From Pelolinea sp. (GTDB lineage Bacteria > Chloroflexota > Anaerolineae > Anaerolineales > Anaerolineaceae): a stretch of DNA of 64,000 nt. Made by a program: the position numbers and the translations under genes. The stretch lies in contig JAAZOD010000025.1 in assembly GCA_012797975.1 (NCBI GenBank), forward strand, positions 1 to 64,000, given 5' to 3'. The notes below the pieces were generated by a model. The model was not told the DNA's origin. It saw only the letters and a list, made by a program, of their open reading frames with translations, and did not search any database. Each line of letters starts with the position of its first letter. Positions within the stretch are counted from its first letter, which is position 1. Of this stretch, positions 1 to 64,000 are shown in pieces.

Positions 1-46
1 GTTCCAGATATTCTTTTGATAATGTACAATCACTCTTGTAGATCAT
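1..46 (-). CDS. 5' end of a probable IS256-family (mutator type) transposase, cut by window edge
   Basis: Reading leftward from an ATG at 46..44, the 15 visible residues are MIYKSDCTLSKEYLE, and the frame stays open to the window edge. A ribosome binding site, AAGGAATGAG, lies just upstream. As I recall the family, IS256-type transposases of Chloroflexota and relatives often begin with a similar short 'xDCTLPxEYLE' segment; that is recognition from memory, not a search. The AT-rich repeat 46 bp upstream (92-135) is placed where the terminal inverted repeat of such an element would lie. Only about 4% of a normal transposase is visible, so the family call is tentative. Confidence 0.35.
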   Translation of the reverse strand, partial: MIYKSDCTLSKEYLE

Positions 47-91
47 GGTTCTCATTCCTTTCTTGGTTATTGAGCTAACTTCTGAAAGGAT

Positions 92-135
92 ACCGTGATC
101 TACACTTTTTTTGAATTTACAGAAAATTTGTTACA
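92..135. repeat. Imperfect repeat copy A, possible IS terminal end
   Basis: This 44-bp AT-rich stretch reads, in pieces, CGTGATCTACAC, then GAATTTACA, then AAAATTT and TTACA. It matches 258-299 over its whole length with a few mismatches and a 2-bp gap. The core TTACA-n-AAAATTT-n-TTACA resembles termini of IS256-type elements, and it sits directly upstream of the partial transposase start at 46, so it may be the left end of that element. Confidence 0.45.
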
Positions 136-257
136 CTAACACATTTTTATGCCCCAAAGGATTTCCTGTATCAATTATATATTCTATTCGCATAAACGCG
201 TATCTAGTAGCAATAAAGTAATTCCTTTTTTTGCCATGGAATGATTTCTAAACAGCT

Positions 258-299
258 ACTGTGATCTATGCTTTATGAATTTACACAAAATTTATTACA
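258..299. repeat. Imperfect repeat copy B, possible solo IS end
   Basis: A second, same-orientation copy of the 92-135 repeat (CTGTGATCTATG, GAATTTACACAAAATTT, TTACA), 166 bp away. No transposase start follows it at the matching distance, so it looks like a relic left by an earlier insertion or a decayed element end. Confidence 0.45.
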
Positions 300-317
300 A
301 AAACAAAAACTATAGGA

Positions 318-455
318 ATTTGCAAAGACTCTTTAAAAAACTCGGATAATTGGTTCGTACAGTATAAAACCGCGAGACCACACCTGGGATATTACAATAT
401 TGCTGTTGGTGCATTGAAACAATTGATTTATATTTTATATAATGAAGAATTTTAG
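318..455 (+). pseudogene. Decayed C-terminal fragment of an rve-type (integrase core) transposase
   Basis: One forward frame reads through without stops to TAG at 453 and encodes NWFVQYKTARPHLGYYN followed by IAVGALKQLI. The 'W..xYN/K..RPHLG' pattern is typical of the C-terminal part of integrase-core transposases (IS3/IS481 and relatives). No upstream catalytic DDE region or start codon is present, so this is a relic. With the repeats at 92-299 and the partial transposase at the edge, it marks 1-500 as an insertion-sequence graveyard. The assignment rests on a short motif. Confidence 0.35.
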
Positions 456-504
456 AGAAGCTTCGTCATACAATCTATCATTCAAAAAGCATTGTCTCTT
501 CTTA

Positions 505-3015
505 TCAATCAAGCGGTTTAAGTAATTCTAAAAGATATTCACGTGTCCAATGTTGCTCACCTTCAATAGCTGCTCCAATGATTTGATTTGCCATTCCCTT
601 TTTCTTTACTAATAAGCGATCAATTTTTTCTTCAAGGGTGCCAGTTGTTAAGATTTGATAGACAAACACATTTTTCTTTTGTCCAATTCGATGCACACGA
701 TCAGTAGCTTGATCTTCGATTGCAGGGTTCCACCATCGATCTGCATGAATAACATGATTGGCGGCAGTGAGGTTTATGCCATGTCCTGCTGCCATTAAAG
801 AAAGAAATGCAACTTTGGCATTACCGTGATTGAATTGATCAATTAATTCCTGCCTATTATTTGTACTTCCATCAATACGAATATATGGTATCTTTTTTTC
901 CATAGCTTTTTTTTCAAAAAGAGAAAGCATATTAAGAAAATAGCTAAAAACAATTACCTGCTCGTTATTATCAACAATTTCCTCAATCTTTTCGATGATT
1001 GAATCAAATTTTTCTGATCGTCCTTCTATCGGATCAATTTCTCCAGTTACCAAGGCGGGATGATCGCAGATTTGCTTAAGTTTGGTTAGAACAGGTAAAA
1101 TATTTTTCGTATAATTGATATTTTCGCCCCGTAATAAAGAACTACGCAATTGTTTCATGGAATCTTGAAGCGATCCATATAAGTCTTTTTGCTCCTGGGT
1201 TAAATTTACCCATTCTGTTATTTCAATTTTTGGAGGTAAATCTTTTGCAACCTCTTCCTTTTTTCTTCTTAGTAGAAATGGTTTAATTCGTCGGCCTAAC
1301 TGTTGAGACGTTGATTGGTTTCCAGCTACGATTCCATTTTCAAAAACGCGCACGAATGTACCATATTTTCCTAGATGACCTTTCATTAAGAAATCAAATA
1401 ATGACCATAATTCTGCAGGTCTATTTTCAACGGGTGTTCCGGTTAGAGCAAGCCGGTGTTTAGCATTCAGAGCTTTAATTGCTTGACTTCGACTGGTATC
1501 AGGATTTTTTATCCTTGTTGCTTCATCAAGAATTAAATAATAGAACGGTATCTTTGCTAAAATTTCTTTGTCACGTAAGACGGTCTCATAAGTTGTAATG
1601 AAAATATAGGGAAGGCTAGATTTAAAAAATCGGGCATTTCTATTTGGGCCATGATAAATATAAACTCGAATGAAATTAAACACACGGGGAATTTCTCTTT
1701 CCCAATGCAATAAAACTGATTTTGGTGCAATAATCAAGCTGTGATCACATGACTCTGTCTCGGAATAACCCAAACATAATGCTGTAAGAGCCTGCATGGT
1801 TTTTCCTAATCCCATGTCATCTGCCAAGATTCCATGTAATTGGTTTTTCCGAAGCCAGGTTAGCCACTGAATTCCTTCCCTTTGATATGGACGTAAATTC
1901 AATCCGCTTAGAATTAAATGATCTTCCATTTTTTCAGGCAATTTGAATGAATCATCTGCTTGAAAACCCGATAATTGATTTATGAATTCCTGATAAGCTT
2001 CATCGAGAATTCGTTTTCCACCAATCGCATCAATGAATTCTTCCAATGAAGCAAATTCTGATGCCGGTAAACGAAAACCATCATTGGTCAGACTTGCTTC
2101 TAGTTCTTCTAATCGTTTTTCAGTTTTATTAATCGTATTCTCATCAATTTTTACCCAAGTAAGATCATCAACTTGTAAATAGTTATCACCATTCTCTTTG
2201 GCTTTTAACACCAAATCTCTAGGTAAACTAAAATTTTTATGATTATAGTGAACATCAAAATCAAGCCATCCTTGAGGATCTTTTGCGATACTTATAACTG
2301 GAGTGGCTGGTTCTGTAATAATTTGAATATTTTTTGCTAAATCTGTTAAGACTGCATTGAAATCTTTTTTAATAAGCACCAAATCACGAATAAAAAATTC
2401 GGGTATTTCTTTGATTGAATAGGATAATTCTCCCTTTTTCAATATTTCTTCTGCATATTGACTAACTTTTTTAATAGGAATAAAAGTATTTTTTATTCGT
2501 GTGTATTTCCTATCTTTTGTTAAATCTAATTCATTGATTGGGGTAATTTCTTCTTTGCCATCTAGTTTATATCCAACATTAATTTTGATTCCTGTTTTCT
2601 TGTCATAAGATATTTGTGCTGTGGGGTCAATCGATTTTTCAAGAACTTTTACAGTTTTTGCTCTTTTTGTCTCCGAGATTTCTTTTTTTCGCAAATAATT
2701 TAGTACAGGCGGCTCAATATCGAAAACTAAAGAACCATCAGGCTTGACTTCTGGATTTAAACTTTTTAAAGATAGGATTGTTTGGCGATCTTCATTTTTA
2801 AGAGTGTAAATGGAAGGGTGATTATTTTCTTGTATTGTTTCGCTGTAATCATAAGCCATTAATTTTTCAATATTTTCCTTTGATTGTTTCTCGGATTCAC
2901 CGTTTCTATAAATGTGAACAATATGCTGTCCTTTCGAATTGATGTCCATTTCAAAGGAAAGTTCAATAGGTTTGACTTCGATCCGTTTGAAAATTTGTAA
3001 GAAGTTATTGAACAT
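505..3015 (-). CDS. SNF2-family DEAD/DEAH-like helicase (double-stranded DNA translocase)
   Basis: An 836-residue Swi2/Snf2 ATPase. The N-terminal ~360 residues are not recognised. The first RecA lobe begins with the P-loop LADDMGLGKT, with motif II DEAT (LILDEATRIKN) and motif III LTGTPVENRPAELWSLFD. The second lobe has VIVFSYFLNML, RIDGSTNNRQ and the motif V/VI block ending DQATDRVHRIGQ. Such enzymes translocate on duplex DNA to remodel bound proteins; bacterial ones often sit in defence or repair modules. The start has GGGGAGA upstream and overlaps the stop of the neighbouring HhH gene by 11 nt, so the two are translationally coupled. The gene is AT-rich compared with the add-tgt block and lies beside IS remnants, which suggests acquisition. 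Confidence 0.93.
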   Translation of the reverse strand: MFNNFLQIFKRIEVKPIELSFEMDINSKGQHIVHIYRNGESEKQSKENIEKLMAYDYSETIQENNHPSIYTLKNEDRQTILSLKSLNPEVKPDGSLVFDIEPPVLNYLRKKEISETKRAKTVKVLEKSIDPTAQISYDKKTGIKINVGYKLDGKEEITPINELDLTKDRKYTRIKNTFIPIKKVSQYAEEILKKGELSYSIKEIPEFFIRDLVLIKKDFNAVLTDLAKNIQIITEPATPVISIAKDPQGWLDFDVHYNHKNFSLPRDLVLKAKENGDNYLQVDDLTWVKIDENTINKTEKRLEELEASLTNDGFRLPASEFASLEEFIDAIGGKRILDEAYQEFINQLSGFQADDSFKLPEKMEDHLILSGLNLRPYQREGIQWLTWLRKNQLHGILADDMGLGKTMQALTALCLGYSETESCDHSLIIAPKSVLLHWEREIPRVFNFIRVYIYHGPNRNARFFKSSLPYIFITTYETVLRDKEILAKIPFYYLILDEATRIKNPDTSRSQAIKALNAKHRLALTGTPVENRPAELWSLFDFLMKGHLGKYGTFVRVFENGIVAGNQSTSQQLGRRIKPFLLRRKKEEVAKDLPPKIEITEWVNLTQEQKDLYGSLQDSMKQLRSSLLRGENINYTKNILPVLTKLKQICDHPALVTGEIDPIEGRSEKFDSIIEKIEEIVDNNEQVIVFSYFLNMLSLFEKKAMEKKIPYIRIDGSTNNRQELIDQFNHGNAKVAFLSLMAAGHGINLTAANHVIHADRWWNPAIEDQATDRVHRIGQKKNVFVYQILTTGTLEEKIDRLLVKKKGMANQIIGAAIEGEQHWTREYLLELLKPLD

Positions 3016-3739
3016 TAGTCTCCCCGCTTATTACCTCTTTGAACCAATCCGGTATCGGTTCCCATTCTGCGAAGACACCATTGATATATTCTTCAATTTC
3101 TGAAAAATTCCCCTTATTTTCTACTCTTGCTGTGATGAAGTCATTAAGAGTGGTTTTTTCAAGTTTGTTAATCCAAAAATTGATCATTTCCAACTTTTTT
3201 TCAACCATGGATTTTTCAGATATCTTTTGCTTGATTTGTTCTTGAATTGTATAAATTTTATCGTTTGACTGAATAATAATTTCTTCCTTCCCGGGGAAAT
3301 CTTTAAGTAAAAGGCCAGGAATTTCTTCCAAGTATTTATGTACCCAAATATTGATTTGCAATTGCTTTTGATCCCCAATTCCGTTTAATGCAAACGATCG
3401 ATATAAATCGGTTAATGTATTTTTGTAGATGAATTTAAGAATTCGCTGTCCTAATGCTGCGCCAATACCAGGAATTTCTGTGATCTTTGTAGAAATTAGA
3501 TATCTTTCTAGACATTGGGATAATTGTTTTTTTGTATTATCTTCAATTTCCCTAATTTGATCATTGCTCTCAAGGATTTCTAGGTTGTAATCTTTCACAA
3601 TGGATTGAAATCGCGTCTGTGCATCTTTCAGCATTTTCAAATGATAAGTTCCCCTGGCGCTTTCAAATTCGCCAAATGCAATTTTTTCAAGAGCTTTGTT
3701 CTTTTTATTATTCTCAATTTTGGAAAGAAACGATGTCAT
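3005..3739 (-). CDS. Helix-hairpin-helix coiled-coil protein, partner of the SNF2 helicase
   Basis: A 244-residue protein of unknown family. The chosen ATG at 3739 is preceded by AGAGGGAAT; a longer frame to 3832 has no good ribosome binding site. The protein is charged and helical, with likely coiled coils at about residues 35-85 and 165-215 flanking a helix-hairpin-helix-like segment (ITEIPGIGAALGQRIL, then LNGIGDQKQLQINIW). HhH segments bind the DNA backbone without sequence specificity. It is the first gene of a two-gene unit whose second gene is the SNF2 ATPase, overlapping by 11 nt, so I infer a DNA-binding subunit or loader for the translocase. No catalytic motif is visible. Confidence 0.7.
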   Translation of the reverse strand: MTSFLSKIENNKKNKALEKIAFGEFESARGTYHLKMLKDAQTRFQSIVKDYNLEILESNDQIREIEDNTKKQLSQCLERYLISTKITEIPGIGAALGQRILKFIYKNTLTDLYRSFALNGIGDQKQLQINIWVHKYLEEIPGLLLKDFPGKEEIIIQSNDKIYTIQEQIKQKISEKSMVEKKLEMINFWINKLEKTTLNDFITARVENKGNFSEIEEYINGVFAEWEPIPDWFKEVISGETNVQ

Positions 3740-3923
3740 AAAATTCCCTCTAAAATTTATGAAGCAGTAAACCTTATTCTTATCCTTTAATTCTATTACT
3801 ATATCAAAGATATTTCTAGAAATGAATATCAAAAATTCTCGGCCTTTAGGTTTATAACTATTTTAATAGAAGAAACGATAATTTGATCTTCCAAAAACAG
3901 GATTGGAAAAGTTGGATTTTCTT

Positions 3924-4343
3924 TTATTTCTTTTCTATTCCCATCTCTTCTTCCACCTCTTCCAGCGCTTCCAGCAGTGCCTTCTTCACCCTGTCTTCCT
4001 CCGTCGTTTCTGCCAGGGGTTGGGTATAGCCCTGCAGTCCTGAAATGCGCAGTACCTGCAGCGCGGTTTTCAATTTCGTCTTTTCATCCACGCCTTGCAG
4101 CGCTTGCTGGATCACCCCCAGCGATAGCTCCACCAGTTGGATCAGCTGGTTCATGTGGATCTCCTGCAGCAGGTGTTTGCGTTCCTGCAGCGCTTGGATG
4201 AAAGCTTCATCATGGTTGCGCCACGTGTTCACCCACTGCCGGCTTACCCCCACCTGTGCGGCCACCTGGCTGTCGTTCATCCCTTGCAGTATCAGCTCGA
4301 TGGCGTTTTCCTGTTTTTCGTTGAGCTTGTCTTTTATCTTCAT
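3924..4343 (-). CDS. Small helix-turn-helix protein, phage terminase small-subunit-like (phBC6A51 type)
   Basis: A 139-residue protein starting at ATG 4343 behind CAGGGGA; the in-frame extension to 4460 runs through the palindrome and repeats described at 4415-4481 and is unlikely to be coding. Residues ~8-32 form a helix-turn-helix (LNEKQENAIELILQ, then NDSQVAAQVGVSRQWVNTWR). The rest is helical with an acidic C-terminus (EEVEEEMGIEKK). The layout resembles phBC6A51-like HTH proteins related to terminase small subunits, but no other phage gene is near. It may be a domesticated DNA-binding protein controlling its own upstream region, which is inference from position only. Confidence 0.7.
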   Translation of the reverse strand: MKIKDKLNEKQENAIELILQGMNDSQVAAQVGVSRQWVNTWRNHDEAFIQALQERKHLLQEIHMNQLIQLVELSLGVIQQALQGVDEKTKLKTALQVLRISGLQGYTQPLAETTEEDRVKKALLEALEEVEEEMGIEKK

Positions 4344-4414
4344 GGTCCCCTGAGAATGAAAATGTAGTATAGGAAGATCGCTGCCCGTTGTCAATTGGTC
4401 AAAATAGGCAGGTT

Positions 4415-4437
4415 CATTCGTTCCTGTGGAACGAATG
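4415..4437. promoter_or_regulatory. Perfect 10-bp inverted repeat, candidate operator
   Basis: The arms CATTCGTTCC and GGAACGAATG are exact inverted repeats separated by TGT. The element lies between the add stop codon and the HTH gene start, on the upstream side of the HTH gene. No T-run follows on either strand, so it reads as an operator-like dyad rather than a terminator. Confidence 0.5.
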
Positions 4438-4454
4438 TGCATAGTTTGTCGCGC

Positions 4455-4481
4455 TGTCAACTTTTGTCAACGCTTGTCAAC
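4455..4481. repeat. Three TGTCAAC (GTTGACA) repeats with exact 10-bp period
   Basis: TGTCAAC occurs at 4455, 4465 and 4475, one DNA helical turn apart, with a looser TGTCAAT at 4389. On the minus strand each copy reads GTTGACA, so each also contains a TTGACA hexamer. The last copy overlaps the add stop codon. Helically phased repeats suggest cooperative protein binding upstream of the HTH gene. Confidence 0.5.
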
Positions 4482-5499
4482 CCTGTTTGGCTTCGATCAG
4501 CGCCTGCTTTTCCTCTTTGCTCAGGAAGCACACCTGCAGGGCGTTTTGCTGCGCCTGCTTGGCCTGCTCCATGCTCAGCCCGGCTTTCTCCACCGCCACC
4601 TGGTACTCATGGGCGATGTCGATGGCGCTGATGCCCGGGTCATCCGTGTTGATGGTGGCCGGGATGCCGCGCTCCAGAAAGAGCTTGAGCGGGTGGGAGG
4701 CGTAATCGGCCACCGTGGAGGTCTGCACGTTGCTGGTCAGGTTGGATTCGATGCCGATCTGCTGTTCCGCCAGATGATCGAGCAGGGCGGGGTCGCTCAC
4801 CGCGTGCACGGCATGCCCGATGCGTTCGGCGCCAAGCTCACGCAGCGCCTGCCAGACGCTTTCCGCTCCCAGCACTTCGCCGGCGTGCGGAACGGCATGC
4901 CAGCCGGCCTCGCGCGCTTTCTTGAAATGCTCCACGAACAGCTCGCCCGGAAAATGCAGTTCATCCCCCGCCAGGTCCAGCGCGATGATATTGTCTTTAT
5001 GGGTGAGCAGGGCGTTCAGTTCCCGCCAGCAGCCCTCCACGCCGTATGTGCGGCTGATGATGCCGATCAGTGCGGCCCGCATGGGCAGCTCGCGTTGGGC
5101 GGCTTTCACCCCGTCCACCACGGCTTCCACCACGCCGGCCGGGTCAAGCTGGTGGGCTTCCGCCATGAAGAGCGGGCTGAAGCGCAGCTCGATGTAATCG
5201 ATGCCTTCGTGATAAGCGTCCTCCACGTTTTCGTAAGCGATGCGCCGACAGGCCTCGGCGTTCACCATCACCTTGGTGAGCCATTCGAACTTGGTGAAGA
5301 AATCCAGGATGCTGGGCTTGGGTTCCACCACCTGCACGTAAGGTCGCAGCCCTTCCAGGCTGGTGGCGGGCAGACCCAGGTTGTATTGCAAACCCAGGTC
5401 GAGGATGGTCTCCAGGCGCACGTTGCCATCCAGGTGGCGGTGCAGTTCGACCAGGGGATAGTGGGGATCAATGACGGAACGTTGCATGGTGCTGTTCAT
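4477..5499 (-). CDS. add: Adenosine deaminase
   Basis: A 340-residue metal-dependent hydrolase that deaminates adenosine and deoxyadenosine to (deoxy)inosine in purine salvage. Family motifs appear in order: the zinc-binding [10 protein letters not shown] near the N-terminus, HAGE with the catalytic Glu (PHAGEVLG), the ERIGHAVHA histidine, [10 protein letters not shown] and the metal-binding NTDDPG. The length matches bacterial Add. Its ATG overlaps the proC stop as ATGA, so it is translated as the second gene of a proC-add pair. Inosine made here could feed hypoxanthine salvage by the phosphoribosyltransferase at 57 kb, although linkage is distant. GC and codon use are much higher than in the genes to its left. 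Confidence 0.93.
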
Positions 5500-6344
5500 T
5501 CCTCCGGGGGATTGGTCTCGGCGTCCTTGCCCAGTTCTTTCGAGCGCTGGTAGGCCGCCCAGATGGCGCGTGAAATGGCGGTGCGGAAGCCGGCTTTTTC
5601 AAGGTAATAGAGCGCCTCGGCGGAGGTGCCGCCGGGCGAGGTGACCTGGTTGCGCAGGCTGGCCAGGTGCTTCGACTCACTCTTGCCATCGTCGTAGTAA
5701 TCCACCGAGCCGCGCAGGGTTTCGATCACCAACCGTTCGGCAATGCGCCGCGGAAAACCCAGATGCACGCCTGCATCCACCATGGCCTCCATGAAAAGAT
5801 ACACATAGGCGGGGCCGGTGCCGGAAAGGGCGGTGGCTTTATCCAGGTAGTCCTCTTCTTCCACGAAGATTTCCTTGCCGAAGGCGTTCAGGAAGGCGCA
5901 GGTCATCTGCCGCTGCGCTTCGCTCACCTGCGCGGAGGCGGTCCATACCGTGATGCCCTCGCCGATCTGGGCGGGGGTGTTGGGCATGCAGCGCACGATG
6001 CGCTCGTGCCCGCTCAGGCGGGCGATCTTTTTGATCGATGCGCCGGCGATGATGGAGAGGATGAAGGCATCCGCTTGGATGGCTCCCTTCAGCTCGCTGA
6101 CCACCTTTTCCATGCGCTGGGGTTTGATGGCCAGCACCACGATGTCGGCTTGGGTAGCCGCGGCCCGGTTGTCGCTGAACGGACGCACGCCATAGGTAGC
6201 ATGCAGTTCCTGGTTGCGTTCCTCATTCGGTCCGGAGATGCACAGTTGTTCCGGAGTGGCAAGCTTTTTGTTCAGCAATCCCTTGAGCATGGCTTCCGCC
6301 ATCACCCCTGGTCCGATCAATGCGATACGAATATCCGATAACAT
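5496..6344 (-). CDS. proC: Pyrroline-5-carboxylate reductase
   Basis: A 282-residue NAD(P)H-dependent reductase that converts 1-pyrroline-5-carboxylate to proline, the last step of proline synthesis. The N-terminus is a Rossmann fold ([14 protein letters not shown]) and the middle has [10 protein letters not shown] and [13 protein letters not shown]. The C-terminal dimerisation domain carries the family signature [17 protein letters not shown] and [13 protein letters not shown]. The ATG follows GAGGGATC. The stop overlaps the add start by 4 nt. No other proline gene is present in the window, so its pairing with adenosine deaminase is probably genomic convenience rather than a pathway link. 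Confidence 0.94.
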
Positions 6345-6422
6345 GCTGATCCCTCATTCCACGGGTTCGCCCCGTTTGTTTGCACTATTGTAGTTGAAAA
6401 GCCGGGAATTGGCAGCGGTTTC

Positions 6423-7958
6423 TTAGAAGGTTCCCTGCACGCACAGGATGAGCTCTTTCAGCGCGCCGTCCGGTTGGGAGGAAAAAACCGCCAGAATGGG
6501 GAGCTGCAGGGGATCCTGCGGCAAGTCGCTGATGCTCGTGCTGGTGAATCCGACCGGGATCCAGTGCGAGGGCAGAAAGCCCGCCGCTCCGCTCTCCAGT
6601 TGCAGGGTGGTCAGCAGGGTCTCGGCATCGGGGATGAACAGGGCGCTGCCCATTTGCCCTCTTCCCAAACCGAATGCCTGGTTGACGGCTGCCTGGTAGG
6701 GGCTGCCATCCGGATAGATATAGAATGTGATGGGCGCATCGAAGGCGGCGCTGCCCTGGTCAGAGTAGACGCAGCTGGCGCAGTGTTGGAAGAATTCCTG
6801 CCAGGTAGAAAAAGTGCCCTGCAGCAGGGCACTCACATCGGATAGATTCACAGAACGCAGCGGGTTGGCCGGGTTTAGGCTCAACTGCAGGGTCTGTGTC
6901 CCGATCTGGTAGGTGAAAGCTTCCCCCGCTTCGGAGATCGGCAGGGTAAAGCGCAGCTCGCCGGGTTGGTACGCTGCAGACTCCATCAGCAAAGGCAGGG
7001 GCGCGTCCAGCGTTTCGTCCATGCAGGTGGAGATCGCAGGCGCCAGCCAGTCCAGCTCGGGGGTATAGCTCACACTCTCCGGCAGCACAAGTTCTTGAGC
7101 GGCAGGGGTTTCTGTTGTGCTGGTTGCATCTGCCTGCGGGAAGAAGAAGCCAAAGGCCAGCACAGCGGCTCCCAGGAAGAGGCAGTAACCGGCGAAGACG
7201 AACAGGGAATGGTTCTGCACAAAGTTCAACATCCAGGAGATGGTGAAGTAGCCCACCACACCGGCTACCACAAAGCCGATCAGCAGCACGGGCAGGAAAC
7301 TGCCCAGGTTGGGAATGTCGAACAGGTCCAGCACGCTCAACAGGCCGGCGGCCAGCATGACGGGGATGGACATGAGGAAGGAGAAGCGCCCGGCGGACTT
7401 GCGCTCGAAATTGCGGGTCATGCCGCCGGCCATGCACGCGCCGGAGCGCGAGAGGCCGGGGAAAAGGGAAAGCACCTGGAAGATACCGATCCACAATGCA
7501 TCCACCCATTTCATTCCGCTGAGATCGCGCTCTTTCTTGCCGATCAATTCCGCCAGAATGAGCAACAGGGCGGTGCCGAATAGGAAGAATGCCGTTGCGT
7601 TGGGATTGCCAAAGGCCTGCTCAACCATGTCCTTGATGAGCAGCCCGGCGATCCCGGCCGGGATGGTGGCCAGCACCAGGAACCAGCCGATGCGGCTTTC
7701 AGGGGTGCTGCCTAATTTTTTCGTCTTGATGTCGCTGCCAAGGCCTTTGAAAATGTCAACGATCTCTTTGCGGAAATAGATGATCACTGCCGCCAGTGTG
7801 CCCAACTGGACGAGCACATCGAAGGCGAAGGCCTGATCGGCCGGCAGGTCCCAGCCCAGTAGGTAAGGCAGAATGACCAGATGCCCGGAGCTGGAGATGG
7901 GCAGGAACTCGGTCAGCCCTTGTAGAATGCCTAGGATGATGGATTGTAGGATGGTCAT
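6423..7958 (-). CDS. uppP: Undecaprenyl-diphosphatase fused to a C-terminal PstS/solute-binding-like domain
   Basis: Residues 1 to about 275 are a polytopic BacA/UppP-type phosphatase with both signature loops, LTEFLPISSSGHLV and FPGLSRSGACMAGGM, which recycle undecaprenyl pyrophosphate for wall synthesis. The usual protein ends near there. Here a Thr/Ala-rich linker follows, then about 210 soluble residues (SVSYTPELDWLAPAISTCMD... through GAAGFLPSHWIPVGF) laid out like a type-2 periplasmic binding protein of the PstS kind. The reading frame is continuous with no frameshift. The start overlaps the tgt stop as ATGA. The fused domain might sense or hold phosphate released by the enzyme, which is inference. 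The phosphatase call is firm; the nature of the C-terminal domain is less so. Confidence 0.88.
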   Translation of the reverse strand: MTILQSIILGILQGLTEFLPISSSGHLVILPYLLGWDLPADQAFAFDVLVQLGTLAAVIIYFRKEIVDIFKGLGSDIKTKKLGSTPESRIGWFLVLATIPAGIAGLLIKDMVEQAFGNPNATAFFLFGTALLLILAELIGKKERDLSGMKWVDALWIGIFQVLSLFPGLSRSGACMAGGMTRNFERKSAGRFSFLMSIPVMLAAGLLSVLDLFDIPNLGSFLPVLLIGFVVAGVVGYFTISWMLNFVQNHSLFVFAGYCLFLGAAVLAFGFFFPQADATSTTETPAAQELVLPESVSYTPELDWLAPAISTCMDETLDAPLPLLMESAAYQPGELRFTLPISEAGEAFTYQIGTQTLQLSLNPANPLRSVNLSDVSALLQGTFSTWQEFFQHCASCVYSDQGSAAFDAPITFYIYPDGSPYQAAVNQAFGLGRGQMGSALFIPDAETLLTTLQLESGAAGFLPSHWIPVGFTSTSISDLPQDPLQLPILAVFSSQPDGALKELILCVQGTF

Positions 7959-9076
7959 GCGGAATTCCTTTCCGAAAGCGGTATGCTTTCAAGCAGCGCT
8001 GCTGCGGTTTGATCGAATGTTCCTTGCAGAATGGCGGCGCGCAGGGTGCGTGCCAGATTCACGAGGGTGTGGATGTTGTGGATGGAGATGAGCGTGGCTC
8101 CCAGCATTTCGCGTGCGCGGATGAGATGGCGCAGGTAGGCGCACGAATAATAGCGGCAGGTGTAGCAGGTGCAGGCGTCATCGATGGGGTGTTCATCGCG
8201 TGCGTATTTGGCGTTCATCAGGTTGATGCGCCCGCTCAGGGTCTGGGCGGCGCTGTGGCGTGCCAGGCGGGTGGGCAGGACGCAGTCGAACATATCCACC
8301 CCGCGCCGGATGCATTCGATTAGATCGTAGGGTGTGCCCACCCCCATCAGGTAGCGCGGTTTGTTCTCGGGCAGAATGGCGTTCACCGCTTCGATGGATG
8401 CCAGCATCTCCTCTTTGGTTTCGCCCACCGAGAGGCCGCCAATGGCATGCCCGGGGAGATCGAGCGACCGGATGAAGGTGGCGGATTGCTCGCGCAGGTC
8501 CTTGAAAATGCCGCCCTGCACGATGCCGAACAGGGCCTGGTCGGGGCGGGTCTTGGCCGCCAGGCAGCGCTCTGCCCAGTGGTGGGTGCGCTGCATGGAG
8601 CGGGTATTGTAGGCATAATCGCTGGGGTTGGCGCATTCGTCAAAGGCCATGATGATATCGGCATCCAGATTTTCCTGGATGGCGATCGATTTTTCAGGGG
8701 TGAAGCGGTGCAGGGTGCCGTCGATATGGCTTTTGAAGGTAACGCCATCTTCATCGATGCGGCGCAGTCCGCCCAGTGAAAAGACCTGAAAACCGCCCGA
8801 ATCGGTGAGGATGGGGCGCTCCCAGTGCATGAACTTGTGCAAGCCGCCCAATTGATGGATGAGATCATCCCCCGGGCGCAGATACAAATGATAGGTATTG
8901 GAAAGGATGATGGAAGCATCGATCTCCAGCAACTGCTCGGGGGTGACGGCTTTGACCGTGGCCTGCGTGCCGACCGGCATGAAGACGGGAGTGGGGATCT
9001 CGCCGTGCGGGGTCTTGAAAAGGCCGGCGCGGGCCTTGCCGTCCCTGGCAAGCAGGCTGTATTGAAAATTATCCAT
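7955..9076 (-). CDS. tgt: tRNA-guanine transglycosylase (queuine/preQ1 tRNA-ribosyltransferase)
   Basis: A 373-residue bacterial Tgt, which swaps guanine 34 of GUN-anticodon tRNAs for preQ1. It shows PILTDSGGFQVFSLG (substrate pocket Asp), GGLSVGE, FDCVLPTRLAR with the nucleophilic Asp, and the zinc site CTCYTCRYYSCAYLRHL followed by a His. An ATG at 9076 with AGGAG at good spacing is preferred over a TTG one codon upstream. It is the first gene of a leftward pair with uppP (4-nt overlap), behind a TATAAT on the minus strand at 9108-9103, divergent from alr. No other queuosine genes are nearby. Confidence 0.94.
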   Translation of the reverse strand: MDNFQYSLLARDGKARAGLFKTPHGEIPTPVFMPVGTQATVKAVTPEQLLEIDASIILSNTYHLYLRPGDDLIHQLGGLHKFMHWERPILTDSGGFQVFSLGGLRRIDEDGVTFKSHIDGTLHRFTPEKSIAIQENLDADIIMAFDECANPSDYAYNTRSMQRTHHWAERCLAAKTRPDQALFGIVQGGIFKDLREQSATFIRSLDLPGHAIGGLSVGETKEEMLASIEAVNAILPENKPRYLMGVGTPYDLIECIRRGVDMFDCVLPTRLARHSAAQTLSGRINLMNAKYARDEHPIDDACTCYTCRYYSCAYLRHLIRAREMLGATLISIHNIHTLVNLARTLRAAILQGTFDQTAAALLESIPLSERNSA

Positions 9077-9140
9077 CAATCTCCTGTACCTTTCCTGCGC
9101 TGATTATAGCCGAAACAAGCACAGAGCAGGAATGAATCTC

Positions 9141-9169
9141 TTGCTGGTTTTTCGAGGCGAGTATATACT
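9141..9169 (+). promoter_or_regulatory. Promoter of alr-recJ, likely giving a leaderless transcript
   Basis: TTGCTG at 9141-9146 and TATACT at 9164-9169 are separated by exactly 17 bp. The preferred alr ATG at 9177 begins 7 nt after the -10, where transcription would be expected to start. The sequence between has no clear Shine-Dalgarno, although AAGGCGC is a weak candidate. Confidence 0.6.
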
Positions 9170-9176
9170 AAGGCGC

Positions 9177-10292
9177 ATGATGAACAACGACCCATATGCC
9201 ACCTGGCTGGAAATCGACCTGAACGCTATCACCAATAACTATGAACTGCTGAAGAAGATCAGCGGGGTGCCGGTGATGGGGGTGGTGAAAGCCAACGCTT
9301 ATGGTCATGGGCTGAATGAGATCGCCCTGCATCTGCAGGGCATTGGCGCGGACTGGCTGGGGGTGGCGCGCATCGAAGAAGCGCTGCAGTTGCGCGAAAG
9401 CGGCGTGAACCTGCCCATTCTGGTATTGGGATATACCTCGCAGAAGCGGGTGCGCGATGCCCAAAAAGCCAAGATCCATCTCACAGTGTATGACCCGCTG
9501 GTGGCTGCTTTATATGAAAAAGAAGTGGACGCGAAGTTCGGAAAACTGCATCTGCATGCCAAGATCGATACGGGCATGGGGCGCCTGGGGGTACCCTCCA
9601 ATCAGGCCCTGCCGTTCATTGAGGATCTTACCCGCGTTCCCGCCTTCGATCTGGAGGGGGTGTTCACCCATTTTGCCTGTGCCGATGAGCCGGAAAAAGA
9701 GGTGACTGCCCAGCAGATTCGGCGGTTCGAGAATATCGTTGGCAAGATGAAAGAAAAAGGCATCAACCCGGGTATTATGCATGCCGCCAACTCCGCCGGT
9801 ACCTTGAACTATCCCCAGGCGCATTACCGCATGGTGCGCTGCGGCATCGCATTGTACGGCTTAACCCCAGCCGCTGCGATGACTTTACCGGAAGGTTTCA
9901 AACCGGCCCTGTCTTGGAAGACGCGCCTGATCTCCATTAAACGCATGTCCGAAGGGTTCGGTATCAGCTACGGGCATCGCTATCATACCAAGGAGGGCGA
10001 GCGCATCGGCGCCATTGCTGTGGGCTATGGGGATGGTATGCGCCGGGTGAATGGCAACCATGTGCTGCTGCGCGGCAAGAAAGTGCCGGTGGTGGGTTCG
10101 GTGTGCATGGACCAGTGCATGATCAATATCGATCAGGTGCCCGATGCACAGGTGGGGGATGAAGTGGTTTTGCTGGGATCTCAAAATGGAAGCACCCTCA
10201 GCGCAACGGAGATCGCCGGGGATTGGAACACGATCAATTACGAGGTTATCTGCGGAATGGCTGATCGCATCCCACGCCGCTACATAAAGTGA
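9177..10292 (+). CDS. alr: Alanine racemase
   Basis: A 371-residue PLP enzyme that interconverts L- and D-alanine for peptidoglycan. The PLP lysine is in VMGVVKANAYGHG near residue 35, followed by the barrel strand motifs KIDTGMGRLG and RCGIALYGL; the C-terminal domain has AVGYGDGMRR and SVCMDQCMIN. I start it at ATG 9177 (the second Met follows directly) because the promoter -10 lies 7 nt upstream; the longer frame from 9132 would begin before the promoter. recJ starts on a GTG that overlaps the alr stop, forming a two-gene operon. Confidence 0.93.
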   Translation: MMNNDPYATWLEIDLNAITNNYELLKKISGVPVMGVVKANAYGHGLNEIALHLQGIGADWLGVARIEEALQLRESGVNLPILVLGYTSQKRVRDAQKAKIHLTVYDPLVAALYEKEVDAKFGKLHLHAKIDTGMGRLGVPSNQALPFIEDLTRVPAFDLEGVFTHFACADEPEKEVTAQQIRRFENIVGKMKEKGINPGIMHAANSAGTLNYPQAHYRMVRCGIALYGLTPAAAMTLPEGFKPALSWKTRLISIKRMSEGFGISYGHRYHTKEGERIGAIAVGYGDGMRRVNGNHVLLRGKKVPVVGSVCMDQCMINIDQVPDAQVGDEVVLLGSQNGSTLSATEIAGDWNTINYEVICGMADRIPRRYIK

Positions 10293-12004
10293 TCTTGAAC
10301 AAAATCAACCGAAGCTACAGCGGAAAAGAATGGCTCATGCCGGCGTCGATCCCTGCAGAAGGGATGGAAACGCTGGCGGGTTACCCGCTTTTAATTCAGC
10401 AGGTGCTTTTTAATCGCGGATTGGACAATGCCCGGCAGGCAGAGGAGTTCCTGTATGGTGAAGGGGACCTGTTGGATCCGTATCTCTTGAGCGATGTTCC
10501 CAAAGCCATCGACCGCATTCTGCAGGCCATTGCGAATGGGGAAAAGATGGTGGTGTACGGAGATTTCGATGTGGATGGCATCACCGGCACGGCTTTGTTG
10601 ACCCAGGCGCTGCAGGAGATGGGCGCGTCGGCCAATCCCTATATTCCTGATCGTTTTTCGGAAGGGTATGGCCTGAACCCGGATGCCATGCGCAGTCTGG
10701 CACAGGCGGGTACCACGCTGCTGATCACGGTGGATTGTGGCATTCGCTCCCCGCAAGAGGTGAAGCTTGCGCAGGAATTGGGGATGGATGTGATCCTCAC
10801 CGATCATCATCTGCCGGGCGAGGAACTGCCGCCGGCGTACGCGGTGATCTGCCAGAAGAAGAATGATGAGCTGTATCCCAACCCGCACATTGCCGGGGTG
10901 GGGCTGGCCTATAAGGTGATGATGGCGCTCTTTCAGCAAGCGGAAAAAAGCCGGGAGGCCATGGAACAGTATTTGGACCTGGTGGCGTTGGGGACGGTGG
11001 CGGATGTGGTGCCGCTGGTGGGGGAGAACCGCACCTTTGTCAAGAAAGGGTTGAAAAAGATCCATGAAGGCAAACGCCCTGGCCTGCGTGCTTTGGTAGC
11101 AGAGAGCGGCATCCTGAACATGGAACTGGTCACTTCGGAACATATTGGTTTCCGTCTGGGCCCGCGTCTGAACGCCGCCGGCAGGTTGGATTCGGCAATG
11201 CTGGCCTGGAAGCTGTTGACCACCCATGATGAAAGCGAAGCATGCACGCTGGCCGCCAATTTGAACACGTTGAACAGCGACCGTCAGTCAAAGACCGAAG
11301 AGGCATTTCAAACCGCCAGTGAAGAATTGGGTGCGGCGGATACGCCGGTCCTGTTTGCCATCAATGAGCTGTTCCATGAGGGGATCGTGGGGCTGGTGGC
11401 TTCCAAACTGACCGAGGAATATCACCGTCCGGCCATTGTGGGAACCGATCACCAGGGATTGATCCGCGCATCCTGCCGCAGCGTGGAAGAGTTCAACATC
11501 ACCTATGCACTGGACCGCTGTTCCGATCTGCTGGTGCAGTATGGCGGGCACAGCATGGCAGCCGGCCTGACCATCGAAAAAGATAATATGGAGCAGTTTA
11601 AAGAAAAACTATGTCAGATCGCACAAAGCGAGGTGGATTGGCTGGAAACCTGCTCCAAACTTCAGTTGGATGGAGAGGTATCGGCTGGACAGATTGTCAG
11701 CCAGATCCCGGCCATCATGAAAACGTTGGAGCTTTTCGAACCGACCGGGGAGGGCAACAACCGCCCGCTGCTCCTGAACCGCGGGATGCGGGTGGTGGAG
11801 AAACGCACGGTCGGGAAAACTGCCAAACATTTGAAGTTGAAATTAAGGGATGGGAATATCCTGTGGGATGCCATTGCCTTCGGTTTTGGGGAAAAACTGG
11901 ATGCCATTGCTGAGAATGTGGATGTGGCGTTTCATTTCGGTGTCAACGATTTCAATGGGGGAATTCAATTGGTGGTGCGTGATCTGCGCAAATCGGCAGG
12001 CTAA
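10289..12004 (+). CDS. recJ: Single-stranded-DNA-specific exonuclease RecJ
   Basis: A 571-residue DHH-family 5'-3' exonuclease used in recombination and mismatch repair. Motif order is canonical: VVYGDFDVDGITGTALL, TVDCGIRS, TDHHLPGEELP (DHH), DLVALGTVADVVPL, then the DHHA1 domain with EGIVGLVASKL, RASCRS and YGGHSMAAG, and an OB-like C-terminus. The start is GTG at 10289 within GTGA, overlapping the alr stop by 4 nt. Length is normal for RecJ. The 3' end overlaps the convergent glycosyltransferase by 4 nt. Confidence 0.94.
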   Translation: MILNKINRSYSGKEWLMPASIPAEGMETLAGYPLLIQQVLFNRGLDNARQAEEFLYGEGDLLDPYLLSDVPKAIDRILQAIANGEKMVVYGDFDVDGITGTALLTQALQEMGASANPYIPDRFSEGYGLNPDAMRSLAQAGTTLLITVDCGIRSPQEVKLAQELGMDVILTDHHLPGEELPPAYAVICQKKNDELYPNPHIAGVGLAYKVMMALFQQAEKSREAMEQYLDLVALGTVADVVPLVGENRTFVKKGLKKIHEGKRPGLRALVAESGILNMELVTSEHIGFRLGPRLNAAGRLDSAMLAWKLLTTHDESEACTLAANLNTLNSDRQSKTEEAFQTASEELGAADTPVLFAINELFHEGIVGLVASKLTEEYHRPAIVGTDHQGLIRASCRSVEEFNITYALDRCSDLLVQYGGHSMAAGLTIEKDNMEQFKEKLCQIAQSEVDWLETCSKLQLDGEVSAGQIVSQIPAIMKTLELFEPTGEGNNRPLLLNRGMRVVEKRTVGKTAKHLKLKLRDGNILWDAIAFGFGEKLDAIAENVDVAFHFGVNDFNGGIQLVVRDLRKSAG

Positions 12005-12684
12005 TTCTTCTGGAAGCGTAATCTGATCAACGTCCATAACGCGATGAATGCGTCGCGCGGACGGATCTTCTTGCCCTGGTGGTAGGCGCGCGGGTGAAAG
12101 CGCACCGGCACCTCGTGAATGGGGATGCGCCGTTTGATGAGTCGCGCGGTGATCTCGGGTTCGATCTCAAAGCCATCTGAAGTGAGGATAAGCTTTTGCA
12201 AGACATCTTTATGGAAAACCTTGTAGCCGGTTTCCATGTCGGTTAAATGCGTTCCATAGAGCAGATTGGTGGCAAAGGTGAGAAAGCGGTTGGCGAGCAT
12301 GTTCCAGAACAGGATGCCCTCAGGGATGGTGTGCAGGAAACGCGACCCATATACCACCTGCGCGTCACCGTTCCGGATGGGCTGGAGCAGCGCGGCATAA
12401 TCGAGCGGGTCATATTCCAGGTCGGCATCCTGGATGAGGACGATATCGCCGCTGGCATGTTGCAGGCCGGTGCGCACGGCGGCACCCTTGCCGCGGTTGA
12501 CTGGATGCGTATAGATGACGGTCGATGGATCGTGGAGGGAATCCAGGATTGCCTGGGTCTGGTCGGAAGAGCCGTCATTGACGAAGAGCATCTCCTGAAC
12601 CAGGTTGGTTTCTTTCACTTTTTGATAGGTGCAGAGGATGGAGGATTCTTCATTGAAGACGGGGATAATGACGCTGACTTTCAT
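12001..12684 (-). CDS. Family 2 glycosyltransferase, polyprenyl-phosphate hexose synthase-like
   Basis: A 227-residue GT-A fold enzyme that resembles dolichol/undecaprenyl-phosphate mannosyl- or glucosyltransferases. It begins VSVIIPVFNEESSIL, has the nucleotide-sugar DxD region QDADLEYDPLDY, then YGSRFL, DMETGYKVFHKDV and a helical C-terminus lacking the two membrane helices of GtrB-type enzymes. The donor is probably GDP- or UDP-hexose and the acceptor a polyprenyl phosphate, by family knowledge. It is a single gene converging on recJ with a 4-nt overlap. Product lipid-linked sugar could serve GT-C enzymes such as the one at 43.6-45.6 kb. Confidence 0.85.
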   Translation of the reverse strand: MKVSVIIPVFNEESSILCTYQKVKETNLVQEMLFVNDGSSDQTQAILDSLHDPSTVIYTHPVNRGKGAAVRTGLQHASGDIVLIQDADLEYDPLDYAALLQPIRNGDAQVVYGSRFLHTIPEGILFWNMLANRFLTFATNLLYGTHLTDMETGYKVFHKDVLQKLILTSDGFEIEPEITARLIKRRIPIHEVPVRFHPRAYHQGKKIRPRDAFIALWTLIRLRFQKN

Positions 12685-12742
12685 ACTAAGGATTATAAAT
12701 GAAGTGAGTGTGGGATTGGGATTCGGTTTTGTGGTTTAGATA

Positions 12743-12769
12743 GGTGGCGGCATTTGAATACCGCCCTAC
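12743..12769. repeat. Small palindrome ending CCGCCCTAC, copy 1
   Basis: GGTGGCGG, a 10-nt AT-rich loop, then CCGCCCTAC: a short stem (GGCGG/CCGCC) with a conserved CTAC tail. A related copy lies at 12816-12838. These look like dispersed REP-type elements. They sit in the 323-bp gap 12685-13007, which otherwise shows no gene. Confidence 0.45.
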
Positions 12770-12815
12770 GACCAAGAGAACGTTTCAATCAGATTATTGG
12801 AAGGTTAACTTTGAT

Positions 12816-12838
12816 GGTGGATTGGAAACCCGCCCTAC
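12816..12838. repeat. Small palindrome ending CCGCCCTAC, copy 2
   Basis: GGTGG, an ATTGGAAA loop, then CCCGCCCTAC, sharing the tail and stem of the element at 12743. Two copies 73 bp apart, with a third unrelated palindrome at 13533, bracket the AT-rich gene at 13008. Confidence 0.45.
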
Positions 12839-13007
12839 ATTATAAATGATAAGGAGTGGAAAAATCAGGAGTATAGAAAAACGGGAAACCCATTGGTCGA
12901 GTTATAAGGGATTTCTTATTTGGTATTTATTTGTAGGTTATTAATTGCATATTGAACTAAGAGAAAGGGTGTCATAATAAATGTGTACTAAAGGCTAGGG
13001 TTAAGAT

Positions 13008-13502
13008 ATGGAAAATATGCAAAAATTTCCAGAATTTTTAGGTTGGAGTTTATATATGTCAGGCGGATGGCAAAGTCAATTCAAAAGAGTTAAACGCTGG
13101 TATCAAAGAGCTCAGAATACCAGTAATTCTATTGATAGATTAGATTTTTTATATACTTTCTTTGAGAATGCTTTCCATCTTCGCGATTGGTTAATATATA
13201 CAAATTCCGTGTCAAGAGATGAGCTAAATAAGTTATTTAGAGAGAATGAGAGTATGAGTCTTTGTCGCGATCTTGCCAATTCTCATAAACATTATGCGAT
13301 TAACTCTCCAAGTCAACCTATTCCGCCTTCTGAAATAAGGGAATACACAACACAAAATGGAAATCTTGGTTCTAATTATTCGTTAATAATAATTAGTGAT
13401 GGGAAAAAAATTGATGCATTTCTTCTTGCAGGAAAGATTATGCAGACTTGGGAACATTTTATTAAGTTGAAATTACAAAAAGAAGAAGGAGATATAGAAT
13501 AG
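13008..13502 (+). CDS. Hypothetical protein, AT-rich orphan gene
   Basis: A 164-residue soluble protein (MENMQKFPEFLGWSLYM... to KLQKEEGDIE) of no family I recognise. It is rich in aromatic and charged residues. The middle (FLYTFFENAFHLRDWLIY, then LCRDLANSHKHYAI) contains spaced His and Asp residues reminiscent of small HEPN-like or DUF proteins that measure or bind a ligand, but no Rx4-6H catalytic motif is clear. There is no signal peptide or membrane segment. The base composition is far more AT-rich than the adjacent recJ and glycosyltransferase, and palindromes flank it, so recent acquisition is likely. A coding frame of this length in AT-rich DNA, with ordinary codon use, supports it as a real gene. 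Confidence 0.65.
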   Translation: MENMQKFPEFLGWSLYMSGGWQSQFKRVKRWYQRAQNTSNSIDRLDFLYTFFENAFHLRDWLIYTNSVSRDELNKLFRENESMSLCRDLANSHKHYAINSPSQPIPPSEIREYTTQNGNLGSNYSLIIISDGKKIDAFLLAGKIMQTWEHFIKLKLQKEEGDIE

Positions 13503-13532
13503 TTTCTATATAAAAGTTAATAATTTAGTCGA

Positions 13533-13549
13533 GTGCGTTCCTAACGCAC
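13533..13549. repeat. Perfect 7-bp palindrome downstream of the AT-rich gene
   Basis: GTGCGTT, CCT, AACGCAC form an exact hairpin followed by CAATAAAATTTTA. It lies 31 bp past the 13008-13502 stop. It could act as a weak terminator, but there is no uninterrupted T-run, so I treat it as a dispersed palindrome. Confidence 0.4.
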
Positions 13550-13603
13550 CAATAAAATTTTATTATGGGTTGAAAAACCATTTGCTTACTGAAAGATGTT
13601 TTA

Positions 13604-14071
13604 TTACCTAATGTAGGGAACACTATTCTCTGAAAAAGCATCATTGATCCTTTGCTGGTGATTTTGAAGCAGATCTAATTCGCGGATTTCTGATTGAAAA
13701 AAATAATTGAATGCAGTTGTTTCAGAAGAAATGTTTAATTCCCCGCCAATGATTTCAGCTTCAAAACAAAAAGCCACCAGTTGAAATTGGTTCCCATCAG
13801 GATATACGATCAACTCGTGCGGAGTTGTATAAATACCGATTAAACGCTTCACCTCAATATTCAATCCTGTTTCCTCACGTACTTCTCTGATACATGTTTC
13901 ACTGGCATTTTCGCCTGGTTCCATCCCACCACTTGGCAAACACCATTGACCATTATCGGCACGTTTTGTTAAAAGGATTTTCTTTCGCATCTCATTGAAA
14001 ATTACTGCAGAACATCCAATTCGTAGAGTGCCGTTTTTCCCTATCCGATTTCCTGTAATAATTTTTGTCAT
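13604..14071 (-). CDS. NUDIX hydrolase
   Basis: A 155-residue NUDIX pyrophosphatase. The complete Nudix box is GGMEPGENASETCIREVREE followed by TGL, which fits GX5EX7REUXEEXGU. It starts at ATG 14071 behind GGGGC; an upstream in-frame TTG at 14095 is less likely. The substrate, a nucleoside diphosphate linked to some moiety, cannot be read from sequence; the short length and 'LLTKRADNGQWCLPSGG' resemble general-purpose house-cleaning or ADP-ribose members. It is monocistronic, in an AT-rich patch with the orphan gene at 13008. Confidence 0.9.
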   Translation of the reverse strand: MTKIITGNRIGKNGTLRIGCSAVIFNEMRKKILLTKRADNGQWCLPSGGMEPGENASETCIREVREETGLNIEVKRLIGIYTTPHELIVYPDGNQFQLVAFCFEAEIIGGELNISSETTAFNYFFQSEIRELDLLQNHQQRINDAFSENSVPYIR

Positions 14072-14331
14072 CGTATAGCCCCAATCTGCAAGCAATTTTA
14101 CTGGATCGATTGATGTAATTATATAAAGAAAAGTTGGGCTATTCTATATAGGGAAGAAGATTATTCGGTGTTTTCATTGGGTCTGTTGTTGGCTGGTTGA
14201 TGGAACTCATGAAACGATGCTCGCTGTGTTCAGGACAATGTTCTTTTTTCTGAACATGGGACTGGAGTGGGTGGTTGGGAATCCCGCTTCTTCCTTACAT
14301 CGAGGGGTGAACGATCGAAATTAATGGGGTG

Positions 14332-14340
14332 TGCTATAAT
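14332..14340 (+). promoter_or_regulatory. Extended -10 promoter for the GDPD gene
   Basis: TGCTATAAT is a perfect extended -10 (TG-n-TATAAT). No good -35 is seen 17 bp upstream, which is normal for extended -10 promoters. The start codon at 14359 lies 18 nt after it and has GAGGTGG at proper spacing, so this transcript has a short leader. Confidence 0.55.
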
Positions 14341-14358
14341 GCGCTTTTGAGGTGGATC

Positions 14359-15123
14359 ATGAACAATCATCGCTTATATGAACTTTCCAAGCCGGTGGTC
14401 TTTGCACATCGGGGAGCGAAGAATTACGCCCCCGAAAATACCCTGGCATCTTTCCAAAAAGCGCTGGAAATGGGCGCACAGGCGCTGGAGCTGGATATCA
14501 CGCTCACGAAAGATGATGAAGTGGTGGTCATTCATGATGACACGGTCGATCGCACCACAGATGGCAAGGGGGCAGTGAACGATCTTGAGCTGGCGGAGAT
14601 TAAAAAATTGGATGCCGGCTCCTGGTTTTCGAATGACTATTGGGGTGAGAGGATCCCGACGCTGAAAGAAGTGCTGGATCTTGTGCAGGGGAAAGCCCTG
14701 ATCAATATCGAAATCAAAAACGCAAAAGAACGCAACCGGGTATTGGTGCAAAAGGCAGCCAACCTTGTGAGAGAAAAAAGACAGCAAGAAAGCATCATCT
14801 TTTCGTCTTTCTATCGAGAGAATGTGCGCATGGTCCGCAAAGAATTACCCAATTGCCCGGTGGGATTTTTAACCCTGCCGGGGTTCATTGGAAAAATTGA
14901 AATCGGATTGCTGGGAGGAGTCAGCCCTGATCTCATCCACCCCCATTTTTCCAGTCTGTCGGCTCATTTCATTGAGCGGCAGCATGCCCATCTGCGGCGC
15001 GTGCATAGCTATACGATCAATGATGCAGATCTCATGCGCACCCTGGTGCGGTGGGGTGTGGACGGTTTTTTCTGCGATGATCTGTTGATCGCACAGCAAG
15101 TGCTTTCCTCGATTTCGTATTAA
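14359..15123 (+). CDS. Glycerophosphodiester phosphodiesterase
   Basis: A 254-residue GDPD-type TIM barrel that hydrolyses glycerophosphodiesters to glycerol-3-phosphate plus an alcohol. Catalytic motifs are VVFAHRGAKNYAPENT, ALELDITLTKDDEVVVIHDD with its metal ligands and second His, and the C-terminal YTINDADLMRTLVRWGVDGF. No signal peptide is seen, so a cytoplasmic enzyme like UgpQ is likely. The start at 14359 is supported by GAGGTGG. The next gene begins 27 nt after its stop, but has its own -10. Confidence 0.92.
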   Translation: MNNHRLYELSKPVVFAHRGAKNYAPENTLASFQKALEMGAQALELDITLTKDDEVVVIHDDTVDRTTDGKGAVNDLELAEIKKLDAGSWFSNDYWGERIPTLKEVLDLVQGKALINIEIKNAKERNRVLVQKAANLVREKRQQESIIFSSFYRENVRMVRKELPNCPVGFLTLPGFIGKIEIGLLGGVSPDLIHPHFSSLSAHFIERQHAHLRRVHSYTINDADLMRTLVRWGVDGFFCDDLLIAQQVLSSISY

Positions 15124-15136
15124 ATCCAAATCCCTT

Positions 15137-15142
15137 TATAAT
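15137..15142 (+). promoter_or_regulatory. -10 element of the GH3-like gene
   Basis: TATAAT lies 8 nt before the ATG at 15151, so transcription would start at or next to the start codon. A weak TAGG is the only purine stretch between. No good -35 hexamer is evident. Confidence 0.45.
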
Positions 15143-15150
15143 TAGGTCAA

Positions 15151-17994
15151 ATGGAGAAGAGGAGCTTTAAACTCTTTTTGGTTTTAAGTATTCTGATCGT
15201 ACTGCTCTCCTCGACCAGCTCGGTTCTGGCAAACGCTCACAGTGCACAGAGTACCTATACCCAAAAAGCTCAACAATTGCTGAATAAAATGACTCCCGAA
15301 GAAAAGGTCGGGCAGTTATTCTTGATCACGTTCCACGGAGATGCGCTCAGCGAAGATTCGGAGCTTTTTTCTTTAATGCAAGATTACCAGATCGGTGGGG
15401 TTGTTCTTACCCGTGCCAATGAAAATTTCACCGGTCCGGAAAACACGCTTGAATCCGCGACCGCATTGATCGCTCAACTGCAACAGAGGAATTGGGAAAA
15501 CAGTCTCTCCGATTTTGCCAATGAAGAAATGGAACAAACCAAGAATAACTATGTTCCTCTGTTCATCGGTATTTCGCAAGATGGCGATTCCTATCCTTTT
15601 GACCAGATCCTTTCGGGGTTATCCACTGTGCCAAATCAGATGGCGATCGGAGCCACCTTCTCGACTGACCTGGCAAAATCGAATGGTGAATTGTTGGGCA
15701 GGGAATTACAGGCAGTAGGGTTCAATTTATTCTTGGGACCTTCTCTGGATGTTCTTGATTCCAGCAATTCTTCCAGCGATGCCAGTTTGGGCGCACGAAC
15801 CTTCGGAGGTGACCCGTATTGGGTTGGGGAATTGGGTAAATCCTTTATCAGCGGTCTGCATTCCGGCAGCAATTCAAAACTGGTCGTGATTGCCAAGCAT
15901 TTTCCGGGCAGAGGCAGCTCAGACCGGCTGCCCGAAGAAGAAGTGGCAACCGTGCGCAAATCACTGGAACAATTGAAATTGATTGAGCTGGCGCCGTTCT
16001 TTGCAACCGCCGCTGTGAATTCCAGCGATCCGGCTACAACCGCAGATGGCTTTCTGGTAAGCCATATTCGCTATCAGGGATTTCAAGGAAATATCCGCGA
16101 AACGACCAAACCGGTCAGCTTTGATTCTTCTGCATTGAATTCAATCCTGAGTCTGGAACAGTTCAGCACGTGGCGGAACAATGGCGGGATTCTGGTTTCG
16201 GATAATTTGGGAGGAAATGCTGTTCGCAATTTCTTTGATCCGAACAATGAAAAATTCGATGGCAAGCAGATTGCCCTGAATGCTTTCCTGGCCGGCAATG
16301 ATGTGCTTTACCTGGATGACTTTCAATCCACCGGCGATGAAAGCGAAATGGCCACCATCCGCAGCACGTTGGATTTTTTTGCACAAAAATACCGTGAGGA
16401 TAATGCATTTGCGGAGCGGGTGGATGAGTCCGTTCTGCGCATCGTGGCCTTGAAGTTCAAGATTTACGAAGTATTTTCCCTCTCTTTTGTTTTGCCGAAA
16501 GAAGACCAGTTGGGTGTCATCGGGCAGGGTTATGATATCCTGTCCAAAACAGCGCGCAGCGCTGCAACCTTGGTCAACCCTTCCAATGAAGAGCTTTCTT
16601 CGGTTTTACCTGATCCGCCCACTGCCAGCGACCGTATCGTTTTTATCACGGATACCATGAGCGCTGCGCAATGCAGCACGTGTGAGGAAGAAGAAATCCT
16701 CTCTGCCAATGCCCTGGAAGATACCGTGTTGCGCCTGTATGGAGCGAACGGAACCGGACAGGTTGTGGAAAGGCGGCTGCGATCTTACTCGTTTGAAGAT
16801 CTCAGCGAGTATCTGGATGATGCACAGAGTCGGGCGGATGTGGGCAGTTTTATTTCTGAAGCAAACTGGGTCATCTTCTCCATCCTGGACATTAATGCCG
16901 ATCGTGCCGGTTCCGATGCACTAAAACGTCTGCTGGATGAAAATCCTGATCTGCTGCGTGATAAAAATGTGATCGTCTTTGCTTTCAATGTGCCTTTCTA
17001 TCTCGACGCCACCGACCTGACCTATATTGACGCATATTATTGCCTGTATAGCAAAACCCCCGTATTTGTGGAAACAGCAGCTCGGCTGCTTTTTCAGGAA
17101 ATATCTGCCAAAGGACATTCACCGGTTTCCATTCCCGTGGTTGGGTATGATCTGATCGAAATGACCTATCCGGACCCCACTCAGACCATACAACTGGATA
17201 TCGATGTGAATAACCTCTCGGAAAGCAAGAAAACCGAAAGTGAGAAATCGGGGGTTGAGAATTTGGTGTTCAGAGTGGGGGATGCGTTGCCTGTGAAAGC
17301 CGGCCCGATTCTGGATCGTAATGGGTTGCCCGTACCGGACGGGACGGTGGTGTATTTCATGATCGATCATTTGGGGGAAAATGAACAATCCACCATGATC
17401 GAAGCCCAGACAAAAAGCGGGATCGCGAGCATGTCCTACCCCATCCAGTCGTACGGCAGGGTGGAGATCAGGGCGCAAAGTGACCCGGCCAAGAATTCCG
17501 ATATCTTTGTTCTGGACATTACCAGTGAGGCAGGCAGTGTGATCAGCCAGATCACACCGACCCCGCTCCCCACCCAGGTCAGTCCCAATGCATTGATGAA
17601 TCAGGGTACGGTGAGCGATACTGCTGCAATGGATGAAAATGTCGCAGACAAAAATTTGCCGGGAACGCTGCAATGGTTCATCATCTCCATTGTGGTCCTG
17701 GGTGTTTCGTACGCGATCTATCTTTTTACGCAGCGCTATTTTTCACTGACCGGAGGGACGATCATAGCCCTCTATGCGGTCATCAGCGGATATGCATGTT
17801 TTTTGTGGTTCCAATTGGGATTGCCCGGCAGTTTTCAGCGCACAAATCTTCTTGATCTGCTTTATCTTATTTTGTGGGAGCTGTTCTGTATGGTTCTCGG
17901 TGCCGGGTTCGGCATAGGAAAACAGGCCAAGCTGTTGAAAAAACCGTCCAGATCAGCCAGCAAAAAAGCTGACCAGGAAGCTAAGAAAAAGTAA
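15151..17994 (+). CDS. Membrane-anchored, degenerate glycoside hydrolase family 3 (NagZ-like) protein
   Basis: A 947-residue extracytoplasmic protein: signal peptide (LFLVLSILIVLLSSTSSVLA), GH3 N-terminal barrel (~30-430), a second alpha/beta domain (~440-680), an Ig-like segment (~710-800), and three C-terminal membrane helices (from LQWFIISIVVLGVSYAIYLF). NagZ enzymes cleave beta-N-acetylglucosaminides using an Asp nucleophile and an Asp-His dyad. The nucleophile region is retained (GGILVSDNLGGNAV), but the KHFPGHGDTxxDSH loop is KHFPGRGSSDRLPEE, which lacks both His residues of the dyad motif. It may be inactive or have changed specificity and could act as a wall-binding module. Function beyond the fold is uncertain. 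Confidence 0.8.
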   Translation: MEKRSFKLFLVLSILIVLLSSTSSVLANAHSAQSTYTQKAQQLLNKMTPEEKVGQLFLITFHGDALSEDSELFSLMQDYQIGGVVLTRANENFTGPENTLESATALIAQLQQRNWENSLSDFANEEMEQTKNNYVPLFIGISQDGDSYPFDQILSGLSTVPNQMAIGATFSTDLAKSNGELLGRELQAVGFNLFLGPSLDVLDSSNSSSDASLGARTFGGDPYWVGELGKSFISGLHSGSNSKLVVIAKHFPGRGSSDRLPEEEVATVRKSLEQLKLIELAPFFATAAVNSSDPATTADGFLVSHIRYQGFQGNIRETTKPVSFDSSALNSILSLEQFSTWRNNGGILVSDNLGGNAVRNFFDPNNEKFDGKQIALNAFLAGNDVLYLDDFQSTGDESEMATIRSTLDFFAQKYREDNAFAERVDESVLRIVALKFKIYEVFSLSFVLPKEDQLGVIGQGYDILSKTARSAATLVNPSNEELSSVLPDPPTASDRIVFITDTMSAAQCSTCEEEEILSANALEDTVLRLYGANGTGQVVERRLRSYSFEDLSEYLDDAQSRADVGSFISEANWVIFSILDINADRAGSDALKRLLDENPDLLRDKNVIVFAFNVPFYLDATDLTYIDAYYCLYSKTPVFVETAARLLFQEISAKGHSPVSIPVVGYDLIEMTYPDPTQTIQLDIDVNNLSESKKTESEKSGVENLVFRVGDALPVKAGPILDRNGLPVPDGTVVYFMIDHLGENEQSTMIEAQTKSGIASMSYPIQSYGRVEIRAQSDPAKNSDIFVLDITSEAGSVISQITPTPLPTQVSPNALMNQGTVSDTAAMDENVADKNLPGTLQWFIISIVVLGVSYAIYLFTQRYFSLTGGTIIALYAVISGYACFLWFQLGLPGSFQRTNLLDLLYLILWELFCMVLGAGFGIGKQAKLLKKPSRSASKKADQEAKKK

Positions 17995-18939
17995 TCCGGC
18001 AGAGATCCAGAACAAATATTTAATATCTTTGTTGGAAGAAAAACGGCGATAGTCAATGCGGGGATTGACTTTTTCCACCAGTTTTTTGGTGTTTCCTAAA
18101 AACGCATCGGTGAATTGCTTGACCGTTTGCGGACGGTCGTCAGGGTGGAGCTGGAGCGCCCAAAGGATCGCCTTTTCCATTTGCGAGGAGATCGCCGGGT
18201 TGATCTCGCTGGGGGGCGTCAATCGTTCGGGTTGCAAAAAACGTTCGCGCGCATCGGCTGGTTGGAGATTGGTGGTAAGGTGATACAGCGTGGCCCCGAA
18301 CGAATAGATATCGCTGCGCACATCGGTGTGGATGCCGTCACCCCCATATTGTTCTAGAGGGGTATAGATGGCGGTGCCCTGTCCTTGAATCACGGTGATG
18401 GTCACATCGTCGGGAACCAGAATTTTCACCAACCCAAAGTCAACCAGTTTCAATATCCCGTTTGGGGTGATCTTCAGATTGCTGGGTTTGATATCGCGGT
18501 GGACAATGGGCGGTTCCTGTTCATGCAAAAAACTGAGCGCATCGCCGAGCTGCTCTGCCCAATTGCGGATATCATTCAGCGGAAGGAATGTATTGTTATG
18601 TTTGGCCTGCAAGATGATGGTACGCAGATCTTCGCCGGGCACATAATCCATCACCAGATAATCACAAGATTCGATGGTAAAGAAATCAGAAACCTTGGGT
18701 AAATTGGGATGATCGAGGCGGGCAAGAATGGTGGCTTCACGCAGGAATTGTTCCTGTGCCTCCTTGATCAAAATTTCCTCCAAAGAACGGTCGTATTCCA
18801 CTTCTTTTAGAGCGCATTTACGCCCTTCGAGAAGCGTATCGTCGGCCAGATAGACGCTGCCCATGCCGCCGCGCCCGATGATCTTTTGAATGAGATAGCG
18901 ATTTTTTAATACCTCGCCTGGTTTTCGCGCAATTGCCAT
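17953..18939 (-). CDS. Membrane-anchored Hanks-type serine/threonine protein kinase
   Basis: A 328-residue PknB-like kinase. Motifs: glycine loop IIGRGGMGSVYL (~21-32), ATP lysine in CALKEVE (~45), HRDIKPSN (~147) and VDFGLVK (~167), with an activation segment ending TPLEQYGGDG. A single C-terminal membrane helix (YLFWISAGLLFLSFLVSFF) ends the protein, leaving almost no extracellular sensor. The start at 18939 is preceded by AGGAAA; a longer frame to 19122 overlaps the divergent gene and is rejected. Its 3' end overlaps the convergent GH3 gene by 42 bp. It is transcribed away from the FHA regulator 67 bp off, a likely partner. Confidence 0.92.
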   Translation of the reverse strand: MAIARKPGEVLKNRYLIQKIIGRGGMGSVYLADDTLLEGRKCALKEVEYDRSLEEILIKEAQEQFLREATILARLDHPNLPKVSDFFTIESCDYLVMDYVPGEDLRTIILQAKHNNTFLPLNDIRNWAEQLGDALSFLHEQEPPIVHRDIKPSNLKITPNGILKLVDFGLVKILVPDDVTITVIQGQGTAIYTPLEQYGGDGIHTDVRSDIYSFGATLYHLTTNLQPADARERFLQPERLTPPSEINPAISSQMEKAILWALQLHPDDRPQTVKQFTDAFLGNTKKLVEKVNPRIDYRRFSSNKDIKYLFWISAGLLFLSFLVSFFAG

Positions 18940-19006
18940 TTCATTTCCTGAAAGAGAATTATACTCTGAGGTTTGTTTGAATGTATTATCATATAGAATA
19001 GAAACA

Positions 19007-19654
19007 ATGGAAAAAAAGAACACACCCCTCTTGATCGCCCAGAGCGGCAAATTGAACAGCAAGCAATGGCTGTTGGATGAGGTCTTGCTCATCGGACGGG
19101 AGAGTGATTGCGACCTGGTCATCGATGACCGCCAGGTTTCACGGAGGCATGCCCGGCTCTATCAAACACCGGAAGGCGTCTTCTTGGAAGACCTGGATAG
19201 CAAAAACGGAACATATATCAACCATAAAAAGATCGAAGGGGCTGCCCCGTTGAATGAAGGGGATGTCATTCAAATTGCTCTGATCCAGGAATTTCTGTTT
19301 GTTTCCTCCGATGCCACCATTCCGCTTTCCGAGGAACAGGTATACCGGGTGATCTATATTGATAAAAAGAACAATGTGGTTTGGGTGGGTGATAAGAAGA
19401 TCGATCCGCCTTTGTCGTTACAGCAGTATATTTTATTGAATTGCTTGTTTGAACAGGCGGGCAGCATCGTTCCCCGCACGCAGATCATTGCTCGCGTTTG
19501 GCCGGATGCCTCCGGGGTGGGAATTTCCAATGAAGCGATCGATGCGCTGGTCCGGCGGCTGCGTTACCGGCTGGCCGAGTATGATGCTCATACGGAATTC
19601 GTTGAAACGGTGCGCGGATATGGATTCCGTTTGCAGAATCCGGTCAGAAAATAA
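19007..19654 (+). CDS. FHA-domain transcription factor with OmpR-type winged helix
   Basis: A 215-residue two-domain protein. Residues ~15-100 are a forkhead-associated domain with the phosphothreonine-binding residues (LIGRESDCDL, VSRRHARLY, DSKNGTYIN). Residues ~125-212 are a Trans_reg_C winged helix (LSLQQYILLNCLFEQAG, RTQIIARVWP, then DALVRRLRYRL and VETVRGYGFRL). So it probably binds DNA under control of a phospho-Thr ligand, plausibly the autophosphorylated kinase encoded divergently, by inference. The ATG at 19007 has no strong ribosome binding site; TAGAAT 7 nt upstream suggests a leaderless start. A strong terminator follows. Confidence 0.9.
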   Translation: MEKKNTPLLIAQSGKLNSKQWLLDEVLLIGRESDCDLVIDDRQVSRRHARLYQTPEGVFLEDLDSKNGTYINHKKIEGAAPLNEGDVIQIALIQEFLFVSSDATIPLSEEQVYRVIYIDKKNNVVWVGDKKIDPPLSLQQYILLNCLFEQAGSIVPRTQIIARVWPDASGVGISNEAIDALVRRLRYRLAEYDAHTEFVETVRGYGFRLQNPVRK

Positions 19655-19700
19655 AGCGAAGCCGGGTATCCGACCCACATCCTTGCCAAATCTATAAATA

Positions 19701-19734
19701 AAAGACCTTCTCCGCAAAATGAGAAGGTCTTTTT
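19701..19734. terminator. Bidirectional intrinsic terminator between FHA gene and CpXC gene
   Basis: AAAGACCTTCTC and GAGAAGGTCTTT form a 12-bp stem around an 8-nt loop, with T residues after it on both strands. It lies 46 bp past the FHA stop and 10 bp before the convergent CpXC stop. Confidence 0.85.
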
Positions 19735-19743
19735 ACGAACTCT

Positions 19744-21096
19744 TTATTTTGCAACAATGTTCTTTTTCATCGAATAGTGCAGCACCGCTTTATAGAGCTG
19801 GTCAATTTTTTGCAGATTTTCATCTTTTGAATCTCCAGCTTGCGTCAGAATGCCGTTCAAGAGTTGCACCAGTTCTGGAGTGGATGCTTCAGGGTGCGCA
19901 TCCAGGTATTTTTCCAGTTCATCCTGCTTGTCAACCAATGCCAGCATTTCTTCAATCACTTTCACTTCTTGCGGTGGTTCCATCGCTTTGCGGATGACGA
20001 TCATCACCCGTTCCAGTTTTTGAATTCGATCCAGGTCGCCTTGTTTTCTGGCCTTGTCGATCTCATCCTCAACGATTTGCAGGAAAAGCTCGCTGATGTT
20101 TTCCAGATTCTTTTCGGTCTCGGCTTCGATGTTATCCGCTTGGATGATCTTCTCCAGAAGATCACGGGTTGCCTTGACCTCTGCCTGCATCCTTTTGTCC
20201 AGCTCGGCGGTGAATGAGAGCAGATTGTCTCGTAATGTGGTCAATCTTTCTTTCTCTTTTTCCTTTGCATCCTCGATCTTCTGGCTGAGGAGCTGGAAGA
20301 ATGTGTAATCCATGCCGTTTCTGGCCAAACTGACAATGGTTGATACCGCCGTATCGCTTTTGGCGTTCAGGACGACATCCAGTAATTTTTCACGGGTCAG
20401 CCCGCCATCTTTTCCTGCGTCTTGCAGTGCTTTGATGGCTTGTTGGGTTTCTAGTGAGGATTTGTAGAGTTGTTTCCCCACTTCGGTCTTTTGGAATAGC
20501 AGATTCTGGACCTTTTCAAGCTGTTTGGTCGATGCTTCATCATTTTGATTGATGGCCGATTGCATCAGGCGGGAATACATTGCAAAGAAGGAGACATCAA
20601 ACATGTCCTTTTCCTGGTCAATGATGGCTTCCAGTTCATTTTCTGGAGCGGTTACCAAACGCTGGATCAAGCGGATCTTCTTTTGCTGTTCTTCCAGCAT
20701 TTCTTTGGTGATACCGTCCGCTTCCAGAATGGTCTCGATCAATGTTTGATAAGTGAGCATGGATTTCGGCTGGAGCACATACGCCTTGCGTTTTTCAGCG
20801 GGAAGGGTGTCGATCACGCGGTTGATCATGGGGCCTAATTGCCTTTCCTGTTCATTCAGAGGAACGCCGCTTTCCGGAGGGAAGAAGGTCAAAAATAATT
20901 CCTTCTCCGGATCATGATAGACGATCGGTGTTCCGAGCATTCCGGAATACCCGCAGGTGGGGCAGTGGATCACGTTCACCGCTCCGTTCAACAATTTTTG
21001 TTTTGCCAGCGGATCCTGGCTCATATCGAAGATCTGCTGCACCTCCACAATATTGGGTTGGTGGCACTGCGGGCAAGCAATTTGGGTTTTAGGCAT
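19744..21096 (-). CDS. CpXC-domain protein with long helical C-terminus
   Basis: A 450-residue cytoplasmic protein. The first ~130 residues match the CpXC domain, with two CxxC knuckles (IACPQCHQPN and IHCPTCGYSG), probably binding zinc, and a beta-rich segment (YHDPEKELFLTFFP). The remaining ~310 residues are charged and helical, with likely coiled coils (QKIEDAKEKEKERLTTLRDN). CpXC proteins are common in Chloroflexota but have no known biochemical role. There is no signal peptide. The gene ends at the shared terminator at 19701 and starts 47 bp after the sensor kinase stop in the same direction, so they may be cotranscribed. Confidence 0.75.
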   Translation of the reverse strand: MPKTQIACPQCHQPNIVEVQQIFDMSQDPLAKQKLLNGAVNVIHCPTCGYSGMLGTPIVYHDPEKELFLTFFPPESGVPLNEQERQLGPMINRVIDTLPAEKRKAYVLQPKSMLTYQTLIETILEADGITKEMLEEQQKKIRLIQRLVTAPENELEAIIDQEKDMFDVSFFAMYSRLMQSAINQNDEASTKQLEKVQNLLFQKTEVGKQLYKSSLETQQAIKALQDAGKDGGLTREKLLDVVLNAKSDTAVSTIVSLARNGMDYTFFQLLSQKIEDAKEKEKERLTTLRDNLLSFTAELDKRMQAEVKATRDLLEKIIQADNIEAETEKNLENISELFLQIVEDEIDKARKQGDLDRIQKLERVMIVIRKAMEPPQEVKVIEEMLALVDKQDELEKYLDAHPEASTPELVQLLNGILTQAGDSKDENLQKIDQLYKAVLHYSMKKNIVAK

Positions 21097-21143
21097 GATT
21101 CAAGAATTCCTTTCTTCTGCAAACAGGTGTAATTATCATCCAA

Positions 21144-22697
21144 TCATTCATTTCGTGGGAGAGAGAAACAAAATCGGGCGCCTTTATTTCTTTCGGTATC
21201 GATCCAGATCCTTCCTTTGTGCGCTTCGATGATCTGCTGGGTAAGGTACAAACCCAGCCCGGTGCCTTTCGTTTTTCGGGCAGCATCGGGGGATCGATAG
21301 AAGCGATCGAAGATGAATGGAAGGTCTTGCTGTGAAATTCCTGGTCCTTCGTCGCTCACACAGACGATCACCTTATCGCGCCGCGTTTCTCCGCTGATGG
21401 TGATCTCCCCTTTTTGCGAATATTTGATGGCATTGGAGATGAGATTGGAAAGGACCTGCTCGATGCGGGTATCATCTGCCATGATGGAAGGAAAATCATC
21501 CGGAAAATCGATCTTGAAGGTATGTTTGTCGGTTTGGGTCGAAAATCTTTCCACCAGACGCCGTGCGATATCGGGGATGGAGATGTCGGTCTTTTGAATG
21601 GAGAATTTTCCGGTCTGCAGACGGGTGGCATCCAGCAGATTCTCGATCAATCCGTTGAGGTGGTCGGCTTCTTCCTCGATGATTTTCAAGCTCTCATCCA
21701 CGAAGGCGCTATCCCACTTCACATCTTTGCGGTTCAAGGTGCATACATACCCTTTGATCAAAGCGACCGGCGTTTTCAATTCATGGCTGACAATGGAGAT
21801 AAAAGTCGTTTTTGCTTCGTCCGCTTTGCGGAAGTTGGTGATGTCGCGGAAGGTGGCAATGATGTTGGTCAGCTTGTTTTCTGGAGAAAGCATGGGGGCA
21901 TAGGTGATGCCGATGGGGAGCGGCGGTAAACTGGGCCGCACCAGATCGCCTTCAACATAGAGCTGTGCGTGCGGGGTCAGCGGCCAGCCGCCGGCAATGG
22001 CTTTTTCCAGCGTTACATCCTGCATGGTGTTTTCGAGACGGACGATCTGGTCGTGTGATTTTCCGATGACCTCTTCGGAAGGTTGGCCGACCAATCGAGA
22101 AAAGGCAGGGTTGCAGTGTTCGATCACCTGGTTGGAGGTGATCAAAAGGATGCCATCCGCAGCCGAATCAAAGAGCGCATCCAGGCGCTGTTTGTTGCGG
22201 ATTACACTGCGGTAAAGCTGTGCGTTCTGTACGGCGATCGCTGCCTGGTTCGCAAAGCTGTGCAGCAAAGTTCGATCATTGGCGGTGAACAACCCGGGAT
22301 AACTGCGGAAGATGTAGATCAATCCCACCACTTTCTTCTGGGTGATCAAGGGCAGCCCGACACCGCTCAGCAGCCCCAGGGTTGCTGAAAAGGTGATCTC
22401 GCCCAGAATACGGTTCACTTCCGGCACCTCAAACTTCTCGGGGTCCTGGTCATCCGGAATTTGCTGCAGGAAGGGTTTCATGTGGTCCAGAAAGTCGGGG
22501 GAAATGCCTTCTGAAACCCGAATCTGCCAGCCGCTTTCTTCAGTGCGTAAAGCGATCAGACCGGCGTGTCCGGCCAGCATTTCGATGGCAAATTTTAAAA
22601 TCTTGTTCAGCAAAGCGTCCAGGTCCAATTCCTGGGTCAATGCCTGAGAGATCTCCAATAAATAATCGCGCTGGCGGACTCGAAAATCAGGAAACAT
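21144..22697 (-). CDS. Soluble orphan sensor histidine kinase (GAF-PAS-HisKA-HATPase)
   Basis: A 517-residue cytoplasmic kinase with no membrane helix. Domain order: GAF (~10-165; LDALLNKILKFAIEML and QAAIAVQNAQLY), PAS (~175-290; SAADGILLITSNQVIEHCNPAF), HisKA with the phosphorylated His in SIVSHELKTPVALIKGY (~303), and HATPase_c with N box NLISNAIKYSQKG, G1 VSDEGPGISQQD, F box FDRFYR and G2 KGTGLGLYL. No response regulator is adjacent, so its partner lies elsewhere. A minus-strand TATAAT is seen at 22737-22732, inside the 3' end of the aminotransferase gene, and GGAAAGAG precedes the ATG. Confidence 0.92.
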   Translation of the reverse strand: MFPDFRVRQRDYLLEISQALTQELDLDALLNKILKFAIEMLAGHAGLIALRTEESGWQIRVSEGISPDFLDHMKPFLQQIPDDQDPEKFEVPEVNRILGEITFSATLGLLSGVGLPLITQKKVVGLIYIFRSYPGLFTANDRTLLHSFANQAAIAVQNAQLYRSVIRNKQRLDALFDSAADGILLITSNQVIEHCNPAFSRLVGQPSEEVIGKSHDQIVRLENTMQDVTLEKAIAGGWPLTPHAQLYVEGDLVRPSLPPLPIGITYAPMLSPENKLTNIIATFRDITNFRKADEAKTTFISIVSHELKTPVALIKGYVCTLNRKDVKWDSAFVDESLKIIEEEADHLNGLIENLLDATRLQTGKFSIQKTDISIPDIARRLVERFSTQTDKHTFKIDFPDDFPSIMADDTRIEQVLSNLISNAIKYSQKGEITISGETRRDKVIVCVSDEGPGISQQDLPFIFDRFYRSPDAARKTKGTGLGLYLTQQIIEAHKGRIWIDTERNKGARFCFSLPRNE

Positions 22698-22732
22698 GCT
22701 CTTTCCAAACCATTTCTATTAATATGGAAAGA

Positions 22733-24046
22733 TTATAAATGAGATTCCGCCTCTTTCACAGACAGCGCAAAGATTTCTAATCCTTCTCTTATTTCCTCTT
22801 CGGTGACGCATAAGGGCGGGGTGATGCGGATGGTGCTGTCGCCACAACCAAGCGTCAACAATCCTTTCTCAAAGCAGCGATCAACCACTTCGTTGCGCAG
22901 ATCCGTTGCGGCTTCTTTGGTTTTTCGATCTTTGACGAATTCCACGCCGATCATCAACCCTTTGCCGCGCACGTCGCCGATGCAGCTATGGTTGGTTTGC
23001 AGTTCTTTGAGGATATCCAGTGCGATCACGCCCATTTTCTGCGTGTTTTCGAGGTATTGGTTCTCGATCAGCTCAATGGTCTTCAACGCTGCTGCGCAGG
23101 CCAAAGGGTTGCCGCCGAAGGTATTCCCGTGCGATCCGTTCGGCCAAGTCATCAGTTCTGCTTTTGCCATCATCACCCCCATGGGCAGACCGGACGCAAT
23201 GCCCTTGGCAATGCAAACGATATCCGGTTCCACTCCGTAATGGTCCACCGCCCACCATTTTCCGGTGCGTCCCATGCCTGATTGCACTTCATCGGCGATC
23301 AGCAGTATCCCGTATTTGTCGCACAGTTCACGCAGCGCAGGGAGAAAACGACCGGGCGGGAAGATATAGCCGCCTTCTCCTTGAACCGGTTCGATCAAAA
23401 TGCCGGCCACTTCGGTAGGGGGCAGCAATTTTTGAAAGACCACATCTTCCATATAGCGAATGACCGCATCGCCCACATCTTCCCCTTCTTCCATCTGCAG
23501 AAGCGGTCGGTACGGATTGGGGTAGGGAATGTGGGTGACCCCGTTCATGAGGGGATAGAAATAGCGATGATAAATGAGCTTGGAAGCGGTCATGGATAGC
23601 GAACCGGCGGTGCGTCCGTGAAAACCCCCCAGAAATCCGATGAACTGGGAGCGTTCAGTGTAATACTTGGCGAGTTTCAAGGCGCTTTCCACCGCTTCGG
23701 AGCCGGAGTTGGCCATAAAGGAAATGGCCGGCAGGTGGAAGGGAGAAATTTCATCCAGCTTTTCAGCCAGTTCGATCCATTTCACATGATAAAAATCGGA
23801 GGAAATGTGAATGAATTTTTGGGCTTGTTCGGTAATTGCGGCGACCACTTCTGGGTGGGAATGTCCGGTGGAGTTGACTGCGATCCCGGCTGCGAAGTCT
23901 ACGTATCGCTTCCCATCCACATCCCATACCTCAACGCCCTTTCCGTGATCCATGACAAATGGATATCCGCGGGGATAAGAAGATGAGATGACCTTCTTAT
24001 CTCTTTCAATGAGATTCTCTGAAATCGGCCCTGGATTGATGCGCAT
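22733..24046 (-). CDS. Class III PLP-dependent aminotransferase (omega-amino acid type)
   Basis: A 437-residue fold-type I aminotransferase. Visible landmarks are the FMANSGSEAVESALKLA phosphate-cup region, GGFHGRTAGSLSMT, the PLP-contacting Asp in LLIADEVQSGMGRTG and the Schiff-base lysine in IVCIAKGIASGLPMG. The sequence is closest in feel to 4-aminobutyrate/acetylornithine-type or archaeal broad-specificity enzymes; substrate cannot be fixed from sequence, and no arg or gab genes are nearby. The ATG follows AAGGAG. The preceding 231-bp gap (24047-24277) shows no recognised RNA or gene. Confidence 0.85.
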   Translation of the reverse strand: MRINPGPISENLIERDKKVISSSYPRGYPFVMDHGKGVEVWDVDGKRYVDFAAGIAVNSTGHSHPEVVAAITEQAQKFIHISSDFYHVKWIELAEKLDEISPFHLPAISFMANSGSEAVESALKLAKYYTERSQFIGFLGGFHGRTAGSLSMTASKLIYHRYFYPLMNGVTHIPYPNPYRPLLQMEEGEDVGDAVIRYMEDVVFQKLLPPTEVAGILIEPVQGEGGYIFPPGRFLPALRELCDKYGILLIADEVQSGMGRTGKWWAVDHYGVEPDIVCIAKGIASGLPMGVMMAKAELMTWPNGSHGNTFGGNPLACAAALKTIELIENQYLENTQKMGVIALDILKELQTNHSCIGDVRGKGLMIGVEFVKDRKTKEAATDLRNEVVDRCFEKGLLTLGCGDSTIRITPPLCVTEEEIREGLEIFALSVKEAESHL

Positions 24047-24277
24047 AGCAATACTCCTTCCCTGGTAACTTCAGGTAATTGTATACGCATAGCTGATTTT
24101 TGAGAATTATCTTTTTTCGTAAAATTCGGTACGGATTTCCTTTTTTTAATGACCGGGTATGCTGTCTTTCGATCGGTGCTGGATGCCTTGCTTTGCCCAT
24201 CATGCTGCAGTTTCTTGGGCTTGGGTGATTGTGAAGAGCTTAACGAGCATTAACGGAAAGGACAAGCGAATCTGCTA

Positions 24278-25210
24278 TCAAAGATTGTCCAGACTCCATT
24301 GGTAGGCGCCGATCAGCCCTGCTTCATCGCCGAGCTGCGCATACGTGATCTCCAGACCCGCCAGATATTGATCGCTCATCACATGCTCTTTCAGCGATTC
24401 ATAGAATGGTTCATATAGGAGGTCACCGCTGAAGGAAACTCCGCCCCCCAGAATGATGCAGGAGGGATTGAAAAGATGCAGATAGTTCGCAAAGCCGATG
24501 CCCAAATAGTGACCGGCAGTGCGGAACGCTTCGATGGAAAGCGCATCGCCCTGCTTGGCGGCCTTGGCAATGGTTTTGGCGGTGGGTGCGGGATCGGCCG
24601 GAAGTGTGGTGGGGAATCCCTCTGCCATTTTTTTGCGCACATACGCTGCGATTGCCGGACCGGACGCCAGTGCCTCCAAATGCCCTCGTTTTCCGCAGGA
24701 GCAAAGCGGTCCGTCTTCGACAATGGTCATGTGACCTTTTTCCGTTCCCAAGCCCCGAAAACCGGTGAGCAAGTGCCCGTTGTCAATGACCGCCCCGCCC
24801 ACACCGGTGCTGATGGTGATGTAGAGAATATAGTTGTGGTTTCTGCCCGCCCCATGTTTCCATTCCCCGTAGGCGGCCATGCTGGCGTCGTTCTCGATGA
24901 ACGGGATGATGCCAAATCTTTCCTGAATGATCTGGCGCAAGGGGACATTTTTCCAACCGTCCACATTGGGCGCTTTAATGATGATCCCGTTCTTGTTATC
25001 GATGCTGCCCGGAACTGCCATGCTGATCGCGTCGAGCGTCGGATGCTGGGCAAGAACTTCTTTGATCAACGAAAGGATATTTTCCAACGCTGAGCCATTT
25101 TGGCTGCTGGTTTTTATTTTCTTGGTGTAGAAGGGTTGGATCGATTCTTCTGTAAATAACCCCGCACGGATATTGGTGCCACCGATATCAAATGTGAGAA
25201 TCGTTTTCAT
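24278..25210 (-). CDS. ROK-family sugar kinase (glucokinase-like)
   Basis: A 310-residue kinase: ATP motif LTFDIGGTNIRAGLF, catalytic Asp in PFIENDASMAAYG, GVGGAVIDNG, and a C-terminal ATP segment IILGGGVSFSGD. The ROK zinc motif, usually CxCGxxGCxE, reads CSCGKRGHLE, so the third Cys is His, a substitution that may still bind zinc. There is no N-terminal HTH, so it is a kinase rather than a repressor; substrate is probably glucose or an N-acetyl hexosamine. I start it at 25210, since a TATAAT ends 7 nt before that ATG; the longer frame to 25279 would run through both divergent promoters. Confidence 0.9.
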   Translation of the reverse strand: MKTILTFDIGGTNIRAGLFTEESIQPFYTKKIKTSSQNGSALENILSLIKEVLAQHPTLDAISMAVPGSIDNKNGIIIKAPNVDGWKNVPLRQIIQERFGIIPFIENDASMAAYGEWKHGAGRNHNYILYITISTGVGGAVIDNGHLLTGFRGLGTEKGHMTIVEDGPLCSCGKRGHLEALASGPAIAAYVRKKMAEGFPTTLPADPAPTAKTIAKAAKQGDALSIEAFRTAGHYLGIGFANYLHLFNPSCIILGGGVSFSGDLLYEPFYESLKEHVMSDQYLAGLEITYAQLGDEAGLIGAYQWSLDNL

Positions 25211-25217
25211 GGCTATG

Positions 25218-25223
25218 ATTATA
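25218..25223 (-). promoter_or_regulatory. -10 element of the ROK kinase gene, likely leaderless
   Basis: On the minus strand TATAAT is followed by 7 nt (CATAGCC, no Shine-Dalgarno) and the ATG at 25210. The predicted transcription start is the first base of the start codon. The -35 is weak, and the region is shared back-to-back with the yvcK promoter. Confidence 0.55.
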
Positions 25224-25244
25224 CTAATTTTCATAAAGATGAAG

Positions 25245-25273
25245 TTGACGAACTGGAAAATCACTGCTATGAT
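25245..25273 (+). promoter_or_regulatory. Strong promoter of yvcK, likely leaderless
   Basis: TTGACG (25245-25250), a 17-bp spacer, and TATGAT (25268-25273) with an extended TGC in front. The yvcK ATG at 25282 begins 8 nt later with GCTCACTG between, which has no ribosome binding site. The start site is therefore expected at the ATG. Confidence 0.7.
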
Positions 25274-25281
25274 GCTCACTG

Positions 25282-26592
25282 ATGGGTGAAGTTTCCGCCA
25301 ATCTCAAACAAAAATTCCGAATTACCATCAGTAAAATCTTACGCTGGTTGAAACCGGGGATCAACATCAAGCGCTGGTTGTTGATGATGCTGGTTGGGTT
25401 GTTGTTTTGTGCGTTTTTCTTATCTTTACAGATCAATGCAAAAAATGGCGTGGATGCGATTCAACTGCCATTTTCCCTTTCCAACACCATCGCGCTGCGC
25501 GTTTTCCTTGCCATTGTTGGCGCTTTGTTCACCGTTTATGGGTTCTATCGATTCTACCGATCTCTGGTGCGCCCTTTCATCAAGCCGGGAACCGCAGTGC
25601 TGGATACCCTTTCAAGTTATCAAAAGAAAGAGAAAGGGCCGCGCATTGTCACCCTGGGGGGTGGGAACGGCTTGGCGACCCTGCTGCGGGGATTGAAGCA
25701 GTATTCGCATAACCTGACCGCGGTGGTTACCGTTGCAGATGATGGCGGTTCCTCGGGTCAACTGCGGCAAAGTCTGGGAATTTTACCCCCCGGCGATATC
25801 CGCAACTGCCTGACCGCCCTTTCCAGCGATGAGGAATTATTGACGCAGGTCTTTCAATATCGTTTTGGTTCGAAGGCCGGGGTGAACGGCCACTCGCTGG
25901 GGAACCTTCTCATCAGCGCCCTGACGGATATCACCGGAAGTTTTGAGGAAGCTGTGGCGGAATCAGGACGTGTGCTGGCCATCAAGGGCAGGGTCTTGCC
26001 TTCCACGTTGCACGATGTCAACCTGGTGGCCGAAGTGCAATCGAAGGAAAAGCAAACGACGGTTAACATTGCTGGCGAAAGCCAGATCCCGCTGGCTGGG
26101 GGAAAGATCCAACGCTTGTGGATCGAACCCAGCAATCCGCTGCCGTACCCTCCGGCAGTTCAGGCGATCCTGGCAGCAAACCTGATCGTGATCGGACCCG
26201 GTAGCCTGTATACCAGCATCCTTCCCAATTTGCTGGTGCCTGGCATTGTGGAAGCGATCAATTCGAGCAAAGCCATGAAGTTCTTTGTGTGCAATGTGGC
26301 CAATGAACACGGGGAGACGGATGGATACCGCTGCAGCGATCATATCCGTGTGATCGAACAGCATCTTAGTGACATTCACTTTGACGTGATCATTTGCAAT
26401 AATAATTTTGACCCCAAGTTGCCCGAAGGAGTGGAATGGGTCATGCCTGATGCGCAGTTCGAAGAGCAATATTCCATTTACTATGCATCTCTGGTCGACA
26501 AAGATTTCCCCTGGCGACATGATTATCTCAAGCTGGCAGAGGTGATCATCGACCTGCTGGAAGAGCGGACCGGTCCTCTGAACAAATCCTGA
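25282..26592 (+). CDS. yvcK: YvcK/CofD-like gluconeogenesis factor with N-terminal membrane anchor
   Basis: A 436-residue protein. Residues ~30-85 carry two hydrophobic helices (LLMMLVGLLFCAFFLSL and IALRVFLAIVGALFTVYGFY) that are absent from Bacillus YvcK. The CofD-like fold follows from ~110: IVTLGGGNGLATLLRGLK, VTVADDGGSSGQLR, PPGDIRNCL, HSLGNLLISAL and IVIGPGSLYTSILPNLL. In Firmicutes and actinobacteria YvcK binds UDP-GlcNAc and directs carbon to wall precursors; that role is known for the family and inferred here. It shares a promoter region with the ROK kinase and precedes gap. Confidence 0.9.
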   Translation: MGEVSANLKQKFRITISKILRWLKPGINIKRWLLMMLVGLLFCAFFLSLQINAKNGVDAIQLPFSLSNTIALRVFLAIVGALFTVYGFYRFYRSLVRPFIKPGTAVLDTLSSYQKKEKGPRIVTLGGGNGLATLLRGLKQYSHNLTAVVTVADDGGSSGQLRQSLGILPPGDIRNCLTALSSDEELLTQVFQYRFGSKAGVNGHSLGNLLISALTDITGSFEEAVAESGRVLAIKGRVLPSTLHDVNLVAEVQSKEKQTTVNIAGESQIPLAGGKIQRLWIEPSNPLPYPPAVQAILAANLIVIGPGSLYTSILPNLLVPGIVEAINSSKAMKFFVCNVANEHGETDGYRCSDHIRVIEQHLSDIHFDVIICNNNFDPKLPEGVEWVMPDAQFEEQYSIYYASLVDKDFPWRHDYLKLAEVIIDLLEERTGPLNKS

Positions 26593-26593
26593 G

Positions 26594-26615
26594 CCACGCC
26601 GAAAAAAAGGCGTGG
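26594..26615 (+). terminator. Hairpin between yvcK and gap, weak terminator or attenuator
   Basis: CCACGCC and GGCGTGG form a perfect 7-bp stem around GAAAAAAA right after the yvcK stop (26590-26592). The following TAAAATA is not a T-run, so termination would be inefficient. TAAAAT at 26616-26621 may serve as the -10 for gap. Confidence 0.35.
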
Positions 26616-26618
26616 TAA

Positions 26619-27686
<1,068 letters not shown>

Positions 27687-27714
27687 TTTTCTTCTAGGTC
27701 ATCATGTACAATGG

Positions 27715-27755
27715 AAGGCATAATCCGATAAACGATCGAGATTATGCCTTTTTTT
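27715..27755 (+). terminator. Intrinsic terminator between gap and pgk
   Basis: AAGGCATAATC (27715-27725) and GATTATGCCTT (27740-27750) form an 11-bp perfect stem with a 14-nt loop, followed by seven T's to 27755. It ends only 21 bp before the pgk ATG, so pgk expression from the gap promoter needs readthrough. Confidence 0.85.
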
Positions 27756-27776
27756 ATCTTGAAACGAGAGGATGCC

Positions 27777-28952
27777 ATGTTTGCTAAAAAGACAATCAAA
27801 GATATCGATGTTCAAAATAAAAAGGTTTTAGTGCGGGTTGATTTCAATGTTCCTTTAAAGGATGGTGTGGTGGGTGATGACACCCGCATCCGCGCTGCGT
27901 TGCCGACCATCCAATATTTACTGGAAAAGAATGCAGCGGTGATCCTTTGTTCCCATTTAGGTCGGCCGAAGGATTGTGTTGATCCACAGTACAGCATGAA
28001 ACCGGTTGCTGCGTATCTTGCAAAATTGATCCCACAAAAAGTGAATTTCGCGGAAGATTGTGTCGGACCTGTTGCGAAAGCCGCTGCCGATGCTCTGAAA
28101 GGTGGCGAAGTACTGGTTCTTGAAAATACGCGTTTCCATGCCGGTGAAACGAAAAACGATCCGGAAATGGCAAAACAATTAGCCAGTCTGGCGGATATTT
28201 TTGTCAATGATGCCTTTGGGTCCGCCCATCGTGCACATGCTTCCACGGCCGGCGTGGCAGATTACCTGCCGGCAGTGGCCGGTTTCCTGATGGAAAAGGA
28301 GATCCAATATCTTGGCCAGGCCATTGATGATCCGAAGCGGCCATTTGTGGCCATTCTGGGCGGCGCCAAGGTCAGTGACAAGATCGGCGTCATTCGCAAC
28401 CTGCTGAAAAAAGCTGACGACGTATTGATCGGCGGCGGAATGGCAAATACCTTTTTCAAGGCGCAGGGGTATCCGGTAGCGGATTCCCTGGTGGAAGATG
28501 AGGTGCTGGATGTGGCACATGAATTGGTCAAAGAAGGTGGCCAGAAGCTGCATCTGCCGGTTGACGTGGTCATTGCCGATAAGTTTGAAGATGGCGCAGC
28601 GAAAAAGGTGGTGCCCACCGGACCGGTTCCGGATGGTTGGAGAATTCTGGATATTGGCCCGGATACGGTTGCCCAATATGCAAAAGTCATTGCAAATGCA
28701 AAGACGGTTGTATGGAACGGCCCCATGGGCGTGTTCGAATTCCCGAACTTTGCAAAAGGCACTTTCGAAATTGCCAGAGCGGTGGCCGATAGCAGCGCGA
28801 TCAGTGTCATTGGGGGTGGTGATTCCGTTGCGGCGGTGAACCAGACCGGGTTGGAAGGCAAGATTACACATATTTCCACTGGCGGCGGTGCCTCGCTGGA
28901 GATGCTGGAAGGATTGGAATTGCCGGGGCTGGCGGTCCTGCAGGATAAGTGA
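27777..28952 (+). CDS. pgk: Phosphoglycerate kinase
   Basis: A 391-residue kinase interconverting 1,3-bisphosphoglycerate and 3-phosphoglycerate with ADP/ATP. It shows the signature [14 protein letters not shown], then [44 protein letters not shown] and the C-terminal GGGDSVAAV with SIGGG-type loop [10 protein letters not shown]. The ATG at 27777 follows GAGAGGA; the frame from 27744 would begin inside the upstream terminator. Downstream is a strong terminator at 28957. The cDPGS-like gene two genes on may act on a phosphoglycerate made here. Confidence 0.96.
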
Positions 28953-28956
28953 TTTC

Positions 28957-28983
28957 AAAAGGAGCTCGCAAGAGCTCCTTTTT
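28957..28983 (+). terminator. Intrinsic terminator after pgk
   Basis: AAAAGGAGCTC and GAGCTCCTTTT form an 11-bp stem around GCAA, ending in a T-run. It separates pgk from the rpsT promoter, which starts 5 bp further on. Confidence 0.85.
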
Positions 28984-28987
28984 CAAC

Positions 28988-29016
28988 TGGACAAAAAGGG
29001 TACAGTCTAGTAGAAT
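28988..29016 (+). promoter_or_regulatory. Promoter of rpsT
   Basis: TGGACA at 28988-28993 and TAGAAT at 29011-29016 are exactly 17 bp apart. Transcription should start near 29023, giving a ~30-nt leader with GGAGG at 29044-29048. A 7-bp hairpin (AATCTTG/CAAGATT) spans 29014-29032 but straddles the start site, so it forms only in readthrough RNA. Confidence 0.7.
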
Positions 29017-29053
29017 CTTGGCTTGCAAGATTGTTATTTTTTTGGAGGTAATT

Positions 29054-29320
29054 TTGGCAAATATTAAATCCGCTATTAAACGAAACAAACAAAATGAGAA
29101 GCGGCGACAGAAAAATCGAGTCTTCCGTGGTCAGGCGCGCACTTCGGTTAAGAAGGCACGTGTAGCCATCGAATCCGCTAATAAGGAAGAAACACAGGCG
29201 AAAGTACTGGAAGCGGTAAAAGCTTTGGACAAAGCAGCCAGCAAAGGTATCATTCACAAAAACAATGCTGCTCGTCGTAAAAGTCGGTTGATGAAACAAA
29301 TCGTTGCCCTCGAGAAATAA
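29054..29320 (+). CDS. rpsT: Ribosomal protein S20
   Basis: An 88-residue basic helical protein binding 16S rRNA in the small subunit. The mature sequence begins ANIKSAIKRNKQNEKRRQKN and ends AARRKSRLMKQIV, both typical. The start codon is TTG at 29054, five nt after GGAGG; there is no in-frame ATG near. The reading frame upstream of the TTG is open but lies in the promoter and leader. Escherichia coli rpsT also starts with UUG, where this contributes to autogenous control, so the rare codon may be a conserved regulatory feature. It has its own promoter and terminator, so it is a single-gene unit. Confidence 0.95.
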   Translation: MANIKSAIKRNKQNEKRRQKNRVFRGQARTSVKKARVAIESANKEETQAKVLEAVKALDKAASKGIIHKNNAARRKSRLMKQIVALEK

Positions 29321-29355
29321 TTTAATTATCCTATTTCTATTTCTTCGAGTTGAAT

Positions 29356-29380
29356 GCGGGAGGGCAGTTCTCCCGCTTTT
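29356..29380 (+). terminator. Intrinsic terminator after rpsT
   Basis: GCGGGAG and CTCCCGC pair over a GGCAGTT loop, followed by TTTT (C) ATTTT. It lies 36 bp after the rpsT stop and 17 bp before the argS ATG. Confidence 0.75.
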
Positions 29381-29396
29381 CATTTTATAGGGTCCT

Positions 29397-31157
29397 ATGT
29401 TTGAAACATATAAAACGCAAATCGAAGAACAGCTTACGGTCATACTGCAGAAAGAAGGGATCCAATCTGCTGTATTTCAATGGAGCGAGATCCCGTTCAG
29501 CGGCCATTGGGGTATTTCGACCTCTTTCTTCCAGATTGCGGCGCAGGAAGCGAAAAGCGGGAAAAAGATCAATGTACCCCAACGTGCGGCGGAACTGGCT
29601 TCTCTTTGTGCCTCAGCACTGAAATTATCCGAAGATTTTGAAAAATGTGAAGCGGTAAAAGGATACCTGAATCTTTATTTTCAGACGCAGAGCTTTTCGC
29701 GTATGGTGGTCGATCGGGTTTTGGAAGAAAAAACGAACTATGGCTCTCTGCCTGCCACCCATCAGAAGGTGATGGTGGAGTTCTCACAGCCGAATACGCA
29801 TAAAGCTTTTCATGTCGGCCATCTGCGCAATATGGTTTTGGGGGCTGCCGTTTCCAACATCCTTGAATTCAGCGGTGATGAAGTGATCCGCGCGAATTAT
29901 CTGGGAGATATCGGGCTGCATGTGATCACGTGGTTGTGGAATTATGAAAAGTTTCATGCCGGTGAAAAACCGCCGGCGGAAAAAATGACAAACTGGATCG
30001 GAAGCCTGTATGCCGAAGCGGTGAAACGCCGCGAAGAATCCAAAGATAATGAAGAAGCCATCCGCAACTATTTTCGGGCGTGGGATGCACATGATCCGGA
30101 GATCGTGGCTTTGTGGAAAGAAACCCGCCAGTGGTCATTGGATGCCTTTGACCAGATCTACTCTGCTTTGGGCATTCATTTTGATAAATTGTATTTTGAA
30201 AGCGAAGTGGAACATGAAGGGAAAACGTTTGTTGAATCCCTGATCCAAAAAGGGCTGGCCAAAGATGAACGCCCGCAGGGTGCGGTGATTATCGACCTGG
30301 ATGCCATTCTTGGTACTAAAGAAGAATATCGCGTGCTGGTGTTGCTGCGTTCCGATGGAACATCCCTCTATGCAACCAAGGATATTCCCCTGGCGATCAA
30401 AAAATTCGATGAGTTCCACCTGAACCGTTCAATCTACGTGGTGGATGTTCGGCAGTCACTGTACCTCAAACAGATCTTCAAAGTGCTGGAATTAATGGGG
30501 TACACGTGGGCGAACCAGTGCTATCACCTGGCATATGAAATTGTGAATTTGCCGGGAAATGTGACCCTCGCTTCGCGCGAAGGAACGGTGGTGCTGCTGG
30601 AAGACCTGCTGCAGGAAGCCGAAAAACGGGCCATGTTAGTGGTGGATCAGAAGAACCCTGAATTGGATCTTGAAATCAAACAGAGAATTGCCAAAATGAT
30701 AGCGATTGGCTCCATTAAGTATTCCCTGCTCACGCGCGATAACACCCGCATCGTCACCTTCGATTGGGAAAGCGCCCTGGACGTGAACGGACAGGCCGCT
30801 CCGTACATCCAGTATGCGGCAGTGCGTGCCAACAGTATTTTGCGCAAAGAGAATTTCTGTGTTCCGGAATCGATGGGAATTACCTCGGAGCTGGAAGCAA
30901 AAGAGATTGAACTGGTGGATCTGATTTCACGTTTCCCGCAGGAAGTGGGAAAAGCCAGCCGCGAACTGCGCCCTCTGCAGGTGGCTAATTATGCCTATGA
31001 GCTTGCCAAGGCCTTCAACGATTTCTACACCAACTGTCCGGTGCTTTCCGCAGAAAATGAGGTTCGTTCCTTCCGATTAAGACTTGTGGCAGCTACAAAA
31101 CAGACTATTATTAATAGTCTGGGTTTGTTAGGAATTGAAGTACCTGAAATCATGTGA
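29397..31157 (+). CDS. argS: Arginyl-tRNA synthetase
   Basis: A 586-residue class I synthetase charging tRNA-Arg. The N-terminal Add-1 domain (~1-110) is present, the HIGH box is NTHKAFHVGHLRN (~125), and the C-terminal DALR anticodon domain ends GLLGIEVPEIM. The KMSKS site is replaced by ASREGTVVLLED, as is known for many ArgRS enzymes that use another lysine. The ATG lies 17 bp after the rpsT terminator, with only a modest ribosome binding site (AGGGTCC). The cDPGS-like gene follows 22 nt downstream, so the two may be cotranscribed. Confidence 0.95.
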   Translation: MFETYKTQIEEQLTVILQKEGIQSAVFQWSEIPFSGHWGISTSFFQIAAQEAKSGKKINVPQRAAELASLCASALKLSEDFEKCEAVKGYLNLYFQTQSFSRMVVDRVLEEKTNYGSLPATHQKVMVEFSQPNTHKAFHVGHLRNMVLGAAVSNILEFSGDEVIRANYLGDIGLHVITWLWNYEKFHAGEKPPAEKMTNWIGSLYAEAVKRREESKDNEEAIRNYFRAWDAHDPEIVALWKETRQWSLDAFDQIYSALGIHFDKLYFESEVEHEGKTFVESLIQKGLAKDERPQGAVIIDLDAILGTKEEYRVLVLLRSDGTSLYATKDIPLAIKKFDEFHLNRSIYVVDVRQSLYLKQIFKVLELMGYTWANQCYHLAYEIVNLPGNVTLASREGTVVLLEDLLQEAEKRAMLVVDQKNPELDLEIKQRIAKMIAIGSIKYSLLTRDNTRIVTFDWESALDVNGQAAPYIQYAAVRANSILRKENFCVPESMGITSELEAKEIELVDLISRFPQEVGKASRELRPLQVANYAYELAKAFNDFYTNCPVLSAENEVRSFRLRLVAATKQTIINSLGLLGIEVPEIM

Positions 31158-31179
31158 TAAAAAAATCAAGGAGAGTTGC

Positions 31180-32499
31180 ATGCCAAAAACACGAACACTG
31201 ATCATGGGTGCCGCGGGAAGAGATTTCCATAATTTCAATGTCTATTTTCGCGATAATGAAAAGTATGAAGTTGTCGCTTTTACCGCAACCCAAATCCCGA
31301 ACATTGAAGGACGAAGATATCCCAAGGAATTGGCCGGTTCTTTATACCCTGCCGGAATTCCGATCTATCCTGAAAGTGATTTAAAGAAACTGATTGTTGA
31401 ACAAAAGATCGATCAGGTTGTGTTCGCTTATAGCGATGTTCCCCATGAATATGTGATGCATAAGGCGTCACTGGTCAATGCCTGCGGCGCAGATTTCCGG
31501 CTGATGGGAACGACCACCACGCAGATCAAATCCACCAAACCGGTCATCTCCGTTTGTGCCGTTCGCACTGGCTGTGGCAAGAGCCAAACTACCCGTCGCG
31601 TTTCCAAGATCATGATCGATATGGGCTATAAAGTGGCTGCCATTCGGCACCCCATGCCGTATGGCGACCTGGTGAAGCAAAAAGTCCAGCGTTTTGCCAG
31701 CTATGCTGATCTGGATAAACACGAATGCACCATTGAGGAACGCGAAGAATACGAACCTCACATTGATAATGGGGTGCTTGTTTTTGCCGGAGTGGATTAT
31801 GAAGCGATTCTGCGCGAGGCCGAAAAAGAAGTGGATGTCATTTTGTGGGATGGCGGAAACAATGATATTCCTTTCTATAAGTCAGACCTCTCCATCGTTG
31901 TGGCCGATCCGCACCGCCCCGGACATGAGGTGAAATACTATCCCGGTGAGACCAACCTGCACCTGGCGGATGTTTTTGTGATCAATAAAGTCGATACCGC
32001 CAGTCCTGAAAATATCATCACTGTTCGCGAGAACCTGCGCTCCATCAATCCTGAAGCGGTGATCATCGAAGGCGCCTCTCCATTGTTCGTGGATGACCCT
32101 GATGGCATTCAGGGCAAGCGTGTGTTGGTCATTGAAGATGGACCGACCCTGACGCACGGCGGCATGGCATACGGAGCCGGCTGGGTGGCCGCCAAGCGCT
32201 TCGGCGCAAAAGAGATTGTGGACCCACGGCCGTTTGCGGTGGGTTCCATTCTGGCGACCTACAGAAAATATCCAGGTACGGGTACGATCTTGCCTGCCAT
32301 GGGGTATGGGAATGAGATGGTCAAGGATTTGGAAAAGACGATCAATGCATCGGATGTGGATATGGTCATCTCCGCCACCCCCATCGATCTGACCCGCATC
32401 ATCAAGGTGAACAAGCCCATGCAGCGTGTGCGCTATGAACTGCAGGAAATTGGTGTTCCTACCCTGGAAGATATTTTAAGGAAAAAGTTCAAAAAATAA
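31180..32499 (+). CDS. Cyclic 2,3-diphosphoglycerate synthetase-like P-loop protein
   Basis: A 439-residue cytoplasmic protein. The N-terminal ~130 residues form a Rossmann-like domain (TLIMGAAGRDFHNFNVYF). A P-loop domain follows, with Walker A AVRTGCGKSQTTRR (~127), DVILWDGGNND, and VFVINKVDTA. Archaeal cDPGS makes cyclic 2,3-diphosphoglycerate, a thermoprotectant, from 2,3-diphosphoglycerate with ATP; bacterial homologues, frequent in Chloroflexota and Thermotogota-like lineages, are usually annotated the same way but seldom tested. Its place after gap, pgk and argS, within 2.3 kb of pgk, fits a phosphoglycerate link. ATG 31180 has AAGGAGAG upstream. A strong terminator follows. Confidence 0.8.
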   Translation: MPKTRTLIMGAAGRDFHNFNVYFRDNEKYEVVAFTATQIPNIEGRRYPKELAGSLYPAGIPIYPESDLKKLIVEQKIDQVVFAYSDVPHEYVMHKASLVNACGADFRLMGTTTTQIKSTKPVISVCAVRTGCGKSQTTRRVSKIMIDMGYKVAAIRHPMPYGDLVKQKVQRFASYADLDKHECTIEEREEYEPHIDNGVLVFAGVDYEAILREAEKEVDVILWDGGNNDIPFYKSDLSIVVADPHRPGHEVKYYPGETNLHLADVFVINKVDTASPENIITVRENLRSINPEAVIIEGASPLFVDDPDGIQGKRVLVIEDGPTLTHGGMAYGAGWVAAKRFGAKEIVDPRPFAVGSILATYRKYPGTGTILPAMGYGNEMVKDLEKTINASDVDMVISATPIDLTRIIKVNKPMQRVRYELQEIGVPTLEDILRKKFKK

Positions 32500-32512
32500 G
32501 ATTGGTGTTCGT

Positions 32513-32548
32513 AAAGAGGAGGTCGCCAAGAGCCGACCTCCTCTTTTT
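32513..32548 (+). terminator. Strong intrinsic terminator after the cDPGS-like gene
   Basis: AAAGAGGAGGTCG and CGACCTCCTCTTT form a perfect 13-bp stem around CCAAGAGC, ending in TTTTT. The obgE -10 starts 4 bp beyond, so obgE is a separate transcript. Confidence 0.9.
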
Positions 32549-32551
32549 GGT

Positions 32552-32557
32552 TATAAT
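32552..32557 (+). promoter_or_regulatory. -10 element of obgE, likely leaderless
   Basis: TATAAT ends 6 nt before the obgE ATG at 32564, with AACAGC between and no Shine-Dalgarno. The region upstream is the 32513 terminator, so no earlier transcript can provide a leader. Confidence 0.6.
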
Positions 32558-32563
32558 AACAGC

Positions 32564-33841
32564 ATGTTTGTAGACGAAGCAGAAATCCACGTATGTTCCG
32601 GCAGGGGTGGGGACGGAATGATGCATTTCCGAAAGGAAAAATTTGTCAATCGCGGCGGTCCGGATGGAGGGGATGGGGGCCGCGGCGGGGATATCGTTTT
32701 TTCCGTGAATCCGAATATGAATACCCTGTTCAAATTTCAGCATAACCGCAGCTATGTCGCCGAAGATGGAAAAGGCGGCGGTTCGTCGAACAAGACTGGC
32801 AGATCGGCAGATGCATTGGTGATTGATGTGCCACCAGGGACGATCATCCATGAAAAGGAATCTGACCGTGTTTTGGCCGATCTGACCCAACTGGGTCAAA
32901 CGGTGGTCCTCTGCAAGGGAGGGAGAGGGGGAAGAGGAAACGCGCGCTTTGCGAATTCACGCCATCAAGCACCGCGCATGGCTGAGCGGGGAGAACCCGG
33001 GCAGGAGCTGAAATTGCGCCTGGAATTGAAATTGATCGCCGATGTTGGCATTATCGGCATGCCCAATGCCGGAAAATCAAGCTTGCTGGCGGCGGTCACG
33101 AACGCCAAACCCAAGATCGCGGATTACCCTTTCACAACCCTCGTGCCGAATTTGGGGGTTGCGGTGCTGGATGAAGAGGTCTCCCTGGTGCTGGCAGATA
33201 TCCCCGGTTTGATCGAGGGCGCTCATAGGGGCGTGGGTTTGGGCGATACCTTTCTGCGCCATGTTCAACGAACCAAGGTATTGATCCATGTGCTGGATGG
33301 AAACTCACAGGATGCACTGGCCGATTTTTCCCAGATCAATACAGAACTTTCTCTGTTTGATCCCAAATTGGGCCAAAAGCCGCAGATCGTTGTCTTGAAT
33401 AAAATGGATCTTCCGGATATGGAAGAGAAATATCAGGACCTGACAAAGAAGTTCAAAAAAATAAACATTCCATTGATGTCTTGTTCCACATTGCAGAAAA
33501 AGAATCTCACAGAGATCCTTTGGAAAGCTTATGAGCTGCTGAAAGCGATCCCTGCCGAAGAGGCAGGAGAGGAATTGCCGCTTTACACTGCGGAAGTGGA
33601 TGAAAGGGCATTTAGTATTGAAAAGAAAGAGGAGAATTTTATTGTGCATGGGGTGGCCATTGAACGCGCCGCTGCCATGACCTATTGGGATAATTACGAA
33701 TCCATCCGCCGCTTTCAACGCATCCTGCAGGCGCTCGGCATCACTGAGGCACTGCGTGGGCAGGGGGTTGAAGAAGGGGATACCGTTGAAATCGGGGATT
33801 TTGAGCTGAGCTGGACGGAGGAATTCGACTCGTATGAATAA
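32564..33841 (+). CDS. obgE: Obg/CgtA GTPase
   Basis: A 425-residue ribosome-associated GTPase. The glycine-rich Obg fold (CSGRGGDGMMHFRKEKFV, GGDGGRGGDIVF, KGGRGGRGNARF) spans ~1-158. The G domain follows, with P-loop IGMPNAGKSSLL, switch II DIPGLIEGAH, and NKMD. A C-terminal OCT domain (~335-425: FIVHGVAIERAAAMTYWDNYESIRRFQ) ends it. It acts in 50S assembly and stress response. It heads an operon with nadD 14 nt after its stop. The start is unusual in that the -10 hexamer sits 6 nt before the ATG. Confidence 0.96.
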   Translation: MFVDEAEIHVCSGRGGDGMMHFRKEKFVNRGGPDGGDGGRGGDIVFSVNPNMNTLFKFQHNRSYVAEDGKGGGSSNKTGRSADALVIDVPPGTIIHEKESDRVLADLTQLGQTVVLCKGGRGGRGNARFANSRHQAPRMAERGEPGQELKLRLELKLIADVGIIGMPNAGKSSLLAAVTNAKPKIADYPFTTLVPNLGVAVLDEEVSLVLADIPGLIEGAHRGVGLGDTFLRHVQRTKVLIHVLDGNSQDALADFSQINTELSLFDPKLGQKPQIVVLNKMDLPDMEEKYQDLTKKFKKINIPLMSCSTLQKKNLTEILWKAYELLKAIPAEEAGEELPLYTAEVDERAFSIEKKEENFIVHGVAIERAAAMTYWDNYESIRRFQRILQALGITEALRGQGVEEGDTVEIGDFELSWTEEFDSYE

Positions 33842-33855
33842 AGGAAATCACTAAT

Positions 33856-34473
33856 ATGCGCTTTGGTATCTTCGGCGGCACCTTTGATCCGCCCCATGTG
33901 GGGCATTTGATCCTTGCGATGGAAGCCTATGATCAGCTGCATCTGGATAAAGTGCTGTGGATCATTGCCCCCAATCCGCCACATAAACTCGGCAAACCGA
34001 TCACCCCCATCGACCAGCGCATCGCCATGGTGAAAACTGCGATCGATGGGGATGAGATGTTCGCACTTTCACGGGTCGATATCGATCGGCCGGGCCCGCA
34101 TTATGTGCTCGATACCATGTTGATCCTGCATGATCATTATCCGGATGACAGCCTGGTTTTCATCATGGGCGGCGATTCACTGCGCGACCTGCCGAACTGG
34201 CATGAACCGATGAAATTCATCGACCAATGCTCTGAAATTGGGGTGATGCGCAGACCCGGGGAAAAATTCGATCTTTCACAACTGAAAAAAGATTTACCCG
34301 GGATTGAAAAGAAGGTATCCTTTATTGAGGCACCCCTGCTGGAGATCTCATCCAACAAGATCCGCGCCCTGGCTTATCAGAAAAAACCTTTCCGATATTA
34401 TTTACCGGTTGGGGTTTATAACCAGATCATGGAAATGGGATTGTATACGACAGAAGAAGCGATGAAGGAGTGA
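33856..34473 (+). CDS. nadD: Nicotinate-nucleotide adenylyltransferase
   Basis: A 205-residue nucleotidyltransferase converting nicotinate mononucleotide and ATP to deamido-NAD. The GIFGGTFDPPHVGHL motif near the N-terminus binds ATP; the C-terminal LLEISSNKIRALAYQ is the ISSTxIR equivalent with Asn for Thr. AAGGAAA precedes the ATG. It is the second gene behind obgE and its stop lies within the ribosome binding region of the lipoprotein gene, so cotranscription continues into 34476. Confidence 0.94.
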   Translation: MRFGIFGGTFDPPHVGHLILAMEAYDQLHLDKVLWIIAPNPPHKLGKPITPIDQRIAMVKTAIDGDEMFALSRVDIDRPGPHYVLDTMLILHDHYPDDSLVFIMGGDSLRDLPNWHEPMKFIDQCSEIGVMRRPGEKFDLSQLKKDLPGIEKKVSFIEAPLLEISSNKIRALAYQKKPFRYYLPVGVYNQIMEMGLYTTEEAMKE

Positions 34474-34475
34474 CC

Positions 34476-35075
34476 ATGAAAAAAGCGTTCTTTGCTTTGG
34501 GCTTGATGTGTATTTTTCTTTCTTCCTGTGTGCTGCTTGACGAGCTCTGGGCCGAGGATCCAATGCTGCCTACGGAAACTCAGACAAGTGGTGCAACAGA
34601 GATCGTCCCCACCAGCACAAAGATCACGGTGCCTGCCAATACCGTAATTCCGAGTGCGACTCCTCTGCCGTTGCCGACTTTGACCCCTACGGCAGTGCCC
34701 TATGCGCTGCAACCGGGAACACCCCTCTATAGCAGCAACTTCGGCTACCCGGATGCAGGATGTAATTGGATGGGCGTGGGTGGGCAGATCTTTGATGAAA
34801 ATGGCAAACCGGTCATCAATCTTGTGGTTTGGATTCGCGGTAATGTGGATGATAGACCGTTTGAGGCGGTTGTTCTAACCGGTACTGCCGAGGGAGATAA
34901 ATACGGACCGGGCGGATATGAAGCGCTCCTTTCAACAACCGCTTTGGAAACGACCAACAATTTTTCCATTCAAGTCTTGGATCTGAACGGGAATTTGCTG
35001 ACGGATCAAATTTTCTTTGATACCCATGCGGCCTGTGATCAAAACCTGATCCTGATCAACTTTACGAAAAAATAA
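34476..35075 (+). CDS. Small secreted lipoprotein, function unknown
   Basis: A 199-residue lipoprotein: signal peptide KKAFFALGLMCIFLSSC with lipobox LSSC (Cys 17 of the new count), a Thr/Pro-rich linker (~30-75), then a globular ~110-residue domain starting NFGYPDAGCNWMGVGGQIFD with a likely Cys-Cys pair and a beta-sandwich pattern (GKPVINLVVWIRG, YEALLSTTALETTNNFSIQV) reminiscent of carboxypeptidase regulatory or Ig-like folds. The ATG at 34476 has GAAGGAG at 5-nt spacing; a GTG two codons upstream is unlikely. It follows nadD directly and begins an envelope-related run. Confidence 0.8.
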   Translation: MKKAFFALGLMCIFLSSCVLLDELWAEDPMLPTETQTSGATEIVPTSTKITVPANTVIPSATPLPLPTLTPTAVPYALQPGTPLYSSNFGYPDAGCNWMGVGGQIFDENGKPVINLVVWIRGNVDDRPFEAVVLTGTAEGDKYGPGGYEALLSTTALETTNNFSIQVLDLNGNLLTDQIFFDTHAACDQNLILINFTKK

Positions 35076-35105
35076 ACAAAAGTCTGAAACAAAAAGAGGA
35101 TACCT

Positions 35106-35879
35106 ATGGGTTCGAACGATGGCTTTATTCTGATGGAATTCCTGAAAAAGCTCTTTGCAGGGTGGAAGAAGATCACGATCTTGATGGTGATTGGCGGGTT
35201 GTGCGGATTGGGAGCCAGCAAGATCATGGCACCTATCTATGAAACTCGGGCGGTGATCGCTGTGACCATTGATTACACGCGCACCGGAGCTCTTTCTGAC
35301 ATTCAAGAAGATCAGGCCATGCGCGGATTGGGAAGTGCCATTGACTCGGATGCGGTGCGTGAACAGGTCAGGCAAAAAGCAGAGCAAGCAGGCATCTCCA
35401 TCGACCGTTCCAGCATGGCGAAGAACTTCACGCTGGAACGGGAAGATTTTCGCTGGTTCTTGCGGGTGCGTGACAGCGACGCAGAAAGGGCAGCCACGCT
35501 GGCAAATTTGTGGGCTGAGGAAGCGGTCAGCACGCTGGATGGCGCCATGCAGCATGCCATCATTGCCGGCCATTATCAGCAGTATCTGGATTCTCTCGAT
35601 TACTGCCTGCTGCGACTGGCGCCGGAAGGAATGAGCAATGAACCCTGCGCAAAATTTGATTATGAGCATCTTTCCGCAGAAGTTGAAAAGACCTCTGCGG
35701 CCATCCGTGAGGAACAGACACTGAGTTACGGATTAATGCCAGCCCTGCAGTTCTTTTTGGCGGAGAATGCAGCTATTAATACAAATCCTGTGCGCAGCAC
35801 CCGGGGTGTTTTGATTTTTTCTGGAGCCATGCTTGGTTTTGTGGTGGCCGCTCTTCTGCCGAACAAAGAGAAGGAATAA
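35106..35879 (+). CDS. Wzz-like polysaccharide chain-length/copolymerase protein
   Basis: A 257-residue membrane protein with the PCP topology: a cytoplasmic N-tail, a first membrane helix (ITILMVIGGLCGLGASKIM, ~22-40), a ~170-residue extracytoplasmic region with helical segments and Arg/Glu-rich stretches, and a second helix near the end (GVLIFSGAMLGFVVAALL). The Asp/Tyr-rich 'YETRAVIAVTIDY' after the first helix is typical of Wzz domains. It has no tyrosine kinase part. It lies 30 nt after the lipoprotein, with GAGGA before the ATG, and abuts the ligase-like gene, so they form a surface polymer unit. Confidence 0.75.
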   Translation: MGSNDGFILMEFLKKLFAGWKKITILMVIGGLCGLGASKIMAPIYETRAVIAVTIDYTRTGALSDIQEDQAMRGLGSAIDSDAVREQVRQKAEQAGISIDRSSMAKNFTLEREDFRWFLRVRDSDAERAATLANLWAEEAVSTLDGAMQHAIIAGHYQQYLDSLDYCLLRLAPEGMSNEPCAKFDYEHLSAEVEKTSAAIREEQTLSYGLMPALQFFLAENAAINTNPVRSTRGVLIFSGAMLGFVVAALLPNKEKE

Positions 35880-37355
35880 ATGAACGAAAAACATTCATGG
35901 TGGCAGCTTTCTCAAAAAACGGCAGATATTCTATGGATCATTCTGATCGCGCTGCTGCCCATCACCAGCATGCCTGTGATCGCACGTCTGCTTGGCTCCG
36001 ATACGGTCGCTGCGCCATCCATCCTCGTGGTTTTTCTCATGGCAGTTGTCTGGTTTGTCCCTTACATTCTGCGGCGTGGAAGGATGGTGAAGGAAAGCGT
36101 TCCGTTGCTGGTTTTTGTGACCATAGCCCTGGCGTCCACCATCCTGGCAAATTTCTATATTATTCCCGCCTATAAAGATGTGCCTTATCTCAGCAATTCC
36201 ATCGAAGCGTTCATTACCTTGCTGATCGGCGTTGTTTTCTTTTTGCTCACATCTTCCTATCTGCAGGATGAGAAGAAAGCCCTGCTCACCTTGAAAGTGC
36301 TCAATTGGAGCGGGATGGTGATGTTGCTGTGGACCGGCTTTCAGGTGGTTGCCTGGCATGGTTTTGGCCACTATCCGGGCTGGATGTTCGACCTGCAGGG
36401 ATTGATCTCCTCCCGCGTGCTGTATCGCCAGCGTGTGAACGGTCTGGCGCTGGAACCATCCTGGTTTGCCCACCAGCTCAATATGGTTTATCTTCCCATC
36501 TGGCTGGCGGCGACCATTAAAGGCGTTTCTGCCTATAAAAAACGTCTTGGTTTTCTGACAATGGAAAATATCCTGCTGGCGGCTGGCGTTGGCGCGCTGC
36601 TGTTGACCCTTTCACGGGTCGGCTTATTGGCTTTTGTGTTGATGTTCACCTATCTTTTTATCAAGCTGCATGCTTTTTTGGTCCAGAAGGTGACCGCTGC
36701 TTTGCAAAAGAGGAAAAAAGACGGTTCGTCATTGCAAAAAAAGCGTGTCGCTACTTTAATCTCGATCGTTTTCATATTTCTCTATCTATTGGTCATAGCC
36801 GCCGGGCTTTATCTGTTCTCCAAAGTGGATCCGCGCATGGCATCGCTGTTTGATTTCTCGGTCGGCAAAGACAATCCTCTGCTGGCCTATTTCAATGAAT
36901 TGAGTTTTGGGGAGCGGGTGGTTTACTGGCTGGCAGGTTGGGATGTGTTTACCGAACATCCCATTCTGGGGGTGGGATTGGGAAATGCCGGGTTTTACTT
37001 TCCTAAAGCGATCACTCCGTATGGCTGGAATTTGATCGAGGTGCGCCGTCTGGCATATCGAACCTCGATCTTGCTTAATGTAAAAAGCTTATGGGCCCGC
37101 CTGCTGGCTGAGACCGGTCTGGTCGGGTTTGCGATATTCGGCGGCTGGCTGTATTCCTTGGGTCGCAAATTTGTAAAGAGAGCGGAAATAAGAAAGAACA
37201 TGACCGGTTTGTTCGCCTTGTCTGGAATTTTTGTCTTGTGTGCGTTATTGGCGGAAGGGTTCAGCATCGATTCGTTTGCCATGCCGTATATGTGGATCGC
37301 ACTGGGATTTGCAGCAGCCGATCTGGATCTGCCGTACGGGAGAAAAGAGGGGTAG
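35880..37355 (+). CDS. O-antigen ligase/polymerase-like (Wzy_C) membrane protein
   Basis: A 491-residue polytopic protein with about eleven membrane helices and a large loop before the C-terminal third. It shows motifs of the Wzy_C/WaaL family: VNGLALEPSWFAHQLN and DVFTEHPILGVGLGNAGFYFP. Such proteins polymerise or ligate surface glycans from polyprenyl carriers. As a monoderm lacks lipopolysaccharide, a role in exopolysaccharide or wall glycopolymer is more likely. The ATG overlaps the preceding stop as TAAATG. The Wzz-like gene in front suggests a polymerase with its length regulator. Confidence 0.8.
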   Translation: MNEKHSWWQLSQKTADILWIILIALLPITSMPVIARLLGSDTVAAPSILVVFLMAVVWFVPYILRRGRMVKESVPLLVFVTIALASTILANFYIIPAYKDVPYLSNSIEAFITLLIGVVFFLLTSSYLQDEKKALLTLKVLNWSGMVMLLWTGFQVVAWHGFGHYPGWMFDLQGLISSRVLYRQRVNGLALEPSWFAHQLNMVYLPIWLAATIKGVSAYKKRLGFLTMENILLAAGVGALLLTLSRVGLLAFVLMFTYLFIKLHAFLVQKVTAALQKRKKDGSSLQKKRVATLISIVFIFLYLLVIAAGLYLFSKVDPRMASLFDFSVGKDNPLLAYFNELSFGERVVYWLAGWDVFTEHPILGVGLGNAGFYFPKAITPYGWNLIEVRRLAYRTSILLNVKSLWARLLAETGLVGFAIFGGWLYSLGRKFVKRAEIRKNMTGLFALSGIFVLCALLAEGFSIDSFAMPYMWIALGFAAADLDLPYGRKEG

Positions 37356-37356
37356 C

Positions 37357-39261
37357 GTGAAACGTGGTATTTTTGCCCTTCTCCTTTGTTTCTTGATCGC
37401 GATCACCAGTGTGGGGTCTGCAACATTGATCTCCCCCATTCAATCTGTGGATGATTCTGATATCCCATTGGAACAGCAGAACCTGAAAATATTGGAGCAG
37501 ACCAAGGTTTCCGAAAACGATGCCTATGCGGTGGCGGCCAAATACCGGCATCTTGAAATTGATCCTAAGGAACCCGCCCATACGAAGATCGCGTACAAAC
37601 TTGGCGATAGCCGACAGTTCTTTGTGCTTGACTCGGTTGCCAATACCTATTCGGCAGTCGGCGCAACGCTGATCTACAGCACCGCACATCTGTATTTCTG
37701 GATCGAAGAGAATGTGGAATACGAGCTGCAAGATGTGGTGAATTTGTGTGAGACATTTGAAGGGCAGATTTATCCGCTCGACCGTGAATTTTTTGGCAGC
37801 GAAGCCACTCCCGGCATTGATGGCGATGAACATTTGTTTGTCTTGTATACCACTCACATGAATGGTGCGTCGGGATATTTTTCCTCTGCCGATCTCTACC
37901 CGCAGGAAATTGAGCCCTATTCAAATGAGGCGGAGATCTTCATGCTTTCTGCGCAATATGCCCATCTGGACGACGAATCCACCTATGGGATTCTGGCGCA
38001 TGAATTTCAACACATGATCCACCAGAATCTTGATCCCAATGAGAGCAGTTGGATCAACGAAGGTTTTGCGGAGCTGGCGATCTTATTAAATGGGTATGAT
38101 GTTGGTGGTGCAGACTGGCTTTATGCGCGTAACCCGGATATTCAACTGAATTTTTGGCCTCGTGATGAGGTGGAAAGCACCCTGCCGCATTATGGCGCTT
38201 CCTTTGTTTTCATGACCTATTTATATGATCGTTTTGGGGAAGATTTCTCGAAAGCATTGGCAGCGAATCCATTGAATGACCTTCCCTCTATTGATGATAC
38301 CTTGCAGGAAACACAGACGAATGAAGATGAGGAATACCTCACTGCCGATGATGTATTCCAGGATTGGACGATCGCAAATTTGTTGCAGGATCATCGTCTG
38401 GACGATGGCAAGTTTGGGTATGTCAACCTTCCCGATCTATCAAAATTCAGAGTGGAGGGTTCTGTGGATTGCACAACTGCTTTGGAAAGCCCCTATTCTG
38501 TGCATCAATATGGGGTGGATTACTACGAGGTGGAGTGTGACCATCCATTTATAGTGCAGTTCAAGGGAGAACAGACCGTTCCGGTGGTGCCGATCGACCC
38601 TCATTCCGGGGGTTATTATTTCTGGTCCAATAAAGGCGACCAGAGTGATATGCAATTGACGCAGACCTTCGATTTATCCGATGTGGAAGGCCCTGTGGTT
38701 CTGGAGTATTACACCTGGTATGACCTTGAAACGGATTGGGATTACGTCTATTTGCTGGCAAGCGAAGATGGGGAGAATTGGGAGCAGTTGAAACCTGCGC
38801 ACTGCAGCCAGGAGAATATCACCGGTTCCAATCAGGGCTGCGGTTACAATGGAGCCAGTGAAGGTTGGGTGCAAGAAAAGGTTGATCTTTCACAATATGC
38901 CGGAAAAACGGTCACATTGCAATTCGAATATCTGACTGATGCTGCGCTAAATGGAGAAGGTTTCCTGTTGGATGACATGCGCATGGAAGCGATCGGCTAT
39001 GAAACGGATTTCGAGCAGGATGCTGGGGGATGGCTTGCGGATGGGTTTGTACGTATCATGAATGTGTTGCCGCAAACTTACCGCGTTGCGGTGATTCAAA
39101 AAGATGCCGATACCGTTGTGACCCGTTATGAACTGGCGGGAAATGAACCATTGATCCTTGATTTTGATGCGACCACCAATCGGAATGTATACCTTGTTGT
39201 AAGTGGAACAACCCGTTATACCGAAATGCCCGCTTCGTATACTCTGGAATTTCAGGAATAA
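37357..39261 (+). CDS. Secreted M6-like (immune inhibitor A type) metallopeptidase
   Basis: A 634-residue exported protein. The start is GTG at 37357 with GAGGGG upstream; the longer frame from 37231 lies inside the preceding gene. A signal peptide (IFALLLCFLIAITSVGSA) leads. The zinc site is ILAHEFQHMIHQN with the third ligand in WINEGFAELA (~210-240), giving HExxH plus Glu. After ~400 come beta-rich ancillary segments (VLEYYTWYDLETDWDYVYL, and VDLSQYAGKTVTLQFEYLTD with LLDDMRME) like those of immune inhibitor A peptidases. It probably degrades external protein. It follows the ligase-like gene by one nt. Confidence 0.88.
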   Translation: MKRGIFALLLCFLIAITSVGSATLISPIQSVDDSDIPLEQQNLKILEQTKVSENDAYAVAAKYRHLEIDPKEPAHTKIAYKLGDSRQFFVLDSVANTYSAVGATLIYSTAHLYFWIEENVEYELQDVVNLCETFEGQIYPLDREFFGSEATPGIDGDEHLFVLYTTHMNGASGYFSSADLYPQEIEPYSNEAEIFMLSAQYAHLDDESTYGILAHEFQHMIHQNLDPNESSWINEGFAELAILLNGYDVGGADWLYARNPDIQLNFWPRDEVESTLPHYGASFVFMTYLYDRFGEDFSKALAANPLNDLPSIDDTLQETQTNEDEEYLTADDVFQDWTIANLLQDHRLDDGKFGYVNLPDLSKFRVEGSVDCTTALESPYSVHQYGVDYYEVECDHPFIVQFKGEQTVPVVPIDPHSGGYYFWSNKGDQSDMQLTQTFDLSDVEGPVVLEYYTWYDLETDWDYVYLLASEDGENWEQLKPAHCSQENITGSNQGCGYNGASEGWVQEKVDLSQYAGKTVTLQFEYLTDAALNGEGFLLDDMRMEAIGYETDFEQDAGGWLADGFVRIMNVLPQTYRVAVIQKDADTVVTRYELAGNEPLILDFDATTNRNVYLVVSGTTRYTEMPASYTLEFQE

Positions 39262-39267
39262 ATGAAG

Positions 39268-39480
39268 CTAATCCTTTGTATTCAGAGAATTGATCTCTTC
39301 TTTTAGTTCTTCTTCTTTTTGAGCGGCTGCTTTTTTAACCTCGATCATGACCTGATCAGCTTTTTCTTTTATCTCTTTTTGCAGTTCAGCACCGCTTTTT
39401 GGCGCGTAGAGGAGAGCCAATATACTTCCAAGCGCTGCGCCAAAAATTGCCCCTGCAACGAACTTTGATGATTTACTCAT
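39268..39480 (-). CDS. YtxH-domain small membrane protein
   Basis: A 70-residue protein with one N-terminal membrane helix (FVAGAIFGAALGSILALLYAP) followed by a charged helix (LQKEIKEKADQVMIEVKKA). The 'GAALGSxLALLYAPKSG' pattern is the YtxH signature; the family is stress-related in Bacillus, but its biochemical role is unknown. GAAGGAG precedes the ATG. Its stop lies 6 bp from the convergent M6 peptidase, and it diverges from the transglutaminase gene. Confidence 0.8.
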   Translation of the reverse strand: MSKSSKFVAGAIFGAALGSILALLYAPKSGAELQKEIKEKADQVMIEVKKAAAQKEEELKEEINSLNTKD

Positions 39481-39542
39481 GATTCTCCTTCTTTCATAGT
39501 TGCTTCCTAGCCAATTGTCGGATGGAAATATCTTGTTTTAAG

Positions 39543-39548
39543 TATAAT
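39543..39548 (+). promoter_or_regulatory. -10 element of the transglutaminase-like gene
   Basis: TATAAT is followed by 10 nt to the ATG at 39559, so the leader would be at most a few nt. No ribosome binding site is seen in GTAAAGTTGT and no clear -35 is upstream. Confidence 0.4.
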
Positions 39549-39558
39549 GTAAAGTTGT

Positions 39559-41937
39559 ATGTTTAAGAAATATTGGCAACGAGGGTTTGATGGCCTGGCA
39601 AGTCTTTCCTTGCTAGGTATGGTATTCCTTTCCGCCTACTCTTTGGAATCCACCCACTGGACGGAGAACCTGAACCTGGTTACCAGCTTGGCTTGCATCG
39701 GGGTCATTTTGGGCATTGCCCTGGGGGTCAGTTCATTTCAAAAAAAGCAGCTTGGTTGTTTGATCATCTTGTACAGTCTGATAATGCTTTTTTTGTTCCT
39801 GATCGTGATGCCATCGGGTAGCGATATATGGAGTGAGAGCTGGCAGATTATTTTCCATCGTGCCGGTCAAGCGTTGGGTGCCTTGCTCAAGGAGCAACCG
39901 GTAGCGGATAATATTTTGTTTATTCTTTTGACTGGTGTTTCATACTGGTTCATCTCCTTGTGGGCAGGGCTGGCACTCACACGAAAACAAAATCCTTGGT
40001 TCCCCTTGGGATTGCTGGCCGCCAGCACGGTTGCCACCCAGTTCTTCCAGCCCACCAGTTACCGCAGTGATTTCTTGAGCGTAGTCTTTTTCTTCCTGTT
40101 CCTTTTTCTCCTTGGCCGTTTGAATTATCTGACAGTCCAAAAGGATTGGAAAAAACACAGCGCGTACGAAGATCCGGAATCGAAACCCGTTTTTCTACGA
40201 ACAACCGCCATCCTGTCTGTTTTGTTAGTCGTGATCGCCTGGGGGATCCCATTTCTCATCAATGTTGCCACCCCGGGGACCAAACAGCACAAGGCATTCA
40301 TCCAAACGATCGAAGAAGGGGATGATTTCTTCTCGAATTTCTTTTCTTCCTTTCAGACACGACCCATCCAAAAAGAGACGGTTTACGGAGATACTTTTAG
40401 ACTTGGCTCTTCTCAGCCATTGGGGGAAGAGGTTCTCCTCACCGTGATCACCCCATCTGATGATTTCTATGCTGGAAATTATTATTGGAAAGCGCGCAGT
40501 TACTCCACGTATCAAGATGGGATCTGGAGTTCGATCGATGTGGAAGGGCAGACCCTTGAAGCCAACAGCAGGGTTGCTCTGCAGAATGAAGCACAAAACA
40601 CGACCGGTAAATTTGTGATGGTGGCGAACGCGGAATTGAACTATTATTATCTGCCTGGGACCACCCTTCAAGTTAATAAACCTGCCAGAATTTCCGAGAT
40701 GTTCAAAGATACGGATGACTATGATGTCATTGCTTGGAAACCGTTGCTACCCATCAAGGAAAATGAAGCCTATCAATCGGAATCATACTTTATCCCACTA
40801 ACGATCGAAATGCTGCAAAATGCAGGAGATAACTATCCTGCCAGGATCGAACGGGTGTATTTGCAGCTTCCGGAAGATTTCTCGGAACGTTTCCACATGC
40901 TGGCTGAGGCGATCACCGATGGATTGGACTCTGACTTTGAGAAAACGCTGGCGATCACCGATTATTTGCGGGAACAGATGATTTACTCAACGGAAATGGG
41001 GGAGATCTCTGAAAATCTTGATCCTGTTTTTTGGTTTTTGTTTGAAGGGAAAAATGGCACGTGTAATTATTATGCTTCGGCGGAAGTGTTGATGCTGCGT
41101 TCCATTGGGATTCCCGCTCGTCTGGGGGTGGGGTATGCCCAGGGTGTGGAAATTGAAAAGAACAAGGTTTTTGAAGTCCGCAGCAAAGACAGCCATGCTT
41201 GGCCTGAAGTTTATTTTCCCCATGTTGGATGGGTGATCTTCGAGCCAACCAGTGCACAGCCAGCCGTGCAATTCTCTTCCGAGAATGAAATGCTCAATGA
41301 GCCTGTGGAGAACGGTGAACGATCGGGAAACCAGACGGGTCTGACGGAACAGAGTTCACCCCCATCTGGCGGAAGGTCTAACGCCTGGTATGATGCCATT
41401 GAAAAGCGGCTGGCCAACGAAGAAAATCTCTACAATGTGGGATATGCCAAGTCAAGCAGAAATTGGGCAATCGCATGGATTATTCCTTTGTTCGTGGCAG
41501 GATTGCTGATTTTCCTGTTTTTTGGGAATATCCGATACATGGGAAAACGTATACCGTTCCCACACTATCTGGTGTTGGCATCGGAACAAAAAGGGAAAAG
41601 GATGCCTCACTGGTTTATGCGCTGGGCCGACCGGCGCAATTTGACCTATGTGCAGCGTAATTTTTCTCAATTTGATCTCATCCTAAGCTGTTATGGGATT
41701 GAAAACCTTGCGCAAAGGACCCCCTTTGAAAAAGCGAAAATGCTGCAAGAGCGTGTTCCATCTGCAAGGGAATCCATTCGAACAATCGTGCAGGCCTATC
41801 AGCAGGAAGTGTTTGGAAAACAAAATGCCGACGGGCGGGGAATGCGGAAATGTTTCCGAACGTTGAGAAAAGAAGCGTTGCTCGCTTTGGTCGATTTTCA
41901 ATTCAAGCGGTTATGGAAGCGATCGAAGAGGACGTGA
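39559..41937 (+). CDS. Membrane-bound transglutaminase-like (TgpA/DUF3488-type) protein
   Basis: A 792-residue protein: about seven N-terminal membrane helices (~10-230), a large outer region containing a transglutaminase core, one further membrane helix (WAIAWIIPLFVAGLLIFLFF, ~640), and a C-terminal cytoplasmic tail. The papain-like triad is visible as Cys in GTCNYYASAEVL (~502), His in DSHAWPEVYF (~545) and a following acidic residue in WVIFEPTSA. TgpA-type proteins are widespread and some affect viability; the reaction, cross-linking or proteolysis, is unproven. The 3' end overlaps the convergent PfkB-like gene by 35 bp. Confidence 0.87.
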   Translation: MFKKYWQRGFDGLASLSLLGMVFLSAYSLESTHWTENLNLVTSLACIGVILGIALGVSSFQKKQLGCLIILYSLIMLFLFLIVMPSGSDIWSESWQIIFHRAGQALGALLKEQPVADNILFILLTGVSYWFISLWAGLALTRKQNPWFPLGLLAASTVATQFFQPTSYRSDFLSVVFFFLFLFLLGRLNYLTVQKDWKKHSAYEDPESKPVFLRTTAILSVLLVVIAWGIPFLINVATPGTKQHKAFIQTIEEGDDFFSNFFSSFQTRPIQKETVYGDTFRLGSSQPLGEEVLLTVITPSDDFYAGNYYWKARSYSTYQDGIWSSIDVEGQTLEANSRVALQNEAQNTTGKFVMVANAELNYYYLPGTTLQVNKPARISEMFKDTDDYDVIAWKPLLPIKENEAYQSESYFIPLTIEMLQNAGDNYPARIERVYLQLPEDFSERFHMLAEAITDGLDSDFEKTLAITDYLREQMIYSTEMGEISENLDPVFWFLFEGKNGTCNYYASAEVLMLRSIGIPARLGVGYAQGVEIEKNKVFEVRSKDSHAWPEVYFPHVGWVIFEPTSAQPAVQFSSENEMLNEPVENGERSGNQTGLTEQSSPPSGGRSNAWYDAIEKRLANEENLYNVGYAKSSRNWAIAWIIPLFVAGLLIFLFFGNIRYMGKRIPFPHYLVLASEQKGKRMPHWFMRWADRRNLTYVQRNFSQFDLILSCYGIENLAQRTPFEKAKMLQERVPSARESIRTIVQAYQQEVFGKQNADGRGMRKCFRTLRKEALLALVDFQFKRLWKRSKRT

Positions 41938-42937
41938 TATCCTCCAGGATCATTTCCGCGCGCCTGCAAACAATATCGGGATAGGTGTCCAGGATGTAAT
42001 CGATGCCACTGCCTTCACGACATACGGAAGCGGCAGCGCTGGCCTTTGCTGCCGCCTCTTCTAGAGAAGATTGGGATAAGCAGGCAGCAAAGGCCCCGCA
42101 AAAACAATCATATTCTCCGGTCGGATCAACGGTGTAAACAGAATAATCCGGTATCTGATAGGCCTGCTGCTGAGTTGAATTTAGAAGCAGGTATCCACTG
42201 TTGTTATTTTTAATGATGATGTGAGCTGCCCCGAAAGTTTGCAGCGCTTTCAGCATGGCATGGTAACGGTCAAAGCGGATGGCGAACAAGGTGCGAATCT
42301 CATTTTCGGTGGTAAAGAAATAATCAATCCCATTCAGCAGTTTGGGCAGCTGAACCAATTTTCCGGGTACCATGTACGAAGAGGAGGAACGTATCAGAAT
42401 TTGCTGAATTCCCCTGTTCCGCAAAGCCGGGATGCAGGAAAAATGCGACAAATAATCCATGGGGGTCAGTAAAAGATTTCTGGCACCCTCGTACAGGGCG
42501 GGGAAGTCAGAAGAAGTGAGGGGAGGATTCTCCGCTCGGATTTTTCGCATTGAACTTTCTGTGCAGGAAGCACTGTGGAGAAGATGCTTCGGTATTTCGA
42601 ACCCTAATTCATAGAAATGGCGTATGTAATTGGTTGTTTCCCAGGCATTCCGGTTTTTTATCCTATAGTATCGAATATCGTTGGTGGGGGAAGAGATGAT
42701 GGTGATGCCCTGCAGATCGGCATTCAGTTTTTTGAAATTTTTCTGAAAGGTGGAGAGAAATTCGGAATGGGTTTTTGCCACCAGTCCGATGTTCTTGTCG
42801 AACAGCGCATGCCCGCTGGCGGCATAAAGTAACCCTCCTCCGGGTTGTTTCAAGTGAACATGATTGAGTGAATCGATGATCGTTTCTTGGTGAAGGGACC
42901 CGCAAATGATGGTGTGGATGCTGTTTTGCACGGGCAT
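41903..42937 (-). CDS. PfkB-family carbohydrate kinase-like protein with altered active-site loop
   Basis: A 344-residue ribokinase-fold protein. The fold is recognised from ICGSLHQETIIDSL, the GGGLLYAASGHALFD nucleotide/substrate strand region and the C-terminal VDPTGEYDCFCGAFAACL. In active PfkB kinases this last motif is DTxGAGDxFxGxF. Here the catalytic Asp is kept but the GAGD anion hole reads GEYD, so either substrate phosphate binding is altered or the protein is a non-kinase sensor. No sugar pathway gene is adjacent. The gene lies downstream of two tiny membrane proteins on the same strand and overlaps the convergent transglutaminase gene. Confidence 0.72.
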   Translation of the reverse strand: MPVQNSIHTIICGSLHQETIIDSLNHVHLKQPGGGLLYAASGHALFDKNIGLVAKTHSEFLSTFQKNFKKLNADLQGITIISSPTNDIRYYRIKNRNAWETTNYIRHFYELGFEIPKHLLHSASCTESSMRKIRAENPPLTSSDFPALYEGARNLLLTPMDYLSHFSCIPALRNRGIQQILIRSSSSYMVPGKLVQLPKLLNGIDYFFTTENEIRTLFAIRFDRYHAMLKALQTFGAAHIIIKNNNSGYLLLNSTQQQAYQIPDYSVYTVDPTGEYDCFCGAFAACLSQSSLEEAAAKASAAASVCREGSGIDYILDTYPDIVCRRAEMILEDITSSSIASITA

Positions 42938-42955
42938 GGCGGCGATAGTTCTGCT

Positions 42956-43162
42956 CTATGCTTTATGGATCAAACTTAACAATCCGCGAATGAAGTTGGC
43001 GGTGTGAAGCCCGATCTGCACTCCTTTTTGTGGGGTGATCTGAAGGGGTTTCTCGTCGGCGTCGGACGATTTAAGCAGCACATGGGCAACTGCCACACCC
43101 AACAGTGCACCTGCCACCCCTCCGATTATGTAAATTAAACTATTGTCCTTTTTCTCTTCCAT
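42956..43162 (-). CDS. Small membrane protein, YtxH-like size
   Basis: A 68-residue protein from ATG 43162, preceded by GGATAGAG. It has one membrane helix (LIYIIGGVAGALLGVAVAHVLL) followed by a short acidic-then-basic tail (PQKGVQIGLHTANFIRGL). No family is recognised. It overlaps the upstream 130-residue membrane protein gene by 23 nt, so the two are translated together, and the PfkB-like gene follows 18 nt later. Confidence 0.65.
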   Translation of the reverse strand: MEEKKDNSLIYIIGGVAGALLGVAVAHVLLKSSDADEKPLQITPQKGVQIGLHTANFIRGLLSLIHKA

Positions 43163-43532
43163 CTCTATCCACTTTCCCACGATTTTTTAGCCATTCTGAA
43201 GGGCCGGAACCGAAAATGATTGCTTTCTGGCAAAAAGCTTGAACTGTGTGTTTTATACGCTCTGATTGCACTTCCGCGATCCCCAGCCATTCATGCAGTT
43301 TTTTGTGAGACGAATTGACCAGGAAGATCAGGGCGATTCCCAGAACAAGAAATAGAAACGAACAGCCGATGACAGGGACCAAAAGATAAATCAAAGCGGC
43401 ATCCGACCATTGGGCGAACTGGCTGTCCCCATTGGAGCCAGCTTTGAACAGAAAGAATGCCGCTGCTCCAACGATGCAAATTATCAGAATGAGCGGAACC
43501 CAGATCTGCCAGAATGCTGTTCTTTTGTTCAT
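43140..43532 (-). CDS. Two-helix membrane protein of unknown function
   Basis: A 130-residue protein with two membrane helices (WVPLILIICIVGAAAFFLF, ~10-30, and ALIYLLVPVIGCSFLFLVLGIALIFLV, ~45-75), then a soluble tail (SHKKLHEWLGIAEVQSERIKHTVQAF). No family is recognised. It starts a run of three leftward genes (this, 68 aa, PfkB-like), separated by 39 nt from the preceding polytopic gene. Confidence 0.65.
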   Translation of the reverse strand: MNKRTAFWQIWVPLILIICIVGAAAFFLFKAGSNGDSQFAQWSDAALIYLLVPVIGCSFLFLVLGIALIFLVNSSHKKLHEWLGIAEVQSERIKHTVQAFCQKAIIFGSGPSEWLKNRGKVDRDGREKGQ

Positions 43533-43571
43533 TATAGAACCTTTATTTCCTAATTGTATCTGGAATTCAAA

Positions 43572-45617
43572 TTACTCACGCAAGGATTCGATCAACGATA
43601 GGATCTCTGCATCTGGCTGCAGGTTTTGTTCCGCTATGATCCTGTCCCAGGTCATTAAAATTCCTGGCATGTATTTGTCCTCCACTGCCAGACTGGCATG
43701 GATAAGGGCAGTGGCTTCTTCCCATTGCGAAGTTTGCACATATGCTTCAAAGAAAGGCAACCACTCGCTTGGATTGCGGGGCGAAAGGCCCTTTTCATCC
43801 GCTTCCTTTTTCAAGCTGATCACCGTATCCCAATCTTCGGTTTGTCTGGCAAGATCTGCCTTCTCAAAGTAATAACACCAACCATGCTCGATCTCTTCGC
43901 CGAAGATCTCCAGCGGGGGATATTTACTCTCCTCCGGCGAGGTGACGATGCGATCGAGATTGGAAAGAGGAATTTGAGCTGCCTCCAGTTCGGTCAGGTT
44001 GGGGATAATACCGGCATTGGCATAGCGCAGATCGAGCACCTGCATACAACCAGGCGGGTCATAGCGGATAACGACGGTATCGGTGGTGTTGCCGCTGAAA
44101 GAAAAAGAACGATACCACTGTTCCACGGGCAGATCTTTCTCCAGAGCGGTCAACCTTCCTACTTTCAAGCGTACATCGGAAAAATAAAAGACATAGGATA
44201 GGGTTGCATCTTGCGATTCCGGGTCATAGGTCCAGTTGAGAGGGGCGGTCAGAGAATTATCACTGTAATATTTCAATGGAAAGAGCGTGGTCATCACGAT
44301 TGTGTTCTCTTTTAGGTCGGGAATACGCCAGGTCAGTTGCCAGAAGAAATCTTTGAAAGAATCCCAATCATGCTTGAAATCCATGGCGTTCAAAAACTGA
44401 AAACCGATGGTCAAACTTAACAGAATGGTTGTAATCGCAATGCGTAGCTTCTTCCTGCGCAGGATGAGAAAAATCAAACTGGCGAACAGCAATGCCACCC
44501 CTGCCATATAAGCCAGTGTGAGGCGATCCCAGGCAAATTCAATGCGCACCGAAAGTTTGGTAACCCAAAAGATGATGCCAGCAAAAAGAAGTGACAGGAC
44601 ACTGACGCCGAGCACTTCACCGTGGATAGCTGATTTGTCTTGATCGTGGGCTGGGTCTTTCCTTGTTTCCACCGTGATCAAAATGAAGGCGGAGAAAATT
44701 GCAGAGACTGCGACCATTCCCCAGTATCCGTAAGTGGCAAAGTAACCAACCTCTGCAACTTTGGGGAAGGAGAAAATATTCTTGAATGCCCCTACTGTAA
44801 CGGTTGCGATGTCTTTGAAGGCCTGCAGAATGAGATTCAGGATTCCGGTAGAAAAATCCTGATTCAACTCATTCAGCATTTTCGGCTCATAGGTTGGGAA
44901 GGAAAACAGGAAAATCCTCCAAAAATAAAAACCCGCCAGAATGAGCAGATAAGGTGCCCAGGTTCGCAGTACTTTCTTAAAACGTTCTTTTTTATCCGGT
45001 ATCTCATCATGCAACATGACCCAGATCAAGAATGGTCGAATGAATTCAAGGGATGCAAAATATTCCAGGGAAAAGATATTGAGCTGGGCGATCAAAGCCA
45101 GGAGAGTGTAAAGCCAGGCTCGTTTTCGGTCGTGCAGCGCAGCCAGCATAGCGCCGACTGAAAAAAGGAATAACGCCATATGGCTGAAATGATGGCAATA
45201 GGGAAGTGCAATGGGCTGCTGGAGAAAACCAGGATACAGGACGAATAGAATGGCTGCGTAGGTATTCAACACGCGGTTTTTTGGCCAAACCTGCTGCAGG
45301 ATCCACCAGAAAGCCCAACCGGAAAGCCAGCGGCAGAGCATGGTGAAGATGTGGTAGTAAATGGCGTGCGTGCCAAAAAGCCAGGTGAGGATTTGAAAGA
45401 TGAAAGCAGAATAAGGGCGATCGGAAGCCACAAAGGCCGGATATCCGGAAGGCCCAAAAACATGGTATTGCCAGAGGTACGGCCATGCGTCCCAATAAAA
45501 ACCGAGAAAAGGCATCAAGGGGACAAATGCCAAAATGGTGAAGCCCAGAAGCGTAAGGGGGACGAATCCTTTTTTTTGCGGGAGGGAGGCCAATGATTCG
45601 ATGATTTTCTTGTGCAT
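43572..45617 (-). CDS. Large polytopic membrane protein, GT-C glycosyltransferase-like
   Basis: A 681-residue protein with about eleven membrane helices in residues ~15-410 and a soluble C-terminal region of ~270 residues. The first outer loop, GFYWDAWPYLWQYHVFGPSG, contains an acidic residue placed like the catalytic Asp of GT-C glycosyltransferases, and 'DRPYSAFIFQILTWLFGTH' follows. The C-terminal part includes a helical repeat-like end (ARQTEDWDTVISLKKEADEKGL, and YVQTSQWEEATALIHASL) that may form TPR-like helices. A transferase using a polyprenyl-linked sugar is plausible; substrate is unknown. Confidence 0.6.
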   Translation of the reverse strand: MHKKIIESLASLPQKKGFVPLTLLGFTILAFVPLMPFLGFYWDAWPYLWQYHVFGPSGYPAFVASDRPYSAFIFQILTWLFGTHAIYYHIFTMLCRWLSGWAFWWILQQVWPKNRVLNTYAAILFVLYPGFLQQPIALPYCHHFSHMALFLFSVGAMLAALHDRKRAWLYTLLALIAQLNIFSLEYFASLEFIRPFLIWVMLHDEIPDKKERFKKVLRTWAPYLLILAGFYFWRIFLFSFPTYEPKMLNELNQDFSTGILNLILQAFKDIATVTVGAFKNIFSFPKVAEVGYFATYGYWGMVAVSAIFSAFILITVETRKDPAHDQDKSAIHGEVLGVSVLSLLFAGIIFWVTKLSVRIEFAWDRLTLAYMAGVALLFASLIFLILRRKKLRIAITTILLSLTIGFQFLNAMDFKHDWDSFKDFFWQLTWRIPDLKENTIVMTTLFPLKYYSDNSLTAPLNWTYDPESQDATLSYVFYFSDVRLKVGRLTALEKDLPVEQWYRSFSFSGNTTDTVVIRYDPPGCMQVLDLRYANAGIIPNLTELEAAQIPLSNLDRIVTSPEESKYPPLEIFGEEIEHGWCYYFEKADLARQTEDWDTVISLKKEADEKGLSPRNPSEWLPFFEAYVQTSQWEEATALIHASLAVEDKYMPGILMTWDRIIAEQNLQPDAEILSLIESLRE

Positions 45618-45962
45618 GGATTAATTCTACTTTGTCTCGCTGCTCATTTCGTCATGAGATTTCAACTTGTGAGCACAGCGGAAAAAATTTGGATTTTTCG
45701 TATATAAAAATCTATTGTATAATAAATACATATTTATAGAATATTTTCGGGACGTAATGGTCCTATTATTCAGGATTAAGGCAGTTTTTTGAAATTGGAA
45801 CTACTCCTAAGGGAGTATATGGGAAAACCTTTCATTTGTAGGTTATTAAGTCTGATCGAAGAGTGTTTTATATAAACAGGTATTTTAGATTTAATTAAAC
45901 CCATCCTGATAGGAAAGAACAACCATTTTCAGCCTTAACCTGAATCGTTAAGGTTTTTTTAT
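45618..45962 (+). other. AT-rich leader/intergenic region upstream of recX
   Basis: A 345-bp gap without an ORF. TATAAT occurs at 45718-45723. Between it and recX are small hairpins (GGAC/GTCC near 45750; ACTCC/GGAGT near 45804-45818) and then the terminator at 45933. The distance of ~230 nt from a possible start site to recX, ending in a terminator, resembles a structured 5' leader or a short noncoding RNA, but no known riboswitch class is recognised. A 16-bp string at 45834-45849 is shared with 12929-12944. Confidence 0.35.
45933..45960 (+). terminator. Intrinsic terminator immediately before recX
   Basis: CCTTAAC and GTTAAGG pair around CTGAATC and are followed by seven T's. The recX ATG starts 2 bp after the T-run. 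It ends any transcript from the left, or works as an attenuator of recX-rny if transcription starts upstream. Confidence 0.75.
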
Positions 45963-46628
45963 ATGGATGAACAACGAATAACCGGGATTGAACCGCAGAA
46001 AAAGAACCCGAATCGAGTGAATGTTTATCTCGATCATCGTTTTGCTTTTGGTTTGTATAAAGCAGTGGCTTTCCATTTGAAGGTCGGCGATCTGCTGGGG
46101 GAAAAAGAAATCCATGCACTTCAGCAAGAGGAAACAAGCGAAGATGCATATCAGCATGCGCTGAAATTGTTAAGCTACCGGCCGCGCAGCGAACATGAGG
46201 TACGAACCCGTCTGGTCGAAAATGGTTTTTCAGATATCACGATCGATGCCGTGATCGCCACCCTGATGGAGAAGGGATACTTGAATGACCAGCAATTTGC
46301 GCTCGATTGGATCGAGAACCGTTCGACCTTTCGACCGCGCGGGAAACGTTTGCTGCGTATGGAGTTGATGAAAAAACACGTTGACGAGGGAACGATCCAA
46401 TCCACCCTGGATGCTCTTCCGGATGAGGAGCAATTGATCCATGCCGCTGCGAGCAAATACTTGTCCAGGTTGAAAGGATTGGATGAGAATGGCTTCAAGA
46501 AGAAACTTTATGGTTTTTTGATGCGCAGAGGTTTTTCCTACGAAGATATCAAGCCGGTATTATCGGAAATGTGGGAGGAAAACGCACGATTAAATTCTAA
46601 AGAAAACGAGGTATTGGAAAATGAATGA
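45963..46628 (+). CDS. recX: RecX family regulator of RecA
   Basis: A 221-residue protein made of tandem three-helix repeats, which binds along RecA filaments and limits recombination. Landmarks: ALKLLSYRPRSEHEVRTRLVENGF (first repeat), GYLNDQQFALDWIENRSTFRPRGKRLLRMEL, and the last repeat KLYGFLMRRGFSYEDIKPVLSEM. The ATG follows a terminator T-run with no usable ribosome binding site. The stop is overlapped by the rny start (8 nt), so the two are coupled. Confidence 0.88.
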   Translation: MDEQRITGIEPQKKNPNRVNVYLDHRFAFGLYKAVAFHLKVGDLLGEKEIHALQQEETSEDAYQHALKLLSYRPRSEHEVRTRLVENGFSDITIDAVIATLMEKGYLNDQQFALDWIENRSTFRPRGKRLLRMELMKKHVDEGTIQSTLDALPDEEQLIHAAASKYLSRLKGLDENGFKKKLYGFLMRRGFSYEDIKPVLSEMWEENARLNSKENEVLENE

Positions 46629-48141
46629 TACGGTACGCATCCTTATTGAAATAGGCGGCGCAGCGGTTCTGGCTGTCATTGTCGGGTTTTTCATCGGAAA
46701 AATCAGGACAAAAGAGATCACCCAGAAAAGCGAACAGCTTATTCAAGAAAGCAAAGAGGCAGCGCGCGATATTGAATTGCGTGCCCGCGATGCAGCATTG
46801 AAGATCAAGCAGGAAGCAGAAGTGGAGATCAGCCACCGCCGCACGGAACTGGCACATGAAGAGGATCGCATTCAAAATCGTCGAACCAGTCTTGATCAGC
46901 GTTATGAACGCATTGAACAGCGAGAATTGAACTTGAATAAACGGCAGAGCGCTGTTGATAAGCGGATGAATGAAATAGAAGCGCTTTACCAGCAGGAGAT
47001 CGAAAAATTGCAGCAGCTCTCCGGGGTTTCCAGCGACCAGGCAAAACAAATGCTGCTGCAGGAAGTGGAAAAGGAAAGCCGTGGGGATATGGCACGCATT
47101 TATCGCCAGATCGAGGCGGAGGCGCGCGCCGAGGGAGATAAACGTGCTCGTGAGATCATCACCGAATCTATCCAGCGTGTGGCTTCCGACCAGGTGGCTC
47201 AGATCACCTCGTCCACGGTATCCCTTCCCAATGAAGAGATGAAAGGCAGGATCGTGGGGCGCAATGGGCGCAATATCCGTGCTTTTGAGCAGGCAGCCGG
47301 AGTGGACGTGATTGTAGATGACACTCCCGAAGCGGTAACCATTTCGTGCTTTGATCCCACCCGCCGTGAGATCGCTCGCCGTTCCCTGCAGCGCCTGATC
47401 GATGATGGGCGCATCCATCCTGCCCATATCGAAAAGATTCTGGCAGAAGAAAAGAAGGAAGTGGAGAAGATCATCGAAGCGGCCGGCGAAGAAGCTGCGT
47501 TTGATGCAGGAGTAGGCGGATTGCCCCCCCAGGTTCTCACTATGCTGGGCAGGCTGAAATTCCGCACATCCTTCGGCCAGAACCAGCTTTCACATTCCGT
47601 CGAGACTGCCCGCATTGCAGCGTTGCTCGCATCAGAATTGGGCGGCGATGTGGAAGTTGCCAAAGCAGCCGGTTTGCTGCATGATATCGGCAAGGCCATG
47701 GATCACAACGTAGAAGGAACCCATGCCCTGATCGGCGCTGAATTTTGCAAACGCAACCGTGTGAGCGATGCGGTGGTGAATGCCATCGCCAGTCATCATC
47801 ATGAGACCGAGCAGCAAACGCTGGAAGCGGTTATCTGCGAAGCAGCGGATGCCATTTCCGGCGCTCGCCCTGGTGCTCGCCGGGAGAACCTGGAACAGTA
47901 CATCATGCGCTTGAAGGCACTGGAAGAGATGGCGAACTCGTACGAGGGGGTCAGCCAGGCATATGCTATTCAGGCTGGGCGTGAAGTGCGCATCATTGTG
48001 GAACCGGAGAAGATTGACGATCTGGCAGCCACCCGCTTGGCGCGTGATATTGCCAAGAATATCGAAGAAACCATGCAATATCCCGGTCAGATCCGTGTGA
48101 CCGTGATCCGTGAAATGCGCGCGGTGGATTTCGCAAAATAA
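46621..48141 (+). CDS. rny: Ribonuclease Y
   Basis: A 506-residue membrane-anchored endoribonuclease that starts mRNA decay. Layout: N-terminal membrane helix (GGAAVLAVIVGFFIGKI), long coiled coil (~30-190), KH domain (MKGRIVGRNGRNIRAFEQ, ~200-260), HD domain with the metal pair in AAGLLHDIGKAMDH (~350), and a conserved C-terminal segment (GQIRVTVIREMRAVDFAK). Length and order match Firmicutes RNase Y exactly. GAGGT precedes the ATG inside the recX gene. It ends in a strong bidirectional terminator. Confidence 0.95.
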   Translation: MNDTVRILIEIGGAAVLAVIVGFFIGKIRTKEITQKSEQLIQESKEAARDIELRARDAALKIKQEAEVEISHRRTELAHEEDRIQNRRTSLDQRYERIEQRELNLNKRQSAVDKRMNEIEALYQQEIEKLQQLSGVSSDQAKQMLLQEVEKESRGDMARIYRQIEAEARAEGDKRAREIITESIQRVASDQVAQITSSTVSLPNEEMKGRIVGRNGRNIRAFEQAAGVDVIVDDTPEAVTISCFDPTRREIARRSLQRLIDDGRIHPAHIEKILAEEKKEVEKIIEAAGEEAAFDAGVGGLPPQVLTMLGRLKFRTSFGQNQLSHSVETARIAALLASELGGDVEVAKAAGLLHDIGKAMDHNVEGTHALIGAEFCKRNRVSDAVVNAIASHHHETEQQTLEAVICEAADAISGARPGARRENLEQYIMRLKALEEMANSYEGVSQAYAIQAGREVRIIVEPEKIDDLAATRLARDIAKNIEETMQYPGQIRVTVIREMRAVDFAK

Positions 48142-48159
48142 GCGGTGGTAAAAAAAGAG

Positions 48160-48192
48160 CAGGCATTGGAAAATCTCCGATGCCTGTTTTTT
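48160..48192. terminator. Bidirectional terminator between rny and the MBL hydrolase gene
   Basis: CAGGCATTGGA and TCCGATGCCTG pair (one G-U) around AAATC, with T-runs on both strands. It closes the recX-rny operon and the five-gene leftward operon ending at 48197. Confidence 0.85.
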
Positions 48193-48196
48193 CATT

Positions 48197-48835
48197 CTAG
48201 AGAAAGGGATTGTTTTGTCGCTCTTCACCAACGGTGGAGGAAGAACCGTGCCCGCAGTATAGGGTGGTAGTATCGGGTAACGGTAGCACACATTTACGGA
48301 TGCTATTCAACAAAACCTCCTCACTTCCATAGGATAGATCGGTTCTGCCAATGCCGTGATAAAAGATCAGGTCTCCACAAAATGCTGCCTGCTGGTCTTC
48401 CCAATAGAGTAGAACATGTCCGGGTGTATGCCCGGGGACATGGAAGACTTTCAAGGTAGTGGTTGTAAATTGTAGTTGCTGGCCATCATGAAAAAAAGCC
48501 GATGGTTTTGCATGCGGGTCAAAGTCAAATCCAAAATCCCTGGCGCCTGCTCCCGATTCCCACAGCGGCAGATCATCAGGATGCAGATAGACGGGAATGT
48601 CGGAACCAAAGGCATGCAGCAGCGAAGACACGCCGGCGATATGGTCAAAATGGGCATGCGTGATCCAGATTGCCTCGAGATGAAACTGCCTGTGTTTGAT
48701 TCCATCGATCAATTCTTCGGCACCGGCAGCGGGATCGATGACGATTGCCCGTTTGGTTTGGGAATCGCTGAGCAAATAGGTGTTGTTTTGGATTTGACCT
48801 AGAATGAACAGGTCGATGGCGAAGGAGTTGGTCAT
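48197..48835 (-). CDS. Metallo-beta-lactamase-fold hydrolase (glyoxalase II-like)
   Basis: A 212-residue MBL hydrolase with the dinuclear metal motif ITHAHFDHIAGV, the later His in GHTPGHVLLYW, the bridging Asp in FCGDLIFYHGIGRTDL and the last His in LYCGHGSSS. Members of this group hydrolyse S-lactoylglutathione-like or other thioesters; substrate here is unknown. It is the fifth and last gene of the operon that starts with the DtxR-type regulator, 13 nt after the esterase gene. Confidence 0.9.
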   Translation of the reverse strand: MTNSFAIDLFILGQIQNNTYLLSDSQTKRAIVIDPAAGAEELIDGIKHRQFHLEAIWITHAHFDHIAGVSSLLHAFGSDIPVYLHPDDLPLWESGAGARDFGFDFDPHAKPSAFFHDGQQLQFTTTTLKVFHVPGHTPGHVLLYWEDQQAAFCGDLIFYHGIGRTDLSYGSEEVLLNSIRKCVLPLPDTTTLYCGHGSSSTVGEERQNNPFL

Positions 48836-48848
48836 GGTGATCGTTCAG

Positions 48849-49601
48849 TTATTTCACTACTTTTCCCACAAAATCTGAAATGGCCTGAAAAGCTGTCTCT
48901 CGTTCAACATCTTCTGTGACCACATGGCCGCTTTTTTCCAATTCGACTTTTGTCTTCTGGTTGGTTCCGATTTTTTTGTAAATACGATCGAGATTGCGGA
49001 AGGGAACTCCCTGGTCAGCTTTGGAATGGATGAGCAGTACCGGGACGGAAATATAAGGCAGGCTCTTTCGTGTAGCTTTTAACAGGCGATCCAATTCGAT
49101 GATAGAGCGGGTGGGATATTGGGTGTAATTGGCGTGACCGGCGGCCTGTTCGGCATCTTTCATATCACTGGCACCTTTTGAAACATACGGTTTTACCACA
49201 CTGAGCGGGCGGAGCAAAGGCAGGCGCTTATCATCCACGGTATAGGGTGCGGAAATGGCAACGGCAGCGTTGACTTTGAAATTCGCTGCTGCATACAAAG
49301 AAAGTGCTCCCCCCATCGATAAGCCCACACTGACCACTTTAGTGCAGCAAGAACGCAGCATCGCAACGCCGTCTTCCACCGCGGCAGCCCAATCCTGCCA
49401 ACACATGCGTCGCATGTCTTCGATGCGTGTGGCGTGCCCGGGCAGGCGAATGCCCAACACGGTATGGCCTTGTTTTGCCAGAGATTCTCCTGCAAGACGC
49501 ATTTCTTTTGGGGTGCCGGTGAATCCGTGGATCAACACAAAACCCAGTTCATCTCCCTTGAAAAGGAATGGTTCCGCAGTCTGCATTAAAAAGGTTTCCA
49601 T
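48849..49601 (-). CDS. Alpha/beta hydrolase, carboxylesterase Est30/monoacylglycerol lipase-like
   Basis: A 250-residue serine hydrolase: oxyanion region VLIHGFTGTPKEMR, nucleophile elbow SVGLSMGGALSLY (Ser ~96), Asp in LLIHSKADQGVPF and His in LEKSGHVVTED. It resembles Geobacillus Est30-type carboxylesterases that cleave short-chain esters. No signal peptide is present. AGGAGG precedes the ATG at ideal spacing, 9 nt after the M24 peptidase stop. Substrate is not predictable. Confidence 0.9.
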   Translation of the reverse strand: METFLMQTAEPFLFKGDELGFVLIHGFTGTPKEMRLAGESLAKQGHTVLGIRLPGHATRIEDMRRMCWQDWAAAVEDGVAMLRSCCTKVVSVGLSMGGALSLYAAANFKVNAAVAISAPYTVDDKRLPLLRPLSVVKPYVSKGASDMKDAEQAAGHANYTQYPTRSIIELDRLLKATRKSLPYISVPVLLIHSKADQGVPFRNLDRIYKKIGTNQKTKVELEKSGHVVTEDVERETAFQAISDFVGKVVK

Positions 49602-49610
49602 TTCATCCTC

Positions 49611-50711
49611 CTATTCGATGACGAACAGCTCACGTGGCAGGGAGCTTAGTGTTTCGGCTCCTTGTTCGGTGATGACAATATTGTCTTCGATGCGCACTCC
49701 CCCCCGTTTGGGCAAGTAGATGCCGGGTTCAATGGTGAACACGTTTCCGATTTGCAGAGCGCGTTGATAGTCGGCCGCCAGGTAGGGGGCTTCATGTGGT
49801 TCCAGGCCGATGCCGTGGCCGGTACGGTGGGTGAAATAATCTCCATATCCGGCAGCAGCGATCACGGAGCGAACGGCTGTATCCACATCGCTGCAGAGCA
49901 CGTGCTCTTTCGCTTTTTCTCTGCCAGCCGCATTGGCTTCTTTGACGATCGCTGCGATTTTTTCGAATTCCTCCGTGGGATTCCCGACTGAGACGGTGCG
50001 TGTAAGGTCCGAAATGTAATGGTCGTGCGATGCACCCCAATCGATGACTACCAGATCGCCGCTCTTTATGATGCGCTCCGTGGGCACCGCATGGGGATCT
50101 GCCGAATGGACACCGGAAGCAACGATGGGGCTGAAAGGCAGTTCGGGGTCAGAGCCAGAACGGAATAAATTCAAAACCAGGGCTGCGGCGATTTCTTTTT
50201 CTGTGCGTCCGGGCTCAATGATGTGCAACGTTTCATTGAATGCTTGTTCAGCGATCTCAATGGCTTTGCGAATGTTTGCTATTTCATCGACACCTTTTTG
50301 CATGCGCATTCTTTGGAGGGCAGTATCGATTGATACAAAATGCAGTTCTGGCAGAGCGTGATGCAGCAACTCCATTTCCAGATATCGCATTTGGGTGGAA
50401 ACGACGCCGATCTTTGTTTTTTCCACATCCAATCCGCCCAATGCCTGCGCGCATACGCTTGCCCAGGTATCTTTGGCCTCTCCGTATGGGAAGGATGCCA
50501 AAGAGTATTTGCAACCTTTTACCTTTTCATTTTCCAGTTCGGGATGGACCAGATGGGGCTGCCCGCTGGATGCCAGTAGCAAGATGGCTGGTCTTTCGGA
50601 AACATGAAAATCAAGTCCGGTCAGATAATGTAAATCAGGTCCGGCGGTGATGGCTGCCAGCGGAATCCTGTTCTCTTGCATGATTTCCTGAAAGGTTTCG
50701 ATCTTGTTCAT
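49611..50711 (-). CDS. M24-family aminopeptidase P / Xaa-Pro dipeptidase-like
   Basis: A 366-residue pita-bread peptidase. The N-terminal creatinase domain (~1-125) precedes the catalytic domain with the five metal ligands: Asp in VIDWGASHDHYISDLTRTV, His in HRTGHGIGLEPHEAP, Glu in TIEPGIYLP and Glu in GVRIEDNIVI. It removes an N-terminal residue before proline or splits Xaa-Pro dipeptides. It follows the metE stop by 5 nt, in the middle of the operon, so peptide recycling and methionine synthesis are co-expressed. Confidence 0.92.
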   Translation of the reverse strand: MNKIETFQEIMQENRIPLAAITAGPDLHYLTGLDFHVSERPAILLLASSGQPHLVHPELENEKVKGCKYSLASFPYGEAKDTWASVCAQALGGLDVEKTKIGVVSTQMRYLEMELLHHALPELHFVSIDTALQRMRMQKGVDEIANIRKAIEIAEQAFNETLHIIEPGRTEKEIAAALVLNLFRSGSDPELPFSPIVASGVHSADPHAVPTERIIKSGDLVVIDWGASHDHYISDLTRTVSVGNPTEEFEKIAAIVKEANAAGREKAKEHVLCSDVDTAVRSVIAAAGYGDYFTHRTGHGIGLEPHEAPYLAADYQRALQIGNVFTIEPGIYLPKRGGVRIEDNIVITEQGAETLSSLPRELFVIE

Positions 50712-50716
50712 ATTGT

Positions 50717-52999
50717 TTATTCCCTTTTATCGATGAATTTTTGCCGCATGTTTTGAGCCGCTGCTACCATATTTTGTAACGCGGGACGTACCTCTTCCCA
50801 GTTTCTGGTTTTCAAGCCGCAATCGGGGTTAACCCAGATCTGTTCCGGCGCGATCACTCGAATGGCTTTTTCCAGAAGGGCGGTCAGTTCTTCAACGGAT
50901 GGAATGCGCGGGGAATGAATATCGTAGATCCCCGGGCCGATCTCATTGGGATACCGGTAATCGGAAAAAGCTTTCAGCAATTCCATCGATGAACGTGCGG
51001 CTTCGATGGAAATGACATCCGCATCCAGTTGGGCAATGGAGGAAATGATCTCATTGAATTCCGAATAACACATATGTGTGTGAATCTGGGTTTCATCAGC
51101 AATCCCTTTGCAGGTGCGCTGAAATGCCTGGATTGCCCACGTCAGGTATGTCTGCCAGTCTTTTTTCTTCAGGGGGAGCCCTTCGCGCAGCGCTGGTTCA
51201 TCGATTTGAATGATCCCGATCCCGGCATGCTCCAGATCGCGCACTTCCTCGTTGATCGCATCCGCAACCTGGAAACAGGTGAGGGAGTGCGGTTGATCAT
51301 CACGTATGAAGGACCACTGCAAGATGGTAACTGGTCCGGTGAGCATCCCTTTGACCGGTTTTTCGGTGAGGGATTGTGCATAGCTGCTCCATCGGACTGT
51401 CATGGGTTGAGGGCGTTCCACATCACCGAAAAGGATGGGCGGGCGCACATAGCGCGAACCAAAACTCTGCACCCAGCCATGTTCCGTGAAAACAAATCCC
51501 TTAAGCTGTTCTGCAAAGTATTGCACCATGTCATTGCGTTCAAATTCGCCATGCACCAGCACGTCCAATCCGATCTGTTCCTGCCATTGGATGCCATCTT
51601 GAATTTGCTGGCGCAAGAAATTCTCATAATCCTCTTGCGCAAGGTCCCCTTTTCCATAGCGCGAACGCATCAGACGGATCTGGCCAGTCTGCGGGAACGA
51701 CCCGATGGTAGTGGTGGGGAAAAGTGGAAGATGGAATCGCGCATGCTGTTTTGCTTTTCGAACGGCATAGGGGCTTTGCCTGCCTGCTTTGACCTGATCC
51801 ATCGGGTCTTTAGGGATATCTGAACGGTGCTTTGAAAGAAAGAGGCGGCGGTTTTCCAGCGCAGCATAATTCTGCTGGAACAAATCGGTCCTCTTCTCAT
51901 GATTGATTGCACTGGTCAGTGCACTGATCTCCTCCAGTTTTTGCATCGCAAATGCCAACCAGCTTTTTATTGACGGTTCGATATGCTCTTCTACATTGAC
52001 ATCCAGGGGAACATGCATCAGGGAACAGGAAGGTGCCAGCTGAATTTCATTTTCAAGGAGCGCGGTTTTGGATTGTAGGTTAAGGAGGATGCGCTCCAGA
52101 TCGGTGCGCCAAACATTATGTCCGTCGATCACGCCCAGCGACAGGGTTTTTCTTTTTACAGTCTTCCGGTTTAATAAATTCCATTGATCTTTTCCCGCAA
52201 CCATGTCCAGATGAATACCTTCCACCGGCAGAGAAAAGGCCAGGTCAGAATTTTCACCTAAACCGTCAAAATAGCTGGTCAATAGTAGCTGAGGGCGGTG
52301 AGCTACTTCTGCAAACTGTTGATAGGCAATGCGAAATGCTTTCTTCGCAGATTGCGGCAAGTCCTTGACCAGTATGGGTTCATCCACCTGCACCCAATCG
52401 GCACCCAGAGCGAACAATTCTCTGAATAGGATTTGATAGACCGGGATCAATTCGTTCAGTTTCTGCAGCGGAGAGAAACCAGGAGTGATGGATTTGCTTA
52501 ACAAAAGAAGGGTGAGCGGCCCGATGAGCACTGGCCGGGTCTGAAAACCGGCAGTGCTGGCTTCGCGAAATTCGTTGAGGATTTTTGGATCGGTGAATGA
52601 AAATGAAGTGTGCGGTTCAATTTCCGGGACGATGTGATGGTAATTGGTGTTGAACCATTTGGTCATTTCCATGGCGGGGATGTTCGCTTTTTGCGCGCCG
52701 CGTGCCATGGCAAAGTACACATCCGTGCTGAACTCTCTGGATATTGGCCGATAACGATTCGGAATTGCACCCAGCATTGTGATGGTATCGAGCATGTGAT
52801 CATAGAGGGAAAAATCGTTGGAAGGCAGAATTTCAATACCTAGATCATATTGCAGTTGCCAATTCTTGATGCGGATCGTCCTGGCGGTCTGTAATAATTC
52901 CTGCTCTGAAATTTCAGCAGCCCAGTACTGTTCGAGTCCCTTTTTTAATTCGCGATGAAATCCGATGCAGGGAAACCCCAGATTCGCGGAATGAACCAT
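50717..52999 (-). CDS. metE: Cobalamin-independent methionine synthase
   Basis: A 760-residue enzyme that methylates homocysteine using 5-methyltetrahydropteroyl-(tri)glutamate. Both barrel halves are present: N-terminal (LGFPCIGFHRELKKGLEQYW, then TTNYHHIVPE, and QVDEPILV) and C-terminal (PTTTIGSFPQT, then IQIDEPALREGLP, HTHMCYSEFNEI and WVNPDCGLKTR with the zinc ligands His, Cys and Cys). The ATG at 52999 has AGGAGAG upstream. It starts 14 nt inside the end of the DtxR-type regulator gene, so it is the second gene of that operon. No SAM riboswitch or T-box is visible in the regulator's upstream region. Confidence 0.95.
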   Translation of the reverse strand: MVHSANLGFPCIGFHRELKKGLEQYWAAEISEQELLQTARTIRIKNWQLQYDLGIEILPSNDFSLYDHMLDTITMLGAIPNRYRPISREFSTDVYFAMARGAQKANIPAMEMTKWFNTNYHHIVPEIEPHTSFSFTDPKILNEFREASTAGFQTRPVLIGPLTLLLLSKSITPGFSPLQKLNELIPVYQILFRELFALGADWVQVDEPILVKDLPQSAKKAFRIAYQQFAEVAHRPQLLLTSYFDGLGENSDLAFSLPVEGIHLDMVAGKDQWNLLNRKTVKRKTLSLGVIDGHNVWRTDLERILLNLQSKTALLENEIQLAPSCSLMHVPLDVNVEEHIEPSIKSWLAFAMQKLEEISALTSAINHEKRTDLFQQNYAALENRRLFLSKHRSDIPKDPMDQVKAGRQSPYAVRKAKQHARFHLPLFPTTTIGSFPQTGQIRLMRSRYGKGDLAQEDYENFLRQQIQDGIQWQEQIGLDVLVHGEFERNDMVQYFAEQLKGFVFTEHGWVQSFGSRYVRPPILFGDVERPQPMTVRWSSYAQSLTEKPVKGMLTGPVTILQWSFIRDDQPHSLTCFQVADAINEEVRDLEHAGIGIIQIDEPALREGLPLKKKDWQTYLTWAIQAFQRTCKGIADETQIHTHMCYSEFNEIISSIAQLDADVISIEAARSSMELLKAFSDYRYPNEIGPGIYDIHSPRIPSVEELTALLEKAIRVIAPEQIWVNPDCGLKTRNWEEVRPALQNMVAAAQNMRQKFIDKRE

Positions 53000-53012
53000 C
53001 AGTTTCACTCTC

Positions 53013-53696
53013 CTAAACGGTTGGTTGCTCGATTTTCTCCACAAAAATCAGCTTGGCTGTTTTTAATCCCAGCGTTACGCTGTTATGTGCCATTTGAAGC
53101 GTAAGAGTTTCATTGAATCCCAATTTCTCTTTCACCAGCCCCTGCTGTGCAGGTTGGATCCCATTCCTTTGCAGAAAATCCATGAGATGTGCGTCTTCTT
53201 CTCCAAATTCATGGATGCGGCGAATGATGAATCGATCACCCTGTTCCATGTCCACCAGCGGGATCCAAGCTTGAGTCATTTCTTCAAAACCTGGAAACGG
53301 ATTTCCATGGGGGCATAATTTGGGATCATCCAGCCGCACCTGCATTTTTTCTGCGACATCCGTGGAGATGGAATGTTCGATCTTGTGGGCTTCTTCATGT
53401 ACCTGCGACCAGGGGACATCCAGAATCCTGGAAAGCATCCATTCGGTGAGCATGTGCCGACGGATGATGCTGGCGGCAGCAGCCGACCCCTTCTTGGTGA
53501 GGTGGATCTCTTTCTTTTCATCCATGGTGATCCAGTTGTCACGGATCATCCTTTTTAAGGTGACCGTGACGGTCGGAGCGGAGACTTCCAACAATTCGGA
53601 AAGCTTGACTCCGATGATGCTCTCGCCATCCCGGTCAAGGGTATACATGATACCCAAATAATCTTCTATCGTGGGACTTGGATTGATCGCGTCCAC
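53013..53696 (-). CDS. DtxR/MntR-family metal-dependent repressor with FeoA-like C-terminal domain
   Basis: A 227-residue regulator: winged helix (SPTIEDYLGIMYTLDRD, VSAPTVTVTLKRMIRDNW), metal-binding dimerisation helices with candidate ligands (RRHMLTEWMLSRI, HEEAHKIEHSIS and CPHGNPFPG), and a FeoA/SH3-like end (LDRDGESIIGV is N-terminal; AHNSVTLGLKTAKLIFVEKI is C-terminal). I favour GTG at 53696 with GAGGT over the upstream TTG at 53711. Its operon with metE is unusual; metal control of a zinc enzyme is a plausible but untested reading. A palindrome over the promoter could be its operator. Confidence 0.87.
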   Translation of the reverse strand: MDAINPSPTIEDYLGIMYTLDRDGESIIGVKLSELLEVSAPTVTVTLKRMIRDNWITMDEKKEIHLTKKGSAAAASIIRRHMLTEWMLSRILDVPWSQVHEEAHKIEHSISTDVAEKMQVRLDDPKLCPHGNPFPGFEEMTQAWIPLVDMEQGDRFIIRRIHEFGEEDAHLMDFLQRNGIQPAQQGLVKEKLGFNETLTLQMAHNSVTLGLKTAKLIFVEKIEQPTV

Positions 53697-53740
53697 TTCA
53701 ACCTCGTTCAATATCTGCTACACAAGGCAAATACATGTAT

Positions 53741-53773
53741 CTTGGATTATAGCCCAAGAAACACCAACTCCAA
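53741..53773 (-). promoter_or_regulatory. Promoter and candidate operator of the DtxR-metE operon
   Basis: On the minus strand TTGGAG (53773-53768), 16 bp, then TATAAT (53751-53746). The -10 is embedded in an inverted repeat, CTTGG and CCAAG arms around it (53741-53758). A dyad over the -10 is a typical site for an autoregulating repressor. Confidence 0.5.
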
Positions 53774-53908
53774 TGAATAAAAGATCGGAGAATGACGTTG
53801 AGGAACAAGGAAAAACTTTCATTTTTCGGTATAACTGCGTAGAATAAAGAGAATTTGAAGTTCGGGGATTGTTGTTGGCAATGCCCGCTGCTCAAATTGG
53901 AGGCCTTC

Positions 53909-54676
53909 TTGATAGAAATAAGGACAAAGCATGAAGTTGAAGGGCTGCGGGTGGCTGCACAAATCACCGCCAAAACCCATGCCCGCCTGGCACAGGAGAT
54001 CCATCCCGGGGTCCGGTTGAAGGACTTGGACGCAATCGCTGAGGAGTTTATCCTTTCACAGGGTGCTATAACCCTGTACAAAGGGATCAAACAAACCATC
54101 AATCAACGTCCATTCCCGGGCGTGATCTGTGCGTCGGTGAATCAGGAAATCTGTCACGGTTTTCCGGATGGACGGATTCTCAAGGACGGGGACATCGTAG
54201 GAATCGACATTGGCCTGAGATACAAGGGCTGGTGTGGAGATATGTGTGTAACCCACATGGTCGGGCAGGTAAAACCCGAGGTGAAAAAGTTGGTGGAAAC
54301 CACGTATGAGAGTTTACAGCGTGGCATTGCTGCCTGTATTCCTGGCAATCGCCTGGGAGCAATTGGCACTGCCATTCAAACGTATGCCGAAAGTGAAGGA
54401 TATTCGGTTGTTCGTGAATATGGGGGGCATGGGATTGGAAGGGAACTGTGGGAGGATCCCTTTGTACCCCATATCGGTCCTGCAGACCGTGGACCCATCC
54501 TGAGGACTGGTATGGTGCTGAATATTGAGCCCATGTTGAACATGGGCAAGCCCTATACCAAGATTCTGAAAGATGAGTGGACGGTGGTCACGGCAGATGG
54601 CAGTCTCTCGGCGCAGTTCGAACACACCGTTGCCATCACGGAACAAGGGCCGGAAGTTTTATCGATTTTGCCATAA
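53909..54676 (+). CDS. map: Methionine aminopeptidase type I
   Basis: A 255-residue pita-bread peptidase that removes N-terminal Met from nascent proteins. Metal ligands appear in order: Asp in VGIDIG, Asp in WCGDMCVT, His in YGGHGIGREL, Glu in LNIEPMLN and Glu in QFEHTVAI. The family start 'MIEIKT' matches LIEIRTKHE here, so I start it at TTG 53909, five nt after TTGGAGG; the longer ATG frame from 53855 adds a Cys-rich segment not seen in the family. It is divergent from the DtxR-type operon and followed 22 nt later by an MFS gene. Confidence 0.92.
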   Translation: MIEIRTKHEVEGLRVAAQITAKTHARLAQEIHPGVRLKDLDAIAEEFILSQGAITLYKGIKQTINQRPFPGVICASVNQEICHGFPDGRILKDGDIVGIDIGLRYKGWCGDMCVTHMVGQVKPEVKKLVETTYESLQRGIAACIPGNRLGAIGTAIQTYAESEGYSVVREYGGHGIGRELWEDPFVPHIGPADRGPILRTGMVLNIEPMLNMGKPYTKILKDEWTVVTADGSLSAQFEHTVAITEQGPEVLSILP

Positions 54677-54698
54677 CTGACTTTAGGAGGAGCATACC

Positions 54699-55877
54699 AT
54701 GAAGAAAAATACCCGTTTTGCCTTGTTTGCAACGTTATACATGGCTCAGGGAGCAGTGATGGGTTATTTCACGTCGCTGAATGCTTTGTATCTGAAAACC
54801 TACGGATTGGGTCTCGACCAGATCGGGTTGATCGGTTCGATCGCCATGATTCCTTTTGTGCTCAAAATATTCTTCGGTTTGTTGAGTGACAAGGTAAATT
54901 TCTTTCACTTGGGAAATCGCAAACCGTATATTTTGATCGGTCTGTCTGCCCAGATCATCGGTCTTTTATTGGTAATTTTCATTAACCCTGCCAAACATTT
55001 TGCGCTCTTTGCGCTGGATGCCTTTTTCTTGATGGCGGGAATGGCACTGTATGATACCTGCACCGATGGGCTGGCGCTGGATACCACCGCTCCGGAGGAC
55101 GAGGGTAGGATCCAAGGCATCATGGTTGCCGGACGGGCAATGGGGATGATCCTCATTTCGGGTGTTTTGGGACTGCTGGTGGACGTGATCGGCTGGCATG
55201 CGGGTTTTCTGGCTCTGGCAGCTCTGACCGTCGTTCCGATCCCCATGGTGCTGCAGGCCCAAGAAGCGGAAAAACCGGTTGATAAACAGTTCAATTGGAG
55301 TGCCTTCAAAGAATTCAAAAAATGGTCGATCATCGCTTTGGGTTTGCTGGGCGCTTTATATTCTTTGATCATCAATGGAACCAGCCAGCTGGTAAATCCT
55401 TTCCTGGAGCAAAAGTTTTCCATCAGCTATACCACTGCCGGGATCGTTTCATCGGTGCTGGGAATCGGCATTGTGGTTGGCAGTTTGACGGGCGGAAGAT
55501 TGGTGGATCACATCGGTCAGAAGAAGTCTGTTCAGCTTTCGTTGCTGGTCACCATGCTGGCGGTAGGTGCCTTGTGTTTGATTGCCACACCACTGGTAGC
55601 ATGGATCCTCGTTTTCGTGTTTGGTGTAGCGTTCGGGCTGTATGAAACGGTCTATTTTGCCATTGCTATGCGCGAGACCAATGTGAGCATTGCTGCGACC
55701 ATGTTCTCCATTTTGATGGCAGTTGCCAATTTGGGAACAGGGATTGGTTTGGCCTTGAGCGGGTCACTGGCGGAAGGATTGGGATATAAAGCAACTTTCT
55801 TGATCCTGGCGCTGATGAACTTGCTGGCCATCCCGCTGCTGCCGGCCATCTTTGGGAAGAAAAAAGCGGCGAGCTAG
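54699..55877 (+). CDS. Major facilitator superfamily transporter
   Basis: A 392-residue transporter with about twelve membrane helices. The first helix begins FALFATLYMAQGAVMGYFTSL and loop 2-3 has a shortened MFS motif A (GLLSDKVNFFHLGNRKP). It lacks features of a known substrate class; the general layout is closest to sugar or AmpG-like muropeptide transporters, but the call stops at MFS. AGGAGGAG precedes the ATG. It lies between map and the purA-like gene in one direction. Confidence 0.85.
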   Translation: MKKNTRFALFATLYMAQGAVMGYFTSLNALYLKTYGLGLDQIGLIGSIAMIPFVLKIFFGLLSDKVNFFHLGNRKPYILIGLSAQIIGLLLVIFINPAKHFALFALDAFFLMAGMALYDTCTDGLALDTTAPEDEGRIQGIMVAGRAMGMILISGVLGLLVDVIGWHAGFLALAALTVVPIPMVLQAQEAEKPVDKQFNWSAFKEFKKWSIIALGLLGALYSLIINGTSQLVNPFLEQKFSISYTTAGIVSSVLGIGIVVGSLTGGRLVDHIGQKKSVQLSLLVTMLAVGALCLIATPLVAWILVFVFGVAFGLYETVYFAIAMRETNVSIAATMFSILMAVANLGTGIGLALSGSLAEGLGYKATFLILALMNLLAIPLLPAIFGKKKAAS

Positions 55878-55948
55878 ACAATCTTTTTTGGGTTTTAGGG
55901 TTTAACAAAACGGTAGTATTTATTGAAATAATCAAGGATCGAGGATTT

Positions 55949-57031
55949 ATGAGTGCGAATATTGTCATCGGAGGATTCTGGGGGGATGAGGGGAAGGGCG
56001 TGGTCAGCGCCTGGGAAGCTTTTCGCACCGCGTCTCTGGGGGTGTTTCGCGGCTGTGGCGGCGCAAACCCGGAACATGGCATGTTCATCGACGACCATTA
56101 TGTCAAGGTGAACCAACTTCCGTTGGGTTTCATTTTACGGGAATGCATGATCGGTTTGGGGCCTGGCACCGCGGTGGATCCTGTGAAATTCCTGTATGAA
56201 GTCAAACGCTTCCATCTTACCCCGGAAAAGGTCAGGGTGGATCCTCGCTGTCCCATCATCACTGCGGCGAACATCGCGGATGAACAGGCGAATTCCAATA
56301 TGAAAGCCATTGGCAGCACCTTCAGCGGCACCGGCATTGCCATGGCACATGCTGCCTTGCGCATTGCCCCGATCGCAGAGGATATTCACGAACTACAACC
56401 CTATCTGGATGATGTGCCCGCTCTGGCAAATAAACTGGCGGAGAAGGGTGCCATCAATCTGGAAGGAACCCAGGGAACGTTCCTTTCGCGCTATCACGGC
56501 GAATATCCCAATGTCACTTCTGTGGATGTGACCGCGCCTTCCGTGGCGGCTGGCGTTGGGTTGAACTTCAGGGCGGTGAAGGATGTGATCGTGGCGGTGA
56601 AAGCGCTGCCCACCCGCGAAGGCAGTGGGCCGCTGGGTGATGTGGAGGAATTTACCCCTGAAGAGATGAAGCGGCTGGGTATCGAGGAATACAGCTCCAT
56701 TGTGGATCTTGAGACCGGGGAGCATCAGATCCGCCGGAAAGCGAAGAGCATTGATGATGCCCTGTTGAAACGCATCATTATGCTGAATGGTGCGAACAAA
56801 CTGGCTTTGACCTTTGCCGAACAGTACGACCCTGAAGTTCAAGGGATCACAAAATGGTCGGGGCTGACCAATAAAGTGCGAGAATTGATCGAGAGGATTG
56901 AAGATGCGACCAACGTGGAAGTTTCTCTGGTGAATACCGGCAAGGAGTTCGACTGCATTGCCAGCAAACAGGATGATCTTCCGGCGGTCAGCGATGCGCT
57001 GAAACGGCGCTTGCGCAGCTTTATCGAGTGA
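55949..57031 (+). CDS. Adenylosuccinate synthetase-like protein, short and diverged
   Basis: A 360-residue member of the PurA fold, about 70 shorter than usual bacterial PurA. The P-loop keeps the catalytic Asp (GGFWGDEGKGVV) and NLEGTQGTFLSRYHGEYPNVTS is the family IMP/aspartate region. However, the GGANAGHT loop reads GGANPEHGM, the Arg-Gly-Trp region reads HQIRRKAKSIDDAL, and the C-terminal 'GPxRxxTI' is missing (VNTGKEFDCIASKQD). It resembles short archaeal or phage-type PurA more than the standard form. It could be the housekeeping enzyme of this organism or a paralogue with a different purine or amino acid substrate. GGATCGAGG precedes the ATG. A terminator follows. Confidence 0.75.
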   Translation: MSANIVIGGFWGDEGKGVVSAWEAFRTASLGVFRGCGGANPEHGMFIDDHYVKVNQLPLGFILRECMIGLGPGTAVDPVKFLYEVKRFHLTPEKVRVDPRCPIITAANIADEQANSNMKAIGSTFSGTGIAMAHAALRIAPIAEDIHELQPYLDDVPALANKLAEKGAINLEGTQGTFLSRYHGEYPNVTSVDVTAPSVAAGVGLNFRAVKDVIVAVKALPTREGSGPLGDVEEFTPEEMKRLGIEEYSSIVDLETGEHQIRRKAKSIDDALLKRIIMLNGANKLALTFAEQYDPEVQGITKWSGLTNKVRELIERIEDATNVEVSLVNTGKEFDCIASKQDDLPAVSDALKRRLRSFIE

Positions 57032-57033
57032 TG

Positions 57034-57072
57034 AAAAAGACCCTTGCCATTTTGAAGAGCGAGGGTCTTTTT
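57034..57072. terminator. Bidirectional terminator between purA-like and phosphoribosyltransferase genes
   Basis: AAAAAGACCCT and AGGGTCTTTTT form an 11-bp stem with a 17-nt loop; both strands end in a T-run. It starts 3 bp after the purA-like stop and lies just before the convergent gene stop at 57074. Confidence 0.8.
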
Positions 57073-57073
57073 C

Positions 57074-57697
57074 TTATTGATCCTGGTATTGGGCATCGAT
57101 CCATATCTGACCATCGGGGGTAAGTACGCAGATATCCTTGCACTCTCGCCCGTAGTTTCGATAATCAAGCCCGTAGCCGACGATAAATTGGTCGGGAATG
57201 AACAATCCCACATAGCGAATTTCCGGATAACCCTGGAAACCATCCAGGCCAGTTTTCCGCCATTCTGAATTTTCCGGTTTTTCTTTGAATAACAAGGTGC
57301 AGATATCCTGCTGACGCACACCTTGGGAGACCAGATAGCGATAAATCGCAACAATGGTGGTGGATGAGTCGATCACATCTTCCACGATAATGACCAGACG
57401 CTCCTTTAAGGAAGGACCGGAGTAGGATGTGATCTCCACTGTTCCGCTGCTGTGTGCGCCTTTATAGCTTTTTGCAGAGAGTTCGGCGGAATCATAGGTG
57501 AAATGCAGCAGATCCAGCTCCTTCTTGAGATCGGTGAAAAATGGCAACGCCCCTTCTCGCAGACATAATAACACCGGGATGTTATCAATGTAATCGCGGC
57601 TATAGTATATAGATTTGGCAACGCGGTTCACGATCAAACCGATCTTGTCGCGGTCCACGATGATCTCTCCAAGCAAGTTTTCAGGAATCGATTCCAT
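57074..57697 (-). CDS. Hypoxanthine phosphoribosyltransferase-like protein
   Basis: A 207-residue type I PRTase. The PRPP loop is VIIVEDVIDSSTTIVA (normally VLIVDDIIDTGxT), the CLREGALPFFTDL segment matches the HPRT flexible region, and the VGYGLDYRNYGREC motif near the C-terminus is characteristic of HPRT. It salvages hypoxanthine and possibly guanine to nucleotides. It is convergent with the purA-like gene; IMP made by HPRT is the substrate of PurA, a functional link between the two genes that share a terminator. GGAAGA precedes the ATG. Confidence 0.85.
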   Translation of the reverse strand: MESIPENLLGEIIVDRDKIGLIVNRVAKSIYYSRDYIDNIPVLLCLREGALPFFTDLKKELDLLHFTYDSAELSAKSYKGAHSSGTVEITSYSGPSLKERLVIIVEDVIDSSTTIVAIYRYLVSQGVRQQDICTLLFKEKPENSEWRKTGLDGFQGYPEIRYVGLFIPDQFIVGYGLDYRNYGRECKDICVLTPDGQIWIDAQYQDQ

Positions 57698-57760
57698 GTT
57701 GATCTTCCAGTTATTTCTGATTCTTCTTGAATCATACTTGAACTTTCAGGGCCTGTTCTT

Positions 57761-57798
57761 AAAAAATCCCATCCTTGCAAGGATGGGATTGAAACCAG
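57761..57798 (-). terminator. Terminator of the beta-lactamase-like gene, or orphan CRISPR-like repeat
   Basis: Two 13-nt halves, AATCCCATCCTTG and CAAGGATGGGATT, form a perfect palindrome at 57765-57790. On the minus strand it is followed by TTTTTT, fitting termination of the gene ending at 57833. On the plus strand it ends ATTGAAAC (57788-57795), the terminus seen in many CRISPR repeats. No second copy or spacer is found in the window. Confidence 0.65.
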
Positions 57799-57832
57799 GT
57801 TCTTGAAACCATGGGGATATTTAGGGTTTGCT

Positions 57833-59308
57833 TTATTGGATATTGAAATAGTTGTAGACTGCTGTGGAAATATTGGCGGTGAGCAGGTTGGCGGTATCAA
57901 AGATCAACTGGACCGGGTGATACATGGCCACGCAGATCACATAATCGCCAGCCGGGCTGAATACGATGCCCGTGTCGAAGATCGCGTGCATTAAGCCGTC
58001 GCTCTCGGTGATCCAACCGTGCTTATGACCGATACGGGTACCATCAGGCAGCCCGGCTTGCAGCAATACGGCAATCTTGTTGTTGGTCAGATAGGTGATC
58101 ATGGTCTGGCATTCATTTTGGCTGATCTCATTGGGGAACACTGCCGCAAAGGTGCCGCCGCCGGTTTTGGCGCATTGATAAATATCTTCCAGGAGCATGC
58201 CCATATCGGATGGGGTGGTTTGGTTGTAAGTGTCGGGATTGGTGGTGTAATCAGTGCGAGAGTTGGCCGGCGTAGTGAAGCGTTGCAGGAGGGGAGCGCC
58301 AATGTAGAAATGGCCCGCCAGGAAGGTGTTTTCCAAGCCAAGTTGCTGCATGGTATCCGTCACGACCAGTGGCCCCAGGGTGGGGCTGAGATAGGTTTCC
58401 ATCAACTGGTCCGCGGGATCATTTTTTGATTGCTCGATCATCAACTCCATCAATTCCGCAGCCGATTGGCTGGTGGGTTCGGGAAGATATTGAAAAACGG
58501 TGACCATGATGGGGATCTTGATGGTACTGGCAGCCGTGAAGGAAATTCCCGGCGTGTAATCCACCCCGTTTTCATACGCGAAGTCGATCTCTTTTCCTGA
58601 TTCCAGATCCAGGACGTAGACTTCCGTTAACCCATCATATTCCGATTCGTCGATCAATTGTTTAAGCAGCACTTCCAGGTTTTCCATGGATGGCTTGGGT
58701 GGCTCGACCTCAGAAACGACCAGGGTCACAACGCGATCGGTAGAGGATTGGAGCGCTTTCTCCACAAAAGGTAGAGAGGCATCCACATCCAGCACTTCAC
58801 CGGATGTTCCAATTTTAAAAGTGGTACTGCCGGCAATGGGTTGCGATTGTTCGGGATCGTTGTCATAGCGTGTTGCGATCTCATCATACAGGAACATTTT
58901 CAGCTGTCGTTCATCGATGGTGTACGCCAGCGGTGTTTCCTGTGCTGCGGGATTGCGATTCCATAAATATCCCCAGAAAGAGCTCCAAAAAGGAGCGTTC
59001 ACACGCTGCTGGTCGGCAGCTGCGATCATGGTGTCGATATCCAGGGAGAATCCCAACGAAGATGGTTTTATATAAAAAACCTCGTTTCCATATTGGACTT
59101 CAATGGGATAGTTATAGGCTTGGGTGACGCGATCTGCCGCTTCCTGCTGATCCAATCCTCCCACAGGAATGCCGGCGATGACCGTGCCGGCCGGAAAGCC
59201 AGCTCGCAGCCGGCTGAAACGAACAAGCCCAATGACGAGAATGACCGCTGACAGAACGATCAGTGCGCTCGCGATCCAACGCAACAGAGAGATCCTCTGT
59301 AATTTCAT
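57833..59308 (-). CDS. Membrane-anchored class A beta-lactamase-like protein with YoaR-type domain
   Basis: A 491-residue protein: a N-terminal membrane helix (IASALIVLSAVILVIGLVRF), a PG_binding_4/YoaR-like domain (~35-190; GTVIAGIPVGGLDQQEAADRV), then a beta-lactamase2 domain. Its motifs: Ser-x-x-Lys as STIK in SFTAASTIKIPIM, Ser-x-Asn as SKN in EQSKNDPADQL, and a KTG-type triad as KHG in IGHKHGWI. So the active serine, Lys and Asn are kept. It probably acts on wall peptide or a beta-lactam-like compound outside the membrane. AGGAG precedes the ATG. The gene is divergent from the cNMP-bPH gene. Confidence 0.87.
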   Translation of the reverse strand: MKLQRISLLRWIASALIVLSAVILVIGLVRFSRLRAGFPAGTVIAGIPVGGLDQQEAADRVTQAYNYPIEVQYGNEVFYIKPSSLGFSLDIDTMIAAADQQRVNAPFWSSFWGYLWNRNPAAQETPLAYTIDERQLKMFLYDEIATRYDNDPEQSQPIAGSTTFKIGTSGEVLDVDASLPFVEKALQSSTDRVVTLVVSEVEPPKPSMENLEVLLKQLIDESEYDGLTEVYVLDLESGKEIDFAYENGVDYTPGISFTAASTIKIPIMVTVFQYLPEPTSQSAAELMELMIEQSKNDPADQLMETYLSPTLGPLVVTDTMQQLGLENTFLAGHFYIGAPLLQRFTTPANSRTDYTTNPDTYNQTTPSDMGMLLEDIYQCAKTGGGTFAAVFPNEISQNECQTMITYLTNNKIAVLLQAGLPDGTRIGHKHGWITESDGLMHAIFDTGIVFSPAGDYVICVAMYHPVQLIFDTANLLTANISTAVYNYFNIQ

Positions 59309-59370
59309 ATGTATCTCCTAATTCTGACCATTCATTTTACCAGAATGAATTTGAAACGAGAAATATTGGA

Positions 59371-59376
59371 TATACT
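59371..59376 (+). promoter_or_regulatory. -10 element of the cNMP-bPH gene, likely leaderless
   Basis: TATACT is followed by 7 nt (TAAATCA) and the ATG at 59384, with no ribosome binding site. TTGAAA lies 14 bp upstream, too close for a standard -35, so the -35 is uncertain. Confidence 0.45.
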
Positions 59377-59383
59377 TAAATCA

Positions 59384-61066
59384 ATGAACATTTCCAAGGA
59401 AAAACTCTTCAACGTGTTAAAAAGCGGCATCATCTTCCGCGATATTCCTGATAACTTTGTGCAGTGGGTGATTGATCGGTCGCAGGTGCTACAGTTCCAG
59501 CCCGATGCTCTTATCTATGAAAAAGGGGCTGCTGCAGAAAAGTTCTATTATGTGATTTCAGGGAATGTTGCTCTTTTTCTACAGGAGGGGGAGGAACAGG
59601 TTCTGATCAATAATTATCAAGCCGGGAATACTTTTGGTTATGAAGTGCTTGCCAAGCATGCCCTGCGCATGACGTATGCCAAAGCGGAGGATGCTGTTCT
59701 GGTGTTGGCGACTCCGCTGCGTATCCTGCAGAAGATCAGCGAGCAGTTCCCTGCCTTTCAGATCCAGTTCACCCTGCAATTACAGACCCTTGCTCTCCTA
59801 TTGAAGAAACCGATGGATTGGTTGCAGGATGATGAAAGCGTGCACTATATCAGTCGAAAACATTCGCTGATACTCATCACGAACATGTTAAAACCGATCC
59901 TTCTCATGCTGGCGCTGCTGGTTCTTGTCGGAATTCTTTTCAATGCCAGTGTGATCAGCACCAGCATGACCCTGTGGATGTGTTCGATCTTGGGCGTGCT
60001 GGGGATCGGCTGGTCGGTATGGAACGCCTTTGACTGGAGGAACGATTATTTCGTGGTCACCAATCAACGGGTGGTATTCTTGGAAAAGATTGTGTTAATT
60101 TACGACAGCCGCAAAGAGACACCGCTCAGTGCCATCCTTTCTATTACTAAACAGATCGAGCTGGTCGGCCGGCTCTATCAGTACGGCGACGTGGTTCTGC
60201 GCACATTTACCGGGTTGGTGAAATTCAGTGATGTGGCCTACGTTGAAGCGGTCTCGGGCATCGTCGAGGAACAATGGTTGAACCATAAGGCGAAGATCAC
60301 CCAGGAAAGCCAGGAGGATCCAGAGACGTTCCTGCGCAAACACATGCTCGGACAAAATGCTGCTGAAAAGAATGCCCAATCCAAACAACCGGAAAGATCT
60401 GTCGAAGATACCCTTTCTTCCGGCTATGTCCCTGATCTATTTTCGCGCATCTTAAAGCTGCGGGTTGTTGAAAAGGATACCATCATCTACCGCACGCACT
60501 GGTTCGTGTTCATCCGCAAAACGATCCTGCCATTCCTGGGGATCGTTCTCGGCGTGATCTTTTTACTGGCTCCGGGCCAGGGATGGTTCGGGTTGGTGCC
60601 GGAAGGCATGGAAATATACCAGGCAATTTTGATCGCAGTGTGCATCGTTATGGCGATCGGATGGCTGTACAGCACGGTGGATTGGCGCAATGATTATTTC
60701 CTGATCACGCCGGATCAGATCGTGGACGTGAATCGAAAACCACTGGGTATGGAGGAACGCCGCTCGGCGCCCATCCGTAATATTCAAACCATTGAATATA
60801 AGCGCCAGAGCATCTTCGGGCTGCTCTTCAACTTTGGAACGGTGTTCATTCGCGTGGGGGATGTGGAGTTCACATTCGATTACGTACCGCATCCATCCTA
60901 TGTTCAGCAGGAGATCTATACTCGCTTCCAAAACCTGAAAGAAAACGAAAAAAAAGAAAATGCCGCGATGAACAATGAACGGCTGGCGAATTGGATGGAC
61001 GCGTATCATAAGATTATTCGCACGCAGGGATCTGCACCCGAGGGGGAAGAAGAGGATCTGGAGTGA
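59384..61066 (+). CDS. Cyclic-nucleotide-binding protein with duplicated membrane bPH module
   Basis: A 560-residue protein. Residues ~10-130 form a cNMP-binding beta-roll (LIYEKGAAAEKFYYVISGNV, GNTFGYEVLAK). Two membrane modules follow, each a pair of helices then a bacterial PH-like domain: helices ILLMLALLVLVGILF and LWMCSILGVLGIGWSVW with WRNDYFVVTNQRVVFLEK; then ILPFLGIVLGVIFLL and ILIAVCIVMAIGWLY with WRNDYFLITPDQIVDVNR. A ~60-residue charged linker separates them. The start at 59384 is preferred because TATACT ends 7 nt before it. Its role is unknown, possibly membrane sensing of a nucleotide or other ligand. Confidence 0.82.
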   Translation: MNISKEKLFNVLKSGIIFRDIPDNFVQWVIDRSQVLQFQPDALIYEKGAAAEKFYYVISGNVALFLQEGEEQVLINNYQAGNTFGYEVLAKHALRMTYAKAEDAVLVLATPLRILQKISEQFPAFQIQFTLQLQTLALLLKKPMDWLQDDESVHYISRKHSLILITNMLKPILLMLALLVLVGILFNASVISTSMTLWMCSILGVLGIGWSVWNAFDWRNDYFVVTNQRVVFLEKIVLIYDSRKETPLSAILSITKQIELVGRLYQYGDVVLRTFTGLVKFSDVAYVEAVSGIVEEQWLNHKAKITQESQEDPETFLRKHMLGQNAAEKNAQSKQPERSVEDTLSSGYVPDLFSRILKLRVVEKDTIIYRTHWFVFIRKTILPFLGIVLGVIFLLAPGQGWFGLVPEGMEIYQAILIAVCIVMAIGWLYSTVDWRNDYFLITPDQIVDVNRKPLGMEERRSAPIRNIQTIEYKRQSIFGLLFNFGTVFIRVGDVEFTFDYVPHPSYVQQEIYTRFQNLKENEKKENAAMNNERLANWMDAYHKIIRTQGSAPEGEEEDLE

Positions 61067-61116
61067 GCATGTTATAATTCGGATAATTTTTATTATAAAA
61101 AGAAGAATATTGGGAA

Positions 61117-61641
61117 ATGCAAGCAATGAATGTTCGTGAAGTCATTAAATTACCACATCCTCTGCTGCGTAAGAAAGCGCATGAAGTAAAGAATTTCGGA
61201 GAAGAATTTCAGACTCTGGTGGATGATATGATCGTCACCATGCGTGAGGAAGATGGGGTGGGGTTGGCTGGGCCGCAGGTGAACCAACCGCTGCGCGTGA
61301 TTGTGATCGAATACCCGGAAGATGACAGCCAGGAAGATTCCGTGAAGAAACTGTATGTCATGGTAAATCCCGAGATCGTGAAGTGTTCTCAGGAGACCGA
61401 GTTTGGTCTTGAGGGCTGTCTGTCGGTCCCGGATATTGTTGGAGAGGTGGAGCGGGCGTTACAGGTGGAAGTGCGCGGCTTAAATCGCTATGGCAAGAAA
61501 TCCAAAGTACGCGCCAAAGACTGGCTGGCACGTGTTTTCCAGCATGAGATCGATCATCTGGACGGCGTTCTGTTTGTGGACCGCGCCACCAAGCTTTTCA
61601 AGACCACTGATGAAGAAGCCGAACAGGCGGAGCAGGTCTAG
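61117..61641 (+). CDS. def: Peptide deformylase
   Basis: A 174-residue metalloprotease removing N-formyl groups from nascent peptides. All three motifs are intact: GVGLAGPQV, EGCLSVPD (metal Cys) and QHEIDHLDG (two His, catalytic Glu). An ATG at 61117 or 61126 is possible; GGGAA just before 61117 supports it. TATAAT at 61073-61078 gives a likely promoter. It is 14 nt upstream of recF, so the two are cotranscribed. With map at 54 kb, it gives both steps of N-terminal Met processing in this window. Confidence 0.95.
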   Translation: MQAMNVREVIKLPHPLLRKKAHEVKNFGEEFQTLVDDMIVTMREEDGVGLAGPQVNQPLRVIVIEYPEDDSQEDSVKKLYVMVNPEIVKCSQETEFGLEGCLSVPDIVGEVERALQVEVRGLNRYGKKSKVRAKDWLARVFQHEIDHLDGVLFVDRATKLFKTTDEEAEQAEQV

Positions 61642-61655
61642 AGGGTTCCCGGCGC

Positions 61656-62861
61656 ATGTATCTCCGACATATCTCCCTCACCAATTTTCGGACCTTCCAG
61701 CGCCTGGAGGTTGATGTTCCGGAGCATGTGACGGTGCTGGTGGGAAACAATGCGCAGGGCAAGACCAGCTTTTTGGAGGCGATCAATTTTTTTTCCACGC
61801 TCACTTCGGTGCAGGCTGGTAAAGATCGGGAGTTGATCAATTTCACGGCTCTTGAAGAAGAGATGCCGGTCGCCCGTCTGGTGATGGATTTCAAACGCGG
61901 AAAGGCCGATCATAAAATGGAAGCCCGCCTGATCTTGGGCAATGGCGGCAACGGGGGTGGCCGGCTGCGCAAGGAAGTGCTGTTGGACGGCATCAAACGG
62001 CCGTTGCAGCACGCCTTGGGGAATTTTAACTCGGTGGTCTTTCTGCCACAGATGACGGAGATCGTGGAAGATGGGCCGGATGAACGCCGCCGATACTTGG
62101 ATATGACCATTTCCCAGGTATATCCTGGGTATGCACGTGAACTCTCCGAATATAATCAGGCTCTCAGCCAGCGCAATGCATTATTGAAGACACTGGCGGA
62201 ACGCGGTGGAGATGCCGGACAGCTTGATTTTTGGGATGAACGCATCGCTGAAAAAGGCAGTTTCATCATGCGCACACGCCTGCAAATGTTGGGAGAATTT
62301 GAACAACAGGTTTCTGTGGTCCATCTGAAATTATCCGAGAACAAACTGCCGCTGACGATCACCTACCTGCCTGGATTCGATAGGAAAAATGGGCAGTCTG
62401 CACAAGATGCCTTTACCTTTTCTGCAGAAAAAGACGCTGATTCTTGCAAGATCAGCCAGGAAGCATTAAAAGCAGCGTTCGTTGAAAAACTGCAGACCGT
62501 GCGCAAGGATGAAATCCAGCGCGGAGTGACCACGCAAGGACCGCACCGCGATGAATTGCGATTTATTGCCAACCAGATCGATATGGGCACTTATGGCTCA
62601 CGCGGGCAGATCCGTACGGTTTTGATGGCGCTCAAGATCGGCGAGATGCATTGGCTGCGCGAAAAGACTGGGGAATGGCCGGTGCTGCTGCTGGATGAGA
62701 CGCTGGCCGAACTGGACCTGGCGCACCGCGATGCCCTGCTGCATGCCCTGGGTGATTGCGAGCAAGCCATTCTCACCGCCACGGATGCGAGCATGTTCAA
62801 TCCTGATTTTCTAAAAACCTGCAGCATTTTGAAAGTGGAAGAAGGGCGAATTTTCGCTTAA
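61656..62861 (+). CDS. recF: DNA replication and repair protein RecF
   Basis: A 401-residue SMC-like ATPase loading RecA at gaps. Walker A is LVGNNAQGKTSFLEAI (~30); the family signature TTQGPHRDELRF precedes GSRGQIRTVLMALKI, and the Walker B/D-loop is LLLDETLAELDLAHRDAL. N-terminus MYLRHISLTNFRTFQ is typical. It lies 14 nt after def, not next to dnaN-gyrB, so it is not in the classical origin cluster. No second recF is evident here. The next gene starts 119 nt later. Confidence 0.94.
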   Translation: MYLRHISLTNFRTFQRLEVDVPEHVTVLVGNNAQGKTSFLEAINFFSTLTSVQAGKDRELINFTALEEEMPVARLVMDFKRGKADHKMEARLILGNGGNGGGRLRKEVLLDGIKRPLQHALGNFNSVVFLPQMTEIVEDGPDERRRYLDMTISQVYPGYARELSEYNQALSQRNALLKTLAERGGDAGQLDFWDERIAEKGSFIMRTRLQMLGEFEQQVSVVHLKLSENKLPLTITYLPGFDRKNGQSAQDAFTFSAEKDADSCKISQEALKAAFVEKLQTVRKDEIQRGVTTQGPHRDELRFIANQIDMGTYGSRGQIRTVLMALKIGEMHWLREKTGEWPVLLLDETLAELDLAHRDALLHALGDCEQAILTATDASMFNPDFLKTCSILKVEEGRIFA

Positions 62862-62935
62862 GTGAGTTTTTCATTTTCCAATCTATCATGCATCAATTTC
62901 ATTAATTCCGATCCGGGTTAAAAAGTTAATCTTTA

Positions 62936-62944
62936 TGCTAAGAT
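62936..62944 (+). promoter_or_regulatory. Extended -10 promoter of the STAND protein gene
   Basis: TGCTAAGAT matches an extended -10 (TG-n-TAAGAT). The leader to the ATG at 62980 is about 30 nt and includes GAGGG as a ribosome binding site. No good -35 is seen. Confidence 0.45.
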
Positions 62945-62979
62945 AGATACATTAACGCTTTTTTCACTGAAGAGGGTTC

Positions 62980-64000
62980 ATGCACGAGAATAATTCACGC
63001 CAGATCCGCATTTTTATCTCATCCACGTTTCTTGATATGCAACGAGAACGGGACTACCTCGTCAAATTTACCTTTCCCCAATTGAGGAAACTTTGCGAAG
63101 AACGGGGAGTGACTTGGAGCGAGGTGGATTTGCGATGGGGGATCACCAGTGAACAGTCTGCTGAAGACCAGGTTTTGCCTATCTGTCTGGAGGAGATCCA
63201 GCGCTGCAAACCATATTTCATAGGAATATTGGGAGAACGATATGGCTGGATTCCACAGGTCATCGATCCTGCATTAATGGATCGTGAACCATGGTTGGCT
63301 GAACAAATTGATCATTCTGTGACGGAATTGGAGATCCTGCACGGCGTTCTGAATAATCCGGAGATGGCAAAACGAGCATTTTTCTATTTTCGCGATCCTG
63401 GTGCAATCCCGGGTGGCCAGGAAAATGTTTTTCTTGAAATGCCGTTGCAAGAAGAGGTGGATCGTTTTGGTAAAGAAGAAGCATGGAAACGAACCGAGTC
63501 GCGCAGGAAAAAACTGACAGCGCTGAAGAGTAAGATTCGTAGAAGCGGTCTTCCGTTGAAAGAGAATTTCAATTCTCCGCAGCAATTGGGAGAATGGGTG
63601 TTGCAGGATCTGACCGGCATCATCGAGCAGATGTATCCTGCAGGATCTCAACCCACCCCATTGCAGCGAGTGATTCGTGAACAAGAGACTTTTGCTGAAA
63701 GCCGTACCCGTGTGTATGTGGGTGGGGAACGATATTTTAAGCAGATCGAAGAACATCTTGCACAGAAGCATGTTCCCCTCGCGTTGACAGGAGAACCTGG
63801 GATCGGTAAATCAGCTTTGCTGGCGAATTGGGGATTGCAGTATCGCCGCACACATCAGGATGTGAAAGTGCTGATGCATTTCATTGGTACCAATACCGCT
63901 TCAGGTGATTGGGCTGCTATCCTGCGCAGGATTATCGGAGAACTGCAGGATCATTTTGGCCTTGAAGGGGAAATTCCGGAGGATGTTAATGCATTGCGGG
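62980..64000 (+). CDS. DUF4062-NACHT (STAND) NTPase, N-terminal part, runs off window
   Basis: The open frame from ATG 62980 (behind GAGGG) continues without a stop to the window edge, 340 codons. Residues ~8-110 match DUF4062 (IRIFISSTFLDMQRERDYLV, VDLRWGITSEQSAEDQVLPI). After a helical linker, a NACHT-type P-loop begins: LALTGEPGIGKSALLANWG (~265). Proteins of this layout usually continue with TPR or WD40 repeats and belong to the STAND class, some of which are antiviral sensors; DUF4062 is also seen in eukaryotic NPHP3-like proteins. Domain order is firm; the missing C-terminus prevents a functional call. Its location next to recF, without other defence genes, is not informative. Confidence 0.88.
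   Translation, partial: MHENNSRQIRIFISSTFLDMQRERDYLVKFTFPQLRKLCEERGVTWSEVDLRWGITSEQSAEDQVLPICLEEIQRCKPYFIGILGERYGWIPQVIDPALMDREPWLAEQIDHSVTELEILHGVLNNPEMAKRAFFYFRDPGAIPGGQENVFLEMPLQEEVDRFGKEEAWKRTESRRKKLTALKSKIRRSGLPLKENFNSPQQLGEWVLQDLTGIIEQMYPAGSQPTPLQRVIREQETFAESRTRVYVGGERYFKQIEEHLAQKHVPLALTGEPGIGKSALLANWGLQYRRTHQDVKVLMHFIGTNTASGDWAAILRRIIGELQDHFGLEGEIPEDVNALR

What the first reader, a model, noticed from the sequence alone, without database searches (positions are those of the whole stretch)
62980..64000. STAND NTPase beginning at the right edge
DUF4062 followed by a NACHT P-loop marks a large sensor-type ATPase, cut by the window. Some NACHT STAND proteins sense phage proteins. The visible part contains no nuclease or other effector, although DUF4062 may be a signalling module. 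Extension to the right is needed to see repeats and effectors.
Basis: partly seen in the sequence, partly recalled or inferred. Interest (0 to 1): 0.5.

Follow-up and report, generated by a model that had tools for sequence, protein, structure and literature searches.

The report
Bacterial cousin of human TEP1
The cut gene encodes a complete bacterial immune-receptor-like protein whose front end resembles an NAD-destroying domain of a human protein called TEP1, so it probably stops the cell, and any virus in it, by burning up its NAD.

Summary
In the host contig the gene runs 62980-65889 and is intact (969 aa): DUF4062, NACHT, a helical region, then six 40-residue TPR repeats. The nearest named relative is an Anaerolineaceae bacterium. 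A May 2026 preprint (PMC13174449) shows DUF4062 is a TIR-like NADase, active in the bacterial defence protein KpSwz and in human TEP1. Our domain matches TEP1 at E 7e-33 but KpSwz only at 0.53, and TEP1's catalytic Glu1008 aligns with our E118, kept in 23 of 23 bacterial proteins aligned. A weak model matches TIR folds best; a relative's TPRs match the peptide-binding LGN superhelix. The neighbours are housekeeping genes, recF and rsmG. That site is empty in one congener, holds a tandem pair in another, and the gene is mosaic and diverges faster than recF. Best reading: a single-gene abortive-infection receptor in which TPRs sense, NACHT oligomerises and DUF4062 hydrolyses NAD+. Nothing here tests phage protection. 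New variant of a known kind.

The parts
62980..64000 (+). Visible 5' part (codons 1-340) of the DUF4062-NACHT-TPR gene; the gene ends outside the window at contig position 65889 (969 aa)
62980..63654 (+). DUF4062 / TIR-like domain, about residues 1-225, TEP1 type; proposed NADase effector
63238..63240 (+). Codon of R87, equivalent of TEP1 R976 (active-site Arg)
   Evidence: equivalence through PMC13174449 numbering and chain 11gz
63331..63333 (+). Codon of E118, equivalent of TEP1 catalytic E1008, in motif SVTELE
   Evidence: PMC13174449
63790..63813 (+). NACHT P-loop (Walker A) GEPGIGKS, residues 271-278; the NACHT domain continues beyond the window to residue 428
   Evidence: G271, G274, G276, K277, S278 invariant in the 8 rows of A1
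62862..62979 (+). 118-bp leader between recF and the gene; holds TGCTAAGAT, shared with G119 and G120a (possible -10 region). No strict sigma-70 match.
61656..62861 (+). recF, left border of the variable site (in relative G118 recF and rsmG are 4 bp apart)

Best explanation
A one-gene intracellular immune receptor. The C-terminal superhelix of LGN-like TPRs binds a foreign or aberrant protein segment. That releases the NACHT ATPase to exchange nucleotide and oligomerise. Oligomerisation brings the N-terminal DUF4062 (TIR-like) domains together, E118 becomes competent, and NAD+ is split to ADP-ribose and nicotinamide, stopping growth and phage production (abortive infection). Shown here: intact gene, domain order, TEP1-type TIR-like domain by sequence, retained catalytic Glu and P-loop, TPR fold of a relative, and variable gene content at the locus. 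Inferred: NADase activity of this copy, oligomerisation, ligand and phage defence.
For: Full-length architecture. TEP1's TIR-like domain is the best solved relative: phmmer 3.6e-25, family profile 7.3e-33. Catalytic Glu and R87 kept in 24 of 24 aligned rows (23 bacterial plus TEP1), while neighbouring E116 varies in 4. A weak model of the domain (pLDDT 61) aligns best with TIR domains: ranks 1-10, Z 8.4-10.7. The TPR region of the L003 relative (pLDDT mostly 85-93) matches LGN/Pins at Z about 30-31 for the first 11 rows. Sensor swaps: relatives carry TPR or WD40 behind DUF4062-NACHT, and repeat number varies from 6 to 11 among complete close relatives. Empty site in G118, tandem pair in G120. 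G119/G120a dS 1.70 against 0.58 (recF) and 0.45 (deformylase). Mosaic: fourfold-site identity 34/51 for codons 1-160, 21/73 for 161-430, recF 106/164. Literature: DUF4062 NADase and antiphage activity, PMC13174449.
Against: No functional test here. In the preprint human NPHP3, NWD1 and NWD2, which share DUF4062-NACHT, showed no NADase activity, so architecture alone does not give activity. TEP1 R908, whose alanine change lowers activity, is Leu18 here. The antiphage proteins tested in the preprint are described as having a different C-terminal auxiliary domain, and KpSwz is distant in sequence. The neighbours are housekeeping genes, with no defence island. No match in phage records nor a confirmed relative in viral contigs. 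PADLOC has no real model for it. The full-length model is uninformative outside the TPRs. Two further relatives have Gln at the R87 position.
Confidence: 0.62

Rival explanations
1. Same receptor layout, but DUF4062 is a catalytically idle TIR-like scaffold, as the preprint found for NPHP3, NWD1 and NWD2, that signals by recruiting another effector.
For: Three of the four human DUF4062-NACHT proteins tested were inactive (PMC13174449). The Arg908 equivalent is Leu18. TEP1 itself was slow and more active at high concentration.
Against: Catalytic Glu invariant in 24 of 24 aligned rows and R87 likewise. No partner gene is conserved beside it in the contexts read.
Confidence: 0.2
2. A cellular signalling or quality-control STAND protein (stress, development, peptide sensing) that is not antiviral.
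For: Housekeeping neighbourhood. Same chromosomal site in three species of one genus. TPR fold also close to Rap/NprR peptide sensors.
Against: Patchy: 14 of 147 family genomes at E<=1e-20. Empty site, tandem copy, mosaic and accelerated divergence fit conflict genes better than housekeeping.
Confidence: 0.15
3. A decaying or non-expressed acquired gene.
For: A relative, G085:C29, has an in-frame TGA in the DUF4062 part; G102:C35 has an in-frame TAA.
Against: This copy is open over 969 codons with motifs intact. dN well below dS in the DUF4062 part of the G119/G120a pair (0.098 against 0.82).
Confidence: 0.03

Closest known systems
Human TEP1 (DUF4062 = TIR-like NADase, NACHT, helical, WD40)
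   Same: DUF4062 aligned over about 213 residues, E 7.3e-33 by profile; same catalytic Glu and one of the active-site Args; DUF4062 directly before NACHT
   Different: TPR instead of WD40 sensor; no TROVE/vWA part, no vault; R908 position is Leu18
Human NPHP3 (DUF4062-NACHT-helical-TPR)
   Same: Same domain order (NPHP3's TPRs from recall and from the Pfam name TPR_NPHP3); Pfam NPHP3_hel near its cut-off (26.3 against 27.9 bits)
   Different: NPHP3 gave no NADase activity in the preprint; its catalytic residue was not compared here; its own Pfam domains score below cut-off on our protein
Swarozyc (KpSwz)
   Same: Same Pfam family DUF4062 with a catalytic Glu; proposed NAD+ depletion
   Different: Short DUF4062 plus stalk and HTH/winged AUX domain, no NACHT or TPR; profile E only 0.53, limited to the first strand and helix
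Bacterial NACHT / Avs STAND defence proteins
   Same: N-terminal effector, central NACHT, C-terminal sensor (layout as summarised in PMC10907252 passages)
   Different: No PADLOC match as a system (only generic TPR and mad8 at weak scores)
LGN/Pins (GPSM2) TPR domain
   Same: 40-residue TPRs with an LGN motif at the repeat start; Z about 30-31 over about 295 residues for the L003 relative; PINS phmmer 1.6e-6 for our protein
   Different: Fold and repeat type only; LGN is a spindle-orientation scaffold (recalled), no STAND

Membership tests
DUF4062 (PF13271) | Pfam match above the curated cut-off | tested here: met
   53.2 bits against 24.7
DUF4062 TIR-like NADase | Catalytic glutamate equivalent to TEP1 E1008 | tested here: met
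   E118; numbering fixed by R908/R954/R976 = chain residues 15/61/83 of 11gz, which puts E1008 at residue 115; 24 of 24 rows
DUF4062 TIR-like NADase | TIR-like fold | tested here: inconclusive
   Ten best VIA-align rows are TIR domains, Z 8.4-10.7, but model pLDDT is 61 and Foldseek alone gave no hit at E<=0.001
DUF4062 TIR-like NADase | NAD+ hydrolysis | not testable with these tools
   needs an enzyme assay
STAND / NACHT NTPase | NACHT domain with P-loop, followed by helical region and repeats | tested here: met
   NACHT 31.9 bits against 26.7; GEPGIGKS; six TPR repeats
Swarozyc (KpSwz) | DUF4062 with C-terminal stalk and HTH/winged AUX domain | tested here: not met
   C-terminus is NACHT plus TPR; KpSwz chain 10wc matched at E 0.53 over residues 6-29 only
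TEP1/NWD/NPHP3 group | DUF4062 immediately followed by NACHT and a repeat sensor | tested here: met
   tree puts TEP1 with bacterial DUF4062-NACHT proteins, split from short DUF4062 at 100/98; TEP1 is on a long branch there
Antiphage defence system | Protection from phage | not tested
Antiphage defence system | Location in a defence island (not obligatory) | tested here: not met
   10 neighbours scanned against PADLOC; only generic or weak matches; NCBIfam names RecF, RsmG and peptide deformylase

The most novel reading that the evidence does not exclude
The TEP1/NWD/NPHP3 proteins of animals and this bacterial group share one ancestral DUF4062-NACHT immune receptor. In Anaerolineaceae it lives on as a NAD+-burning 'resistosome' whose TPR groove, LGN-like, reads an extended phage peptide. 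The receptor evolves at a fixed recF-rsmG site by tandem duplication, repeat gain and loss, and recombination that keeps the effector module while replacing the NACHT part.
Probability: 0.3. Interest if true: 0.75.

Novelty: new variant of a known kind. Interest (0 to 1): 0.5.

Why it matters
The five bacterial DUF4062 proteins tested in the preprint are described as carrying a different C-terminal auxiliary domain. This gene and its relatives give a bacterial protein with the actual TEP1/NPHP3 layout, intact, of manageable size (969 aa), with a predicted catalytic residue and a peptide-type sensor. It would let one ask in E. coli whether a NACHT switch controls a TIR-like NADase, which is the idea the preprint puts forward as speculation for TEP1 in the vault. 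It would also help place the origin of an animal gene family.

Tried and rejected
Refuter 'short fragment': rejected, the gene is 969 aa and open. Gene carried by a phage: no match in phage records, no confirmed relative in two scans of viral contigs; best plasmid match is the 179,736-bp Chloroflexota record CP069395 at 32.8% over 59%. Swarozyc membership: rejected on sequence and architecture. Foldseek with the 225-residue model alone: no match at E<=0.001, first rows are aspartate aminotransferases; TIR appears clearly only in the VIA-align second look, so I treat the fold as supported mainly by the TEP1 sequence match. Full-length model: mean pLDDT 48, only the TPRs usable. Sigma-70 promoter and terminator scan of the leader: none found, so the shared TGCTAAGAT box is only a hint; it is absent as such from the G120b and G118 leaders. 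dN/dS as a sign of positive selection: not claimed, dS is saturated or undefined in several regions. Diversity-generating retroelement: no search made. Paper searches for DUF4062 + NACHT, DUF4062, STAND NTPase + antiphage + NACHT + TPR + TIR, and TEP1 + NPHP3 + NACHT + bacteria (listings only, apart from the preprint and passages of PMC10907252) showed no paper on a tested bacterial DUF4062-NACHT-TPR protein; these cover only the open library. The name 'Swarozyc' returned nothing although the preprint holds it, probably printed with an accented letter. Searches were read as listings only.

Rows dropped: of 29 genes that I count were aligned; left out were G085 and G102 (in-frame stops) and G118:C52, G120:C84, G117:C50, G119:C76. 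Later reading of G117:C50 and G118:C52 found the Glu kept but the R87 position as Gln; G120:C84 was never fetched, and G119:C76 and G102 gave no motif hit. Of 8 short DUF4062 loci fetched, 6 passed my motif filter; G310 and G169 did not and are not in the tree. The tree holds 30 rows, without NPHP3, NWD1, NWD2 or KpSwz.

Full report
What is there. The ORF starting at 62980 is real and runs off the window. The window lies in contig C7 (128,400 bp) of a 2.57-Mb genome, 98.5% complete. The full gene is 62980-65889, 969 aa, ATG to TAG. Pfam gives DUF4062 (10-118), NACHT (267-428), a near-threshold NPHP3 helical domain (437-570) and TPRs from about 685. A profile scan finds six 40-residue repeats from 682 to 921, and the C-terminal sequence repeats itself with period 40. 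The nearest named relative, L003, is from Anaerolineaceae bacterium UBA7929, 52% identical over residues 3-967.

The effector. The best solved relative is human TEP1's TIR-like domain (11gz): 3.6e-25 with the protein, 7.3e-33 with a profile of seven close relatives. The same profile finds KpSwz, the founding Swarozyc protein, only at E 0.53 over 24 residues. The preprint PMC13174449, whose main text and figure legends I read (of the reference list only the first entries, and no supplements), reports that DUF4062 proteins are TIR-like NADases. KpSwz depends on E97 and is switched on by a phage portal; TEP1 depends on E1008; NPHP3, NWD1 and NWD2 were inactive in its assay. Its TEP1 arginines 908, 954 and 976 fall on Arg residues 15, 61 and 83 of chain 11gz, which fixes E1008 as residue 115 (counted by hand on the alignment). 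That aligns with our E118. In an alignment of 23 bacterial DUF4062-NACHT proteins and TEP1, this Glu and R87 (R976) are kept in 24 of 24; E116 is kept in 20. R908 is Leu18 here. Six short DUF4062 proteins also have Glu at the corresponding place by eye (sequences printed).

Structure. A model of residues 1-225 from a two-row alignment has mean pLDDT 61, with alternating strands and helices. Foldseek alone is uninformative. In the second look by VIA-align, ranks 1-10 are all TIR domains or TIR-bearing plant receptors at Z 10.7-8.4, followed by CMP N-glycosidases at ranks 11 and 13. The full-length model of L003 is good only over the TPRs; its best matches are LGN/Pins TPR domains at Z about 30-31, next NprR at 24.9. 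LGN and several other listed chains are complexes with bound peptides or partners by their titles, hence the proposal of a peptide-type ligand; that is inference.

Which kind of DUF4062. In a sample of 400 genomes of the phylum, 48 have a Pfam DUF4062 match at E<=0.001, but only 4 match our profile at E<=1e-10. TEP1 scores 36-108 bits against the 23 bacterial DUF4062-NACHT proteins and at most 23 bits against six short ones. A tree splits the six short ones from all DUF4062-NACHT proteins plus TEP1 with 100/98 support; TEP1 sits on a long branch beside another long branch, so its exact place is open. NPHP3, NWD1 and NWD2 were not included because no sequence was at hand. Of the relatives scanned, most carry TPRs or WD40 repeats behind DUF4062-NACHT; two (G238, G048) showed no repeat family at the threshold used. 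Such sensor swaps are expected of STAND receptors.

Locus. Neighbours are peptide deformylase, recF, rsmG and other housekeeping genes; PADLOC gives only generic or weak matches for the ten neighbours scanned. The gene lies between recF and rsmG. Of five genomes of the genus (ours included), G120 has two tandem copies there; G119 has one beside recF, cut by its contig end, so rsmG is not seen; G118 has recF and rsmG 4 bp apart with its close relative elsewhere (C193); in G117 only the first 104 residues of recF match, so the site is not assessable. Relatives in other genera (G096, G143) sit in other contexts. In the family, 14 of 147 genomes match at E<=1e-20.

Evolution. Between G119 and G120a the gene has dS 1.70 (1.36-2.41), against 0.58 (0.46-0.71) for recF and 0.45 (0.30-0.65) for deformylase. 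Along the gene, fourfold-site identity is 34/51 in codons 1-160, like recF (106/164), but 21/73 in codons 161-430 (Fisher p 4e-5; 3e-7 against recF), and 46/95 after that. I chose the boundary after seeing the profile, so the p-values are optimistic, but a mosaic with an inherited effector part and a replaced NACHT part is the plain reading. Identity to our protein falls from DUF4062 (70-76% in the genus) through NACHT (53-63%) to TPR (35-52%), and complete close relatives have 6-11 repeats.

Mechanism. TPRs sense, NACHT oligomerises, DUF4062 hydrolyses NAD+, the infected cell stops. The first step and the phage link are inferred from the STAND class and the Swarozyc precedent; the last is supported by the retained active site. 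The chief doubt is activity, since some DUF4062-NACHT proteins are inactive, and the chief gap is any infection test.

Verdict. A real, complete, bacterial TEP1/NPHP3-like receptor gene; a new variant of a known kind, not a Swarozyc member. Interest is moderate, raised by the direct link to an animal protein whose NACHT control is an open question.

Noticed in passing
L035 9879-16029 (G120:C90): Two tandem DUF4062-NACHT-TPR genes (1002 and 1004 aa), 56% identical, share the recF-rsmG site; a natural pair for sensor-swap tests.
   Followed up: partly
L063 2-4568 and 4854-8096 (G242:C49): A DUF4062 protein (1522 aa, cut at the edge of the stretch) lies directly beside a TIR-WD40 protein of 1081 aa; two different TIR-type receptors next to each other.
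   Followed up: no
L056 807-1841 and 4512-8471 (G025:C3): A 345-aa TIR-domain protein lies near a 1320-aa DUF4062 protein with TPR-type repeats.
   Followed up: no
L038 about 9950-13039 (G085:C29): Relative with an in-frame TGA in the DUF4062 part; pseudogene or assembly error.
   Followed up: no
L041 8818-12717 (G117:C50): A 1299-aa protein with another N-terminal part ahead of a DUF4062-like stretch; keeps the catalytic Glu but has Gln at the R87 position.
   Followed up: no
L002 6683-7645: 320-aa protein with weak prenyltransferase/squalene-cyclase-type matches; similar ORFs lie beside rsmG in G118 and G120.
   Followed up: no
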